This document shows, in pieces, positions 1-64,000 of a stretch of 64,000 nt of DNA. The notes under the pieces were generated by a model. That model worked only from the letters and a program-made list of their open reading frames with translations. It searched no databases and was not told where the DNA came from. This stretch comes from Diacronema lutheri (lineage: Eukaryota; Haptophyta; Pavlovophyceae; Pavlovales; Pavlovaceae): positions 62,001 through 126,000 of the forward strand of contig JAGTXO010000063.1 of the NCBI GenBank assembly GCA_019448385.1, given 5' to 3'. Position numbers and translations under genes: made by a program. The stretch's first letter is position 1. The number at the start of each line of letters is the position of its first letter.

Positions 1-2833
1 GGCACCAACGACGTGGGCGGGCTGAAGGAGGCGGCGGTCGGGATCGCCGTGATCAACCCGCCCGCAACGCCCGAGCGAACATTCTCGCAAACCAACTTGA
101 TCAGCATGGCTGCCGCGTTCGGAAACGCCGCAGCCGCTGGCGGCGATGGCGGCGGCGATGCCAGCCACGGCGGCGTGGTCGGCGAGGTCGAGACGTTGCT
201 CGAAGAGACGGCGACGCGCAACGCGGCCGCGGCGCGCGACGCGGAGCCGCTCGCCGGCGCCGACGGGCTGCATCGGCGGGGAGGCGGCGGCGGCATTGCG
301 TCTCGCGCGCGCGCACGCGGCGGCGACGGCGTGGGGCTGGGCGGAGGAGGCGACGGCGCGCGCTGGGAGGCACGGCTGCGCGAGCTGCAGGACGCGGCAG
401 CGGGCGGGGAGGCCGGGATGTTGCGGCCTGGGGACGCGTCCTTCGCCTCGCCGTTCACCTCGCGCTCGGCGTCAATCGGCGCTGCGCTGCAGGTGGGGCG
501 CGCGGCCCGCGCGGCAAACCGGGGGAGCGCGGCGCGGCTGTGCGGGCGCGGCCGTGTGGGTGCGGCGGTGCCCGCGGCGCGCGAGCCGCCAGCCGTTGGG
601 TGGTTGCGGCACCGGACATTGCGGGCGGTTGCGGCACCGGACACTGCGTGGCAAATGACCTTTGCGCGCGCCGGCGCCGAGCGGGCGCAGCCCACCGGCC
701 GGACTGCGGCCCTGTCCGGCCGGACTGCGGCCATGTCCGGCCGGACTGAGTCTCTGTTCGGGCCGGACTGCGGGCGCAGTGCACCGGCCGGGGCGGAGCG
801 CACGGCGCCTTGGTCGCCTCGCCACACGGCCCTGTCGCTCCAGCGCGCGCCGCGCGGACGACGCGCTGCGCGGCGCCCATGGAGTTGCGTGGTTGATTCG
901 CCCGCGCCTTCGCGACCCTGGCCTCCCTGGGCGCATTCCTCCCGCCCCGCCCCGCCCCGCCCCGCCCCGCCCGCCGGACTGCGCCGGACTGCCCCGCCCG
1001 GTACAGGTGCTGCAGCAGGGGCGGGCGACCCTCGTGACGACAATTCAAATGTTCAAAATCCTCGCGCTCAATTGCCTCGTCTCCGCGTAAGCGCCGCCAC
1101 CCGCCGCGCGCGCGCTCCCGCGAGCTGTCCTGCGCGCGGCCGGGGCGCGCCCAGGCCGGACTGAGGCATCCCGGACAGTGCCGAAGCGCGCCCAGGCCGG
1201 AGTGAAGCATCCCGGACAGGGCTGGGTCGCACGCCCTCTGCGCGCGCATGCCGTTTGGCGACGGCCGCGTGGCGCAACGGCCACGCGCCCCGTCCACACC
1301 CCACCTCCCTCCCCTCCCTTTCATTCCCCGCCCCGTCCACACCCCACCTCCCTCCCCTCCCTTTCATTCCCCGCCCCGTCCACACCCCACCTCCCTCCCC
1401 TCCCTTTCATTCCCCGCCCCGTCCACACCCCACCTCCCTCCCCTCCCTTTCATTCCCCGCCCCGTCCACACCCCACCTCCCTCCCCTCCCTTTCATTCCC
1501 CGCCCCGTCCACACCCCACCTCCCTCCCCTCCCTTTCATTCCCCGCCCCGTCCACACCCCACCTCCCTCCCCTCCCTTTCATTCCCCACCCCGTCCACAC
1601 CCCACCTCCCTCCCCTCCCTTTCATTCCCCGCCCCGCCCCGACCGCCCACCCCGCCCCGCCCGCCCCCCGCCCACCGCCGTCTGTACCAGCTACGGCCTT
1701 TCCGTGCTCTATTTAAAAGGGATCAAGAATGGCGACACGCAGATGACCCTCTCCGCGATCACGAGCGCCGCGGCGTTCCTCTTCGTCTCGCGCGCAAAGC
1801 CACTCTCCCAGCTCGCGCCGCAGCGCCCGCCAACCTCCGTTCTGTCCGCCTATGCCGCCCTCTCCATCGGCGGGCAATTCGCCTGCCAGCTCCTCGCGCT
1901 CAAGGCGCTCGTCGACGAGGTGTGTGCGCTCGCCGCTCGCACGCGCGCGCAAGCGTGCGCCCTGCCTAGCGAGCGAGCGATCGTCGCCGCTGCACGCGCC
2001 GTCCGGTGCCGCGCGCCGTCCGGTGCCGCGCGCCGTCCGGTGCCGCGCGCCGTCCGGTGCCGCGCGCCGTCCGGTGCCGCGCGCCGTCCGGTGCTCCGTG
2101 TTCGAGGGCGCGGACGGCGCGGCTGGAGCTCGCGGCTCGCGCTCGCGCCGCCCCTGCCGCGCGCAGCCAATTCGCACCGCGCGTGCCGTTCGCGCCGTTC
2201 GGCCCGCCCGCGCCGCCCGCGCCGCCGCGTCCGCCACGCGCCGCGACGCGCTGCCGCAGGCCGCCAGCCACGAGGACCCGCAGCTCGAGCGCGAGCCCGA
2301 GGGCAAGTTCGCGCCGGGCGTGCTCAACACGGTCGTGTTCCTCGCGTTGCACTTTGCGCAGGCGCGCGCCGCCCGGCAAAACCGCGGGCGCTCGCTGCGC
2401 GCCCATTTTCAAAATTGCGGGCAACGGCAGCCCGGCGAGAGGCCGGACGCCGTGGCGTCTACCCCGGCAGTGCACGGCGGGCCCAGCCGTCGTGTTCTCG
2501 CGTTGGCCCGCGCGCGCGCGCCGCAGCTGCCCCGCGCACCGACAGCATCACCTCCACCACGCCCGCGACGCCCCTCAGGTTACGACCTTTGCCGTCAATT
2601 ACAGCGGCCCGCCATTTATGGAATCGCTCCGTTCAAACACGGCCATGTTCGCGCTGCTCGTGTGCGCGTGCGCGCTCGGCCTGCTGCTCGTGACGGGCTA
2701 CGCGCCGCTGCTCTCCGCGTGGCTCGAGCTTGTGGTGCTGCCCGAGGCTCTCGGCCAGAGCGTTGTGAGCGCGACACTCGTAACTGCCGTCGGGTGCTAT
2801 GCCGTGGAGTGGGCCGCACAGCGGCTCATCTGA
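1..2833 (+). CDS. ATP13A1: P5A-type ATPase (ATP13A1/Spf1 family), 3' part, five exons
   Basis: ER-membrane P5A ATPase; the known family dislocates mis-inserted transmembrane helices. The 5' part lies outside the window, which opens inside the hinge motif GTNDVGG of P-type ATPases. Modelled exons: 1-492, 1007-1086, 1691-1919, 2260-2361, 2579-2833, giving 385 residues. Family landmarks follow in order: RPGDASFASPFTS, QGRATLVTTIQMFKILALN, SVLYLKGIKNGDTQ, SRAKPLSQLAPQRP, and, across the last intron, FAVNYSGPPFMESL, then the final hydrophobic helices. The first three introns are GT-AG. The last (2362-2578) can only be joined in frame from a GC donor after CAG. Intron 1087-1690 holds a 43-bp minisatellite and intron 1920-2259 a 17-bp one. 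Family assignment is secure; the exon ends are visual calls. Confidence 0.9.
1291..1634 (+). repeat. 43-bp pyrimidine-rich minisatellite, 8 copies
   Basis: Eight nearly perfect 43-bp units, each starting CGTCCACACCCC, sit in intron 2 of the P5A ATPase gene. The array is almost pure C/T on the sense strand and ends 56 bp before the acceptor AG at 1689-1690, so it may act as an oversized polypyrimidine tract. Confidence 0.95.
1996..2097 (+). repeat. 17-bp tandem repeat, 6 copies
   Basis: Six head-to-tail 17-bp units (core GCCGTCCGGTGCCGCGC) lie in intron 3 of the P5A ATPase gene. They are perfect except at the ends. Confidence 0.9.
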
Positions 2834-2988
2834 GTTGCTTAGACGTGCCGGGCTCATCCGCAGCAACCGCCGGCGGCGGCGGGCTCGCCGCCAGTGTGCG
2901 AAGTGCGATGCGTCGGACTCCGATTGGTGAACGGAATTCAAACTCGCGTTGAAACCGTCCACTTGAGAGACAAACCCGGCGCGGCGCC

Positions 2989-5955
2989 ATGCCGTTTTGT
3001 GGGATGCACAGGAGCCGCGCTGTGCTGGCGCTGCTCGGCGTGGCGCTGTATGCGACGCGCGCGGGCGCGGCAGGCGCGACGTCGTCGGACACGGTCGCAA
3101 CCTTCGAGCGCAGGCGAGTTTACAGCGCTGACGGCAAACCGTGCTGGACGCTGCCGGGCAGATCCGACACGGTGCCGGGCCTGCACACGCGCCTCCCCGA
3201 GATGCGCGCAATCGACGGCGTCGCAAAGCCGAGCGACTGTTGCGACCTGTGCCACCGCGAACCTGGCTGCGTCGCGTTCACGCTGAACCGCGAGCTGAGC
3301 GTCTGCTATCTCGAAGTGCGCGCAGCGCGCGCACGCACGCGCGCGACGGGGCGCGCGATCGCGCGCGCGCGCGCGTCAAGCGCCTCGGAGCGCACGCCGG
3401 CACATGACATCGCCGCGCGGCCGCGCCGCGGACGCGCCGCGCACTTGAGCGTTTTACCGCCACCCATCACCCGCGCGCTCCGCCCGCCCGCGCGCACTTC
3501 GCCCGCCCGCGCGCAGGATACGGTCGGCGAGGTCGAGAGGAAATACCAGCACGTGACCGGCCAGCTCGCGACGCCCGACGACTTCCCCGCGGCGGCGATC
3601 GGTGGCGAGCTGACGCCGACGCCGGTGGTGCTGCCGACGCCCGCGCCAACGCCCGGCCCTGGGCGGGAGCCGACGTCAGCGGTCACGCCCGCGCCGGTGC
3701 CGGCGCCGGCGCCGGCGCCGGCCTCAACGCGGACGGCAGACCCGTTGTGGCCATCGCCCGTGCCTTCGCCGACGCTATCGCCCGCGCCAGTGCGCGCGTC
3801 TGAGGGTCTGCAGCCCGTCGCGCACAGCAGGCCGCAGCCGCCGCCCAGACCGCCGCCCAGACCGCCGCCCAGCCCGCCGCCCAGCCCGCCGCCCAGCCCA
3901 CCGCCCAGCCCGCCGCCGCCTCGCTTGCCGCCCGGCCTGCCGCCGCCAACTCCGCCGCGCGCGCCGCCGCTGCCGCCGCCGCCGAGCCCGTCGCCACCGC
4001 CGAGCCCGCCGCCGCCCGGCCCGCCGCCGAGCCCTCCCTCGCCGCCGCCGCGCCCGCCGGCGCCGCCGCCGAGTCCACCGCCGCCGCCCAGCCCGCCCAG
4101 CCCGCCGTCGCCGCCATCGCCGCCGCCGCGCCCGCCCGCGCCGCCGCCAAGCCCGCCGCCACCCAGCCCGCCGCCCGCGCCGCCCAGCCCACCCGCGCCG
4201 CCCACGCCGCCGACGCCCGTTGGCCGCACGTCAGTTGGCATCGCGGCGACCGCGAGCGGGCATGGCCTCGCTGACGTGCCGGCGGCGGCTTGGGCAGCGG
4301 TGGTCGTGGGCCTCGCCGTGGGGAGTTGCTGTGCCTTCTGGTGCTGCCTGCAGCCGCTCATCGTCACCGTCCGCAGGCTGTGCGCGCCGTACGACGACCA
4401 CCTCTTGCCGGCGTACAAGCTGCGCTCGCACGCCGGCGCGGCGGCGGGCGGCGGTGGTTACGGCGGCGGTTACGGCGGCGGTTACGGCGGCGGCGATGGC
4501 GGGTACGGGACGGGCGGGTACGGTGGGTACGGGAATGGTGGGTACGGCGGGTACGGTGGGTACGGCAACGGTGGGTACGGCTCGCCGCCGCCGTCGCTGC
4601 CGCCGCCGTCGCCGCCCGCCGCGCGCGACCCGCGGCCGCCCTTGCCCCGCGCCGAGGCGCGGACGCTGCTCGTCGCCGCCTTCCGCGCGGCGGACGTCGA
4701 CGGGTCCGGGCAACTTAGTCGCGGCGAGTTCTGCGCGGCGCTCGCGGGGAAGCTCGTCCCGTCCGCGACGGGCGCGCAGCTGCACGCGGCGTTCGACGCG
4801 GCGCTGGCGGCCGGCGCGGACGCCGCCGCCGCCACCGCCACCGCCGCCGCCGACGCCACCGCCGACGCCGACGGCGGCGGCGGCGGCGAGCAGAGCGGCG
4901 CGACGACGATGAGCTTGAGCTTGAGCGAGGAGCAGTGGGTGGCGTGGGGCCTGCGCGAGCTGGAAGCGCACCTGGTCCCTCTTCCCGAGGAGGCGCGCGC
5001 GCGCTGCCGCGCGGAAGGCGCGGACGGCGTTGAGCGGCGCGCGTCGCCCGGGCTGGCCCCCATTTTGCGCTGGGAGCTACGGGAACATTTGGACGTGAGC
5101 GATACGGCGCCCCTATCCCGCGCCGCGCTCGTGCCCGCGGCCCCGTCCCATCGCGCCCGTCTGCACACGCGCGCGCGCGTGCCGCTGACGCGACGCCCCG
5201 CCCCTTCGCCGCGCGACGCCCCGGCCCTTCGCCGCCGCGCGCTCCGCCGCCGCGCCGCGCGTCGCGCGTCGCGGCACAGGTCGTCTCGCGCGACGGTGCG
5301 GACGCGGCGATCCGCGGCCTTCCGCCGCGCGCGCCCGCGCACGGCTGGGTCGAACCACTCGACGCCGCGGCTGGCGAACCTCATGACAGCGTCTTCCACG
5401 CCGCCGCAACGTGCGGGCGCTCGCGCGGCGGGGGCCGCTGCGGGGGCGAGGCGCGCGCGGGGGGGGGGGGGGGGGGGGGGGGGAGGGGGTCCACGAGCAG
5501 CGCGGAAAGGCAAGAAACCTTCTCAACGCTAACGCTTTTCCCCCGTCCCGTCCTTCGTCCGCCGTCCTGCGTCCTCTCCCGTCCTCCGTCCGCCGTCCAG
5601 CGGCTGTTACGCTGGCGTGCTGCGTCACGTCCGCTCCGATCCCGCGGCTGTAACGGCGGTCGAGCGAAAAAGCGGGAAAACGGCCCTCGTGTACGCCGCT
5701 GCGGGCGGGCACGCGCGCGTGGCGCAGCTGCTGCTCGAGCTGGGCGCGCCGGTGAGTAACGCGGCGATTGTGGGCGCGAGCACGCTTGAGGTGCGCAGGC
5801 TGCTCGAGGCGAGCGAATCCGCGGCGAAGCGCGAGGCCGCGCGGCTACAACGCGGCGTGCACGAGCATGCGGGTGCGCGCGGCTGCGTTGGCGGCGTGCG
5901 CGCGCACGCGCCGACTGCGGCTGCGGGTGCGTTGCCCGTCACCGTTGCTGCGTGA
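2989..5955 (+). CDS. Predicted type I surface protein: PAN/apple domain, Pro-rich stalk, TM, EF-hand, ankyrin repeats
   Basis: Modelled exons 2989-3315, 3517-5094, 5280-5410, 5601-5955 give 796 residues, all GT-AG. Order of parts: signal peptide (about residues 1-27), a small Cys-rich PAN/apple-like module (CCDLCHREPGCVAF), a long Ser/Pro stalk like algal hydroxyproline-rich glycoproteins, one TM helix (AAAWAAVVVGLAVGSCCAF), a GGYG-repeat cytosolic stretch, an EF-hand loop DVDGSGQLSRGE with acidic residues at 1, 3 and 12, then ankyrin-like repeats. The splice 5410/5601 restores HAAATGCYAGVLRHV, a good ankyrin helix pair, which is the main support for exons 3-4. The 201-bp first intron has no stop and could be retained. 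A GTGAGT at 5752 could be another donor; I read through it because the frame stays ankyrin-like to the stop. A role in linking wall or ligand sensing to Ca2+ is inference. Confidence 0.65.
5459..5483 (+). repeat. G homopolymer (25 bp) in intron
   Basis: A run of 25 G lies in the third intron (5411-5600) of the PAN/EF-hand/ankyrin gene. Here the transcript strand carries G, unlike most other homopolymer runs in this window. Confidence 0.85.
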
Positions 5956-6088
5956 CGATGTCACGGCGCCTTGCCGCGGTGGATCTGAATGTCCGGCTGG
6001 AGTCGTTTCAAGAGGAAAACTTAGAGCATTTCCGGCTTATTACGTCTAGGCGCGTACGGGCGGAAAGGCAGGCGCAGCCCGGGCAGCG

Positions 6089-7204
6089 TCAGCTGTTCAC
6101 AGGCGCGAGCGACCGCGCGCCCTCGCCCTCTGCCGTCGCCTCGCCCCGCCCGACGCGGCGACGTGGCGGCGCGCGGACCGCGGACCGCGGCGGCGGCGCG
6201 TCGAGGCCGAGCGCGCGCTTGATCGCCTCGTAGAAGAAGAATTGAAGCCCCGTGTTGGGCAGAGTCCGGATGATCGTCACCGGAAGGCCCTTGTACAAAG
6301 AGCGGACGCCGCCCTTCGCATGCAGCTCGCGCGCGCACGCCCACGCCGCACCGAGCGCACCGACGCGGGGCGCGCCGGGCGCGCGCGGCGCCGAGCCGCG
6401 CATCTGCAGGTTCCGCCGGATGGTGTCGAACGGGTAGGTCGACGAGTGCGCGGCCGCACCCGCGCCGGCGCCGGCGAGCAGCTCGAGGGCGGCGCGGTGG
6501 CGTCCGACCGCGCCGTCAGCGACGAGCGCGCGCTTGAGGAGGTCAAAGGTGCCGAACTTGATGCCCTCGTACGGCAGGCTCGAGAGCAGCGTGAACGCCG
6601 CGCCCGCGTACAGCGCGCCCAGCCCGCCCGACGACGCGATCGAGCGCAGCGTCGTGATGACGCCCGTGGACGCCGCGCACGACTCCGCCGCGCACAGCCG
6701 GCCCGCCTGCTGCGTGAAGACGACGTCGAGCGGGTACGAGACGAGCGCGGAGGTGACGCCTGCGAGCGCGCCGCCGAGCGTCGCCGCGTTTGGCAGCCAC
6801 GGCAGCGCGGCGCAGAGCGGCGCGACGAGCTCGCGCCAAATGTCAGACGACATCAGCAGAAGGCCCTTTTGCGGGAAGGCGCGGCAGACGTTTGCGAGGT
6901 TGCCGCGCCAGAGGCCGCCGACGCCCTCGTCGCGCACGATCTGCACGAGCGTGCCGCCGAGAGAGAGGCCGCTCTGCGTCGCGCCCAGCTGGCGCAGAAG
7001 CTTGAGGCGCTCGAGCGGCGCGACCGCCGTCTTGGCGAGCCCGGCGGCAACGCCGCCGCTCACGACGAGGAGGGCCGAGCGGCGCAGCCGGTCGGCAGGC
7101 GACTCGGCGCGCCGCTCAGCCACCGCACCCGACACCGCGCGCCTCGGCACGGCGAGGGCGACCGCGCACGCGAGCCAGATACTCTCCCGCCGCGAGCCGG
7201 CCAT
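6089..7204 (-). CDS. Mitochondrial carrier family (SLC25) protein
   Basis: Single-exon 371-residue protein with the three-fold carrier repeat. Signature motifs are visible once per repeat: APLERLKLLRQ, SYPLDVVFTQQ and YPFDTIRRNLQM, each ending a first helix; LWRGNLANV and LYKGLPVTIIRT are the matching second-half motifs. The PLERLK and RRNLQM forms recall the CoA/nucleotide-type carriers (SLC25A42/A16, ADP/ATP-like), but substrate cannot be fixed by eye. An N-terminal extension of about 45 residues precedes the first helix and could be a targeting sequence; the C-terminal 30 residues are Arg/Ala-rich and probably disordered. Its ATG is 61 bp from the divergent thioredoxin-like gene, so the two must share a promoter. 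Confidence 0.88.
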   Translation of the reverse strand: MAGSRRESIWLACAVALAVPRRAVSGAVAERRAESPADRLRRSALLVVSGGVAAGLAKTAVAPLERLKLLRQLGATQSGLSLGGTLVQIVRDEGVGGLWRGNLANVCRAFPQKGLLLMSSDIWRELVAPLCAALPWLPNAATLGGALAGVTSALVSYPLDVVFTQQAGRLCAAESCAASTGVITTLRSIASSGGLGALYAGAAFTLLSSLPYEGIKFGTFDLLKRALVADGAVGRHRAALELLAGAGAGAAAHSSTYPFDTIRRNLQMRGSAPRAPGAPRVGALGAAWACARELHAKGGVRSLYKGLPVTIIRTLPNTGLQFFFYEAIKRALGLDAPPPRSAVRAPPRRRVGRGEATAEGEGARSLAPVNS

Positions 7205-7265
7205 TTTGCACGTCGCCCCACCCCAGCTTTTCTGAGGTCAGAAAAGCTCGCCTTCCAGCTTTTCC

Positions 7266-8165
7266 ATGGTGTCCGTCCTGCCCGCATTGGTGGTGGTCTC
7301 CGCCGGGTGGGCGCGGCCAGCGGCCCTGCGGGCTGCAGGCTCGCCCACCGCGCGATTGACCGGCGCGCGCTCCACGTGCCTCGACCCCCGGCAGCTCGCG
7401 CCGTGCCACCGGCGCGCGAGCCTGGCCGCGGACGGCTCCGACGGCGTCGCGGACGCGCTCGTGCGCGCGCGCGCCGCGCTGAGCGCGCTGCGCGTGCCCG
7501 AGCTGCGGCAGCGGCTCGAGGAGCGGGATGCGAGCTGGGCCGACCTCTTTGAGAAGCGCGAGCTCGTCGACCGACTTGCCGCGCTCGTGGTCGACGGTGA
7601 CGCGCCGGCCGCGCCGGCCGCAGCGCCGGCAGCCGGAACGGACATGCTGGTGCGCGCGCGCGCCGAGGTGGGCGGGCTGCGCGTCGCAGAGCTGCGCCAG
7701 CGCCTCGCCGACCGCGGTATCGGCTGGGCCGACCTCTTTGAGAAGGAGGAGCTCGTCGAGCGCCTGGCGGGCGCGATCGCGTCCGAGCTTCGCTTTTGCG
7801 CGCGCAGCGTCGTGCCGCTCGGCACGGCGGCCAACCTGGGCGAGGAAGAGGCGCGGCGCGAGCTGGCGGATGGCTCGACGCCCCTCCTTCTCGACGTGTA
7901 CGCCAAATGGTGTGGCCCGTGCCAAGTCATGGCGCCCGCGCTCGCGCAGGTCGCCGCCGAGCTGCGCGGGCGCGTGCGCGTGGTCAAGGTGGACTCGGAC
8001 GCGGCGACCGCGCTGGCGAGCGAGTTGCGCGTGCAGGCGCTGCCGACGCTGATCGCCTTCCGGCGCGGTGCGCCCGTGCACCGCGCCGAGGGCGCTCTCT
8101 CCGCGCAGGCCATTCGCCGGATCTGCGACGAGCACCTTTTGTCGCCCGAGACCAGAAATACGTGA
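7266..8165 (+). CDS. Secreted/organellar thioredoxin-domain protein with two SAP-like repeats
   Basis: Single-exon 299-residue protein. It starts with a hydrophobic segment (VLPALVVVSAGWA) followed by an Arg/Ser-rich stretch, which suits a signal or bipartite plastid-targeting peptide. Two copies of a SAP/ARMET-C-like helical module follow (about 63-105 and 126-165; both contain LRQRL, WADLFEK and ELV-RL). A thioredoxin fold comes last, with active site WCGPC at 215-219 and the cis-Pro motif ALPTLIAF. Both catalytic cysteines are present, so it should be redox-active. SAP-like module plus thioredoxin suggests a protein- or nucleic-acid-docked oxidoreductase in ER or plastid; the compartment is inference. 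It lies tail-to-tail with the PDE gene, 52 bp between stops. Confidence 0.85.
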   Translation: MVSVLPALVVVSAGWARPAALRAAGSPTARLTGARSTCLDPRQLAPCHRRASLAADGSDGVADALVRARAALSALRVPELRQRLEERDASWADLFEKRELVDRLAALVVDGDAPAAPAAAPAAGTDMLVRARAEVGGLRVAELRQRLADRGIGWADLFEKEELVERLAGAIASELRFCARSVVPLGTAANLGEEEARRELADGSTPLLLDVYAKWCGPCQVMAPALAQVAAELRGRVRVVKVDSDAATALASELRVQALPTLIAFRRGAPVHRAEGALSAQAIRRICDEHLLSPETRNT

Positions 8166-8217
8166 TTGAAATTTGAAACGTGCAGTCAGTCTTCCTTTCC
8201 CTCCTTTTCTTTCGCCG

Positions 8218-9847
8218 TCAGCGATGTGAGTCGGTGGCGCTCGCACTCGTCACGCTCGCCGTCGTGCCGCGCGTTGAGCTGGCGACTGGGATCGGCATGC
8301 GCACTGCGCTGGCCGGCGCCGCGGCGGCCATCCTGTCGACCGCGCGCGCGCTCGCAGCTTTTTCCTCGAGCAGGCGCGCATGCAGCTCCTTGAACTGCGC
8401 GAGGTTGGCCGCGATGGCCTCGTTGTAGGCCGAAATTTCTGGCAACACTTTCTCCAGGGCGCTCCAGATTGGTTGGACGAAGTAGGAAATGAATTGCACC
8501 TGAACCACATCCGAGCGGTCGCAGGGGCGCACCGTCCAGCGGGTGTGAGGCGCGAGCGGGCAGGGGCGACCGTGCCAGCGGGCAGGGGCGAGCGGGCAGG
8601 GGCGAGCGGGTAGGGGCGAGCGTGCGTGCGGGGGCGCATGCAGGCAGGGGCGAGCGCGCGGGCGCGTGCCTGCATGCCGATGGCGGTGCAGTCCGTCGAG
8701 TCACCCAGTGTCTGCAGCATTGATGGAGGCGTCGGTAGGCCCTGTGCGGAGCGGGGAGCGAACAGTGGGAAAGGGCGGGAAAGGGCGCGTGATGGGAAAC
8801 GGTGGGAAAGGGCAAGCGATGGGAAAGGGTGGGAAAGGGTGAGAGGTGGGAAAGGGGCGAGAGGTGGGAAAAGGCGAGTGGTGGGAAAGGGCGAGTGGGC
8901 GGGCGAGTGGGTGCGTGATCGAAAACATGGACCCACGTGCATGACACCGGCGCCGGCGGGCGCGGGCTGTTCGGGCAGAGGCAGGCAACGCCGCCGCAGG
9001 CAAACGCGGCCATGGCTCGCGCCCCGCAGCCCGCGCGCGGCGTTCAAGCCAACGCGCACGCAGCATGTGCGCACAGCACCCGCCCCCGAGGCATGGCATG
9101 CGCGCACAGCACCCGCCCCCGAGGCATGGCATGCGCGCACAGCACCCGCCCCCGAGGCATGGCAGCACGCGCGCGTAGCACCCGCCCCCGAGGCATGGCA
9201 GCACGCGCGCGTAGGACCCGCCCCCGAGGCATGGCAGCACGCGCGCGTAGCACCCGCCCCCGAGGCATGGCAGCACGCGCGCGTAGGACCCGCCCCCGAG
9301 GCATGGCAGCACGCGCGCGTAGGACCCGCCCCCGAGGCATGGCAGCACGCGCGCGTAGCACCCGCCCCCGAGGCATGGCAGCACGCGCGCGTAGGACCCG
9401 CCCCCGAGGCATGGCAGCACGCGCGCGTAGCACCCGCTTTCAGTCGTGGCAGCACACGCGCGCGCGCGCGCGCCTGCGCGCGTGTCACGCACCTTGGCCT
9501 GCTCAAGCGCCGTTTGCAATTTAAACTCGTCGACGACTCGAATTGCCCAATAGCGCGCGCCTTCAAACGGCAGTGTCGGGTTGCCAATGTCAGCGCAATG
9601 GAGGATAGACTCGAGCAGCTGCTGCTTCGCCTCGCTCAGCGCCTGGCCCACGTCGTCCGCCTCCGCAGGCGGAGATGCAGTGCCGCCATCGCCACCATCG
9701 CCGCCCGGTAACGGTGGCGTAACAGACGCGCGGGTCGAGCCGGCGTCGAGCCCTGCGCGCGCGCGCGCGCCGACGGCGTCGCGGCGCGTCTGCAGCTTGG
9801 CTGCGATGGAGTGTAACGTGTCGACCTGCGTGCCGGAAGGGAAGGAA

Positions 9848-9888
<41 letters not shown>

Positions 9889-12605
9889 AGTTGACCATCG
9901 CGTTGGGCAAGAGGGTGGAAGGGTGGAGGGGGGGGGGGGGGGTATGCCCTGAATCAATTTTTTTTCAATGGGCTTCAAGGGGAGGGGACTTGGGCGGGTG
10001 GAGAAGGGGGTAGCTCACGCGCCTGCGCAAAGTGCTTGGTCATGTCCGTGCCCAGAATCATTTGAATGCACATTCGTCGGAACTCGGAAGCGTCCGACAC
10101 CGACAGCTTCCCGAGAAGATCGTGCGCGCCGCCCGCCTCCTTGCCCAGCGCGCGCAGCAGGCGGAACATGGTCGCGGCGTGGTGGTGCTCGAGCACTGAT
10201 TGGTCGTTGTACACCTGCCCGCACACGCACGGTGACGGTGACGGTGACGGTGACGGTGACGGAGCGCACGCACGCAGCGTGACGCGCGGGTCACGCGCCA
10301 CGCAATTGGATGGTGCTGCCGCCCCCCCCCCCCCCCCCCCCCTCCCCACCCCCCACCGCAAGCGGGAGAGCAGTGAAGACTGCCATCGTGGCGCGCGCTA
10401 AATGGACGCGTGCCTCGCGCAGCCGACGCGCGCGCACGAGGGCAAGCTCCGCTGCAGAATTGACAAGGAACCCATTGTTGAGGCCTGGGTGGGCGACGTC
10501 GTGGCAGATTGCCGAGAGGAGAAGGGCGAGGGTGTCGAGCGGGCGGAGCACGTCGCGGTGTGTGCGGCTGTCCTTGAGGAGGTGGAAGCAGATGAGGGTC
10601 ACAGTGAATGCGTGCTGGTAATTGTGGTCTGTAGCAGGTAGGCAGGCAGACAGACAGACAGACAGACAGACAGACACAGTGGCACACAGACACAGACAGC
10701 GCGCGATGTGAGATGAATGGGCGGTGACGGCGGCGCACGGATCGCGGCGGATGAACGCGTGGGACCGCCAGCCGCCGCGAGCTCGCCCGTGCCCGAGCGC
10801 GAGAAAAGAAAAGGGAAAAAGATGAAAAAGGGAACAACATGAAACGGGAAAAACGGCGGCGCACAGGGGCACGCGTCGAGATATTCGGACTGCACGTCGT
10901 GCAGGAAGTGGAGCAGCGCCTCCTCCGCCATGCCGAGCACCGCCGCCAGGTTCATCTCGCGCAGCATGAGCATCACGCGCAGCGTCAGATCGTCCTTGGC
11001 GAGCGCCCAAGTTTCAATCCCGAGCGAGAGCTGGGGCAAATCGGAGAGGAGGGACCGCATCACCTCAGCCGAGCCGAGCGCGCCGTGCACGGCCCCTCCA
11101 CCGAGGCGGCGGCGGGTGGCGCCACCGCCGCCGCCTCCCGCCGCCGCCATCGCCGGCATCCGGACTCCCTCCTCCGATCCGGAGATAATCCGGAAGGCCT
11201 GCGTGTGTGCGCGCTTATCGTAGAGCAGCTCGCGGAACGTGGCACGGCCAAGCTTGGCGACCATCGTGCGCGCGATCTTCTCGCAGCACAGCGCGAGAGT
11301 GCGCTCGTCCTGCGTGGTGAACACGTCACAGCCGCCATGCTTATTGAGCGCCTGCACCACGGCGATCACGCGACCGGCGGCGTCAAGCATCGGTACGCAC
11401 AGCACCTGCCGCGTGCGGTAGCCCGTCTCGCGATCGAACGCCGGCGAGAAGTGCTCGCAGCGGTACGCGTCGGGCAGGTTGAGCGCGCGCTTTGTCGTGT
11501 ACACGTGCCCCACAATGCCGGCGCCGAATTTGAATGACACGCCTGCCGCGCCGCCCATCGTCGACGTCTCCGACGTCCGGACCCAAAACTCCTGCCGGAC
11601 CTCGTCGGCGATGAAGAGGCTGACCTTCTCGGCGGAGAGCATCTTGATCAGGATCGCGATCACCTGCATGATCGCCTCGTCCAGCCCGCCGCGGTTCGGG
11701 TCCGCCGCATGCAGCGCGACGAGCAGCTCCGCGTGGTACCGCAGCACTGTCGTCTCGCGGTGCGCGATCGTCTGGAGGACGAGCGCGGCGGCGCCGTCGG
11801 CGAGCGCGCGGAGCATCGCCTCGTCGTACGCGCCAAACGGCGCCGCCTCGCCCTCATCCTCCTCGCCGCCCGCGCCCGCCGGCGCGCGCACGGCGACGGC
11901 GACGCCCACGAGCCTGCCGCGGCCACCGCGCGTGCGCATTGGCACCGCGAGCGCGTGCGCGCCGGGAACGGGCGACCAGTAGGCGGACACGTTGGGCTGG
12001 CCTTGGCTCGCACGCAGGCCCACCTCGCCCACCTCGCCTTCGCCCAGCATGATCACCGTCGAGACGCGCTCGACGTCCGCGAGCTGGTCGGCGCGTGCCT
12101 CGTGGTGCAGCTCGGCGCGCGCGTTGTCGTACTCGTAGAGCGTCGCGGAGGTGGAGCCGACGAGGGCGCAGACGGCCTTCTCGAAGAGCGGAACGAGATG
12201 CTCGGGCATCATCCCCGTCTCGTCGATCACCTGCGCGAGCGCGTACATGGAGTGCAGGACCGCGAGCCGGTGCGCGGCGTCGAGCACGTTGATGGCCGAC
12301 GCCTCGCCGACCGCGCCGAGGGAGGGCGCGGAGATGGAAGTGCGCATGGAGGAGCGGCCCGTGCGATGAGAGAGCGCGCGCTCCGCCTCGGCGAGCAGCT
12401 GGCGCACCACCGCCGAGTCGCGCTTCGCCCGTCCGCTCCGGATCTCCTCGACGGCCGCGTCGAGCATCTCGACGGCGCTCGACCGCTCGCCGTGCGGCAG
12501 CGGCGCGTCGCCGCCGCCCGCAGGCGGCGCAGGTGTCGCGGGCGACGGGGCTGATGGGCGACCAGGCGCCGCGCCGAAGAGCATACGCGAGAGCAGCGCG
12601 CCCAT
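8218..12605 (-). CDS. GAF-GAF cyclic-nucleotide phosphodiesterase (class I PDE), six exons
   Basis: Modelled exons 12605-10871, 10628-10438, 10214-10023, 9825-9493, 8741-8670, 8499-8218 give 934 residues. The N-terminal half has two GAF domains (about 105-265 and 285-445); the second has the NK...F...DE signature (NKHGG..FTTQDE), so it probably binds a cyclic nucleotide allosterically. The catalytic domain has YHNYQHAF (579-586; H580, H584), ICHDVAHPGLNN (H621, D622, H625), LYNDQSVLEHHH-type VYNDQSVLEHHH, LHCADIGNP, and the purine-clamp Gln in GMQVQF, exactly at the last exon junction. Introns 1, 3 and 5 must start with GC to keep frame: joining T to AC through a GC donor creates the invariant Tyr of YHN. 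Specificity (cAMP or cGMP) is not readable. Large repeats fill introns 3 and 4. The start is 111 bp from the divergent GT31 gene. Confidence 0.9.
8761..8930 (+). repeat. Imperfect G/A-rich short repeat (GGGAAAGG type)
   Basis: About 170 bp of degenerate GTGGGAAAGGG(C)GA repeats in intron 4 of the PDE gene. On the transcript strand it is a C/T tract just upstream of the acceptor at 8742-8743. Confidence 0.85.
9067..9430 (+). repeat. 36-bp minisatellite (with 33-bp variants), about 10 copies
   Basis: Tandem units beginning ACCCGCCCCCGAGGCATGGC; about seven are 36 bp and end CACGCGCGCGTAG, and three at the left are 33 bp and end ATGCGCGCACAG. It fills much of PDE intron 4 (9492-8742) and creates long spurious open frames on both strands. 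Confidence 0.95.
9848..9887 (+). repeat. G homopolymer, 40 bp
   Basis: Forty consecutive G in PDE intron 3; on the transcript strand this is C40 ending 21 nt before the acceptor AG (9827-9826). The length may vary between individuals or be a sequencing uncertainty. Confidence 0.9.
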
Positions 12606-12716
12606 CGCTGGCCACGCCGCGCGCCGCTCGACGCAAATTCCAAGGACGTCCGACCGAACGCAGATTTCAAACGCAACGAAACCCGTTCCGTTCAGAAATG
12701 AGTACTCGGCGCTGAC

Positions 12717-15218
12717 ATGCGGCGCCCGTCGCAGGCGCGCAGCCCGCGCGCGGCGGGGCGCGCGCGTGGCCTCGTCGGGATTGTGCGCGGTGGTTGCACG
12801 CTGTACAATGCGCTCAACCTGCTCTGCGCTGCCGCGCTCTGCTCGCTCGCGCCGGGCGGCGCGTGGCTACTGCTGCGCGGCTCGGCGCTGCGCGCGCCGC
12901 GCCGCGGCGCCGAGCGCGCGCGCGCGGCGGACGGCGGGTACAACGAAGGTCTGGGCACGCACGCGCACGCGCAGTTGCCCGGCGTCCATGCCGCGCGCGC
13001 TCCGCGCCGCCGGCCGCTGCGCGCGTCCGACGTGCTCATCGGCCTCATGTCGTGTGCGCGCTACCACCCGACGCGGCTCGCGCTGCAGCACGCCACCTTC
13101 TTGCGCAGCTTCCGGCACGTCGTGCTCTTCACCGACACGCCAGACGACGCGTCCGCCGCCCTCCGCGTGCCGACGGTCGCGCACGCCTTCGAGTTGGCGC
13201 GCACGCCCGCCGAGCGCACCTACTTGACGGGCGCGTGGCGTGCGGTGCCAATCGTGCGCGCGCTCGCACAGCACGTCGCCGCGCTGCCGGCGGCCGAGCG
13301 GCCGCGCTGGGTGTACTCGCTCGACGACGACGCGTACGTGCTTGTGCCCAACCTGCTCCGCGCGCTCGCGCGCTACGACGACGAGACCGACGCCATCATC
13401 GTCGGCGCGGCGACGCTCGCGCCGGCGGGACTGCACGGCGTGAGTGCTGAGCCCGGCGGGTCGTTCCGTTTCGTCAATGGCGGGCCGGGGTACGCGCTCA
13501 CGCTGCGCGCGCTCGAGCACCTCGCCGGCGCGCGCGGCGACGCGTGCGCCGCCGCGTACACGTGGGACTGGATGGGGGACATGCGCGTTTCGCGCTGTCT
13601 CGCCGACGCGGGCGTGCGGCCGACGTGGGAACGGGGTTTCCACACGGAGGACCCGGGCGCGATGCGCGCGCGCGGCGCGCTGCTTGCGCCGGGCACGCCC
13701 GACGCGATCGCCTTCCACCACCTGAGCGGCGAGCAGCTCGTGCAGCTCGCGCGCGCGGCCGAGGTCGTCGCGCGCGCGCCGGCGGCCGGCGCGCCCGGCG
13801 GCGCGCTCGCGCGCGGCAGCGTCACGTACGACTTTGGTGCGCTCGCGCTCAAGAGCTTGAGCGGCAGCTTCTTCGGCGTGCGGCTCAATGTGACGCTCGG
13901 CTGGGACGGGAGCGCCGCCGCCATCGACGCGCCGGCAGGCGCGCACGTGCGCGTGCGAGAACTCGCGTCGTTTCACGTGGCGGGCGGGGACGGCGACGGC
14001 GAGAGCGAGGGCGAGGGCGAGGGCGAAGGCGACGAGTGGCCAGGCGGCGCGCGCGCGCCAGTGGCTGGCGTTTCGCACGCGGGCGGCGTCCTGTTGGCCG
14101 CCGGTGCGGACGTGGCGGCACGCGTCTCGCGCGCGATCCGACGCGCGCGCGCGCCGGACGCCGGCGGAGGCGCGGCGCCACCGCCGCCGCGCCGCGCGTT
14201 CGTGCAACGCTACCGGGGAGGCGCGTGCGAGGCGAGCGACGGCTCCATTTTGGGCGGCCACGCCCTTGAGCTCGTGCTGCACTGCGCGGCGCGCGGCGCG
14301 GCGGGTGACGGTGACGGTGACGGTGACGGTGACGGCGGCGCGGCGGGCGGCGACGGGCGGACGGAGCAAGCCAAGCCGCGCGGCCGGCGCGCCGCGCACC
14401 GCGCGGCGCTGCGCGCGGCAGTGGGCGCGGGCTGCGTGCCGGGCGCGCGCGGGCTCGTCGCCGTGTGCGGCGCGGCCATCGGACCGGACGGCTGCGCCGC
14501 GCGCGTGGACGTCGTCGTCGTGTGCCCCGAGCCCGCGCCGCGGCTGCGCGCGGGCCTCGACGTGGGCACATCGCCGGGCGCGAGCGACGTCGCGCGCGAC
14601 GGCGCGGTGCTCGCCGGCTGGCGCGCCGCCGCGTGCGCGCGCGCGGGCGGTGGCGACGGCGACGACGCGGCGGGGTGCGCGCGCACGCTTGGCGTGGGCG
14701 AGACTTTCTCGTTACATTTCAGCATGGCTGTCGGCGAGGTGCAGCTTGAACCGCCGCTCTTCAACGTGTCGCAGCCGCGCGCGAGGGGCGGCGGTGGCGC
14801 GGGCGATGGCGGCGGTGATGGTGGTGGCGCGCGCGTTTCGGTGCGCGCGGCAACCGGCGACGCGTCGATCGCGCACGCGACGGGCGCGCGCATGAGCGTG
14901 CCCGCGCGGATGGATTGGGCGGTGCGTGGGCCGGCTTTTGAGCCGCCGGCTGCGCTCGGCGCCGCGCGCGGCGCGGCGCTGCCCGCCGAGCCGCTCACGC
15001 TGGTCATCACGCACGAGTGCGAGCGCGGCGCGCAGGGCGAGGCGCGCGGTGGGCGGGCGGTTGCAGAGCACGAAGGGGCGGCGCAGGCGGACGCGGCGGC
15101 GGGCGGCGCGGCCGAGGCTGAGGTCACTGGCGGCAGCGGCGTGGCTGTGGTCACGATGCATTTGGGCGTGCGCGACCACGCCCCGCTGAGCGTCGCGTGG
15201 GCTGTGCGCTGTTGTTGA
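12717..15218 (+). CDS. Golgi type II membrane glycosyltransferase, GT31/Fringe-like, with long C-terminal extension
   Basis: Single-exon 833-residue protein. A short Arg-rich N-terminus, one signal-anchor helix (LYNALNLLCAAALCSLAPG) and a stem precede a Fringe/core-1 beta-1,3-galactosyltransferase-like domain. Landmarks: VLIGLMSCARYHPTR, RSFRHVVLFTD, the metal/nucleotide-sugar motif WVYSLDDDAYVL (D203-D205), GGSFRFVNGGPGYALT, and DWMGDMRVSRCLADAGV with FHTEDPG, the GT31 order. The remaining 400 or so residues are not recognised: a Gly/Asp-rich spacer containing a (GD)n hexamer tract (about 14309-14338) and a second Cys-containing, beta-rich-looking module. Donor sugar cannot be named. It shares a 111-bp promoter region with the PDE gene. 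Confidence 0.85.
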   Translation: MRRPSQARSPRAAGRARGLVGIVRGGCTLYNALNLLCAAALCSLAPGGAWLLLRGSALRAPRRGAERARAADGGYNEGLGTHAHAQLPGVHAARAPRRRPLRASDVLIGLMSCARYHPTRLALQHATFLRSFRHVVLFTDTPDDASAALRVPTVAHAFELARTPAERTYLTGAWRAVPIVRALAQHVAALPAAERPRWVYSLDDDAYVLVPNLLRALARYDDETDAIIVGAATLAPAGLHGVSAEPGGSFRFVNGGPGYALTLRALEHLAGARGDACAAAYTWDWMGDMRVSRCLADAGVRPTWERGFHTEDPGAMRARGALLAPGTPDAIAFHHLSGEQLVQLARAAEVVARAPAAGAPGGALARGSVTYDFGALALKSLSGSFFGVRLNVTLGWDGSAAAIDAPAGAHVRVRELASFHVAGGDGDGESEGEGEGEGDEWPGGARAPVAGVSHAGGVLLAAGADVAARVSRAIRRARAPDAGGGAAPPPPRRAFVQRYRGGACEASDGSILGGHALELVLHCAARGAAGDGDGDGDGDGGAAGGDGRTEQAKPRGRRAAHRAALRAAVGAGCVPGARGLVAVCGAAIGPDGCAARVDVVVVCPEPAPRLRAGLDVGTSPGASDVARDGAVLAGWRAAACARAGGGDGDDAAGCARTLGVGETFSLHFSMAVGEVQLEPPLFNVSQPRARGGGGAGDGGGDGGGARVSVRAATGDASIAHATGARMSVPARMDWAVRGPAFEPPAALGAARGAALPAEPLTLVITHECERGAQGEARGGRAVAEHEGAAQADAAAGGAAEAEVTGGSGVAVVTMHLGVRDHAPLSVAWAVRCC

Positions 15219-15270
15219 CGATCACATTTTTTACATACGGAAAAAAAAAAAAGTTGGGTCAGTCTCGGAC

Positions 15271-16299
15271 CTACGATGGTGCACGCGCAGCGGCGTGTCG
15301 CTCGGCCTCCGCCGGCGGCCGCTCGGAGCGCTCGAGCCAGCCGCACAGCAATTCGTGCAGCTCGTCGGGCGCATCCACCATGAGCCAATGGCCGCACGCC
15401 AGCCGGTGCACTTCGCCGCATGCGGTCGCGCGCACCCGCCGTGCCCATTCGGCCGAGTGGAACATGAGCGGCTTGCGCGCGCCGTACGCGAAGAGCGTCG
15501 GCACGGAGCGCGGCGGCGTGTAGTCGAGGTGCAGGCCGCCGAGCAGCGCGGGCGCGTGCGCGCGCGCGCGCACGAAGGCGACGTAGTGGCATGCGCTCGA
15601 CGCGCGCACGGCACGGAGCGGGCGCGCGCGGTAGCGCATGAGCGCGGCGATGAGGCGGACCATCGCGTCGCCCACGGGCCCGCCGAGCGCAAAGCCGAGC
15701 GCGAGCGGCCACTGGTACGTGAACAGCGCGAGAGGGAGCGTGCGCGCGCGGAGCGCGCCGCCGACGTCGAGGCACGCGATGCGCCGGACGAGCGCGGGGT
15801 GCGTTTGCGCGAGCAGGTAGCCGTAGACGGCGCCCCAGTCGTGCGTGAGCAGCGTCACCGGTGCATTGCCGTGCGCGGCGACGAGCGCGTCGCGCAGCGC
15901 GAGCACGACCGCGTTTGGAAGGGGCGCCGTCCGCACCACCTCGCCGTGCGCGCCCGGTAGCGCGGCGACGAAGCAGCGGTAGCCGGCGCGGGTGAGCGCG
16001 TCGACGGTGGCGTCCCAGAGCCCGGGCCAATCCGGCCAGCCGTGCATGAGCAGCACCGTGTCGCGCGCGCGCTCACGCCCCTTGGGCGCGTGCGCGGTGA
16101 GCGCGACGAGCGCACGCTGCGGCACCTCCGCCCCCCGCGCGCGGCGCGTGAGCAGCGCGTGCGCGGCGATGAGCGGCAAGAGTGCGAGCCAGGCGAGCAG
16201 GCCGGCCGTGCCCACGCACCAGAGCGGTAGCGCGAGCGCGAGGAGCGCAGGCAGCGGCAGGTCGCGCTCGCGATCGTCGTCGCCCTCCTCCTCGCGCAT
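15271..16299 (-). CDS. Epoxide-hydrolase-like alpha/beta hydrolase with N-terminal membrane anchor
   Basis: Single-exon 342-residue protein. An acidic N-terminus and one or two hydrophobic helices (about 17-50) anchor it; the alpha/beta-hydrolase fold follows. HGWPDWPGLWD (H86-P89) is the oxyanion HGxP motif, LTHDWGAVYGY places an Asp nucleophile at D154 as in epoxide hydrolases and haloalkane dehalogenases, and ACGHW supplies the catalytic His (H304). Asp rather than Ser at the nucleophile elbow argues against a lipase or esterase. The cap region (about 185-250) is helical. Likely substrate: lipid or xenobiotic epoxides at a membrane face; inference. Its ATG is 55 bp from the divergent golgin gene. 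Confidence 0.85.
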   Translation of the reverse strand: MREEEGDDDRERDLPLPALLALALPLWCVGTAGLLAWLALLPLIAAHALLTRRARGAEVPQRALVALTAHAPKGRERARDTVLLMHGWPDWPGLWDATVDALTRAGYRCFVAALPGAHGEVVRTAPLPNAVVLALRDALVAAHGNAPVTLLTHDWGAVYGYLLAQTHPALVRRIACLDVGGALRARTLPLALFTYQWPLALGFALGGPVGDAMVRLIAALMRYRARPLRAVRASSACHYVAFVRARAHAPALLGGLHLDYTPPRSVPTLFAYGARKPLMFHSAEWARRVRATACGEVHRLACGHWLMVDAPDELHELLCGWLERSERPPAEAERHAAARAPS

Positions 16300-16354
16300 C
16301 GCTCGCCGTGCGGCCGTCCAGGACGCCGGCAGCCTCGGTACTCAAGACGCAACA

Positions 16355-19300
16355 ATGGAGGAGCTCTTCGGCAGTGTGACGGGCAAGGCGTCCGACCTGC
16401 TCAGCAGCGTGCAGACGACGCTCAACGACCAGGTGTTCTCCGAGATAGAAAAGGAGCGCGCGCAGATCCGCGCGCGCAACGCCGAGCGCGATCGGCGCGT
16501 CGCGAGCACCGCCGCCGTCGGCGCGAACGATGGCGCGGAGGGTGCGGCCGCGAAGCCGGACAGGGGCGCAAAGGCGACTAAGGTGCCGAGCTCGGCGTGG
16601 GACGATGACGACGACGACGATTGGACGCGCCCATCCGCCACCATCCAGCCGCCGCCCGCACCGCGCGCGCGCGAACAGCTCGCCGACGCGCCGCGCGCTG
16701 CGCTCGCGCGCGCGTCTGCGCCGGGCCCGCTCGGCGTGGCCGCGGCCGCGCCGCCGTGGGCGACGCCTACAATCTCGCGCGACGACGTTGGCGCAGCGGC
16801 CGACGCGCGCGCCACGCCGGGTGCGCCAACGGCCAGAAGCGCGGGCAGCGTCAACGGCGCGGGTGCGGGCGCGGGCGCGGGCGCGGGCGACTTTGGCAAG
16901 GTGGAGCTGAAACTGGATTCAATGCGCCAGGCGCTGCTCAGCGCGACGGCCGGACCGTCCGGCTTTTTGCACATGTTCACGGACGTCGCGGCAGAAGTCG
17001 CGTCCGACGTGCGCGGCGCTGGCAGCGGCGGCGGCGGGGGTGGTGGCGCTGGCGCGGGCGGCGGGGGCGGCGAGGGCGGTGGCAAGGGCGGCGTGGGCGC
17101 AGCGGGAAGTCTCAAGAAGAGGGGCGGCAACGCTCGTGCGAAGCGCGCTGTCGACGGCGACACGCCGGATGCGGCCGCGCGTCTCGCCGCCGCGCTTGCC
17201 GAGCTCGAAGCGGCGCGCGCGGACGCGGCCGCGGCGCGTGCCGAGCGCGATGCGCAGGCGGCGGCGCATGACGCCGAATTGAATGCCGTGCGCGCAAAGT
17301 CGTTGCAGCGCGTCAAGGCGCTCGCCGCGCAGCTCGCCGAGGCACGCGGCGCGGCGGGCGGTGGCAGCGCCGCCGTTCTCGCCGCCAATCCCATCGCCAC
17401 CGCCGACGCAGGTGCGGACGGCAATAACGATGGCGTCGCCGCCATGGAAGGGGCGCCGCCCGCGCCTGCGCCCGTGGCGGTTACGCGCGGTCACGTGGCG
17501 GTTACACGGCCGCGCGCGGTTACGTCGGTCGGGTGCCAGGCGGACGTGGCGCGCGTGCACACTTCAACGAGCGCATCGCACGCCTCCGCCGCCGCTGCCG
17601 CCGACGCGCCGGTCGCCGCCGACGCCGACGCCGCCGCCGCCGCCGCCGCCATGCGTGACGACCTTGAATGTGCGCGCGCACAAGCCGCAGACGCACAGGC
17701 AGCGCTCGCGTCCGAGCGCGCGCGGCGCGAGCTCGGCGCGGCGGCGGCGGCGGACCGCGAGCGCCGGCTCGAGGCGGCGATCGCCGACGCGCGCTCCGCC
17801 GCTGAGTCGGCGGAGGCGCGGCGGCTCGACGCGGAGGCGCGCGCGGACGACGCGGGCGCGCAGCTCGCCTCCGAGCGCGCGTCCGCGCGCGCGGCGGCGG
17901 CGGCGGCGGCGGCGGCGACGGCGGCAGCGTCCGCGACGGCGGTGGAGGGCGACGCGTTGCGGACGAACACGAGCGTCGCCGTCGCCGCCGAGACGTCGCT
18001 GAGCGCCGCCGAGGCGCGCACCGCCGTCGCCGACGCTCGCGCGCGCTCCGCCGCCGAGCGCTCCGCCGCCGCCGAGACGGAGGCGGCCGAGCTGCGCGCG
18101 CGCGTCGGCGCCGCCGACGCTGCGTTGCGCGCGGCGGCGGCCGCGGCCGATCGCGACGCGGCGGCGCGCGCCGACATCGAGGCGGCCGCCGCCGCGGCGC
18201 GCGCGGACGCGGCCGTCGCGCGCGCGGCGGCGGCCGACGCGGGCCGCGCGGCGCGCGAGGTCGCCGCGCGCGAGCACTCCACGGAGATGGACGCGCTGCG
18301 CGCCGAGCTCGAGCTCGCGCGCACCGCGGCGGACGGCGCGGCGCGCGCGCTGCGCGACGCGCGGGAGGAGCACGCCGCCGAGGTGCGCGCGCTCGAGGCC
18401 GCGCTCGAGGCAACGGCCACCGCGGAGCTCGCCCAGGCCGCGCGCGACCGCGACGACGCCGTCGGCGCCGCGGCGGCGGCGGCGGCGGCGGCGGCGGTGG
18501 CGCGGCGCGACGCGGACGCGGCGGCGGCGGGAGAGGCGGCGGCGCGCGCGGAGCGCGACGGCCTCGCCGCCGAGCTCGGCGCGGCGCGCGCGTCTGCCGC
18601 CGACGCGGCGGCCGCGGCCGAGCGGCAGGCGGCCGGCGTGGAGTACACACGTGCGCTCGTGGTGCGCTATGTGCGCCTTGGCAGTGACGATGCGTTTGAC
18701 GAACTCTTCCCAGCGATCGCGATGGCGCTGCAGCTTGACGAAGCGGAGGCCGACGCCGTGCGCCGAGCGCGCGCAGAACGTTCAGCGACCGAACAGGTAT
18801 GGCATCGCTTCTCGCGCGCACCCACGAGCGGCGCGCCCACCAGCTCGCGCGCGCGCCGTCGCGCCTCGCGCGCGCCGGACTCGCACGCGCGCGCCGGACT
18901 CGCACGCGCGCGCCGGACTCGGATGCGTGCCGCGCGCAGGTGCGCGAGCTCGCAAATTCGGCGCTCTCTGCGCTCGCCCAATTCGCCACCGAGGCGCCCG
19001 CCGCGGAGAACGTGCGCCATGCGCTTCGTCGCCTTGAAACGGACTTGGCCGTTACGCGCCGTCAGGCGGACGAGGCGCACCGCGCGCGCGCCGAGGCGGA
19101 GGCGGAGGCGGCGCGCGCCAAGGCGCAGCTGGCGGCGTGGACGGCGGAGACGGCGCGCGCCGCCGCGGCGCGCGCCGCCGGCTCGTCCTCGTCGCTCTTC
19201 GGCGCGTGCTCGGTGGGCGCGGGCGCGGGCGCGGGCGCCGCGGAGTTGGGGCGGCGCGTTGCTGAGCTCGAGCTGCGTCTGGGCAAGGTGCGCGCCGCCT

Positions 19301-19678
19301 TTTAAAAACGGCGGGAGCGCTGGCGCGCATTCGCCGCCGGCGCCGACGTCTAGGCCGCTGGGTTCCGGTTGACCCAAACCTCATCCTCCCCTTCCCCTCT
19401 CCCAACCTCCCCCCCCCCCCCCCCCCCCTCTGCCCCCTGCCCCTGTGGCGCAGGCGACTGAGGAACGAAAGGCGGAGGCCGGCGCGTGGGAGTACGCCCG
19501 AGCGCTCGTCGTGCGATACGTCGAGCTTGGCTCAGAGCACGCGGCCGAGCGCTCGCAGCTTGTGCCGGCGCTGGGCATGTGCCTCAAGCTGAGCGCCGAG
19601 GAGAAGGCGCGGCTCGCAAGTGCGGCCGCGGCCGAGTCGGCGGGCGGCGCGACGGCGCTGCTCCGCCGCTTCTTTTGA
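16355..19678 (+). CDS. Golgin-like coiled-coil protein with two GRIP-like domains, three exons
   Basis: Modelled exons 16355-18796, 18940-19287, 19454-19678 give 1004 residues. The N-terminus starts MEELFGSVTGKASDLL, followed by an acidic/Ala-Pro-rich region and then a very long Ala-rich coiled coil (about 350-750). Two segments match the GRIP Golgi-targeting pattern: VEYTRALVVRYVRLG...LFPAIAMALQL at the end of exon 1 and WEYARALVVRYVELG...LVPALGMCLKL in exon 3. Both keep the Tyr that contacts the GTPase Arl1 in known GRIP domains. A short coiled coil in exon 2 separates them. The second GRIP ends near the C-terminus (LLRRFF), its usual place; the first is extra. Likely a trans-Golgi tether. 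Intron 2 has a C20 run 24 nt before its acceptor. Confidence 0.8.
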
Positions 19679-20980
19679 AGAGGGTCTGCGCTCTGAGAGG
19701 TCTCAAAGGCCCTTTCGTATAATAAGGGGGCGCTGCCCTGGGGCTGGAGACCCCGCCGGGGGGCGGGGGGCCGTTTTGCCTTAATGCCGGACTAAAGAAT
19801 GCACGGAGTCGAGGCTTGTGAGCGACCGAGGCTTGAAGGCCTGCCGGCCGGGTTTGAGGCTGCGACACGTTTGGCCGTCTCGGCGTGTGGCAGTGACGAC
19901 GGCCGGCGGCCGGTGGAGGACCACGCCGAAGTGGCGGACCGGGTGTGAGGCGAGGGCGGGCGGTTGGTGCAGGGGAAGGCGCGTGGAGGCGGATATGCGT
20001 AGCGTCGAGGCAGTGGCGGTGTGAGGGGCGGCGCGCGCATGGCGGCCGCGCCGCGGTCGGTCCGACGGCGCGAGCTGCGGCGTGATCGCGGACGGTGGTG
20101 GCGCGCATCGGCTAGCATCCCTCGGGCAGCGCGAGTTGGCCGGCAAGCGGGCCGGCGGCGGCGGCGGCGTTCGCGACGTTGGCGGTGACGGGCTCGTCGT
20201 GGCCGAGGACGTCATACACGCGCTTGGAGTCGTTGAAGTAAGCGAGGCGCCGGCGTGCGTGGTGCCAGGCGCGGCGCTGCCGGTCGTGTCTGTCGCGTCG
20301 TCTGCCGTGCCCAGAGTGCGCGCGCCGCCGCCGCGCGCAGCCACGTGCGCACCGGTCGGTGCCAGGCGTTGGCGCACGGCACGGCCATTCGTGCCGGCGG
20401 ACGCGGCGGGAACGTCCGCCGCGGAGCGACTGATGCCGGTGGCGGCAACCGTTGCGTTCAGCGTTGTGCCGTCCGTCGTGCGGCGGGCGCCGCCGAGCGC
20501 GAGCGGGCCACCGCCGGCGTGCGCGTTGAGAACCGGGTGGCTCGCCGGACGAACAGCACGCACGAGTCCGGGAGAAGCAGCGAGGCCGGCGGCGGCCAAT
20601 GCTCCTTTGAGCGCAGCGCCGTTGGTCGTGTCGCGTGCGGCGCCGAGCGGGCGGACGCCGCCGCAGGCGTGCGCGTGCGCGGCAGTCGACGCGAGGCGCG
20701 GGCGCACGTCACGGCGACCGGAGCCTCCGGAGGGCGAGTGCGTGCGCGGCTTGCCACCGCCACCGCGCGGCGGCTCGGTCTTGGCGGCGCGCGCCAGCGC
20801 TGGCTGGGCGGCGGCGCGCGGCGGCGACGGCAGCGACGGCGACGGCGGTGGCGAAACGCACGGGTCGTCCGGGGGAGCGGTCGAGGGTAGCACGCAGCAC
20901 TCGGTGGCAGGGAATGCCGCAAATGCTTCGCGCGCCATCTCGGAAGAGCGCGGCCGCCCAGCGTGCTGAGGAGGAGAGGC
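19679..20980. other. No recognised gene; diverged tandem repeats of roughly 150 bp
   Basis: Both strands are open over long stretches here: plus 20082-20969, 295 residues; minus 21004-19781, 407 residues. Neither has a recognisable domain. On the minus reading, three related segments can be aligned (each with VR-RL/A, HA-GGG, LG-AR-TT-G), so the DNA itself is a degraded tandem repeat and the open frames may only reflect high GC. I cannot support a product. A coding gene of low complexity remains possible. Confidence 0.45.
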
Positions 20981-20994
20981 TCTCGCTTGGTTGA

Positions 20995-21350
20995 GGCTGG
21001 TCATCTACCAAAAAGTGCGCCATCTCCGACCGTTTTTCTGTTGGCCGGTTCGAATTGACAAACGCGTGGGATAAAAGTTTCGATTGGCCAATTCCATTCG
21101 ATTGGCGGGTTCAACACTGACAAATCCGTCGGCAAGACCTCGGATTGGCCAGGCTAATTCGATTGGCTGGTCATATACCAAAATGACGAACCCGTCTGAC
21201 AAAAATCGTTCCCATAATTATAGCATCCCAGGGCTCGGTGTCCACCTCAGCTCTGTTTTAAAAAGCTGAGGGGTCTCCAGGATTATTCGTACGTCCTGAC
21301 GTAAGCGCCGTGAGTATAATTATTCGTACAAACGTGTACAAGTAAAAGGA
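20995..21350. promoter_or_regulatory. Lower-GC block with four GATTGG (inverted CCAAT) motifs and short direct repeats
   Basis: GATTGG occurs at 21082, 21100, 21143 and 21161. Related phrases recur: CTGGTCAT(C/A)TACCAAAA at about 20997 and 21168, and TGACAAA followed by CGTC three times. A small hairpin with stem CCTCAGCT/AGCTGAGG lies at about 21248-21271. The block is clearly less GC-rich than its surroundings. It could be a CCAAT-box regulatory region or the remains of an insertion; no gene is attached to it with certainty. Confidence 0.4.
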
Positions 21351-21486
21351 GATCTACAAATTGTACGGGTAGAGAGTACACATACAGCCTTTTGCAAAAC
21401 CACAATGGACGTCCATGCATGCGTTGGCGGCGGCTGCCATCGCCCTCGGCGCGCGCGCTCGAGCGCGCGCGCGAGGCAAAGGCGGC

Positions 21487-24320
21487 CTAGGCGTGCGACG
21501 CGCGCGCGCTCGCACCGCGCAAGCCCATCGAGCAGCCAATGCCGCTCGTCGACGCGCCACCCGAATCGTCGGTGAGCGCACGGCCCTGCAAGTGTGGCCG
21601 GCGCGTGAGCCGGCGCTCCGTCTCCTCCGACGACTCGGCGAGCATGCGGCCGAGGTGCTCGCCAAAGTTGTCGATCGTGCCGTAGCTCGCTTCGAGAATG
21701 CCGAGCAGCGTGTCCTCGGTGCGCGGGTCCGAGCAGCGCAGCCGCTCGCCGAGCAGCGCGAGCGGCTGCTCGGCGTCGTCGGCGTCGCTTGCGTCGCGCG
21801 CGGTAGAGGCGCGCGACGAGCCGCGCGTCGGCAGCACGCGCGCGCTGCGGGGCCGCGGTGCGCGCGCGCCGCAGCCGCAGCGCAGCAGCAGTAGCAGCAG
21901 CGCGCGCAGCGAGCCGCGCAGCCCGAGCGATGGCCGCGCGGGCGGCGCGGGAGGGCTCGGTGAACGCTCGGCGGCGCGGCGCGAGGCGCTGACGGGCGAC
22001 ACGGCTGGCGTGTCGGGCGCGTCGCCGTCCAATCCGCGGCTCGCGCACGCGACGGTGGCGTCGTCGTGCACGGCGAGCACCTCAATGTCCTTGGCGCTGC
22101 CGCCCATCGCCATCCACACATAGCACTCAATGCAGCACCTACAAATGGACGGACAAAATAGACAGACAACGCACACCGCGCGTATCCAAGCGAGCGGGTT
22201 CGGGCGAGGGTGAGACGAGGGCCAGCCAATGGCTGCGCGCGCGGCTCGACGCGCCTTGTCGCGCGCGGCCGCAGGCGGATGCGCGGTGCGGCCATCCCGC
22301 CGTCGCGCGCGCACCACAGCCGCGTGAAATAAGTTGGCCCGCGCAGGCAAAGTAACCGATCGCAGCCCGAGATCCAGATCGGCAGAAACGCGACCGACTC
22401 GCCCACGCGCGCCTGCTCGATGCACAGCCTGTCGAAGAAGACGCGCGCGCTGCGGCCGTGCGTTGCGAAGAAGCACGAATCCCACGCGCGCAGCACGGCA
22501 AGCTTGCGCTCCGGATCATCGTACCACGAGTGCGAGAGGAAGGCGTCGGCGTCGCCGAGGCGGCTGCGCGTCGCGAGCTCGCGCGGCTCAGCGGCAGGCG
22601 CGAGCGTGTGGCTCTCTGCGGGCTGCGGCTGGCTCTCTGCGGGCAGCGGCTGGCCCTGTGCGGGCAGCGGCTGGCCCTGTGCGGGCAGCGGCTGGTCCTG
22701 TGCGGGCAGCGGCTGGCCCTGTGCGGGCAGCGGCTGGTCCTGTGTGGGCAGCGGCTGGCCCTGTGTGGGCAGCGGCTGGCTCTCTGCGGGCAGCGGCTGG
22801 CCCTGTGTGGGCAGCGGCTGGCTCTCTGCGGGCAGCGGCTGGCCCTGTATGGGCAGCGGCTGGCCCTGTGCGGGCTGCGGCTGACCCTGTGCGGGCAGCG
22901 GCTGGCCCTGTGCGGGCAGCGGCTGGCCCTGTGTGGGCAGCGGCTGGCCCTGTGCGGGCAGCGGCTGGCCCTGTGTGGGCAGCGGCTGGCCCTGTGCGGG
23001 CTGCGGCTGGCTCTCTGCGGGCAGCGGCTGGCCCTGTGTGGGCAGCGGCTGGCCCTGTGTGGGCAGCGGCTGGCCCTGTGTGGGCGGCGGCGGCGGCGCG
23101 CTGGCGCGCGGCGGCCCGGCCGGCGGCGCAGACATGCGAGACTGGCGAAACATCCGACGCGGCGCCGGCGACGCGCCAGCGGCCGCTCCGACGCGCCTTG
23201 CAACCCCGTCGGGCAGCTCGTCATGGTCATTCCACCCGCCGGGTCGCGCCGGCGGCGCGGATCCTGCGCGCGCCTCTGCCGGACTGTCGGCGACCGTCAG
23301 GGTGCTCGTGCGGCTCAAGTAGTTTCGCCGCTCCGTCGACTTGCCGGACACGCGCGATCCGGACGCGCCTGCCCACGCGCGGAGCACTTCTCCCGGCCCC
23401 ACGGCGGGGCGCACTGATGGGCCGCCGTCGTCGTCGGAAGCGGGCTGTACGGCGGCGCGCACAAAATGCTCGAGCTTGAGGTCGGCAATGAGGACGGTGC
23501 GGAACGTCGCCTCCGCCTCGCGCAGCACGCCGTCGAGATCCGCGTGCTGCGCGCCAATCAGCATGGAGACCGCGACGGCAAACGACGTGCGCCGCGAGTG
23601 CGAGAGGAGGTACGTGGAGTGCGCGACGCGATGGTTGGGCCGGGCGAGGACCAGGCCAACGCACAAGAGCGTGCCGTGCGCGGTGATGCGCACGCTCACC
23701 GACGTGACGGACTCGAGCCCGAGTGCCGCGGCGGCCCCGACGCGCAGGATGTTGGCGGCGTTCAAAGCGATGGCGGCTCGGCCCGAGACGCTCCAGAGCG
23801 CGTTGAGCTGGCCCCGCGCGGACGTGCTGCGCCAGAGAGCGACGAACAGCTCAGCGTCAAAGTAAAAAAGCAGCGCAATGATCAGCGCTTAGATGCCCAG
23901 CTCGGCGCGCACGGCCACGCCCGTCTGCCCGCCGACGATCGCGGCGACGCGTGGCACCACCAACGCGTGCACAGTGTACGCGATCGCGCCGGCGAGGAGG
24001 AGCACGAGGACGACGCACGTGCCGAGGATAAGACGCGGATGCAGCGTGGACTGTAGCGCGTGCATCGATACGAACACGCCGACCATCACCGACCACGCAC
24101 CCGACAGGAAAAGAAGCGCGCGCGCCTCCGAGCCGGCGGGCGCGGCGAGGAAGCTGGCAGCGCACAGCGCGGCGCCGAGCGCACCGCACGAGACGCCGAT
24201 GCCAATCGCGGGCCTCTGCACACGCTGCGTGAACGCGGCGCTCGCCCGCAGCGTCGATGCGAGCACATCTGCCGTGGCGCGCGCGCGCGGGGCGCGGCCG
24301 TCCAGCGCTGATGGCATCAT
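21487..24320 (-). CDS. Membrane-anchored TIR-like protein with heptad-repeat linker (diverged family member)
   Basis: Modelled exons 24320-23913, 23849-22315, 22138-21487 give 864 residues. It is collinear with the tandem family at 32.8-39.5 kb: hydrophobic N-terminal segments, a conserved soluble stretch (ATFRTVLIADLKLEHF; paralogues have ATFRALPASALTLEHL), a linker, the TIR-like domain (DAFLSHSWYDDPERKLAVLR..., FFDRLCIEQ, GPTYFTRLWC) and a C-terminal helix. Splicing 22315/22138 yields RLWCCIECYVWMAMGGS, the same length as RLWCVLELHIFHQMGGS in the paralogues, which fixes that junction and keeps the Glu. The linker holds 22 heptads (consensus AQGQPLP). An in-frame TAA at 23889-23891 is removed if intron 1 runs 23912-23850 (acceptor after a T-rich tract); this donor is the weakest call. 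Without that splice the gene would be broken. Confidence 0.7.
22613..23083 (-). repeat. 21-bp coding minisatellite, 22 heptads
   Basis: In-frame 21-bp units coding xQGQPLP (variants xESQPLP, AQDQPLP, AQGQPQP) in the linker of the TIR-like protein. Unit variants alternate in blocks, as expected of slippage or unequal exchange. Confidence 0.95.
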
Positions 24321-24475
24321 CGGGGCATCGTATGCGGGCACCCACCCGTGTTTCCCATGTTACTCGCCTTTCGATTCTGAGAAGAACAGTGAGATAGGGA
24401 AAAGTGGTTGTGGAGGACGGTGGTAATTAACTCACGAGCTGATTTCGGCCTGATGTTGCGTGCGCCCTTTCGCTC

Positions 24476-24699
24476 GCTCCGTTTGTCCAGCCTCGGCCCC
24501 GTGCGCGCCCCTCCTGCTGACCCGCCTGTAAGCGTCGTTAGTATATAATTAACTCAACTTCGCGCCGACGGTGCTCAGCGCTTACGCCTAGTTTCAACGT
24601 TGGTAATCTCAGGATTCAGAGCCCAGTTAATTACTAACGACGCTTACATGCGGGTCAGCAGGAGGGGCGCGCACGGGGCCGAGGCTGGACAAACGGAGC
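24476..24699. repeat. Fold-back (inverted repeat) element, about 75-79 bp arms, 70 bp loop
   Basis: Left arm 24476-24554 and right arm 24625-24699 are reverse complements with one mismatch and a 4-bp TATA insertion. The arms share the motif TAACGACGCT with sequence right of the transposon (43948 and 44122). No clear target duplication is visible. A fold-back MITE is the simplest reading. Confidence 0.85.
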
Positions 24700-25130
24700 A
24701 ATTGACCCACGGGACGTGAAACGAGACTTAGGAGGCGGGGGAAGGGGAGGTCTAGGTCTAAAGCATTAGCCGGGCAGGACATCGAGAGCGCCCGTGCCAC
24801 CTAGTTTCGCCTGCAGCTGCATGCGGGGTCAGCACCAGCCAGCTGCGGGGGAATCGAGTAGCCACCAATGTCGTCGACACTTCATCTAATCCCCCGCAAG
24901 CGTCGACGTTGGCTGGGGGAGGGAGGAGGGAGGGGGGGTGTGGGGGGGGGGGGGGGGGGGGGGGGGCGGGAGGGGGGGAGGGTCCCCCTCCTGGAGGGCG
25001 TAACTGCTCACAGTACGGGAGTCTCCGCCTCTGCGCCCGGTGCGAGACTGTGGGTCGCATTCAGGCGAAACGCCGTTACGATGCGCAAAACCGTCATCAA
25101 GGAGGCAAAGCGTGGGGGGAGGAGGGGAGG
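24700..25130. other. Intergenic, includes a 25-G run; possible leader of the next gene
   Basis: No gene seen. A run of 25 G lies at 24942-24966 within a purine-rich stretch. The open frame of the downstream gene extends upstream through this run, but a start there would translate poly-Gly; I treat it as untranslated. Confidence 0.5.
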
Positions 25131-26531
25131 ATGCGCCGGGCCTCCTCCACCTCTTTCCATGTCGTGCAGCAGGCCTCTCCGACGGTCGCGGCCGCGCCGA
25201 GGGACGCGCCGACGCAGCGAACGGCGCTCGTCCCGGGCCCGCCTTCTGCCGCGCGCGGCACGCTTCCGACGACGGCTGGCAGGGCGCGGGCGGACGCCTC
25301 GCCCGACGGTGGCGCGCGCGCGCCCGGCGTCGCGGCGCTCGCCGACTCGCTCGGGCCCACCGCGCCCGCAGCCGGCATTGGCGCGGCCGCGCGGCCGCTC
25401 GTGGACACGTCGCGCCGTGCGCTCAACGCGCCCGCCGCCGGTGCTGGCGCGGCCTCGCGCCCGCCATTCGACGCGTCGCGTCGCGCGCTCGGCGCGACCG
25501 CCGTCGGCGAGGGCTTGGTGGCGCCGCCGGGCGGCGCGCCGCGGCAGCTCGGCGCGCGCGCGCGCCGAGCGACCGACACGGATCTCGAACGCACTCCGCG
25601 CGCGCGAGCACCGGTCGTCACCGCCGCGCCGAGCCGCGCGCACGCACCCGGCGGGGACGCGGACACGCGGCACGGCGCGGGCGCGGGTACGGGCGCGGGC
25701 GCCGCGCGGCACGGCGTGCGCGCGCGCCGCGCGAGCGACACGGAGCTTGAGGACGTGACGGCCTTTGGCCTCGCGGAGCTGGCCGCCGCGCTCGCGCCGC
25801 AGCGCGGAGGCGCTGGCAGCCGCGCGCCGCGCCGTTCGGCGCAACTCGCGGCACCGCCGCACGCGGCACCGCCGCACGCTGCGGGTGACGCGCAGCCGCC
25901 GCCGGCCGCGCGCGCTCCTTCGCCGCCGCCGCCGCCATTATTACCCGCCACCGCTGCGCGCGCCGACGCGCCGACGGGCGCGGCGGCGCACCGCCCGGCC
26001 GAGCGCGCCGGCGAGGGCCCTGGCGCGCGCGCCGGCGCGCGCGTCGGCGAAGCGCCGCTGCGCGGGGCCGGCGGTGGTTTCGCGCGGGCGGCGTCCAAAG
26101 CAAGTGTTGGCGGCAGGGTTGAGCGCGCCGAGCCCGCGCGCAGCCTGTTCTCCTTCTCGCTCCGATCGCCGGCGGCGGTGAAGCCAAACCCCGCGTCGAA
26201 TGCCACGCCGCCATCTCCGCCGCCGCCGACGGCGGCCGCCGCCGCCGCCGAGCCCAAACCGCCGCTCGTGCCAATGGCCACGGCGCACGAGATGTTCGTG
26301 GACATGGAGACCTTCGCGGCGATGCGCGCGCGCGAGCGCGAGGAGCGCGCGGCTGACGATGTGAGCCTCGCGCTCGAGATGCAACGCGAGCTGCGCGCGC
26401 GCTCGCAGGCGCCCGCGCGCTCGACGAGGCATTGGGCGACGGCGATGGCGGCCAACATGATCAACGCGGCGTTGCACCGCAGGACGATTGCGGCCGAGCG
26501 GAAGCGCTCGCTCGCGAAGGTCCCGCCATGA
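25131..26531 (+). CDS. Unknown, mostly disordered Ala/Pro/Arg-rich protein
   Basis: 466 residues from the ATG after the G run; the frame stays open upstream to 24909, so the start is uncertain. Most of the chain is low-complexity Ala/Gly/Pro/Arg with two internal near-repeats (DTSRRALNAPAAGAGAASRP and DASRRALGATAVG; RARRATDTDLE and RARRASDTELE). The C-terminal 110 residues look like folded helix: SLFSFSLRSPAAVKPNP, then MATAHEMFVDMETFAAMRAREREERAADD (given here in two pieces in the protein, with many charged residues), and MAANMINAALHRRTIAAERKR. No known domain recognised. The repeated RRA(T/S)DT(D/E)LE blocks could be phosphorylation or docking motifs (inference). Confidence 0.5.
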   Translation: MRRASSTSFHVVQQASPTVAAAPRDAPTQRTALVPGPPSAARGTLPTTAGRARADASPDGGARAPGVAALADSLGPTAPAAGIGAAARPLVDTSRRALNAPAAGAGAASRPPFDASRRALGATAVGEGLVAPPGGAPRQLGARARRATDTDLERTPRARAPVVTAAPSRAHAPGGDADTRHGAGAGTGAGAARHGVRARRASDTELEDVTAFGLAELAAALAPQRGGAGSRAPRRSAQLAAPPHAAPPHAAGDAQPPPAARAPSPPPPPLLPATAARADAPTGAAAHRPAERAGEGPGARAGARVGEAPLRGAGGGFARAASKASVGGRVERAEPARSLFSFSLRSPAAVKPNPASNATPPSPPPPTAAAAAAEPKPPLVPMATAHEMFVDMETFAAMRAREREERAADDVSLALEMQRELRARSQAPARSTRHWATAMAANMINAALHRRTIAAERKRSLAKVPP

Positions 26532-26600
26532 ACGACACTGGCTGGCTCCGGTCACCCCCATGACCTTACATCGTTACACGCCTCCGCCCTTCTCTCGCCG

Positions 26601-29600
26601 CTAGCCAAAGTGGACGTGTACCCGCTGTCCGCCGTGGTGCATCGGCCGGAAGTGGCCCCCACCGCGCGGTTGCCCCGGCCTCTGTTGGTCATCCGGGTCC
26701 TGCACGCGTACCGCGCGTTCGGCGGTGGGGACGGGCGCGCGCGCGAGAAGGCGGAGAAGGGGCAGGCGGCGCGCGCGGTGCGCGGGTGGAAGCTGAGTGG
26801 GCCGGCCTTCGCATGCACGCACGGCGCAGCGGAGACACGTGGCATGCAGTCGGGGTGGGGTGGGGGGGAGGGTGGCGGGGTGGGGTGTGGGGAGGGAGTA
26901 CGAGCAACGCAGAAGCGCGCTGCTGTGCGGCGGCGTGCCAACGCGCGCACGTGGAACGTGCGCGGCCCCGCAAGCTCGCCACGCGCGGACGCACGGCCCG
27001 TGCGCCCCGTGCGCAGTAGCAGCCGCAGACACCGGGACGAGCGCAGACACTGGCGAGCGCAGACACTGGCGAGCGCAGACACTGGCGAGCGCAGACACTG
27101 GCGAGCGCAGACACTGGCGAACGCAGACATGCGCCGCGCGCGCACCTCTCCCAGGTCGTACTTGCGTCGAAGCTCCTCGTCGCCCAGCACCTCGTACGCG
27201 CGCGCGATCTCCTTAAACTTGGCGTCGGCGGCCGCCGCGTCCGCGTCGTTTTTAGCGACGTATTTGTCCGGGTGGTACCGGACCGCAGCTTTGTGGTAGC
27301 TGGGCAGGCACACGCAGGTGTAGACGTCAGGCGAAGCACGGGGCAAGCACGAGAGGCACGGGTCAAGGCGTGCGTGCGAGGAGGGGAAGGGAGGGGAGGG
27401 GAGGGGAGGGGGAGGGGAGGGGAGGGAAGGGGAGGGGAGGGGAGGTGAGAGGAGGAGAGGGGAGGGGAGGAGAGGGAAGGGGAGGAGAGGGGAGGGAAGT
27501 GGGGGCGTCAGACGACAAGCGCGTGCGCGCGAGAGCGGACGCGGCGTGCGAACGCGGCGCCGCGCGGCGTGCGACGGCAAAGTGAGCGCCCCCGCTCGCC
27601 GCAAACGCGCGCGCGCATCGCGCGCGCGGCGCTCGCGGCTGCGTGCGCTCGCGGCGCGCACGCTCGCTTAATCTCACGCTCGGTCGCAGAGCGGCCAACG
27701 CCAAGGATTTTATAATGATCAACTTGCAGCGCCCTGCGCTTGAGCTTGTCGATGAGCTGAAGCCCCTCGCGCGCCTCCTTCGACGACTCGTCCACCTCGC
27801 GGATCGCGTTGTACCTGAGCGCCGTTGGCGACGGCGGCAGGCAGCGCGTCGCGCGTGGGCTCGGGCGCGCGCACGCAGCGCGCGCGCTTTGCGCGCGCAC
27901 GCGCGCGCGCGGTTCGACCGCGAGCGAAGCGGCCCGCCTCCAGCGGCGCGCAGGCAGGGACGGTGGCGCACGCACAGCGGCACGCAGGCAGGGACGGTGG
28001 CGCACGCACAGCGGCACGCAGGCAGGGACGGTGGCGCACGCACAGCGGCGCGCGCACGGCGCGCGCACTCGTGCGTCGCCTCGTCGAACTGCTCGTTTAA
28101 AATGTGAGCCTCGGCCATGTAGAGGCGCGAGCCGGACGAGGCGCCGTCTAGGCGCTTGTGCTCCGCGCACGAGGCGAGCGCCTTGCTCGCCTCCTTGAGC
28201 GTCGTGTGGCACTTGCACAGGTGCGCGTACCTGGGCGCGGCCAGGCCCGTTTGACGGAGCGAGCCGGCGGGCGGGTGGGTGCGTGGTGAGGCGGGGTCAA
28301 GAAGTCCCGTTTGACGGAGCGAGCCGGCGGGCGAGTGGGTGCGTGGTGAGGCGGGGTCAAGAAGTCCCGTTTGACGCAGCGAGCCGGCGGGCGAGTGGGT
28401 GCGTGGTGAGGCGGGGTCAAGAAGGGCGGCATGTGCGGCGGGCGGGTGGGTGCGTGGTGAGGCGGGGTCAAAAAGTCCCGTTTGACGGAGCGAGCCGGCG
28501 GGCGGGTGGGTGCGTGGTGAGGCGGGGTCAAGAAGGGCGGCATGTGCGCGGGGGCATGCGCGCTGCGCCGCGCCCGTCCGCCTTGCCCGCAACGCGCGCT
28601 AGGCGCGAGCTCGAGCATGTGGGCAGGAGGCTTCGGCGTGCCGCGGGTACCAAAGGCCAAGGCCCGCCGGTGCGGGCGCAGCGCGAGTGTCCAAGGCTGG
28701 GAGAGCGCGTGTGTGCGCGCGCGCACAGCTCCGCGCGGTAGACCGCGGGCGGCGCGACGGCGAGCGCATCGTCAAGGTATTTTAAAGCAACGATCGCGTT
28801 CTCGCGCTGCTCGAGCTGAACCTGCCGGCCGCCCTCGACGGTGCGCGGAAGCTTGGCCTCAGCCTCCGTCATTGCCTTCTGCAGCTTCTTCAGCTTCTTG
28901 TAGTCTGCTTTGGACGCCTTGTGGTCCGGGTCCTACGGACGCGCCCGCGGGTGCCGCGCGCGACGCGGAGGGCGCCAATGAGCGCGCCCGCGAGCACGCA
29001 ACGACGCACGCGCACGGCCGCGCGCGCGCGCGCACGCGGCGCCGTGGCTGTTGAGGCACGCACGCGGCGCGGCCGCTCGAACGGCGCGCGCGGCCCGCGG
29101 CGGCCGCACGCGCGCGCGCTCGCGCGCGGGGGGCGCTCGCCTGGCGCAGGGCCTCGCGGTAGTGGCGAAGTGCAAGCTCAATGTTGCCGACGACGTAAAA
29201 CTGCTTGCCGCGCTGGTAGAGGCGCTCAAGCTCTGAGTCGGCGTCGCCCACCGTCCGCTCGGCGCCGGCGGCTTCGGCGTCCGCGCCCGCTGCCGTCGCG
29301 CCCTCGCCCGCGCCACCCTGACCCTGCATGGCGCGCCAGCGGTCGGCGCAAGCCGCCGCGCACGTGAATTCGTCGTGCCCGCACGCGACGTCCCCCGTCG
29401 TGAATTCGTGCGCGCACTCGCAGAACCCGGCCCAGTCCGATCGGACGACAACGTCGCACTGTGCGTCGCGCGCTGGGTCGCGCGCGTCGGCGGGCGAGCA
29501 GCCGGCGGCGCGGCGGAAGGCAACGCACGCCGATGGCTCGTCCTCCGCGCCGACGCGCTCGGCCCACGCGCCGTACAGCAAAAGCGCGTGGATGATATTC

Positions 29601-29644
29601 ACGGGCACGGCGCTCGTGCCCTGCATCCACGACGAGAGAGCCAT
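26601..29644 (-). CDS. DNAJC3: ER-luminal TPR/J-domain co-chaperone (DNAJC3/P58IPK-like), six exons
   Basis: Modelled exons 29644-29141, 28932-28727, 28230-28069, 27814-27662, 27299-27146, 26699-26601 give 425 residues. A signal peptide ([15 protein letters not shown]) and a Cys-rich module ([29 protein letters not shown]) are followed by TPR-like helices ([56 protein letters not shown]), then a J domain: [23 protein letters not shown] in VRYHPDKY, and [15 protein letters not shown], ending in a Gly/His-rich tail (HFRPMHHGG). It should stimulate BiP ATPase. No KDEL, as in animal P58IPK. It is shorter than the animal protein (about 500), with fewer TPRs. Intron 1 has a GC donor; the others are GT-AG. 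Introns carry 60-, 30- and 16-bp minisatellites. Confidence 0.88.
27033..27128 (+). repeat. 16-bp tandem repeat, about 6 copies
   Basis: Units of GCGCAGACACTGGCGA in the last intron of the DNAJC3-like gene. Confidence 0.9.
27369..27500 (+). repeat. Purine (GGGGAGG) low-complexity tract
   Basis: About 130 bp of GGGGAGG/GGGAAGG repeats in intron 4 of the DNAJC3-like gene; C/T-rich on the transcript strand, upstream of the acceptor at 27300-27301. The plus strand could form G-quadruplexes. Confidence 0.85.
27946..28050 (+). repeat. About 30-bp tandem repeat, 3 copies
   Basis: Three units containing GCAGGCAGGGACGGTGGCGC in intron 3 of the DNAJC3-like gene. Confidence 0.85.
28246..28542 (+). repeat. 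60-bp minisatellite, about 5 copies
   Basis: Units starting CCCGTTTGACGGAGCGAGCC and ending GGGGTCAAGAAG in intron 2 of the DNAJC3-like gene; one internal unit is partly deleted. Confidence 0.9.
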
Positions 29645-29956
29645 CGCGCCCTTTTTCGTGATCTCGACCTGCGCGCCTTCACAGTATGGGCCCGTAGTGA
29701 GAGCGGAACTCGAGCTGGCCGCGACTGTTGGCGCAACACGCGACTGGCCGATTGCGAGCGCGCGCGCTGCGCCGCGCGCCGGCTCGCTACACCCGCGCGC
29801 GGACGGCAGCTCTCTCGTCGCATGCGTCTGCTGATTGCCCACTCCGCGCCTGCGCGAGCAAATGGCGAGCGCAGTCTGCGTCGGCTCTCGACTCACGAGT
29901 CTCCACTCCTCCCGAGTTTCCCTTCGGCCGCCAAACGCATCACAACTTCGCCCGCG

Positions 29957-32603
29957 ATGCAGCGGGGCCGGTACGGAGCGTCGGAGGAGAGAGCGAGGGA
30001 CGGAGGCGGCGGGGAGAGAGGGATTCACAAGGTGGCGTCTGCGCTGGGCATGCTCGAGCGGCGCCAGTCAGACTCGCTCGCTGGCATCAAGCGCGGCCTA
30101 CTCGCGAACGAGCGCCGCGCGACGATGACGGACATCCGGGTCGCGCCGCAGGTTGTGCGCTTCGACCGGAGCTCGCCGCTCGCCGACTTGGCGTACATCG
30201 CGCAGCCCGGCCTCACATCGCGCGTCGCGACGCACACGTCGCTCTCCTCGATGGGTGCGTTCACTTCCTCTCGCACCTCGTCCCATCTCCGCCTCGCGCT
30301 CCTCGACTCGGGCGCATCGAAGGCGCGCGCGCGCCGCCGCGCCGCGCCGCGCCGCGCCGCGCCGCGCCGCGCCGCGCACGCCGCTTCGACGTCTCCGCCG
30401 CTCCGCTGTCGGCCTCACCCGCCCGCAATACCCTCACGCCGCGTGCCGTCTGCGCCGCAGGCCGCGCGCGACGCCGCCGCGTCGTACGCCGACGCCGACG
30501 GCGCGGACGAGTACCTCGAGGAGGGCGCTGGCTTCACGCCCGCGCTGCGCCGGACGGTCGGCGTCGCGCTGCTCTCGTCCTTCTCGTTCGGGTACAACAA
30601 CGGGAACATGAACACGCAGGCCGGCGTGCAGCGCGTCGCGCTTGGCATCCCGGCCGGCGGCACCGGCGCAGCGGGTGCCGCCGCGGACAACGCGTGGGCG
30701 CTCTGCGTCTCGCTCTTCTGCGTCGGCGCGCTCGTCGGCTGCAACCTCTCCGGCGCGCTCGCGGACAAGTGGGGACGACGCCGCTTCCTCCTCTCGTCCG
30801 CCATCATTTATCTCATCGGTGGCCTGCTCGAGGCCGCGTGCGCGCTCCCGCCCGCGCCCGAGCCGGCCGCTGCGCCAGCGTCGGCGGCGTGGGCACGCAT
30901 CGCCCTGCTGATGGCGGGGCGCGTCGTCACCGGCGTCGCGTGCGGCGGCTCGACCGTCGTGCTGCCCATGTATCTGGGCGAGGTGAGCCCCGCTGCGCTG
31001 CGCGGCATGCTCGGCACCGCTTTTCAATTGACGTGTGTGATTGCGATGACCGTTGCCCAGGTGCGCTGCGCGCCGCGCCGCCCGCGCCGCGCACAGCGCC
31101 GCGGCGGCGCGCCACATTGCCGCACAGCGCGCAGCCCGCGCAGCGCTCCGCACCGTACCGCCGCGCCGCGCGCGCGCCGGCACAGGACTGCCCACCGGAC
31201 TGCCAAGCGGACGGCCGACCGCACTGCCGACCGCACTGCCGACCGGACTGCCAACCGGACTGCCAACCGAACTGATGCTGCACGTTCGCGTGCGCTGCGC
31301 GCAGGTCCTTGGCCTCGGCTCGGTTCTCGGCACGGCGTCGCGCTGGCCGCTCGTGCTCGCATTCGTGGCGCTTCCTGCGCTGCTTCAACTCTGCCTCGGC
31401 AGGCTGCTTGTCGAGTCGCCACGTTGGCAGTGTGCCGTCGGAGATATTGATGGCGCACAGGCCACGCTCCAGCTGCTGCGGTGCGCGCCCGCCGCACTCC
31501 GCGACTCGACCCCGTTGCCGTGCCCTCCGCCGCCCGCGCCCTGCCCGACGCCGCGCTCAGCGACGCGCCACGCCCGGACCCGCCCCGACCCGCCAAGCCC
31601 GGACCCGCCCGGACCCCGCCCGGACCCCTCACATTCGCGCGCGCGTCCGCCCCCGCCGCCCGCAGCGACGCTGGTCCGCACGACGAGGTGGTGATCGAGG
31701 AGCTCGATCTGATGCTTAGCGCCACCGACCGGCTGGGCGGCGCGGTGGGCTCGGCCGGTAGTGGTTTGGCCCCGTCGGCCGGCGCGGGCGGCGGCGGCGG
31801 CGCGACGCTGCGCGCGCTGCTCCAGCCGCCAACGCGCTACCCGCTTCTCATCTCGGTGCTGCTCATGTGCCTGCAGCAGCTGTCGGGCATCAACAACGCG
31901 TTCAACTACTCGACGGTCTTCCTCAAGGCGAACGGGATGGGCGACGGCGCCGTCGCGACCATCGCCGTGCTCATGAACGTGGGCAACGTCTTCATCACGC
32001 TCCTGTCGGTCTATATGATGGACCGCGCGGGCAGGCGGCCGCTGCTCCTCGCGTCGACGGCGGGGATGGCCGCGTCGACCGTCCTCCTCACCGCCGCGCT
32101 CGCGCTGCCCGGCCGCTCCTTCACGCCCGCTCTCTCGGTCATCTCGATTCTTCTCTTCGTCGGCGCGTTTGGTGCGCCGCGCGACACACTCGCGGCCGGG
32201 CACGCGCGCGCACCGTCCATTGGCGCGCCTGCGCGCGCCCATGTGCGCTCTGCGGCCCGGTGCAATCCCGACAAGCTGCGAATCTCCGCTCGCGCCCGTC
32301 CCGCGCGTTCCATGCTCGCCCGACGTAGGCATTGGGCTCGGCCCCGTGCCGTGGCTGCTCCCGGCTGAGATCTTGCCGGCGGAGACGCGCGCACTTGCGT
32401 CGTCCGTCGCGGCGTCGGCCAACTGGCTCGCCAACTTTGTCGCCTCGCAGGCGTTCCTCGTGATCGCGAACGCGCTCGGCGGGTTCGCGTTCGTGCCATT
32501 CGGCGCGGCGCTCGCGCTCGGCGCGCTGTGGGTCGCGCGCGTCGTGCCCGAGACCAAGGGCAAGTCGCTTGAGCAGATCCAGACTGAGCTCGCGTTCGGA
32601 TAA
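29957..32603 (+). CDS. MFS hexose transporter (SLC2/GLUT-like), five exons
   Basis: Modelled exons 29957-30322, 30461-31060, 31305-31480, 31666-32171, 32329-32603 give 640 residues. After an N-terminal cytosolic extension of about 150 residues, the 12-TM sugar-porter fold shows all the classic marks: FSFGYNNGN, ALADKWGRRR, PMYLGEVSPAALRG, LVESPRW, the loop-to-TM7 motif QQLSGINNAFNYST, DRAGRRPLL, WLLPAEILPAETRA and the terminal PETKGKSLEQIQ. Splice 32171/32329 restores VGAFGIGLGPVPW exactly. The first intron fits best with a GC donor after AAG (30323); the other three are GT-AG. Another in-frame ATG at 30125 would shorten the N-terminus. Likely plasma-membrane or plastid sugar uptake. The stop is 188 bp before the first tandem TIR-like gene. 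Confidence 0.9.
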
Positions 32604-32617
32604 AGACACCTTCGTAC

Positions 32618-32660
32618 GCCAGCGTTTTTAAAGGCGCACAAGCCAAGAATAAGTCTGAGA
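32618..32660 (+). promoter_or_regulatory. Candidate core promoter of TIR-like unit 1 (TTTTTAAAGG)
   Basis: A TATA-like GTTTTTAAAGGCGCACAAGCC lies about 165 bp before the ATG and is conserved, with its downstream leader, before unit 3 (37214-37240). Conservation of a non-coding leader between copies supports function, but recent duplication alone could explain it. Confidence 0.4.
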
Positions 32661-32791
32661 ACGAGCAACCTTGCGTGCCCGACAACCATCCGTGTGTGCC
32701 CGACGACCCACTTGCCGACGTTGTGCGTGTCCACGTGCAGCTACCCGTCCATTTGGCCCGCCGTAAATCGCGTTTCAGGCTGACCAACATC

Positions 32792-34843
32792 ATGCTCGCA
32801 CGCGCAAAGCAGAACGACGAGGCCACGGACCGCGCGACTTCCGACGCGGACCGCTCGATCCGTGGCGCCGTCCGCGAGGACGTCATCCTCGGCCGCGTCG
32901 CGCAGCTGCGCGCTGAGGGACGGCGCCGGCGCCGGCTCATGCAGGTGCCGTCAATCGGCGGTGGCGCGCTTCTCGCGTGTGTTGGATTTGCAATGACTGT
33001 CGCCCCGATGGCCGACGGGCGCAAGTGGCTCCAGTTTGTCGGCTTCGTCTGCGTTCATGTCGGCCTCTGGCTCGCCCTGCTCGCGCTGCGGCCACAGGAC
33101 CGGCAAAGCGTGCGCGCGGTCTGTGCCATTGGCGCCCTATTCCCAACCATCGCCTTTGTCATCGAGTTCCCGCGCGCTATCGCATACGCGCAACGAGCCA
33201 ATTCCTTACCCGCGCGCTTCTTTGCCGCGTCGTCGTTCGCCATCGCCGCCACGTGCGCGCTCGCGTGCTCGCTCTGGCTGCGCGCGGTCATCGCCGACGT
33301 CTTCTTCGGCGCGTCGCCGCGCGTGACGCTGCAGCGCAGCTGGGAGGCACTTGGCTGCGCCTACCTGCTCACGGCATGCTCCTACCACACCGTAAACGCC
33401 GCGATCGCGCTTGTCGTACCGTCGCGCGAGACGTACATCCGCGCCGAGACGGCTGTGGCAGTGCCTCTCATCGCCGTTGCGCTCGGCCTCGGCTGTAGCG
33501 CGTTTTGGGGCTCGGTGCGCTCGAGCGTGCAGGAGATGCTCGCGCGCATCGGCGAGGGCGTCTCGTCCGCCGCCGGCATTGCCGAGCTCATTGGCGGCCT
33601 TCCGCCTGACGAGGTGCTCGCCCGTGCGCGCGCCACATTCCGCGCGCTGCCGGCGAGCGCGCTCACTCTCGAGCACCTCACGGTGCCGCACGATCAGGCA
33701 GCAAAGCGCCGCGAGTCGCTGGTGCAGCAGCATCAGCCATCGGAGCTGATCGCCAAATCCGCGCCGCCGGCCGGCAGCAGCCGCCGCTTCAGCCGCCTTG
33801 CGCACAGGCGCTGGTCGTTGGCGGCAGTATCGCCCGAACGACCGGCGGACGGCTGCGCGCTCGACATCGGTGTCGAGTCGGCCGTTGGCAGCCACACCGT
33901 GTCGATGCAGGACGCGAACTCGCAGTTGAGCGCAAAGGAGCTTCTCGCCATGTCGTCGCCCGTGCAACTCGGCAGCGTCGACGCGTTCATCTCGCATTCG
34001 TGCGCGCGCGCGAGGCCCCACGCGCGCGCGACGCGCCGCTGAGCGCGCATCTTGCTCAGCGCGCACACGCGCGCACTGTGCTCACGCGCCTGCCTGTCGT
34101 CAACCGCCCTGCCGCCTACGTGCGCGACATTGCAGATGGCGTGACGACCCACAGCTCAAGCTCGCGGCCATCCAGAGATGGCGGCACGGCTTCATGCGCG
34201 CGCACGGCCGCGAGCCCACTGTCTGGTGCGTCGCGCGCTGCTTGGCGCTATTCTTCTGATGCTCGGCCACAGCCAAGCGCACCCGGCACAGGCCCCCCGA
34301 TGCGCGCTGTCGATGCCTTCCGCTGGCGCCAGGGCCCATGTTGCCCCCCGCCTCGCCACATGCGCTGAACAACCCTCCGTCGCGCGGCGCAGGTTTGACC
34401 GGCTGTGCATCGACCAGGACAACATCTTGGCGCAGCTGCCCGCGCTGCCCGTCTACCTCGCCGGCTGCAAGAACCTGATCGCGCTGCAAGGGCCCACCTA
34501 CTTTCAAAGGCTCTGGTGCGTGCTCGAGCTGCACATCTTCCACCAGATGGGCGGCTCGCTCGACCAGACCCAGTTTATTCACATCGACGCGCAGCGAGAG
34601 CTGCGGACGGCCTCGAGCGTCCCAGAGACGCAGATCGAGCTTGAGCCGCGCGGAGCGGAGCCGGCCGCGGTGGCGCTCGGCTTCAACGTGAATGACGCGC
34701 AGACGAGCGACCCGCTCGACCAGACGCGGCTGCTCGCGGTGATCGAGGGTGGTGGAGGCGGCATCGCTGCGTTCAACGAGTGGATGCGCTCGATGCTCTT
34801 ACTTGCCGAGGCGCGGCACGAGCGGAGCGCGACACGCGGCTGA
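32792..34843 (+). CDS. Multi-TM TIR-like protein, tandem unit 1
   Basis: Exons 32792-33999, 34136-34225, 34393-34843 (both introns GT-AG) give 582 residues. About six hydrophobic segments (such as GALLACVGFAMTVA, VGFVCVHVGLWLALLAL, SFAIAATCALACSLW, VPLIAVALGLGCSAFW) precede a conserved soluble stretch and a Ser/Gln-rich linker. The TIR-like domain is split over three exons: DAFISHSWRDDPQLKLAAIQ, then HGREPTVWFDRLCIDQDNI, then LPVYLAGC...GPTYFQRLWCVLEL. Splicing restores SW and VW exactly. E478 in WCVLEL aligns with the catalytic Glu of plant TIR NADases (WCLxEL). Function unknown; NAD+-cleaving signalling at a membrane is the inference. The C-terminal tail has a conserved helix (DQTRLLAVIEG...FNEWMRSML). 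Confidence 0.8.
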
Positions 34844-35106
34844 GTTCGTTACGGCGCACGTTGCCTCGTTGTATTCATATATTGTAACGTGACACGTGAT
34901 ACCCTGCCGTCCTCACGATCTCAGAATGCACGTTCCCATATATAAAAATTTGATGGTTCCAATATCCACCAAGACGCTTCCGGTTTCGAGCAGTTTCTTC
35001 CAACCGCCCAGCCGCCAGATGAGTGCTTCCCAAGGAGGCTGCGTCCCACCTGCCGCAGTGTGCGTGCAAGCCCCGCCACGGAGCGCCGTGAAGGTCCATC
35101 GAGGCC

Positions 35107-37175
35107 ATGCACGCTCGCGCGAGGCAGACTAACGATGTCATGGACCGCGCGACATCTGACGCCGACGGCTCATTCCATGGCGACGTCCGCGAGGGCGTCA
35201 TCCTCGGCCGCGTCGCGCAGCTGCGCGCCGAGGGACGGCGCCGGCGCCGGCTCGTGCAGCTGCCGTCGATCGGCGGCGGTGCGTTCCTTGCTTGCGTCGG
35301 CGTGGCGATGACAATAGTCTCGTTGCCCGACGGACGAAAGTGGCTTCACCTCGCTGGCCTCGCCTGCGTCCATATCGGCCTCTGGCTCGCGCTGCTCGCC
35401 CAGCGACCACATGACAGGCGGAGCGTGCGCGCGGTCTGCGCGATTGGCGCCTTCCTCTCCGCCGTCGCTTTTGCTGTCGAGCTGCCTCGTGCCATCGGTC
35501 GCGCGCAGAGGGCCAGCTCCCTCTCCACGCGCCTGTTTGCCGCCTCGTCGTTCGCCATCACCATTACGTGCGCGCTCTCGTGCTCGCTCTGGCTGCGTGC
35601 GGTCATCGCCGACATCTTCTCCGGCGCGTCGCCACGCGTGACGCTGCAGCGCAGCTGGGAGGCGCTCGGCTGCGCCTATCTGCTCACGGCATGCTCCTAC
35701 CACACGGTAAACGCCGCGATCGCGCTTGTCGTACCGTCGCGCGAGACGTACATCCGCGCCGAGGCGGCTGTGGCAGTGCCGCTCATCGCCGTTGCGCTCG
35801 GCCTCGGCTGCAGCGCGTTTTGGGGCTCGGTGCGCTCGAGCGTGCAGGAGATGCTCGCGCGCATCGGCGAGGGCGTCTCGTCCGCCGCCGGCATTGCCGA
35901 GCTCATTGGCGGCCTTCCGCCTGACGAGGTGCTCGCCCGTGCGCGCGCCACATTCCGCGCGCTGCCGGCGAGCGCGCTCACTCTCGAGCACCTCACGGTG
36001 CCGCACGATCAGGCAGCAAAGCGCCGCGAGTCGCTGGTGCAGCAGCATCAGCCATCGGAGCTGATCGCCAAATCCGCGCCGCCGGCCGGCAGCAGCCGCC
36101 GCTTCAGCCGCCTTGCGCACAGGCGCTGGTCGTTGGCGGCAGTATCGCCCGAGCGACCGGCGGACGGCTGCGCGCTCGACATCGGTGTCGAGTCAGCCGT
36201 TGGCAGCCACACCGTGTCGGTGCAGGACGCGAACTCGCAGTTGAGCGCAAAGGAGCTTCTCGCCACGTCGTCGCCGGTGCAACTCGGCAGCGTCGACGCG
36301 TTCATCTCGCACTCGTGCGCGCGCGCGAAGCCCCACGCGCGCGCGGCGCGCGGCTCAGCGCACATCTCGCTCAGCGCGCACACGCGCGCACTGTGCTCAC
36401 GCGCCTGCCTGTCGTCAACCGCCCTGCCGCCTACGTGCGCGACATTGCAGATGGCGCGACGACCCACAGCTCAAGCTCGCGGCCATCCAGAGATGGCGGC
36501 ACGGCTTCATGCGCGCGCACGGTCGCGAGCCCACTGTCTGGTGCGTCGCGCGCTGCTTGGCGCTATTCTTTTGATGCTCGGCCACAGCCAAGCGCACCCG
36601 GCACGGGCCCCCCGATGCGCGCTGTCGATGCTTTCCGCTGGCGCCAGGGCCCATGTTGACCCCGCCTCGCCACATGCGCCGAACAACCCTCCGTCGCGCG
36701 GCGCAGGTTTGACCGGCTGTGCATCGACCAGGACAACATCTTGGCGCAGCTGCCCGCGCTGCCCGTCTACCTCGCCGGCTGCAAGAGCCTGCTCGCGCTG
36801 CAAGGGCCCACCTACTTTCAAAGGCTCTGGTGCGTGCTCGAGCTGCACATCTTCCACCAGATGGGCGGCTCGCTTGACCAGATCCAGTTTATTCACATCG
36901 ACGCGCAGCGAGAGCCGCAAACGGCCTCGAGCGTCCCAGAGACGCAGATCGAGCTGGAGCCGCGCGGAGCGGAGCCGGCCGCGGCGGCGCTCGGCTTCAA
37001 CGTGAATGACGCGCAGACGAGCGACCCGCTCGACCAGACGCGGCTGCTCGCGGTGATCGAGGGTGGTGGCGGCGGCATCGCTGCGTTCAACGAGTGGATG
37101 CGCTCGATGCTCAAGCTCGCCGCGGCGCGGCATGAACAAGAGCACGACGCGAGGCCGAGCAGTTTATCTCCGTGA
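35107..37175 (+). CDS. Multi-TM TIR-like protein, tandem unit 2
   Basis: Exons 35107-36314, 36451-36540, 36707-37175 give 588 residues, with exactly the exon 1 and exon 2 lengths of unit 1. The same layout: N-terminal hydrophobic block, ATFRALPASALTLEHL stretch, TIR-like domain with WRDDPQLK and RLWCVLEL (E478). From about 35800 to 36200 it is almost base-identical to unit 1, while its TM2-TM4 region is closer to unit 3, a mosaic pattern of gene conversion. Its leader differs from those of units 1 and 3, so it may be expressed differently. The C-terminus differs (ends RPSSLSP). Confidence 0.8.
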
Positions 37176-37213
37176 CGGCTCATGTGGGATAGTTTGCCAC
37201 CTTCATACGCCAG

Positions 37214-37240
37214 CGTTTTTAAAGGCGCACAAGCCAAGAA
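37214..37240 (+). promoter_or_regulatory. Candidate core promoter of TIR-like unit 3 (TTTTTAAAGG)
   Basis: Same TATA-like stretch and leader as before unit 1, with a 3-bp AAA insertion just downstream. Confidence 0.4.
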
Positions 37241-37385
37241 TAAAAAGTCTGAGAACGAGCAACCTTGCGTGCCCGACAACCATCCGTGTGTGCCCGACGA
37301 CCACCCTGCTGACGTTGTGCCTGCCCACGTGCAGCGACTCGTCCATTTGAGCCCCCGTGTATCGCGTTGGAGGCTTACCACCGTC

Positions 37386-39459
37386 ATGCACGCACGCGTG
37401 ACACAGGGCGACGGCGTTGAGGACCGCGCAACCTTCGACGCTGACAGCTCGATTCGCGCCGACGTCCGCGAGGGCGTCATTCTCGGCCGCGTCGCGCAGC
37501 TGCGCGCTGAGGGCCGACGCCGGCGCCGGCTCGTGCAGCTGCCGTCGATCGGCGGCGGCGTGCTCCTCACGTGTGTCGGCGTCGCGATGACGGTGGCCTC
37601 AATGGCCGATGGGCGCAAGTGGCTCCACCTCGCCGGCCTAATCTGCGTCCATATCGGCCTCTGGCTCGCCCTGCTCGCGCTGCGGCCACAGGACCGGCGG
37701 AGCGTGCGTGCGGTCTGCGCGATTGGCGCCTTCCCCTCCGCCGTCGCCTTTGCTGTCGAGCTGCCGCGCGCCATCGGTCGCGCGCAGAGGGCCAGCTCCC
37801 TCTCCACGCGCCTGTTTGCCGCCTCGTCGTTCGCCATCACCACTACGTGCGCGCTCTCGTGCTCGCTCTGGCTGCGTGCGGTCGTCCCCGATATCTTCTA
37901 CGGCGCGTCGCCACGCGTGACGCTGCAGCGCAGCTGGGAGGCGCTCGGCTGCGCCTATCTGCTCACGGCATGCTCCTACCACACTGCGAACGCCGCGATC
38001 GCGCTTGTCGTACCGTCGCGCGAGACGTACATCCGCGCCGAGGCGGCTGTGGCAGTGCCGCTCATCGCCGTTGCGCTCGGCCTCGGCTGTAGCGCATTTT
38101 GGGGCTCGGTGCGCTCGAGCGTGCAGGAGATGCTCGCGCGCATCGGCGAGGGCGTCTCGTCCGCCGCCGGCATTGCCGAGCTCATTGGCGGCCTTCCGCC
38201 TGACGAGGTGCTCGCCCGTGCGCGCGCCACGTTCCGCGCGCTGCTGGCGAGCGCGCTCACTCTCGAGCACCTCACGGTGCCGCACGATCAGGCAGCAAAG
38301 CGCCGCGAGTCGCCGAAGCAGCAGCATCAGCCAGCGGAGCCGATTGGCCAATCTGTGCCGCCAGCCGCCGGCAGCAGCCGCCGATCCAGCCGCCTTGCGC
38401 ATTGGCGCTGGTTGTCGGCGTTGGTTTCGACCGATCGATCGGATGACGGCTGCGTGCTCGACATCGGCGTCGAATCAGCCGTTGGCAGCCACACCGTGTC
38501 GATGCACGGTGCGAACTCGCAGTTGAGCGCAAAGGAGCTTCTCGCCACGTCGTCGCCGGTGCAACTCGGCAGCGTCGACGCGTTCATCTCGCACTCGTGC
38601 GCGCGCGCGAGGCCCCACGCGCGCGCGGCGCGCGGCTCAGCGCACATCTCGCTCAGCGCGCACACGCGCGCACACGCGCGCACTGTGCTCACGCGCTTGC
38701 CTGTTCCCCGGCGCCCTGCCGCCTACGTGCGCGCGCGCAGATGGCGTGACGACCCACAGCTCAAGCTCGCGGCCATCCAGAGATGGCGGCACGGCTTCAT
38801 GCGCGCGCTCGGCCGCGAGCCCACTGTCTGGTGCGTCGCGCGCTGCTTGGCGCTATTCTTCTGATGCTCGGCCACAGCCAAGCGCATCCGGCACGGGCCC
38901 CCCGATGCGCGCTGTCGATGCCTTCCGCTGGCGCCAGGGCCCATGTTGACCCCGCCTCGCCACATGCGCTGAACAACCCTCCGTCGCGCGGCGCAGGTTT
39001 GACCGGCTGTGCATCGACCAGGACAACATCTTGGCGCAGCTGCCCGCGCTGCCCGTCTACCTCGCCGGCTGCAAGAACCTGATCGCGCTGCAAGGGCCCA
39101 CCTACTTTCAAAGGCTCTGGTGCGTGCTCGAGCTGCACATCTTCCACCAGATGGGCGGCTCGCTCGACCAGATCCAGTTTATTCACATCGACACGCAGCG
39201 AGAGCCGCAAACGGCCTCGAGCGTCCCAGAGACGCAGATCGAGCTGGAGCCGCGCGGAGCGGAGCCGGCCGCGGTGGCGCTCGGCTTCAACGTGAATGAC
39301 GCGCAGACGAGCGACCCGCTCGACCAGACGCGGCTGCTCGCGGTGATCGAGGGTGGTGGCGGCGGCATCGCTGCGTTCAACGAGTGGATGCGCTCGATGC
39401 TCAAGCTCGCCGCGGCGCGGCATGAACACGAGCACGACGCGAGGCCAAGCTTTTCGTGA
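37386..39459 (+). CDS. Multi-TM TIR-like protein, tandem unit 3
   Basis: Exons 37386-38596, 38741-38830, 38997-39459 give 587 residues. Same architecture as units 1 and 2. The linker before the TIR-like domain (about 38312-38460) is the most diverged part of the three copies, with substitutions and a small indel, whereas the TIR exons and introns are nearly identical. The candidate catalytic Glu is kept (RLWCVLEL, E479). Intron 1 has a slightly different acceptor end (GCGCGCGCAG in place of GACATTGCAG). The stop is 88 bp from the convergent RING-Tubby stop. Confidence 0.8.
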
Positions 39460-39547
39460 CATCGCAAGCGCAAGGAGCGGCGGTGTCGTTTCGACAGATC
39501 TTGGCACGGCAGTCCACTGTGCGGTTGAGTGCACGCGCATGGCAAGC

Positions 39548-41104
39548 TCACTTGACGCCCAGCTTGGTCGCGATTGATGTGAGGCACACGCCGAACGCCT
39601 GCACGACGGAAAAGGGCCACTGCACATCCATTGAGAAGACCGTTGACGAGACGCGCCCAAACTGCAGGAGCGTCTCGTTGGCCACGTTGTCGGTCTGCAC
39701 GACCTGGAAGTTCTTGACGGACGCGACGCGCACGCGGCCGAGGAAGTTGAGCACGTACGCCTCGTACCGGTCGTCCCAAACCGGCGCGCGGTTCTTGAAC
39801 GATGTGACGTGTGCAGGGGCACGCGTGCCCGTGCGCGCGCACGGGAGCGCGGCGGCGAGCGCGCCGCCGCCCTCGCGCGGCAGCTCGTCGGCCTCGTACG
39901 TGCCGTCCTCGGTGACGGCGGGCGCGGCGAGGCTCATCGAGCGCGGGCCCGAGTCGAGGCAGAAGCGATTGGCGCGGTACCCGACGGCGACGAGCTCGGC
40001 GCGCGCGGCGCGCGAGCGCGATTGCGCCGGCCGCGGCGCGCCGCGGCGGCGCCAGCGCGACGCGCAGCCCTCTTCCGCGCGGCCCGCCAGCTCGCCGGCG
40101 GCGCAAGGCTCGCCTGCGCCGCCGCTCGTCGCCGTCGCGCACGACGCGTCGGCCGCCGCCGCGCCGGCGGCTGGCGCGGCCGGGCGCGGCGCGCCGAACG
40201 AGCTCGCGACACGGCTGCCGCGCAGGCTCGGCTCGTGCGCGCCCAGGCCGGCGCGCGGGGCGGGCGCGGCGGCGGCGGCGTGGTGCTCCTCCTGTGCCTC
40301 CTCCTTCTCCGCCTCCTCCGCCAACACCGTCCAGCGCGTGCCGAGGAAGTTGGAGATGACGCGCGCGACCGGCCGCGCGGACGCGCGCGTCGCGTCGGCG
40401 GGGAGCGAGACGACGTAGCTTGACCGGAGGCCGCGCTCGAGCTGCCACGAGGCGGTGAGCAGGTGCACGCGCTGTGGCGGTGGCCCCTCGAGGAAGAGAT
40501 CGTACACGGGCGCGCCCATCCCGACGCGCACGCGCACAAAGCACTGGACGACACCGCACTCGATCGGCAGCGGGCGTGTCACAAAGTCCGTGAGTTCGAC
40601 GCCGGCGGGCGCGACGAACGGGTTGCACTGGACGGTGAGTGGCGCGCGGCAAAGCGGGCATGAGCTCTTCTGCGCCGCCCATGCGCGGATGCACCCGTAG
40701 TGCACGTAGGCGTGGTTCTCAAAGTGCGCGTCCTGGCAGCCGCACGGGATGCGATGCGGCGCGCGCCGGCGGTCAAACTCATCGTAGCAGATGATGCAAG
40801 TGGGTGCGGGCTCGCCGTCGGGTGCCGCTGTCGCCGACTGCCGGCGCGCGTGCGCCGGCACGCCCGGTGGCGGCACGCCCGGCGGTGGCGGCGGCGGTGG
40901 CACCCGGGCGCGCGTGGCGGCGGCGGACGACGACTTGAGGACGGCGCCACTGCTGCGCGCGCGGCTGACATGCGGCTCAAAGTGGCCGGGGACGAAGCGG
41001 TCGTCGGCGGCGTCGGCATCTGAGACGCGCGAGCTCGTCGCGCGCACGAACGGCGGCGCCGACGGCCCCGCCGACGAGAGGTGCGCGAGGTGCGGGCGCG
41101 ACAT
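39548..41104 (-). CDS. RING-finger/Tubby-domain fusion protein
   Basis: Single-exon 518-residue protein. A disordered N-terminus with a Pro run precedes a C4HC3 RING-type zinc finger with ligands C103, C106, C121, C123, H135, C138, C149, C152 (CIICYDEF...HYGCIRAW...CPLC). The rest is a Tubby C-terminal barrel: VYDLFLEG, SSYVVSLPAD, VISNFLGTRW, a long Ala-rich insertion, then APVWDDRYEAYVLNFLGR, ASVKNFQVV (Tubby signature), LLQFGRV, FSMDVQWPFSVVQAFGV. It ends TKLGVK where most family members end in ACE. Plant Tubby proteins pair the barrel with an F-box; here a RING takes that place, so a PIP2-tethered ubiquitin ligase is plausible (inference). The ATG is only 51 bp from the transposon end. 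Confidence 0.88.
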   Translation of the reverse strand: MSRPHLAHLSSAGPSAPPFVRATSSRVSDADAADDRFVPGHFEPHVSRARSSGAVLKSSSAAATRARVPPPPPPPGVPPPGVPAHARRQSATAAPDGEPAPTCIICYDEFDRRRAPHRIPCGCQDAHFENHAYVHYGCIRAWAAQKSSCPLCRAPLTVQCNPFVAPAGVELTDFVTRPLPIECGVVQCFVRVRVGMGAPVYDLFLEGPPPQRVHLLTASWQLERGLRSSYVVSLPADATRASARPVARVISNFLGTRWTVLAEEAEKEEAQEEHHAAAAAPAPRAGLGAHEPSLRGSRVASSFGAPRPAAPAAGAAAADASCATATSGGAGEPCAAGELAGRAEEGCASRWRRRGAPRPAQSRSRAARAELVAVGYRANRFCLDSGPRSMSLAAPAVTEDGTYEADELPREGGGALAAALPCARTGTRAPAHVTSFKNRAPVWDDRYEAYVLNFLGRVRVASVKNFQVVQTDNVANETLLQFGRVSSTVFSMDVQWPFSVVQAFGVCLTSIATKLGVK

Positions 41105-41155
41105 GGAGACGGAGGGCGGCCGGCTTTGCGGCTCAATTCCGGTGGAAGGCGATTA

Positions 41156-41593
41156 CTGCCCGTTGGGTCTGAGTTCGCGGACGAAGGAATAGGAGAGACC
41201 CGCGCGCGAAAAAGCGAAAATGGCCGCGAGAGGTGCGCGCGCGCGTCGCGTCGGCCCCGCGGGAGGTGGCGCGGTGCGTGTCGCGCTATGCGTGTCGCCG
41301 CTGCGCGTGGGGGTTCCTGACATACCCGGGAACCCCGCTCTCATAACCGCGACACGTGCAGGCGGCGCGGCCGCAGCGCCGCGAGCGGCGTCATCATCGG
41401 CGTCGGTCGCGGGCACCGGCTCTCGGTCGAGGTCATGAAGATCATCCTGTGGCGGCTATTTTCTCGGCAGGAGCGCGGTGAGGATCGCGGATGACCTCCA
41501 CACATCCACCGACACGCTCACGGAGTCGATCGTCCGCGCCACCATCGAGCGGTACGAGGCCACCGGCATCGTCGATTCCCAGCCGAACAAGCC
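41156..41593 (+). repeat. Left terminal inverted repeat (438 bp)
   Basis: Identical by eye to the reverse complement of 43474-43911. Its inner end contains the first 38 or so codons of the transposase helix-turn-helix frame (VRIADDLHTSTDTL to SQPNKP), after which the two arms diverge. Confidence 0.95.
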
Positions 41594-43230
41594 ACACGCT
41601 CGGTGAGCCGGCAGCGGACGGCGGCGTCGCGGACGGTGTCGCCGTGCCGGCCCCGGGTTCCCAAGATGGCCAGGACCCCGCCGCCGCAGCTGCGACATCC
41701 GCCGCGCCCGGCCCGCCGGCCGGCGCAGGCGCGCTCGCGGCCCTCCGCTTGGACGCGGACGCCGGCGCGCGCGTTGGCGTTGGTCGCGTCAAGGTCGCGC
41801 GCGCCGGTCCGTTGGACAAGGCGATAGCCGACAAGATGACGCGAGCGAAGCGCAAGGCCGACCAAGACGAGGCCAATCGCGCGCGCGAGACCTCGGCGCC
41901 GGCTGGCGCGCGACCCCGCGTGCCGAGGGTTACCATGTACTCGCCTACAACAATTGGCGCGCTGCCGCAGCGCTCGTCTCGCAAGCCCAGCGCTGGCGCA
42001 ACGAAGCCGCCCGAGAAAGCGGCTCCAGTGCGCGCCCTCGCCGGCGGCGGGGCCGGCGCGAAGGCCGGTAGCTCGAGCGCGCTGCCGGCGGCCGAGCCGG
42101 ACGAGCACGAGCCGGACGAGCACGAGCCGGCGCGTGGGCTTGCGGCGGTGCCCGCGCAGGATTCGCTCAAGTCGTGGCGGACGACTCCGAGGAGGAGGGG
42201 AATCCTTTGGAGACGCTGCGCGTGTACCTCGTGTCCTTTGACGCGTACGTTGATGCCCTCTACGTTGATGCCCTCAAGCCGGGCGAGCCATTGTGCGTCA
42301 AGCTGGGCGCCAACTCGGGGGACAACGATGCGATCACTCGCGTGCAAGCTTTAAAAAGGGCCAAGCTCCTCTTCAGTATAGCGCGGAGGCCGCGGAGCTC
42401 GCCAAGTCGGAGGCCGCGCGCACGCAGAGGAGAACAAGGTGCACTTTGCGCCTGCGCTCGGGGAGAAGGCGCAAGCGCAGGCCCGGTCGGCTGAGACGCG
42501 CGCCAACAAGGACGAGGCGGCCGCAAAGGCGGCGGAGATCAAAGCCGCGCAGCTTGAGGAGCGCACGGCGGAGACGAGCGATGTGTCGGCGCGCCGGCCC
42601 GGCGCGCGAGACGCGTCGCGCCGCTAATCGCGCTCGACCGGCGAAGACGGTGAGGATGACGAAGCAAGCGCTTCCGCGCCGCTACGCGCTCTCGTTGGTC
42701 TACAAGCAGCCGACGGCTTTTACGCGCTGGTCGAGAGCCGCGACGTGCTCACCACGCTCCTACGCTCGACGCACGACTCGACTCACGGCAACCTGCCGCA
42801 GCCGCCTCACTCCCTTCGGCTCTACCGGATCGGCATCAGCGAGAGGTCGGCGCGCCCGCAGTGTTCGTCCGCCTGACGCTGATCACCGACGATGCCGACG
42901 TGGCGCGCAGGTTTTACGCGCCGAGCGGCGCGCAGCAGGACTTGGACATCTGCATTCTTTACCTTGTCGTCGAGGTGACGCCCCCGCCCAAGCACCCTGG
43001 CAAGGTCGGTGGCGGCGGCCTCGTGGCGTCGGGCGGCTGGGCCGGCGCGTTCGATGCCTACTCCGCGCCCGTGCCGGCGCCGCAGTCCATTGCTCCCACT
43101 ATGCCGGCCGCTCAGAGCGTGGCGCTCGCGCAGCAGGTCGCGCAGGCGCTCGAGTTGTGCAAAGTTGGCTGGGATGCGACCGCGCAGGCGTGAATCAAGG
43201 CTGCTGAGCACATCAACAGCAGCGTCGAGC
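41594..43230 (+). other. Captured, exon-like interior of the transposon
   Basis: Several plus-strand stretches look coding but do not form one frame: 41600-42170 (Ala/Pro-rich with KADQDEANRARE and a duplicated DEHEP), 42166-42351 (DDSEEEGNPLETLRVYLVSF..., containing an in-frame 15-bp duplication VDALYVDAL), 42465-42627 (charged helix EIKAAQLEERTAE), 42846-43193 (VFVRLTLITDDADVARRFY, then a Pro-rich part and QSVALAQQVAQALELCKVGW). They may be exons of a host gene picked up with introns. I recognise no family. Confidence 0.45.
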
Positions 43231-43239
43231 GCGCGCAGC

Positions 43240-43589
43240 TGTTCCTCAGCATGCCCGAGGTGTTCTTCTTCGTCGCGGGCCGCTTGGACGCGCTGCATCT
43301 TCTTGAGCGAGAGGCCGGCGGCGCAGAGGTTGTAGTGAATGTACTCGCGCGTGAACGCCTTGAGCGTGACGGCCTGCAGCTCGGCCGCAATCTCGCTTAA
43401 GTGAAGTCACGGTTGCTCCGCCATGATCGCGAGCATCAGCTCCTGGTCGAGCTCGCTCATGAGCTTCGCGCACGGCTTGTTCGGCTGGGAATCGACGATG
43501 CCGGTGGCCTCGTACCGCTCGATGGTGGCGCGGACGATCGACTCCGTGAGCGTGTCGGTGGATGTGTGGAGGTCATCCGCGATCCTCAC
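43240..43589 (-). pseudogene. Broken transposase N-terminus (helix-turn-helix, IS630/Tc1-mariner type)
   Basis: The frame reads RIADDLHTSTDTL...RATIERYEATGIV, ELDQELMLAIMAEQP, then an in-frame TGA (43407-43409), then LSEIAAELQ, FTREYIHYNLCAAGLS and LKKMQRVQAARDEE. This is the usual order of the paired helix-turn-helix region of Tc1/mariner-IS630 transposases. The homology stops at about 43250 and no DDE catalytic domain is seen. The stop and the missing domain make it inactive. Confidence 0.75.
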
Positions 43590-43911
43590 CGCGCTCCTGC
43601 CGAGAAAATAGCCGCCACAGGATGATCTTCATGACCTCGACCGAGAGCCGGTGCCCGCGACCGACGCCGATGATGACGCCGCTCGCGGCGCTGCGGCCGC
43701 GCCGCCTGCACGTGTCGCGGTTATGAGAGCGGGGTTCCCGGGTATGTCAGGAACCCCCACGCGCAGCGGCGACACGCATAGCGCGACACGCACCGCGCCA
43801 CCTCCCGCGGGGCCGACGCGACGCGCGCGCGCACCTCTCGCGGCCATTTTCGCTTTTTCGCGCGCGGGTCTCTCCTATTCCTTCGTCCGCGAACTCAGAC
43901 CCAACGGGCAG
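43474..43911 (-). repeat. Right terminal inverted repeat (438 bp)
   Basis: Reverse complement of the left repeat; the outer end CCAACGGGCAG is followed by the TA target duplicate and then host sequence. Confidence 0.95.
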
Positions 43912-43913
43912 TA

Positions 43914-44154
43914 TGGTACGTCGCGAGCTACTCGTGTGGGTAAATACTAACGACGCTTTCCGACGGGTCAACAGATGGGGTCAGGAAGTGCGCAGCGAGG
44001 CGCCAGGCGGAGCAGGCCCAAAGGCCCACACGCGCCTAGCCACCGCGCGCCGCCGCCCGCGCGCCGCCGCACCGGTGGCCGCCGTCAATCACACCACCGG
44101 CCGGCCGTGTGGGTAAATGCATTAACGACGCTATCAGCATGGCGGCGTGCGCGT
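43914..44154. other. Gap with a direct repeat CGTGTGGGTAAAT...TAACGACGCT
   Basis: The composite motif occurs at 43933-43957 and 44106-44132, about 173 bp apart. The TAACGACGCT half is shared with the fold-back element at 24.5 kb. It may be the edges of an older inserted element next to the Tc1-like one. No gene seen. Confidence 0.5.
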
Positions 44155-45294
44155 TCAAGGTGCTGAAGCTGAAGCCGCGACGTTCAGAGTGCTGAAGCTG
44201 AAGCCGCGTCCGCCCTTGTCGTGGCGCGACGTGCCGCTGCTCCTCGGCCCGCCACTCCGGATCGAGCGTGGCGGCTTGAGCAGCTCGTCGGACGCCGCCT
44301 CGTCCGCCAGCTCGCGCTCGCGCGCCTCGACGGCCTCCGCAAGCTCCGCCTCGAGCGCGAGCGTGTCGTCGTCGCGCTCGTCGACGAGGCGCAGCGCCTG
44401 CAGCTGGTTGAACGAGTCTGCCGTCAATTGCACGTGCTGCCGCACCACTTGCACGAACGCCTGCGCCGCGCGCGCGAAGGGCGAGCGAAGGTGGCGCGGC
44501 GGGCATGGCCGGGGCGCGCGCAACGCGCGCGCAGTGCGGGGCGCGCGGGCGCAAGCAAGGGGCCCAGGTGAGGGCCATGCGCTCTGCGATACCCGAACAC
44601 GCCGCGCGCAAGGCGCAGCGTGGCGTAACGCGGCCGCGGGCGCAAAAGCGCGCGCACCCGCCGCGCCTTGCCGTCGAGCGGTGCGGTAAAAAGGAGCTGG
44701 CGCATGCGCACGGTGTGCGCGCGAGGCGGCGGCGGGCGGAAGGCCGCCTGCCGCACGGCGCACCGCAGGCGCGGTGCGTGAGGACGCCTGGCGCGCGCGC
44801 GCTGGCGCGCACCAGCCCCCAGCCGCGCCCGGCCGTGCGTGCATGCGCGGGGGCGCATCGCGCGCGCGCTCGCCGCGCGCACGCTGAACTCGAAGAGGTG
44901 CGCGATCTCTGCCTGCAGGATGGCTGACGGCGCAACCGCAGCCAGCTCGTCCAAGTCCTGCGCGCGGCGCGGGCGGTGCAGCAAAGTCAAAGCAAAGTCA
45001 GAGCAGCACAGTCAAACAGCGCAGGGCGAGCGGCGCGAGCCGCGCACACGAGCACAGCTGCTCCCGCCACGAGGCTCCTGCCGGCAAAAGAGCGCGAACG
45101 GCCGCTGCCGCGCTCGCGCCGCGCACCGTGCTGAGCAGCGTCACGTACGACGACGGCGGTGAGCGCGAGACGGGCGACGAGACGACGACCGTGCCCCCGT
45201 CCGTCGGCCCGAGCGCCAGCAAGCCCTTGTGCAGGGGCGGGCTGAGCGGGAACGCGTACGATGCGCCCACCGCTGCAACGTACCTGCTCGCCAT
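44155..45294 (-). CDS. Unknown small helical protein, three exons
   Basis: Modelled exons 45294-45127, 44957-44883, 44460-44155 (all GT-AG, phase 0) give 182 residues. The N-terminus (MASRYVAAVGASYAFPLSP) and a beta-like segment (GGTVVVSSPVSR) precede amphipathic helices: DLDELAAVAPSAILQAEIAHLF and VVRQHVQLTADSFNQLQALRLV, then an acidic coiled coil (ALEAELAEAVEARERELADE). A small subunit of a helical complex would look like this, but I do not recognise the family. The last 15 residues (GFSFSTLN...) come from a 27-bp duplication at 44154-44210, so the stop may have been displaced. The middle introns are very GC-rich. Confidence 0.55.
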
Positions 45295-45483
45295 GGCCCG
45301 GCGCGCGCGAGGCGAGGAAGGGGGGGGGAAGGAGGGTTGCAGGCGTGGGCGCGCGGGTGAGGTGCGGCGGACACGCCAGCGGACAGCGGGCGGCACGCCG
45401 GCAGGCGCGGCCGGCGCGCGCGCGAGGCGATGGACGGTCGTTGCCAGTGAGCGGCGCCGGCGCTTGCGAGAAGCGGTGCGCCG

Positions 45484-48400
45484 TCACGCCACCCGCGCGG
45501 CGCGCGTGTGATGCGGCGCGCACGGGGCCACGTCAATTGGCCGGAGCCACTCGATGCACGAGCCGTCGGGCCGGAAGCAGAAAAGGCGCGGCGGGTGCGA
45601 GCCGCCCGTCGCCGGCGTGCGGCGCGTGCGCTCGAGCGTCGGGCGCGGCGACGGCACCTCGCCGGCCTCGCGCGCGCGCGCGGCGCCGGCGACGAGCTCG
45701 GCCGCGGCGCGCTTGCGCTCGGCCGTCGCCTCCGCGTCGTCGCCCTCGGCGAAGTCGTCGATCGGCGCGGGCTCGCACCGCGATTCGGCCGGCCGACCCA
45801 CCCTGATGACAAAAGTTGAACCCTCGACGTCGCGCACGCGCAACTCGGCGGTACCCAGCTTCACGTTGTACGTGCCTTCGTCGTCGTATGCAACGCGCTC
45901 CGTCAGCGCGAGCTCGGGTGGCACGAATCGCACCGTCGGCGCGCGCGCGCGCCGCTTCGTCGCGTGCGCGTGCACGACGAGCTGCGAGCCGTCGGGGCGG
46001 TCGGCGACGAGGACGAGGAGCGTGGTCTCCGGGTCGAGGACGCGCCGGAGGCGCGTGCGGCCGGCGCACTCGACGCTCTGCTCGTCCGTGCGCAGGTTGA
46101 GACGCACGCGCCCAGCCGCCGGCCCCGCCGCGCACGGGCCGCCCTCAACGACGATCTCGCCGCGCGCGCCGTGGAAGGCCTCCACGTCCGCGCTGCACGC
46201 GACGTGCGTGCCGTCGGCGTGGAGCGCGACCGTCCGGCCGTCGGCGAGCGACGCGGTGCACACGCGGTCGGTGCGCGTAAGCAGCGTCGTGCCCGACTCG
46301 CGGTCCGACAGGTTGGCCGATGCCGCCATCGGCAGGTAGGAGAGATCGTCGGCCGCCTGCGGGAGCGGCGTGCTGTACTGCGCTGCGCCGCGCCCGTCGG
46401 CGCCGACGTCGGCGGCGGCGGCGGTCGCGCCGCGCCGCGCTGCGGCAGGCGCACGGCGCACGCGTACGCCAAAGCTGTTGGTCACGTCCATCGAGCCGTC
46501 CGCGCGCCGCACGGCCACGTTGCCGTCACGCAGCATCATCACCGCCGAGCCGTCGTCGCAGTGCGAGACGACGGCGCCGTTCGTCAGGATCGTGCGCGCG
46601 AGCTCAAGCGGCTGCGACGACGCGCGCGCGTGCGCGTGGCCCGACGTCGCAGCCGCGGGCATACTCGCCGGCCGCGCCCAACGCACGCGCACCTCGCCGT
46701 CCTGCGAGATGGACGTGAGGCAGCCGTGGGCGTCGCCGTGCGTGAGCCAGACGGTGCCGTGCGCCGTCGGCGGCTCGAGGTGGACGCGCAGAGTGCAGCC
46801 GTCGGCCGAGCCGCCGTCGGCGTGGCACGCGAGAAGCACCTCGACGTCGCCCACGTAGATCGGCGGATCGAAGTCCTCGTCTGAGAAGAAGACGGTCTTC
46901 TGCGCAAACGTCGGCTTCTTCCTGAGCGCGCGCGCGCGCACGCCCGCCGCGTCGGCCGCCGCCTGTAGCGTCATGCGGCGCGCGACGGTGAGCGTCCAAC
47001 CGCGGTTCACGACGACGGCGCGCGCGATCGGCGGCTTCTCCTCAAAGCCGCGCGCGGCGGCCGCCTCCGCGAGCGCGGCGGCCGCCGCAGTGGCCGCGGC
47101 GACGGAGGCGTTCGTCGCCGGCACGTCGGCCGCGCGCGCATCGTCGTACGCCTGCTGCGTGTGCGTCACCGTCACATGCGAGCCGTCGGCCGGGTAGTAA
47201 CGCTCGCAGCGCGGCGCGGTGCCCGCGTCCGGCCGCAGCGGCGGCACGGGCTCGAGCAGCGCGCCAGCGGGCGCGGGCGGGCGCGGCGGCACGGCCGCGC
47301 CGTTCGCGACCCCGGCGCGCCGGCGCGCCCACGCGTCCCACGCGACAAAGTTTCGCATGAGCTGCGCATCGAGCGGGGTGGGCGTGGGCGGCACGGTCTC
47401 ATGGTGGCTCTCCGGCGGCGCGGGCGTGTGCAGCGCGACGAGCAGCGCGTCGGAGCCCGGCTCGTATTCCACGAGCATCGTTGGGCGCGGGTTGCAGCCG
47501 GTTGCTTTGTACCACACCTGTCGCGACGCGCGGCGATGCGGGCGGGCGGGCGAGCCCGGTGGGCGCGTGCGGAAAGCGCGTCGGGCGCGGTCAAAGAGCG
47601 GGCGCGCGTACAGGCCGTTACAACCGGGCGCGCACACTGCGCGCCGGGCGCATGGTTGCATGCCCTGCCCACCCCCATCCCCCTTTGCGCCCCCGCCCAG
47701 GCTCGCCCGCTCGCCCGTTTACTCGCCCGCACGCCCGCCCACCCGCCTGCCCGGCCGCCCGGCTGCCCGGCCGCCTGCCTGCCCGCCTGCCCGCCCGCCC
47801 GCCCGCTCGGCCGACCGACCGCACCTGTGCCGCAACCTCCGGCGAATAACGCTCGACAAAGCAGCGGTTGTTAAACTCGAGCCGCGCCGCGGCTTTGGAC
47901 GCTGCGCGGTCGGCGGCGGCCGAGCGCTGCGCCCCGGCGGCGGCCGCAGCGGCTTCCGCGCGCGCGCGCCGCGCCGCGCGGACGGCGTCGTCAAGTGCGT
48001 TCACCTGCGCGGCGCGAGGGCACAAAGCGCGCAGCGCGCGCGCGGCCGGGTCGCTCGGCGCGTGGGCCGCCATGCGCGGCAACTGAGCCGCGCGCGAGCG
48101 GAAGGGTGCGCTCGCGGCGCTCAGAGAGCGCGCGCAGGCGTTGCGAGGCGCGTGGGCGACGTGCCGCCCACGCCGGCGCGGCAGCGCGCGCGCGCGCGCG
48201 CGCGTGCTCGGCGCGCGGCGAGCAGGCCAGCGCGCCGCGCCCGCACGGCCGCGAGCGCCAAGTGCGCCCCGCCCGCCACGCGCCGCGCCTCGCGCCGAGC
48301 ACGCGGACCATGTCCTCCAAGGCGGTGAGCTGCGCGGCGTGCTCTGCCTCGTCCGCCGAGAAGGTGACGCGCTCGACCGCGCCGTCGTCGCCGTCGGCAT

Positions 48401-50576
48401 CCGCGCCGCCGTCGTCGCCGTCGTCCACGCCCGCGCTGCCGGCTGTGTCACCCAGTCGCGTGCCGGCGCCGACGCGCACGTAACTCCCGCCGCCCCAGCC
48501 ACCGCCTGCCGCGCCGTCGTCGTCGTCAACGGGCGGCTCCGCGCGCGCCGCGCCGCCGCCGCCGCCGCCGCCGCCACCGCGCTCGCCGCTCAGGCCGAGC
48601 CGGCACGCGTGGAGAAGCGCCGACAGCTCGCACGCGCGTGCGACCGGCGACAAGGCTGCTCCGGGCGGCATAAGATGACGGTTCTTGCCCGGTACGGTGA
48701 TGCGGCGGAACATGCGGCGGACGGAGGCGGCGACGGCGCGCGCGCGCGCCATCGCCGCCTCCTCGGGCGACGCGCCGCCGCGCGCCACCGTGCGCGAGTC
48801 GGCCGTGCCGTCGGACGCGCCCACCTCGCCCACCTCGACAACTTCGACGTCGGCGTCGCCATCGCCGTCGCCGTCGCCGTCGCCGTCCGCACCGCCGTCG
48901 ACACGGCGTGTGGCGCGTGCGGCCGCGACCGCCGCCACCTCCGGGTCCACCGGCGTGGCCGCGCGCAGCGTCCAATGGTTGATCTGGTCACCGTATGGCG
49001 CCACCGCGCCCCTTTTGAAAAGCGCGAGGCGGTCGGCGTCGGCCGTCGCGCCGGCCGCGCGCGGCGCGTCGCCTGGGTGCCCACCAGCTGCGACGAGCGC
49101 GCGCGCAGCGCCGAGGTACTCGGCGATGGCGTCGAGCTCCGCGTCGCGCGCTGCGCCCGCGCCCGCGCCCGTCGCCTCGTCCAGCGCGCCCGTGTGCGCA
49201 CCCGGCGCGGCCGTGCGCTCGCCGCCGCGCGCGTCGGCATCGGCTCGGGCAATCTCGTCGGCGACGAGGCCGACGATCGTGTCGAGCACGACGGCGACGC
49301 TCGTTGCCGCGAGCGGCACGGGCGCAAGCCGCGTGGCGTACTCGTCGCATACCTGCGCCGCCGCCGCCATGCCGGCGTCGGCGAGCGGCCGTATTTGCGC
49401 GACCGCGCGCGCTTCGCCGAGCCACGCGTGGTACGCGGCGCGCTGCGCGGCGAGCGCGCGCGCGTGCGCGAGCACGGCGTCGGCGACCGCACGCGCGTCG
49501 AGCCACGGCGAGAGCGCGCCCGCGCTCTCAGCGCCAGGCGCGTCGGACAACGTGGGCGTCTGCGCGCGCCCGCCCTTGGGCGCGCCCGCCGCGGCCGCGG
49601 CGGGAGCCTTGACCGCGCTCGCCGTCGCCGAGCTGCGGCGGCCGCCGCCCTTCTCCACACCCTTCTCCGCGCCCTTCCTGGGCGCACCGGCCTTGCCACC
49701 CGTACCGGCCTTGCCACCATCGCCCGTTGGCGGCCGCCCCGCGCCGCCAGCGCCCGCGCGCGCGCCCGCGCGCGCGTCGGCGGCACCGCGCGCGTCGGCG
49801 ACGCCGTCGCCGTCGCCCGACGCCGGCTGCGTGGCAGGCGCGATGTCGTGCAGCGCGTAGTGGGCGATGTCGGCGCCAAAGGCGTCGCCCTCGCCGCGCG
49901 CGCACGCGTCGGCCGCGCCGCGTAACGCGAGCAACGCGGGCGGCAGGACCGGCGCCGAGCCGTCCGCCTCGGGCAGGACGCCGGTAACGTGGTTTAAAAG
50001 CACCGGGTCCTCGGGAGCATCCTTGGCTTTCTTCGGCGCCTTCTTGTCCTTGGCGGCGGCGGCGGCGGCGGCGAGCGCGCGCTCGGCCGCCTGGTAGCGC
50101 GCAATGGCCGGTGGCACGCGCAGCTCGAGAACCATCTCGAGCGGCACGCCTGCCACCGCGAGCGCGCGCACGTCCGCCTCGCTCGCCGGGAACCCGCCGG
50201 CGAGGATGTAGAGCGTCACGGCCGGCGCGGCCGGCTCGTCGGCGGTGGGCGCGGCGGGCGCGCCGTCCACGCCGGCGCCAGCGGTGCCAACCTCGGCCTC
50301 TGCGGCCTCCAATCCTGCCTTGTGCGCCGCCACGCGCTCGGCCACAAGGCGCGCGCGCAGCTCGGCCGGCAGCGCCGCGGGCGCGTCGGGCGCACCGACG
50401 GCCGCCGCGCGTGCGGCGGCAATCTCCGCGGCGAGCGGCGAGCCGAACGCCGCGGCGGCAGCAGCCTCAAGCTCGCCGATGCGCAGCACCACCGCCCGCC
50501 CGTTCGAGGTGAGCTCGTCGAGCGCCGGCTCCACCTCGAACCCGACCGTCGCCCCGAGTGTCGCCACCACCGCCAT
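45484..50576 (-). CDS. SPAG17: SPAG17/PF6-like central-pair (C1a) axonemal protein, three exons
   Basis: Modelled exons 50576-48303, 48004-47825, 47517-45484 give 1495 residues. The N-terminus has an Ala-rich helical region and a Rossmann-like segment (VTLYILAGGFPASEADVRAL, then VPLEMVLEL) as in SPAG17/PF6. The middle is long, acidic and coiled (ARLEFNNRCFVERYSPEVAAQ joined to VWYKATGCNPRP). The C-terminus carries repeated DG-type beta hairpins typical of the family: YPADGSHVTVT, RADGSMDVTNSFG, LADGRTVALHADGTHV and RPDGSCIEWLRP. Known PF6 scaffolds the C1a projection and tunes ciliary beating. Exon 1's 3' end is uncertain by a few codons. It is divergent with alpha-tubulin. Shorter than human SPAG17 (about 2200). 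Confidence 0.75.
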
Positions 50577-50953
50577 CGTGCGGTCAGGTAACGGCCGGAG
50601 CGCCGGACACCGTATCCAACGGGTGACCGCGTGTCCGGCGCTCCCGCGACGTGTCCTGGCACTCCCGGACTTAACGGTCACCCGTTGGACCTCTTCGTCA
50701 GACGTTCCCCGCGAGAAACTGCCCCGCAGCAAAGCCGGTGTGTTGCCCCCCTCGTCGCGCCACCCCGCACGGCACGCGCCCAGCGCCGTCGCGCCCCCGG
50801 CGCGCGGCGCGCGCGCGGCGGGCGTTCGTTCGCGTGTGACGAGCGTGCGCGACGCGCCGTCTTACCACTCCGCGCCCGCCTCCGTCTCGCCGCGCGCCGC
50901 CCGCGCCGCGCAGCCGTCCCCGCAACCCCCCCCCCGCCACCTTACCTTCAACA
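50577..50953. promoter_or_regulatory. Bidirectional promoter region between SPAG17-like and alpha-tubulin genes
   Basis: 377 bp separate the two divergent starts. A perfect 15-bp inverted repeat, TCCAACGGGTGACCG at 50615-50629 and its complement at 50675-50689, is centred 77 bp from the SPAG17-like ATG, with a second imperfect GTGTCC(G/T)GGC pair inside. It may be a dimer-binding site co-controlling two ciliary genes. No TATA box seen. Confidence 0.4.
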
Positions 50954-52309
50954 ATGCGTGAGTGCCTCTGCATCCACATGGGCCAGGCCGGCATCCAGTT
51001 CGGCAACGCATGCTGGGAGCTCTTCTGCCTCGAGCACGGCATCCAGCCCGACGGCCAGATGCCGTCGGACAAGACGATCGGCGGCGGCGACGATGCGTTC
51101 AACACCTTCTTCTCCGAGACCGGCTCGGGCAAGCACGTGCCGCGCACCGTCTTCATCGATCTCGAGCCGACGGTGATCGACGAGGTGCGCACGGGCACGT
51201 ACCGCCAGCTCTTCCACCCCGAGCAGCTCATCTCGGGCAAGGAGGACGCCGCCAACAACTACGCGCGCGGCCACTACACGGTCGGCAAGGAGATCATCGA
51301 CCTCGTGCTCGACCGCATCCGCAAGCTCGCGGACAACTGCACGGGCCTGCAGGGCTTCCTCGTGTTCAACGCCGTCGGCGGTGGCACGGGCTCGGGTCTC
51401 TCCTCGCTGCTCCTCGAGCGCCTCTCCGTCGACTACGGCCGCAAGTCGAAGCTGACGTTCACGATCTACCCGTCGCCGCAGATCTCGACCGCCGTCGTCG
51501 AGCCGTACAACACGGTGCTCTCGACGCACTCGCTGCTCGAGCACTCGGACGTGTCCTTCACGGTCGACAACGAGGCCCTCTACGACATCTGCCGCCGCAA
51601 CCTCGACATCGAGCGCCCGACCTATACGAACCTCAACCGGCTCGTCGCGCAGATCATCTCGGGCCTCACCGCGTCGCTCCGCTTCGACGGCGCGCTCAAC
51701 GTCGACCTGACTGAGTTCCAGACCAACCTGGTGCCGTACCCGCGCATCCACTTCGTCCTCTCCTCCTTCGCGCCCATCATCTCCGCCGAGAAGGCCTACC
51801 ACGAGCAGCTGTCCGTCGCCGAGATCACGAACGCCGTCTTCGAGCCCGCGTCGCAGCTCGTCAAGGTGGACCCGCGCCACGGCAAGTACATGTCGTGCTG
51901 CATGATGTACCGCGGCGACGTTGTGCCCAAGGACGTGAACGCGGCCATCGCCACGATCAAGACCAAGCGCACCATCCAGTTCGTCGATTGGTGCCCGACG
52001 GGCTTCAAGTGCGGCATCAACTACCAGCCGCCGACCGTCGTGCCGGGCGGCGACCTCGCAAAGGTGATGCGCGCCGTGACGATGGAGGCCAACTCGACGG
52101 CCTTCGCCGAGCTCTACTCGCGCATCGACCACAAGTTTGACCTCATGTACGCCAAGCGCGCCTTTGTCCACTGGTACGTCGGCGAGGGCATGGAGGAGGG
52201 CGAGTTCTCCGAGGCGCGCGAGGACCTTGCCGCGCTCGAGAAGGATTACGAGGAGGTCGGCGCCGAGTCGGCCGAGGGTGCGGGCGAGGAGGAGGGCGAG
52301 GAGTACTAG
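50954..52309 (+). CDS. TUBA: Alpha-tubulin
   Basis: Single-exon 451-residue protein, full length. It has the autoregulatory MREC start, the GTP-binding tubulin signature GGGTGSGL, K40 in the acetylation loop (MPSDKTIGG), the GTPase-activating E254 region, and a C-terminal acidic tail ending EEY for detyrosination. Unusual points: N-terminal [14 protein letters not shown] where IxIHxGQAGIQxGN is normal, and [10 protein letters not shown] for GLGSLLLERL. No introns, in contrast with most neighbours, and strongly C/G-ending codons, consistent with high expression. It forms the alpha/beta dimer of cytoplasmic and axonemal microtubules. Confidence 0.98.
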
Positions 52310-52568
52310 GCGCGCTGCGCCCAAGCCTCCCCGAGCTCCACCGCTCGGCGCGAGCGCGCGGCGGCGCCGCGGTCCCCTTTAGCGGGGGCGCGCGCGCCCG
52401 CTGAAGTCCGGCGCAAGTAGCGCGCGCGGCCAATGCCGCTGCTCAGCAGTGCCCTCGTGCACACCGCTTGAGTGGCGCGCACGGTCTCGTCGGTAATCTC
52501 TGAAGATTCTTTTCATAATTATGAAAAAATGGAAAAATTGTGTTGAAGCCGGGCGAACCTACTGGGCA

Positions 52569-53966
52569 TCACAGGACGGAGCCAATTCGGCTCAGCGGAG
52601 GACGACCTTGGCCGTGCAGCGCACGCGGCGCGCCGCGCGCCGCGGTGCGCGGCGGCGGCACGCTCGACCACGCCGAGCTACGGCTCTCCGGCCGGCCGCC
52701 GCTCGCACACCCGTGCACGGGCGGCAGCGCGTCGAGCTCGCGGCCTGGGCCAGACTGAGACGAGGGCGGCCGCGTGCCCGTAAGCCGCGCGCCTGCGCCG
52801 AAGAGCTGCTGCTGGCTGCTCGCGCGCATGCGCAGCCCGAGCGCTTGACGAGCGTCCGCTGCAGCGGCCGCGCCGGCGGCCGCGCGCTCGCGCGCGCGGC
52901 GCGCAGCGACGCTCGGCCCCTTGGCAAGGCACGCGTCCTTGGCTGCGGTGAGCGCGTCGCGCTCGTGCAGCCCCGCCGCGGGCGCGAGCGCCGGCGGCGG
53001 CCCGCGCTGCCGCCGCGCCGCGTGGTTCAGCTTGGCGCCCTGTAAGTCGGCAGCAATCCGCGTGAGGAGAGAACTTTGGTACTCGCGCGCACCGGCGTGC
53101 GCGCCGGCGCCGTCGCGCCCGTCGACCGTCTGCACCGCCGCGTGGGCCGCACGCGCGCGCGCGCTCGACTGCGCCATCGTGTCGGCGATGATTGCGGACA
53201 AGTCGTACGGGCTGCGCTCGGCGGTCGTGAGCGACGCGCGCGCGACGAGCGCGGCGGCGGTGCGCGCGGCGGACGCGAGGCGGTGGTGCTGCTCGTCGTC
53301 GGCCCAAATGGCGCGAGCAAACCCACCGCCGTCGTCATAGCCGCTGCTTTCGACGCCAGAGCCCCACGCGTCGCCGACGTCGCCCGCGGCGGTCGCGCCG
53401 ACCGATGCATGGGGCAGAAGGTAGCTGAGCATGCGCGGCAACGCGTTGCCGTACCGGCGCGAGAGACGGAGGCTGGCGCGCGCAGTGGCGCGCTCGGCGC
53501 GGCTGAGGCCGCTGGTGCTGCCCGGCATTGAGGTGCGCGATGCGGACGAGAGCTGCACGGCGGACGGCGGCGGCGTGCGCAGCCTGCCGGCCGGCGGGAC
53601 GAAAGCGGCGGTGATGAGTTGGCGCAGCTCCTCCGTCTCCTGGTCGGTAATGTACGAGCGCGAGAGGGGTGCGACAATACGCGAACGGTGAAGGCTCACC
53701 GCGTCGCCCGCCAGCTGCGCCGCGCGCACCATCGGCGCGCCGTACGCGCGGCCGGGCAGCTGGAGTAGCTCGGGGAGCGAAGAGGCGGCCGGCGCGGCCG
53801 GGCCGAACTCGCCTTTATCGGCCTCCTTGCGTAGCCGCTCAGCTTCGGCGAGCTTTTCGGCGCGCACCACGCTCTCGGGCACGCCCACGCGCGCGATCCC
53901 GTCCTGAAGCTGCGCCAGCGCGTCGCCCGCTGTCAGCTCGGGCGACGAGCGCACGCGGAACGCCAT
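52569..53966 (-). CDS. Unknown Ala-rich helical protein
   Basis: Single-exon 465 residues from the ATG at 53966; the frame stays open further upstream, but that would overlap the divergent gene. Visible parts: a helical N-terminus (MAFRVRSSPELTAGDALAQL; ESVVRAEKLAEAERLRKEAD), a segment with SYITDQETEELRQLITAAF, and LRLSRRYGNALPRMLSYLL. The C-terminal third is Arg/Ala-rich and probably disordered. No domain recognised. Only 37 bp separate its ATG from that of the long coiled-coil protein, which is likely ciliary, so co-expression is plausible (inference). Confidence 0.6.
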   Translation of the reverse strand: MAFRVRSSPELTAGDALAQLQDGIARVGVPESVVRAEKLAEAERLRKEADKGEFGPAAPAASSLPELLQLPGRAYGAPMVRAAQLAGDAVSLHRSRIVAPLSRSYITDQETEELRQLITAAFVPPAGRLRTPPPSAVQLSSASRTSMPGSTSGLSRAERATARASLRLSRRYGNALPRMLSYLLPHASVGATAAGDVGDAWGSGVESSGYDDGGGFARAIWADDEQHHRLASAARTAAALVARASLTTAERSPYDLSAIIADTMAQSSARARAAHAAVQTVDGRDGAGAHAGAREYQSSLLTRIAADLQGAKLNHAARRQRGPPPALAPAAGLHERDALTAAKDACLAKGPSVAARRARERAAAGAAAAADARQALGLRMRASSQQQLFGAGARLTGTRPPSSQSGPGRELDALPPVHGCASGGRPESRSSAWSSVPPPRTAARGAPRALHGQGRPPLSRIGSVL

Positions 53967-54003
53967 CTCGCAAAAGCTGTTACGCGCGGCGGTCTTGCGC
54001 GAG

Positions 54004-57000
54004 ATGGCGGCGTCCAAGTTCCACGAGTGGAACCCCCACCGCCCTTTGGAGTGGGGGGAGGCGCACGGGCGGTCGGAGCTGTCAGACGTGCATTCGGATC
54101 GGCCGCGCGTGCGCCGACCCCGGCAAACCGTCGTGACGTCCGTGACGGACCTGCTCGCGACCGTCGATTCGCACACGCGCCGCGCGGACGCCGCGGCCGT
54201 GGCGGCAGCGCGCTGGCAGCATTCGGCGTCCGAGCTGTCAGGCTCGGCGGCCGAGGGCGGCAGCGCGCCGGGGCACACGCCCGTGCTTGCCAGCGCTGAG
54301 GTCGCCGCGCCGCGCCTGCTCCCGCCGCTCGCGCAGGCGGTGCTCCCTCACGCGGCCGGCGCCGGCGCGGCGGGCGCGCGCGCCGCGCGCACCGCGTCGC
54401 CCGCGGGCGCGCGGCGCGCGCGTCCGGGGAGCAGCGGTGGGCGGCAGGCAAGCGAGTCGGTCGTCGCGTCGCAGCACGTCCGCAAGATTGCGCGTGAGCT
54501 CGGCATCTCGCTCGCGCCGCCCGGCTCGGCGGCGAGCGTCTTCGCAAAAGCTCAAACAGCCGAGGCGTGGGTCGACGGTGCACTGCTCCACGCGCTCGGC
54601 TCGCGCTCGCCGCCACGCCGGCAGGCATTCCCGGGCGGTGGATCGGACACCGCTGACGACGACGCGAGCGCGTGGGCGACCGCCGATGCGCTGCACGAGC
54701 CGTCCGCCGCGAGCGCCGATTGGGCGGCGGTGGACGACGGGAGCGGCGGCGGCGGACGCCGCAGCGACGCGCCGCGCGAGCGCGGCGGAGGCGGCGGCGG
54801 CGGCGGCAGCGTCGGCGAGGGCGTGGGCGGCGAGACGGCGCTGCTCGTCGCGCGCGCCGCCGGTCTCGAGGCCGCTGGCCTCTCGCGCGCTCAGCTCGCT
54901 GCGCTCGGCGTGAGCGCGCCTGCCGCGTCGCGGCTCTATCAGGCGTTCTTCGTCTACTCGGCAGGTCTCGCCCAGCACTTCGCCGAGGCGCTGGGCGGGC
55001 TGAGCGAGGTTGGCCGCGCCGAGGCGCTAGCGCGCGCGTGGAAGGGCTTCCTCTCCGTCCTCGAGGCGCAGCTCCGCGCCGAGTACGGCTCGGGCCTCCT
55101 GCGCGCCGCGCGGCTCGCCGAGGCGCACGTCGCCAAGGCGCACGCGCGCGCGGACGCGGTGGGCGCGCGCGCGGCGGAAGAGCTTGAGCTGCTGCGCGAG
55201 CAGACGGCAGCGGCGGTGCGGCGGTTTGAGGCGGAGGCGGCGACGCGCGCCGAAGCGGAAGCCGCCGCTGCCGCCGCGCGCGACGAGGCGGCGGAGGCGG
55301 TGGACGAGGCGCGCGCGGCGCGCGCCGACGCAGCGGCGGCGCGCGCGGCGCGCGACGACGCGCTCGGCGCGCTCGGCGCGGCCAAGGCGGATGCGGCGGC
55401 GGCGCGGCGCGAGGCGGAGGCGGCAACGTCGGACGCTTCGCGCGAGCGCCTCGTCCGCGCCGGCCTTGGCGCGAACCTCGCGGCAGCTGACGCGGCGTGC
55501 GTTGAGCTCGGCCGACGCGCGGAAGTCGCAGATGCCGACGCGGGCGAGGCGCGACGCGCGCTCGCCGAGGCGAAGGCCTCTGGCGAGGAGCGGTTGGCCA
55601 ACGCACGGGCCGAGTCGGGCGACAAGCTGCGCGCGCTCTCCGCGCAGGTGCGCGAGCTGACGCTCCAGCTCGCGCGCGGCGCAGACGAGGTCGATGTCCT
55701 TGCCGCCGAGCTCGCGCGCCACGAGGCGGGCTGGCACGCCACGTCGCAGCTGCTGCGCGCGACGAGCGAACGGGCGGAGCTGCTCGAGGAGCGGCTACCC
55801 GCCGAGCTCGCGCACGTCGAGCTCTGCGCTCAGGCGGCGCTCGTCTCCGCGACGCGCGCCGCGCGCATCGAGGCGAAACGGTTACGGACGGGCGCGGCGG
55901 TCGATCGCGGCGTGCTCGTCGGCGCGCTCTTCGACGCGGACGGCGCGCTCGAGCGGACAACGGCAATCGCGGCGGAGATCCTCGCGCACAACCGCGCGTT
56001 CCGCAGGGCGCAGAGCGCCACGACGGGCGCCGCGCTCGCGCAGCGCGACGCCGCGCGCGCCGAACGCGACGCTCTGCTCGCCGCGCTCGCCGACGCGGAC
56101 AGCGCAGCCGGCGCCGCGCTCGGCGCGCTGCGCGTCGCGGGCGGCGAGGAGGAGTTGCTGCGCGAGCAGCTGCGCGCGGTGGGCGGCGAGCGCGATGCGC
56201 TTGCTGACGAGCTCGCCGCCCTCGACGCCGCGCTGCCGCGCGCGGTCGCGTGGGAGGCGGCGGACGCGCGCGCGCGCGCCGCCGCCGCCGCGGACGGCTC
56301 GGCGCGCGCGCTGCAGGACGCGCGGGCGGAGGCGGCGTCGTTCGCGGAGGCGCTGGCCGAGATGGAGGCGGCGGCGCGCGCCGCCGACGCGAGATTCGCC
56401 GCGCGCGCGCGCGAAGCGGCCGCCGTCGACGCGGCGGCCGCGGCTGCGCGCGATCATGAGGACGAGCGCCTCGCGGCGGACCTTGCCGCCGTGCGCGCGG
56501 CTCTCGCGCGCGAGCGGACGGACGCGGAGACGGAGCGCGCGGCGCACGCGGAGGCGCTCGAGGCGCTACGCGCGAAGCTCGCCGAGGCCAAGGCGACGGC
56601 CGCGCAGCTCAGCAGCGCGGCCGCGGCGACCGACGCGCGTACGACTGACGAACGCGCCGCGCGCGCGCGCGAGATGGACGAGCTGCGCGAGAGCGTCACG
56701 GTGGCGGACGAAGCGGCGGCGGCGGCGGCGCGCGCGACGAGAGCAAGCGTCGCGTCGCTCGCCGTCGAGCTGCGCGAGCTCGACCAGCGCCCGACGCGCG
56801 AGCAGCTCGCGCGCGCGACGCGCGGCGCGGACACGGCGGCGGCGACGCTCGCCGCCGCGCAGCGCGCGCGCGCTGCTGATGTGGCGGCGGTGGCGGCGGC
56901 GCTGGCGGATGCGGACACGCAGTTGGACGTCGCCGCGGCGATGCTTGAGGCCTCGGAGGCCGAGTGCGCGCACGCCGCGCGCGCCACGACCGTGGCCAAC

Positions 57001-60000
57001 GCGGCGGCGGAGGCGGCGGCCGCCGCGGCCGCGGTCGACGCGGCGGCGGCCGCCGCCGCGCTCGCCGCCGCCGAGGCGGCGGCGGCCGAGACGCGGGTAG
57101 GCATCGACGGCGCCATCGCAGCCGAGCGGCTCGCCACCGCCGCCGCCACCGCCGCGCTCGCCTCCACGCTCGCCGAGGCCGACGCGGACGCGGACGCGCG
57201 CGCCGAGCGCGGCGCCGTCGAGCTCGGAGCCGCGCGCGCGCGCCTCCTGGACTTTGAGCGCACGTCGGATTTGCTCGGAAGCCAGCTGTCGGAACAGCGC
57301 CAGGCGGCGGGCGTCGCTGCCGAGGCTGCGCGCCGCGCGCTCGCCGACGCGGACTCGAGAGCCGCCGGAGCCGCGGCCGACGCGCAGGTGGCGCGCGACG
57401 ACCTCGCGCGCGCGCTCGAGCGCGAGCGCGCGCTCGCCGCCGAGCTCGCCGCGAGCGAGGCGGCGTCAAAGGAGCGCGCAAAGGAGCTCATGGCTGCGGC
57501 GTCGGCCGCCGCAGCCTCGTCGAACGACAAGTTTGCGCGCTTCCGCGCCGAGCTCGACGCCGCGGTGGGCGGGCGGGCGGCGGCGGAGGCGGAGGCGGCG
57601 CGCGCGCTGCAGGAGCGCGACGACGCGCGCCGTTCCGAAGGCCGCGCGGCCGCGGACTTGATTGAGGCGCGCGCGATGGAGGACGCGGCGCGCGCGCGCA
57701 CACGCGACGCCGGCGTCGCGCTCAACGCCCTTCGCACCGCGCTCGCAGACGCGGACACGCGTGCGCTGCCCGCGGCCGAGCGCGCGGTGGCTGCAGCGGC
57801 CGACGCGGCCGCGACGGCCGAGCGCGCCGCCGCGCGCGCGCGCGACGAGTTGGTGGAGCGGACGCGCGTCTTTGCCGAGGCGGCGGACCGGCACGCGGAC
57901 AAGGCGCTCCGCCTCGACGTCTGGGAGGCGCGGCACGCCGCACGCGTCGACGCGTCCGTCCAGGCCGAGAGCCGCACGGCCAACGGCGCGTTGCTTGGCC
58001 GCGGCGGCGGTAACGGCCTCGGCGGTCGCAGCGGCGACGACGATGATGGCTCGTTACCCATTCGCATGGCCGTGCCGCCAATGCCGAGCGCCGCCGTGCC
58101 ACGGCGGGTCGCCGCGATGAAGCGCGCCACACAGGCGGTCGGCGCATTCAGCGGCGCGCTCGGCGGCGTGGGCGACGCGGCGGACGCGAGAGCAGACGCG
58201 CTGGTGGCGAGCGGCGACGTGGACGCGACGGCGGTGACGGCGGCTGCGGGCGGCGCGGCGAGCGCGCAGCGCGAGAGCGCGCCGACGATCGAGCGCGTTG
58301 AGCGCGCGCTGCATCGCGCGGTATCGCCAAGCGCGGGCACGGGCGCGGGCGCGGGCGCAGGTATCGTGACGGCGGACAGCGACGCGCTTGCGCTTGCGGC
58401 GGCCGCCATGCCTCTGTCGGAGCGCGAGCTCTCTCGGCTCATCTCGGAGATCTACGCGGCGCGGCTCGCGCAGGCGCGAGAGGAGGAGGCGGAGGGGCGC
58501 GTTGCGCAGGTGTGCCGCGCTAGGCCGCATGGGCTGTGAAGGGCTGCGCGCTGGGTGCTGGGCGCTGGGCGGGTGGCTGCGTGCATGTGTGTGCCGCGCT
58601 TTATTTTTTCAGACGTACCCCTGAACGCTCGCCGCCACACACACCCCCCCCCCCCCCCCCCGCGCGCGCGCCTCGCCGCTTCCTCGCCCTCGCCGCCCGC
58701 GCGTGCAGCCCTTTGCCCTCTTCGTACCTCAGCAGCTCGTGCTGCGCCACCGGACGCAGCGACTCGCCGATGCCGCGACGAGCGCGCTCGCGAGCTCGCT
58801 CGCAAACCAGCGCGAGAGTAACGGCAAGGCCGAATTCTTTGGTCGGTTGTGCGGCCTATGGAGGCCCGTCGCGCCCCAGCCGTGTGTCGTCGCGCTCCGA
58901 GCACTCGCTGCGGTCGAGGAGGCCCTCGGCAGGGCAATCAGGCCGAGCGAGTGGAGCGGGGCGCTCACCGCGCCGTGTCTACTTCCCGCCGCGCTCGCGA
59001 TGCGCGCGCTGACAAAGGTGGGCCCGCGCGCGCAGCGCCGCACGAACGCCTCGAAAGCCGCAGCCGCGCCTGGCTCGTGCGTGCCCCCCCCCCCCCCCCC
59101 CCCCCCCCCATTTCGACCCCGCCACGAACGCTCCCTTTTCCCTTCCACCCTGTGCGCGCCCGCGTGCACAGACGTTCGCGCACCTGCCGGCATCCGAGTT
59201 TGACGAAATTCGGCTCGCGCTACGTGCGATCGCCGCGCCCCTGCCTGCGGGCGGCGGCCTGCGACGAGGCCCTCCGTCGACGCTCCGCGCGGGCCCGGTG
59301 CGCGCAGTCGACGTCGCCGCTCGCGACGCGCCTGCCGCGGGCGCGAGCCCGAACGCGATCGCGCCGAACGCGCGCGCGGGCGGCGCGTCGGCCAGAGCCG
59401 ACGGCGCGGCAACGAGCGCCGAGCCGCCGCCGCCGTCGGCGGAGCTCGACGGCCTCGGCGTCGACGTCGATGCGCTGCTCGCGCTCGCGGCCGAGCGCGC
59501 GGCCTCCGAGCGCGCGCGCTCGGAACGGCTTCTCGCGGGCCTCTTCCGCGCGGCGGACGGGAACGCGGACGGCGTCCTCTCGATTGACGAATTCGCCGAG
59601 CTCGTCCGCCGCGTCTCCGCGCGTATCAAGGAGCGCGAGCTGCTGCAGATGTACGCGGAGGTGCACGCGCTCTCCGCCGCGGAGCGCGCGCGCGCCGGCA
59701 TTGGCGGTGGCGGCGACGACGACGACGAGTACCTGCCGGGCATGGACGCGGCCGCGTTCGCCGCTGTCGCGCATCGGCACGGCCTTCTCCTGCTCGGCGA
59801 GCCCGCCGGCGGTGCGCTAACTGACGCCGGGCCGACGGCCGGCTCGGCCGAGGTCGCGGCCGTCCTGCTCGAGGAGTGGGCGCAGGTGAGCGCAAAAATC
59901 CTGCGCTGGCCGCCAAAGGCGGTGGGGCGTCGCGAGCTGCAGCAGATGGCGGCCGACATGTCCGCAATGACGAATCGCATCGCCGACGGGCCCAAGCCGC

Positions 60001-60257
60001 CACCGCAAGCGCTACTCGACGACGCGTGGGCGCTCTACCGCCGGACGGCGGCCATGGTGCATCGCCTCGAGGCCGAGCTGCCCAAGACCGGGCTGCGGCG
60101 GGCTGAGCTCGAGCGCGATGACACGATCGACGCTGTTGACGAATTCCTCCTCTCGGAGGATGCTCTCGCCGACCACGAGAAGATTGTCGGCCTCGGGAGC
60201 GGCAGCACGACCGGCCTCGCGGGCGGGCGGATCGACTTTGACCTCGATGATCTGTGA
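54004..60257 (+). CDS. Very long coiled-coil protein with C-terminal EF-hand, three exons (probable axonemal protein)
   Basis: Modelled exons 54004-58509, 58709-59017, 59172-60257 give 1966 residues. The N-terminus starts MAASKFHEWNPHRPLEWGE. A huge Ala/Glu/Arg coiled coil runs from about 330 to 1330. The C-terminal module reads LSERELSRLISEIYAARLAQ, then ALFVPQQLVLRHRTQRLAD and AEFFGRLCGL, a helical arrangement that recalls flagellar coiled-coil proteins with a conserved tail. An EF-hand follows with loop DGNADGVLSIDE (ligands D, N, D, S, E), and the chain ends in an acidic FDLDDL. Both introns (GT-AG) contain C runs (C18 and C26). Ciliary assignment is inference from this tail, from Ca2+ binding and from neighbours. 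Confidence 0.75.
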
Positions 60258-60305
60258 GGCTTTGACGCGTGCTGGCTGGTCCGCCTGCTGAATCGCGGCA
60301 GCTCG

Positions 60306-60893
60306 TCATCCGCACACGCGCGGCCATTCCTCCTGGCCGATCCCGGGCCGGAACGCCGGACGGAAGTCGTGCCAGCTGATTCTGCGTGTGAGCCAGCCGC
60401 GCGTGGCATCCCACTCGCACTCCCAGCCGAGTTTGGCCGCGGTGAACCCGTCCATGCCAAATGGACCGTCGATTGCGCCATCCGGGACGAGGAGCATCTC
60501 GACCTCGTGCCACACGCGCGCGAGCCCGGCGTCGGTCACGCGTTCGACCGCTTCGGACGGGAAGTCGACGCAAAGCCGCCGGTCTGTGAGCAGCGCATAC
60601 TGCGACGCCGGGTCGCGCACCGCGCGCGCGAGCGCCGGCGCGCCCCACGGCTCGATGGCGGCGAGCGCAAAGCGCCGGTGCGCAAACCGCATCCACAGCT
60701 CAGCACCTCCGTCCACGTCGCCGCCTTGCATCGCGAGGAGCTGCAGCTCGATGGCCTCCGAGCCGGAGAGCTCGGTCGACGGGCGTATGCTCGACAGCAA
60801 TGATCGGGGGCTGTCGCGAGGGGCCACCGGGGAGCGGACGCCGAGGCACGCGAGGAGCACGGCAGTGTGCACGCGCGCGAATCCTGGCGCCAT
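60306..60893 (-). CDS. Unknown small protein with signal peptide
   Basis: 195 residues from the first ATG (60893). A hydrophobic start (FARVHTAVLLACLGV) suggests secretion or plastid import. The middle segment (IELQLLAMQGGDVDGGAELW, FAHRRF, YALLTDRRLCVDF) faintly recalls the DUF4864 pattern (QL.A...GD..GA..FA...Y..L). The C-terminus is Trp-rich (WECEWDATRGWLTRRISWHDF, given within the length limit as two parts) and carries well-ordered beta-like stretches. No enzyme motif seen. It lies 48 bp past the coiled-coil stop and is divergent from the GST-like gene. Confidence 0.6.
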   Translation of the reverse strand: MAPGFARVHTAVLLACLGVRSPVAPRDSPRSLLSSIRPSTELSGSEAIELQLLAMQGGDVDGGAELWMRFAHRRFALAAIEPWGAPALARAVRDPASQYALLTDRRLCVDFPSEAVERVTDAGLARVWHEVEMLLVPDGAIDGPFGMDGFTAAKLGWECEWDATRGWLTRRISWHDFRPAFRPGIGQEEWPRVCG

Positions 60894-60968
60894 GCTGCCG
60901 TGCGAACGATGGCAGCCTAGTTCCCCCACGCGCGTGCACACCGCCGGGCTTGCTTGACGTGGTGCCCC

Positions 60969-61964
60969 ATGGAGCTCGCGACGGCTCGCCTCGGCTGCGC
61001 GCTTCGGCGGCTGGGCCGTGCTCCCTCGCTTCCCGACACCCCGCCGCCTTTGCTTGGCCGGCGCTCGCGCACTCTCACGCTGTACGAGTACGAGGCGTCG
61101 CCCTTTTGCAAACGGGTGCGCGAGGCCGCATGCGCGCTCGCGCTCACCGTGCAGATGCGGCCGTGCGCGCGCTCAACGCTGCTGCGCGAGGGCGTGGTGG
61201 GCGATTCGCCGTTGCGCGCCGAGGCGCGCGCCCTCCTGCCGCCGTCAGAGCCGCTGCGCTTCCCACTGCTCTGCGACCGACCCACTGCGGAGATGGGCAG
61301 CGACAGCGGCGCGGCCGAGCGGCGTGTGCAGGTCATGCTCGAGTCGCGCGAGATCGTGGCGCACCTGTGGGTGCACTATGGCGACGAATCATCCGGCGCC
61401 GCGTCCGTGCGCTCGTGGCTTGCGCGCACGGCCGAGCGCGCCGCGCGCATCCGCCCGTATGTGCCTGGAGGAAGCACGACGCGCCTGCGCAACCTCGTCA
61501 ACCTGATGAGCGACGAAGACATGCCCGGGCTTTTCGGCGCGTCGCTCGCGCGGCCGTTCGCGCACGCGGGCCTCGCAGCAGCGCGCTCGACCGCAGTGGA
61601 TGAAGGTGTCGCCTGTGCGACCAACGGCAGCGACGCACCGGTTCGTGAGCTGTGGGCCTTCGAGGCGTGCGCCCGCGCGACGCTCGTGCGCGAGGCGCTG
61701 TGCTCGCTCGGGCTGCGGTACACGCTGCACGGCATGGGCGGAGCGCCAAACGCACCCGCTGCGGCGCGGCAGCTTGGCGCGCTGCGCGCGGCGCACGGCG
61801 CGGACGCGCGACCGCCATTTCTCGTCGATGCGCGTGCGGGTGTTGCCGGCAGCGGCGAGTTTGGCGGCTGGGAGCCGCTCGTGGCGAGGCTTTGGCAGGT
61901 TTACTGCGGCGATGGCCAGCGGCCGAGCGTGGCGCAGCTGCTGCGCCGAGACACGAAACCTTGA
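60969..61964 (+). CDS. Tandem thioredoxin-fold (GST N-terminal-like) protein
   Basis: 331 residues, single exon. Two repeats of a glutathione S-transferase N-terminal/glutaredoxin-like fold: LTLYEYEASPFCKRVREAAC (first, with one Cys in an SPFC motif) and ELWAFEACARATLVREALC (second, with the Cys shifted). Both are followed by a beta strand, a Pro-containing turn (FPLLCDR; PPFLVDARAGVAG) and an SxEI-like position (LESREIVAHLW; GSGEFGGWEPLV). This tandem layout is found in plastid proteins of algae and plants; an N-terminal 35 residues rich in Arg/Ala could be a transit peptide. No GST C-terminal all-helical domain is visible. Probably a glutathione-linked redox or prostaglandin-synthase-like protein; reaction unknown. 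Confidence 0.75.
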   Translation: MELATARLGCALRRLGRAPSLPDTPPPLLGRRSRTLTLYEYEASPFCKRVREAACALALTVQMRPCARSTLLREGVVGDSPLRAEARALLPPSEPLRFPLLCDRPTAEMGSDSGAAERRVQVMLESREIVAHLWVHYGDESSGAASVRSWLARTAERAARIRPYVPGGSTTRLRNLVNLMSDEDMPGLFGASLARPFAHAGLAAARSTAVDEGVACATNGSDAPVRELWAFEACARATLVREALCSLGLRYTLHGMGGAPNAPAAARQLGALRAAHGADARPPFLVDARAGVAGSGEFGGWEPLVARLWQVYCGDGQRPSVAQLLRRDTKP

Positions 61965-62068
61965 GCACGTCTACTTTTCGACAAATCGGAAATGCGAATT
62001 TCTAGATGGGCCGTGCGCATCGCCGCCCGCTTCCCGCGCGCGCTGTCGCAACGCACCGCCGCTCAGCG

Positions 62069-63775
62069 TCAGAGGCGGACGCCCGTCACGCCGCGGTAGC
62101 GCGTGTACTTTTCAAAGGTGCGCTTCCAAAGCAGGAGCTCATGCTCCGAGACCGCCTTGTACTGGTGCTTCTCGCCGTTGGCCAGCGTGAGCTCGAGCTC
62201 GCGGCTCTGCGGGTCGCCGACGAGTGATTGGATGTCCGCCATCCTGACGGCCTTGCCCGGCTGCACCCCGAGCTGGTCCCACTTCACGATGGCCTTGCGC
62301 GTCGCGACGCTCGGGTTGGGCTGCGGCGCGAGTCCACCCGCCGGCAAATAGCATAGGTGCTGCCTGTGGATGTAAAAATAGCGCAGCTGCCATTTCCCTT
62401 TGTGAGAGCGCTTGCTCAAATAGCCCTGCGCGAACCGCTCGAGGTCGGCGAGCTTGTGGCGCACGTAGAGGCGCTGGATGACGCGCGCGGCGCGCGCGGT
62501 GCGCATCGCCGTCACCGCGCGGCGCTGCGTGTGCGCGCGCGCCGCCGCCATTCTGCGGTATGTGCGCGAGATGACGCGCGCAGCCTCGTGTTGCCTCTTA
62601 GCGCGCTCGAAGCCGCGTTCGATGAGTGCCCTGACGAACCGGCCGCCGATCGCGTCGGTTTTGCGCTGGAAGGCGCGCGCGGCGAGCTCGGCGAGGCGCG
62701 CGCGCTTGTACTGCATGTGCCGCCGCTTCCGCCGCGCCGCGCGCTGCAGCACGAGCGCCGCGTGCCGCTGCGCGACGGCGGCGGCCTTGCGCGCGTGCTC
62801 GGCCGCCTGGAGCAGCGCGCGCTCAGCCTTCTCAGCTTCGTAGACGGCCCACACCCCATGGCGGTAACGCTTCCACGCGCGCTGGATGCGCAGCGCGCGC
62901 AGCTCGTAGTCGAAGCCCAGCCGCCTCGCCGCGTCCACGTCGCCCAGCGCCAGGTAGTAACGTATCCATTCCTTGCGCGCGAGTTCGAGCTCGTCGATTT
63001 GGGCGCGTGAGAACGGACGCGCCGCGTCGGCGTCGGCGGCCTCGCGCGCGGCGAAGGCGGCGTCGTCCTCGCGCTTGATGAGCACGGGCGACTTCCACCA
63101 TGCCTGCTCCGCCACCTCCACCATGAAGTGCGTCTTGCACGCCGGGCACTTGTGACTCACCCGCCCCTCGGGCACGCGCGTGAGCACGAACTGAGTTTGG
63201 CACTTGGGGCAGCTAAGCTCGTAGCCGTTGGACGAGACGAGGGAGCGACGAAAGGCGCGCTGAATCTTCTCCGCTGCGAGCTCGTGGTACAGCCCGAGCC
63301 CCGCCGCCTGCTCGATCTGGCCCGTCGCGACGCAGTATTGCAACCACGCGCGATGCTTCTGCTCCTCGCGCAGCCAGAGCGCGGCGGCGCGTGCCTGCTC
63401 GCCGCGCACGGCCTTTTGGATGATGGTCGCAGCATCCCGTGGGTCGTAGTTGGGCAGGTGCAGCCCGGCCACGCGCACGCTCTCGTGCGCCGCGCCGCCC
63501 CCGCCGCGCAGCGCGGGCGGCGCGTGCGCTGGCACCGTGTCAGCCTCGGCGATCCGCTGAGCAGCCGTGTACTGGCCGATGGAGATATAGTGGTCGAACC
63601 ACATGCGCCGGCGCTCCTCGGCGTGAATGTCGTACCCGCGCACCGGCGAGTGCGCCGCGCCAGCCACCACCATCTCGGCAGCGCCACGGCGGGCCCTCTG
63701 CTCGAGCCGCGCGAGAAGGGTCCAACAGCGCGCCGGTTTTCGCTTCAAACACCGCCCCGGAGCGATCAACGGCAT
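62069..63775 (-). CDS. IQ-motif protein with zinc ribbon and C-terminal PH domain
   Basis: 568 residues, single exon, starting at the first ATG (a second in-frame ATG lies about 100 bp in). At least six IQ-type calmodulin sites are visible (IQKAVRGEQAR, IQRAFRRSL, IQRAWKRYRHG, LQRAARRKRR, ISRTYRRM, IQRLYVRHKL). A C-x2-C ... C-x2-C zinc ribbon (LSCPKCQTQF, HKCPACKTHF) sits between IQs 2 and 3. The last 120 residues form a PH domain: QGYLSKRSHKGKWQLRYFYI, LELTLANGEKHQYKAVS, LLLWKRTFEKY. Calmodulin-dependent, phosphoinositide-bound scaffold is the likely role. Only 16 bp separate its ATG from the next gene's. Confidence 0.85.
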   Translation of the reverse strand: MPLIAPGRCLKRKPARCWTLLARLEQRARRGAAEMVVAGAAHSPVRGYDIHAEERRRMWFDHYISIGQYTAAQRIAEADTVPAHAPPALRGGGGAAHESVRVAGLHLPNYDPRDAATIIQKAVRGEQARAAALWLREEQKHRAWLQYCVATGQIEQAAGLGLYHELAAEKIQRAFRRSLVSSNGYELSCPKCQTQFVLTRVPEGRVSHKCPACKTHFMVEVAEQAWWKSPVLIKREDDAAFAAREAADADAARPFSRAQIDELELARKEWIRYYLALGDVDAARRLGFDYELRALRIQRAWKRYRHGVWAVYEAEKAERALLQAAEHARKAAAVAQRHAALVLQRAARRKRRHMQYKRARLAELAARAFQRKTDAIGGRFVRALIERGFERAKRQHEAARVISRTYRRMAAARAHTQRRAVTAMRTARAARVIQRLYVRHKLADLERFAQGYLSKRSHKGKWQLRYFYIHRQHLCYLPAGGLAPQPNPSVATRKAIVKWDQLGVQPGKAVRMADIQSLVGDPQSRELELTLANGEKHQYKAVSEHELLLWKRTFEKYTRYRGVTGVRL

Positions 63776-63791
63776 TTATTATTTAGCAAGC

Positions 63792-64000
63792 ATGGCGCCG
63801 TGCCCAGCGACGTGGCGCCGGCCGGTCGCCATGTGCCTCCTCGCCGCGCTGCACGACAACGCTGCGGCCGGGATGGTGGCGCCCGCAGCTCAGCGCCTCG
63901 TCCTTTTGCGCCACGGACGCACCGAAATGAACGACTATTTGACGCGCGTCCCATGGGACGCGCCGCACTTCCGCGACCCGATGCTGATCGACACGCGCCT
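63792..64000 (+). CDS. Histidine phosphatase (phosphoglycerate-mutase family), 5' part only
   Basis: An open frame from ATG 63792 runs off the window end (69 codons plus 2 bases). It begins MAPCPATWRRPVAMCLLAAL, an Arg/hydrophobic lead that could target an organelle, and then has RLVLLRHGRTEMNDYL, the RHG catalytic motif of the histidine-phosphatase superfamily (phospho-His in LRHGRTE). The N-terminal signature is clear; the rest, including the second catalytic His, lies outside the window, so the substrate class cannot be told. Confidence 0.8.
   Translation, partial: MAPCPATWRRPVAMCLLAALHDNAAAGMVAPAAQRLVLLRHGRTEMNDYLTRVPWDAPHFRDPMLIDTR

Follow-up and report, generated by a model that had tools for sequence, protein, structure and literature searches.

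Tandem multi-pass membrane proteins with a predicted divergent TIR/HET-type domain in the haptophyte alga Diacronema lutheri

TIR enzymes link the immunity of bacteria, plants and animals, and Toll-like receptors cross the membrane in a single pass. In the sea, phytoplankton blooms are brought to an end by viruses. In the plant alpha-C motif, as excerpts of PMC9153377 describe it, a Glu serves NAD+ hydrolysis and a nearby Cys serves 2',3'-cNMP synthesis; the same excerpts state that a TIR fold alone does not guarantee enzyme activity, some TIRs being inactive. The fungal HET domain is regarded as a remote relative of TIR. HET genes reach high copy number in fungi, and the enzyme activity of the domain was still to be established as of a 2023 review (excerpts of PMC10197012). 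The HET-TIR link and the existence of haptophyte HET homologues were already published in 2014 (excerpts of PMC4986451). TIR domains have also been described in algal giant viruses such as Chrysochromulina ericina virus (excerpts of PMC9503650), a virus-haptophyte setting that we liken to the present one by description.

We analyzed a 64,000-nt window of the D. lutheri (Haptophyta) assembly GCA_019448385.1 (contig JAGTXO010000063.1, 62,001-126,000); coordinates below are positions in this window. Three genes lie head-to-tail, each made of three exons that keep the frame intact and are separated by GT-AG introns (Table 1). Their splice models are supported by intronless paralogues at other sites of the genome, which read through both splice points. 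A sequence-only reading had described a tandem of three genes in whose products about six hydrophobic segments are combined with a conserved stretch and a TIR-like domain, and this description is borne out by the splice models, hydropathy and motifs. The motifs ISHSWRDDP...FDRLCIDQ...GPTYFQRLWC and WCVLEL are present as it quoted them.

Table 1. Features of the gene trio and of a fourth relative in the 64,000-nt window
Feature	Position	Strand	Details
Gene 1	32792..34843	+	582 aa; exons 32792-33999, 34136-34225, 34393-34843; splice model, GT-AG introns, open frame
Gene 2	35107..37175	+	588 aa; exons 35107-36314, 36451-36540, 36707-37175; splice model
Gene 3	37386..39459	+	587 aa; exons 37386-38596, 38741-38830, 38997-39459; splice model
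Membrane region, gene 1	32954..33508	+	about six hydrophobic segments, residues ~55-239; hydropathy; same part in genes 2 and 3
Post-membrane conserved stretch, gene 1	33545..33685	+	begins RIGEGV; starts at 35860 in gene 2, 38139 in gene 3
TIR/HET-like domain (predicted), gene 1	33977..34843	+	runs to the C-terminus, two introns inside; starts at 36292 in gene 2, 38574 in gene 3
Glu codon of WCVLEL, gene 1 (E478)	34526..34528	+	
Glu codon, gene 2 (E478)	36840..36842	+	
Glu codon, gene 3 (E479)	39130..39132	+	
Homogenised tract, gene 1 side	33377..34763	+	identity of the three copies mostly 83-100%, introns counted in; 100-column identity blocks and silent-site test
Diverged fourth relative	22311..24320	-	covers the membrane half and the TIR-like domain as far as RLWC (22311-22556); last exon further down

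Profile comparison relates the C-terminal domain to TIR. The family profile aligned with a bacterial TIR profile over 89 columns, Glu on Glu, with an hhalign probability of 94.3, and the value was 94.2 when the TIR side consisted of 12 plasmid TIRs alone; in the controls, 60 shuffles gave at most 1.6 and a receiver-domain profile gave 0.1. The profile score on the core columns was 48.4, against 12.5 ± 2.4 (maximum 19.4) in 60 shuffles, 14.3 for the reversed profile and 11.6 against the receiver-domain profile. The homologous core extends from beta-A to beta-D and shares with TIR (PF01582, PF13676) the block order beta-A, alpha-A, beta-B, alpha-B, beta-C, alpha-C, as well as an SH/SY motif in beta-A, W-D in beta-B and WC..E in alpha-C. 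The alignment stops after about the first 100 of the 192 columns of the family profile (around column 102), leaving the family's conserved C-terminal part, FDV..A...LL.VIE...GG..FN, unpaired with anything in TIR. The similarity of HET to TIR likewise stops after alpha-C (excerpts of PMC4986451). A PDB profile search returned TIR chains only (3/3, SIGIRR and TLR), weakly, at E 0.066 to 0.51, and a single-sequence PDB search with the gene 1 domain gave one chance match and nothing else.

The sequence-only reading had proposed an HMM check of the spliced proteins against Pfam TIR and TIR_2. This check came back empty for genes 1 and 2, with no TIR match (PF01582 or PF13676) at E ≤ 1 and no Pfam family above its cut-off. 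The sole domain visible in these two genes was HET (PF06985), itself sub-cut-off (E 0.14 and 0.17; 12.9 and 12.7 bits against 22.5), over the W-F-D-x-x-C-I-x-Q block. Across 22 family domains, weak Pfam matches fell to HET in 11 (best E 0.0025), TIR_2 in 9 (3e-4) and TIR in 5 (0.082); the TIR match of paralogue L053 reached 18.3 bits, under the cut-off of 28. The FxsC TIR-like model (NCBIfam NF040588) was weakly matched by 13 of the 22 domains (best E 0.0016), far under its cut-off of 130 bits. Because the TIR profile alignment is accompanied by sub-threshold matches divided between HET and TIR, the C-terminal domain of the trio is predicted to be a divergent TIR/HET-type domain. The earlier label "TIR-like" thus stands as far as profile alignment goes, and needs qualifying in that the domain lies under the Pfam TIR and TIR_2 cut-offs and shares its weak matches with HET. 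A genome-wide HET search was uninformative, as it found no match anywhere and its controls likewise gave none. Fold models were too poor to count for or against, both for exon 1 of genes 1-3 (mean pLDDT 38.2) and for the 82-aa N-terminal part of the domain of the minus-strand relative (mean pLDDT 55.3), which has a helix at the place of TIR beta-B.

The Glu of WCVLEL had been proposed to occupy the TIR catalytic position, and in genes 1-3 the profile alignment does place it on the catalytic Glu of TIR NADases, in alpha-C. This Glu is invariant in all 22 aligned family domains, one of just ten invariant columns, and is kept in 60/61 domain pieces that cover the column; the adjoining Cys is kept in 57/62. 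The WC..E spacing agrees with the plant alpha-C motif. Together, these sequence features suggest a putative NADase activity for the trio.

The membrane half is shared across the family. Hydropathy gave 5, 5 and 4 hydrophobic segments in genes 1, 2 and 3 when the scale was strict, and 6 in every gene when it was looser, so "about six" is a fair description. Membrane segments were found in 24/25 intact family proteins examined, and a profile built from nine paralogues detected the post-membrane stretch at 46/48 family loci, which shows a common architecture. The loops between segments are short and leave scant room for an ectodomain.

This arrangement sets the trio apart from the closest known systems. 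Like animal Toll-like receptors, it combines a membrane anchor with a C-terminal TIR-related domain; unlike them, it has about six segments with short loops and no large ectodomain, and Pfam scans of genes 1 and 2 and ten paralogue ORFs contained no LRR family. Nor did these scans contain NB-ARC, and the domain is fused to membrane segments, in contrast to the NB-ARC-LRR context of plant TIR NADases. The sequence-only reading had likewise drawn a contrast with both receptor classes. The trio resembles HET in its best weak Pfam match and in the high copy number known from fungi, and differs from it in scoring under the HET cut-off and in having a six-pass anchor instead of the NACHT-repeat or stand-alone form of HET. 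In print we found no description of a six-pass TIR/HET layout, of its expansion or of its evolution as a mosaic.

The family to which the trio belongs counts about 62 to 105 gene loci in the same genome, depending on the cut-off chosen. The final exon of gene 3 has matches at 114 places of this genome (E ≤ 1e-3), a recurrence that argues against a chance pattern. One array holds five near-identical copies at a constant 2,694-base step. The trio, the arrays within the family and the size of the family confirm the clustered, duplicated set that had been suspected, as surveyed in one genome. The fourth relative within the window has an in-frame TAA stop at 23889-23891. Searches with the family profile yielded 55 pattern matches in IMG/VR and 2 in GTDB genomes, with 0 confirmed in either; the same search also confirmed none for known positives (a real TIR_2 protein of D. 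lutheri, 244 matches; a Cat1 TIR fragment searched for in IMG/VR, 5), so these blanks are weak evidence. PADLOC gave just two names, both weak and unrelated.

The two halves of the genes have diverged to different degrees. Identity among the trio is about 73-93% in the 5' half (100-column blocks), and at silent sites the membrane half is diverged and the 3' half homogenised, both in the trio and in a second array. The split point in the trio was picked after viewing the identity profile, and the second array was split at the matching place; when the latter split was moved to the start of the TIR-like domain, the signal was weaker (6/10 pairs at p < 0.05, one pair reversed). Divergence is thus mosaic, with membrane halves apart and effector halves uniform. 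dN/dS was 0.25-0.53 in the window array and stayed below 1 in all comparisons computed, whichever the pair or part, indicating purifying selection in both halves and giving no sign of positive selection. The description of the set as "fast-evolving" fits the diverged membrane half, but fits neither these ratios nor the effector half, which is kept alike.

We consider it an even call that the three genes encode membrane-anchored signalling or cell-death proteins. In the proposed mechanism, about six helices, bundled in a membrane and joined by short loops, would stand in for a sensor, and the conserved stretch and a variable linker would carry the TIR/HET-type domain in the cytosol. Sensing of a stimulus, or forced clustering, would bring these domains together, and the invariant Glu would then cleave NAD+ or a related nucleotide, producing a signal, or NAD+ depletion and cell death. 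Copies would arise by tandem duplication, with ectopic exchange keeping the effector half alike as the membrane half diverges. Tentatively, and with considerably more doubt than belief, D. lutheri may hold a repertoire of sixty or more one-piece immune receptors, each joining a six-pass sensor to an NAD+-consuming TIR/HET-type effector. Sensor halves would diversify and ectopic gene conversion would keep effectors uniform, in a birth-and-death surveillance that would watch for viruses, bacteria or non-kin cells without relying on LRRs or NLRs.

Alternatively, the fold may signal purely by homotypic assembly, as a scaffold that recruits partners, with the Glu playing a structural role. Dyrka 2014 suggested that HET domains act as adaptors (excerpts of PMC4986451), some TIRs lack NADase activity yet need assembly (excerpts of PMC9153377), and the weak PDB matches are to signalling TIRs; the place of the Glu among so few invariant columns, and a conserved adjoining Cys as in enzymatic plant TIRs, speak against a scaffold, which we find rather unlikely. 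A non-immune membrane sensor-enzyme, responding to light, ions, lipids or metabolites by producing a second messenger in everyday physiology, would suit the short loops without clear ectodomain and the purifying selection on both halves, and a large family could serve sensing in a free-living flagellate. We regard this as unlikely, given that the TIR/HET relatives whose function is known mostly serve immunity and cell death (excerpts of PMC12881547 and PMC10197012) and that tandem arrays with ectopic exchange would be typical of conflict genes.

Two further explanations carry little weight. A domain of some other alpha/beta or helical kind, similar to TIR by chance or convergence and carrying a WCxxEL motif, would fit the single-sequence searches, which gave no significant match, and the want of a confident fold model; the profile score far above its shuffled, reversed and receiver-domain controls, and TIR-like models indicated by three independent libraries, make it highly improbable. 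We give hardly any credence to the copies being decaying duplicates of little function, amplified by unequal crossing over: the stop codon in the fourth relative and the evenly spaced, near-identical array would agree with decay, but the frames of all three window genes are intact, and the dN/dS between them and the residues invariant genome-wide point to constraint.

Should membrane-anchored immune receptors be the correct reading, D. lutheri may hold a sizeable set of putative immune-like sensors, which would reveal how unicellular phytoplankton detect an attack without the help of LRR receptors. With a domain that starts like TIR, has a block resembling HET in its middle and keeps its Glu invariant, the family looks intermediate and would make the TIR-HET relation testable by one assay.

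Under the positive-inside rule, charge was no clear guide to the orientation of the membrane half, the N-terminus being rich in Arg but the loops similarly charged. One paralogue has an extra membrane segment and a weak C-type-lectin match.

Genes 1, 2 and 3 of the tandem array are each modeled with three exons, separated by GT-AG introns that measure 136-144 and 166-167 bases. Paralogues without introns, located elsewhere in this genome, cross both splice junctions in one frame, so the models rest on more than motif guessing. The copies are spaced ~2,315 and 2,280-2,290 bases apart and share 517 (genes 1 and 2), 500 (genes 1 and 3) and 530 (genes 2 and 3) identical residues. An upstream block common to genes 1 and 3, identical at 77 of 79 positions at best, is missing from gene 2, indicating that the duplication unit was not simply the gene.

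Features of the array and its neighborhood (window positions)
Feature	Position	Strand	Remark
Diverged family member	21487-24320	minus	in-frame TAA at 23889-23891, in membrane half
Linker repeat of that member	22641-23078	minus	20 pattern matches
Sugar transporter (PF00083), in pieces	about 30.5-32.6 kb	plus	ends just upstream of gene 1
Upstream block, gene 1	32606-32780		
Gene 1	32792-34843	plus	582 residues
Gene 2	35107-37175	plus	588 residues
Upstream block, gene 3	37206-37380		
Gene 3	37386-39459	plus	587 residues
Tub domain (E 8e-47) and RING-H2 finger, one frame	39551-41152	minus	adjoins array

The sequence-only reading had assigned about six hydrophobic segments to each gene, and hydropathy analysis agrees, with six in each on a looser scale and 5, 5 and 4 in genes 1, 2 and 3 on a strict one. 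When 25 intact proteins were examined, namely genes 1-3 plus 22 selected ORFs, the strict scale gave 4-6 segments in 24 of them and 2 in the remaining one, from locus L052. The N-terminus is Arg-rich immediately ahead of the first segment, which, together with the even number of passes, suggests that both protein ends would be cytosolic; the inter-segment loops, short at ~6-21 residues with the borders as chosen, do not settle the topology. The last membrane segment is followed by a conserved stretch, RIGEGV...AAGIA.LIG..., detected with a profile from nine paralogues in 46 of 48 family loci (not in L052 or L054). This profile found no counterpart in any of the plasmid loci compared, and among ten loci picked by Pfam TIR models the stretch occurs only in L031, itself a family member.

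Searches with individual sequences placed the C-terminal domain in no known family. For genes 1 and 2, no Pfam family, TIR and TIR_2 included, scored above cut-off; weak HET matches (E 0.14 and 0.17, respectively) lie across the FDRLCIDQ block, and DUF202 appears at E 0.12 in gene 2. A single-sequence PDB search with the gene 1 domain returned one match, by chance, and structure prediction for pieces of the array and of its minus-strand relative gave no confident structure. Across 22 family domains (gene 1 and 21 paralogues below 80% identity), weak Pfam matches were to HET in 11 (best 0.0025), TIR_2 in nine (best 3e-4), TIR in five (best 0.082) and ThsB_TIR in one, and the TIR-like FxsC model of NCBIfam matched 13 weakly (best 0.0016; cut-off 130 bits). 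Typical TIR_2 domains also occur in this genome, with seven matches, six of them over cut-off. The ordinary TIR_2 domains include L032 (G000:C93 near 130985) and L033/L036 (G000:C4 near 623408-624229), the latter frame containing two matches.

A profile of the 22 domains, searched against the PDB up to an E value of 10, hit only TIR chains: SIGIRR twice and one TLR15/TLR2 chain, at E values of 0.066 to 0.51, none significant by itself. Once the few intron-read residues that start some rows had been trimmed, comparison with an alignment of 14 TIRs (12 plasmid, one Cat1 fragment and one from the D. lutheri genome) by hhalign gave a probability of 94.3 and a score of 52.5 over 89 columns, or 48.4 when limited to core columns; the 12 plasmid TIRs alone gave a probability of 94.2. 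Sixty column shuffles scored 12.5 +/- 2.4 (maximum 19.4, probability <= 1.6), the reversed profile 14.3, and a control receiver-domain profile of eight sequences 11.6 (probability 0.1). The alignment pairs beta-A with beta-A, W-D with W-D and Glu with Glu, bearing out the proposal that the family Glu occupies the TIR catalytic position. The match ends at about column 102 of the 192-column family profile, much as the similarity of HET to TIR is reported to fall off past alpha-C (Dyrka et al. 2014, PMC4986451); the same source notes HET homologues from Haptophyceae, with an Emiliania sequence in its figure. We conclude that the domain is homologous to the TIR/HET superfamily and is not a member of a Pfam family.

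Ten columns are invariant in the 22 domains: S12, K20, D44, C47, P63, R83, W85, E89, L166 and F180, with E89 being the proposed catalytic Glu. Among 81 domain pieces from fetched loci, this Glu is kept in 60 of the 61 covering its column; the one piece lacking it is a further fragment from L050, a locus in which RMWCLIEV does occur in the first fragment. R and W are kept in 60/60, the Cys beside W in 57/62, the beta-B Cys in 61/61, the beta-A Ser in 49/50 and the Asp in 58/62; four pieces read from exon into intron, the same number as the four exceptions.

The WC..E pattern fits the alpha-C motif of plant TIRs, where the Glu (Glu88 in RPS4) is described as essential to NAD+ hydrolysis and a nearby Cys as serving 2',3'-cNMP synthesis (PMC9153377). 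The Glu is reportedly common to the fungal HET domain, and TIRs without NADase activity exist (PMC9153377); HET activity is yet to be established according to a 2023 review (PMC10197012). For these last two reasons, the fit predicts enzymatic activity but does not prove it. Most likely, these are putative membrane-anchored signaling or cell-death proteins with a TIR-type nucleotide-cleaving effector. Reports of TIR-domain proteins among Emiliania lipid-raft proteins in a virus-infection setting (PMC4236053), and of TIR domains, thought to be eukaryote-derived, in a haptophyte giant virus (PMC9503650), would fit a function of this kind in haptophytes. One paralogue, L051 (215-3658, plus strand, in G000:C28:264000-268500), has, beyond the TIR/HET-like domain, an extra hydrophobic segment and a C-type-lectin-like C-terminal end, which would suit a receptor; Lectin_C scores 19.3 bits in isolation against a cut-off of 22.6 (14.4 in the whole ORF), and the top PDB match, weak at E 0.17, is a lectin-containing receptor.

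The family is large. In the assembly (43,492,796 bases, 103 contigs), where the window lies at G000:C18:62001-126000, the last exon of gene 3 matched 114 places, and grouping same-strand pieces <=1.2 kb apart gave 105, 79 and 62 loci at E cut-offs of 1e-3, 1e-6 and 1e-10, respectively, counts that are lower bounds and in which pseudogenes are not set apart. Eight arrays contain 24 of the 62 loci. A limited search of the open-access literature found no account of a six-pass TIR/HET family in a haptophyte, a weak indication that none is in print. At G000:C9:281868-293042 (partly in L025), five near-identical members recur with a period of exactly 2,694 bases. L038 (G000:C88 near 46656) combines FISHSW, a long, partly hydrophobic insert, FWDKACIRQ and RLWCNFEL; it matches the family profile and, weakly, TIR_2, and may be a bridge form.

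Two arrays are mosaic. Among the window genes, silent sites have diverged by 0.33-0.50 over the first part, which holds four segments, versus 0.07-0.11 in the remainder (Fisher p 2.5e-13, 4.3e-8 and 1.4e-8), and introns differ at 3-15 positions between copies. A second array, of five intronless genes on contig C48, shows greater divergence of the membrane part in all ten pairs (p < 0.05 in nine) when divided at the corresponding point, and in nine (p < 0.05 in six) when divided where the TIR-like part begins. Since silent sites and introns are also affected, protein constraint alone is not sufficient, and the simplest cause would be ectopic gene conversion acting on the 3' half. Positive selection was not seen in either array, dN/dS being below 1 in both (0.25-0.53 in the window array, <0.7 on C48).

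The diverged minus-strand relative, with its in-frame TAA, may be a pseudogene or reflect a missed intron or an error. Tub plus RING-H2 in one frame is not known as a common combination. The linker of the minus-strand relative consists of a 21-base (seven-residue, GQPLPxQ-type) repeat.
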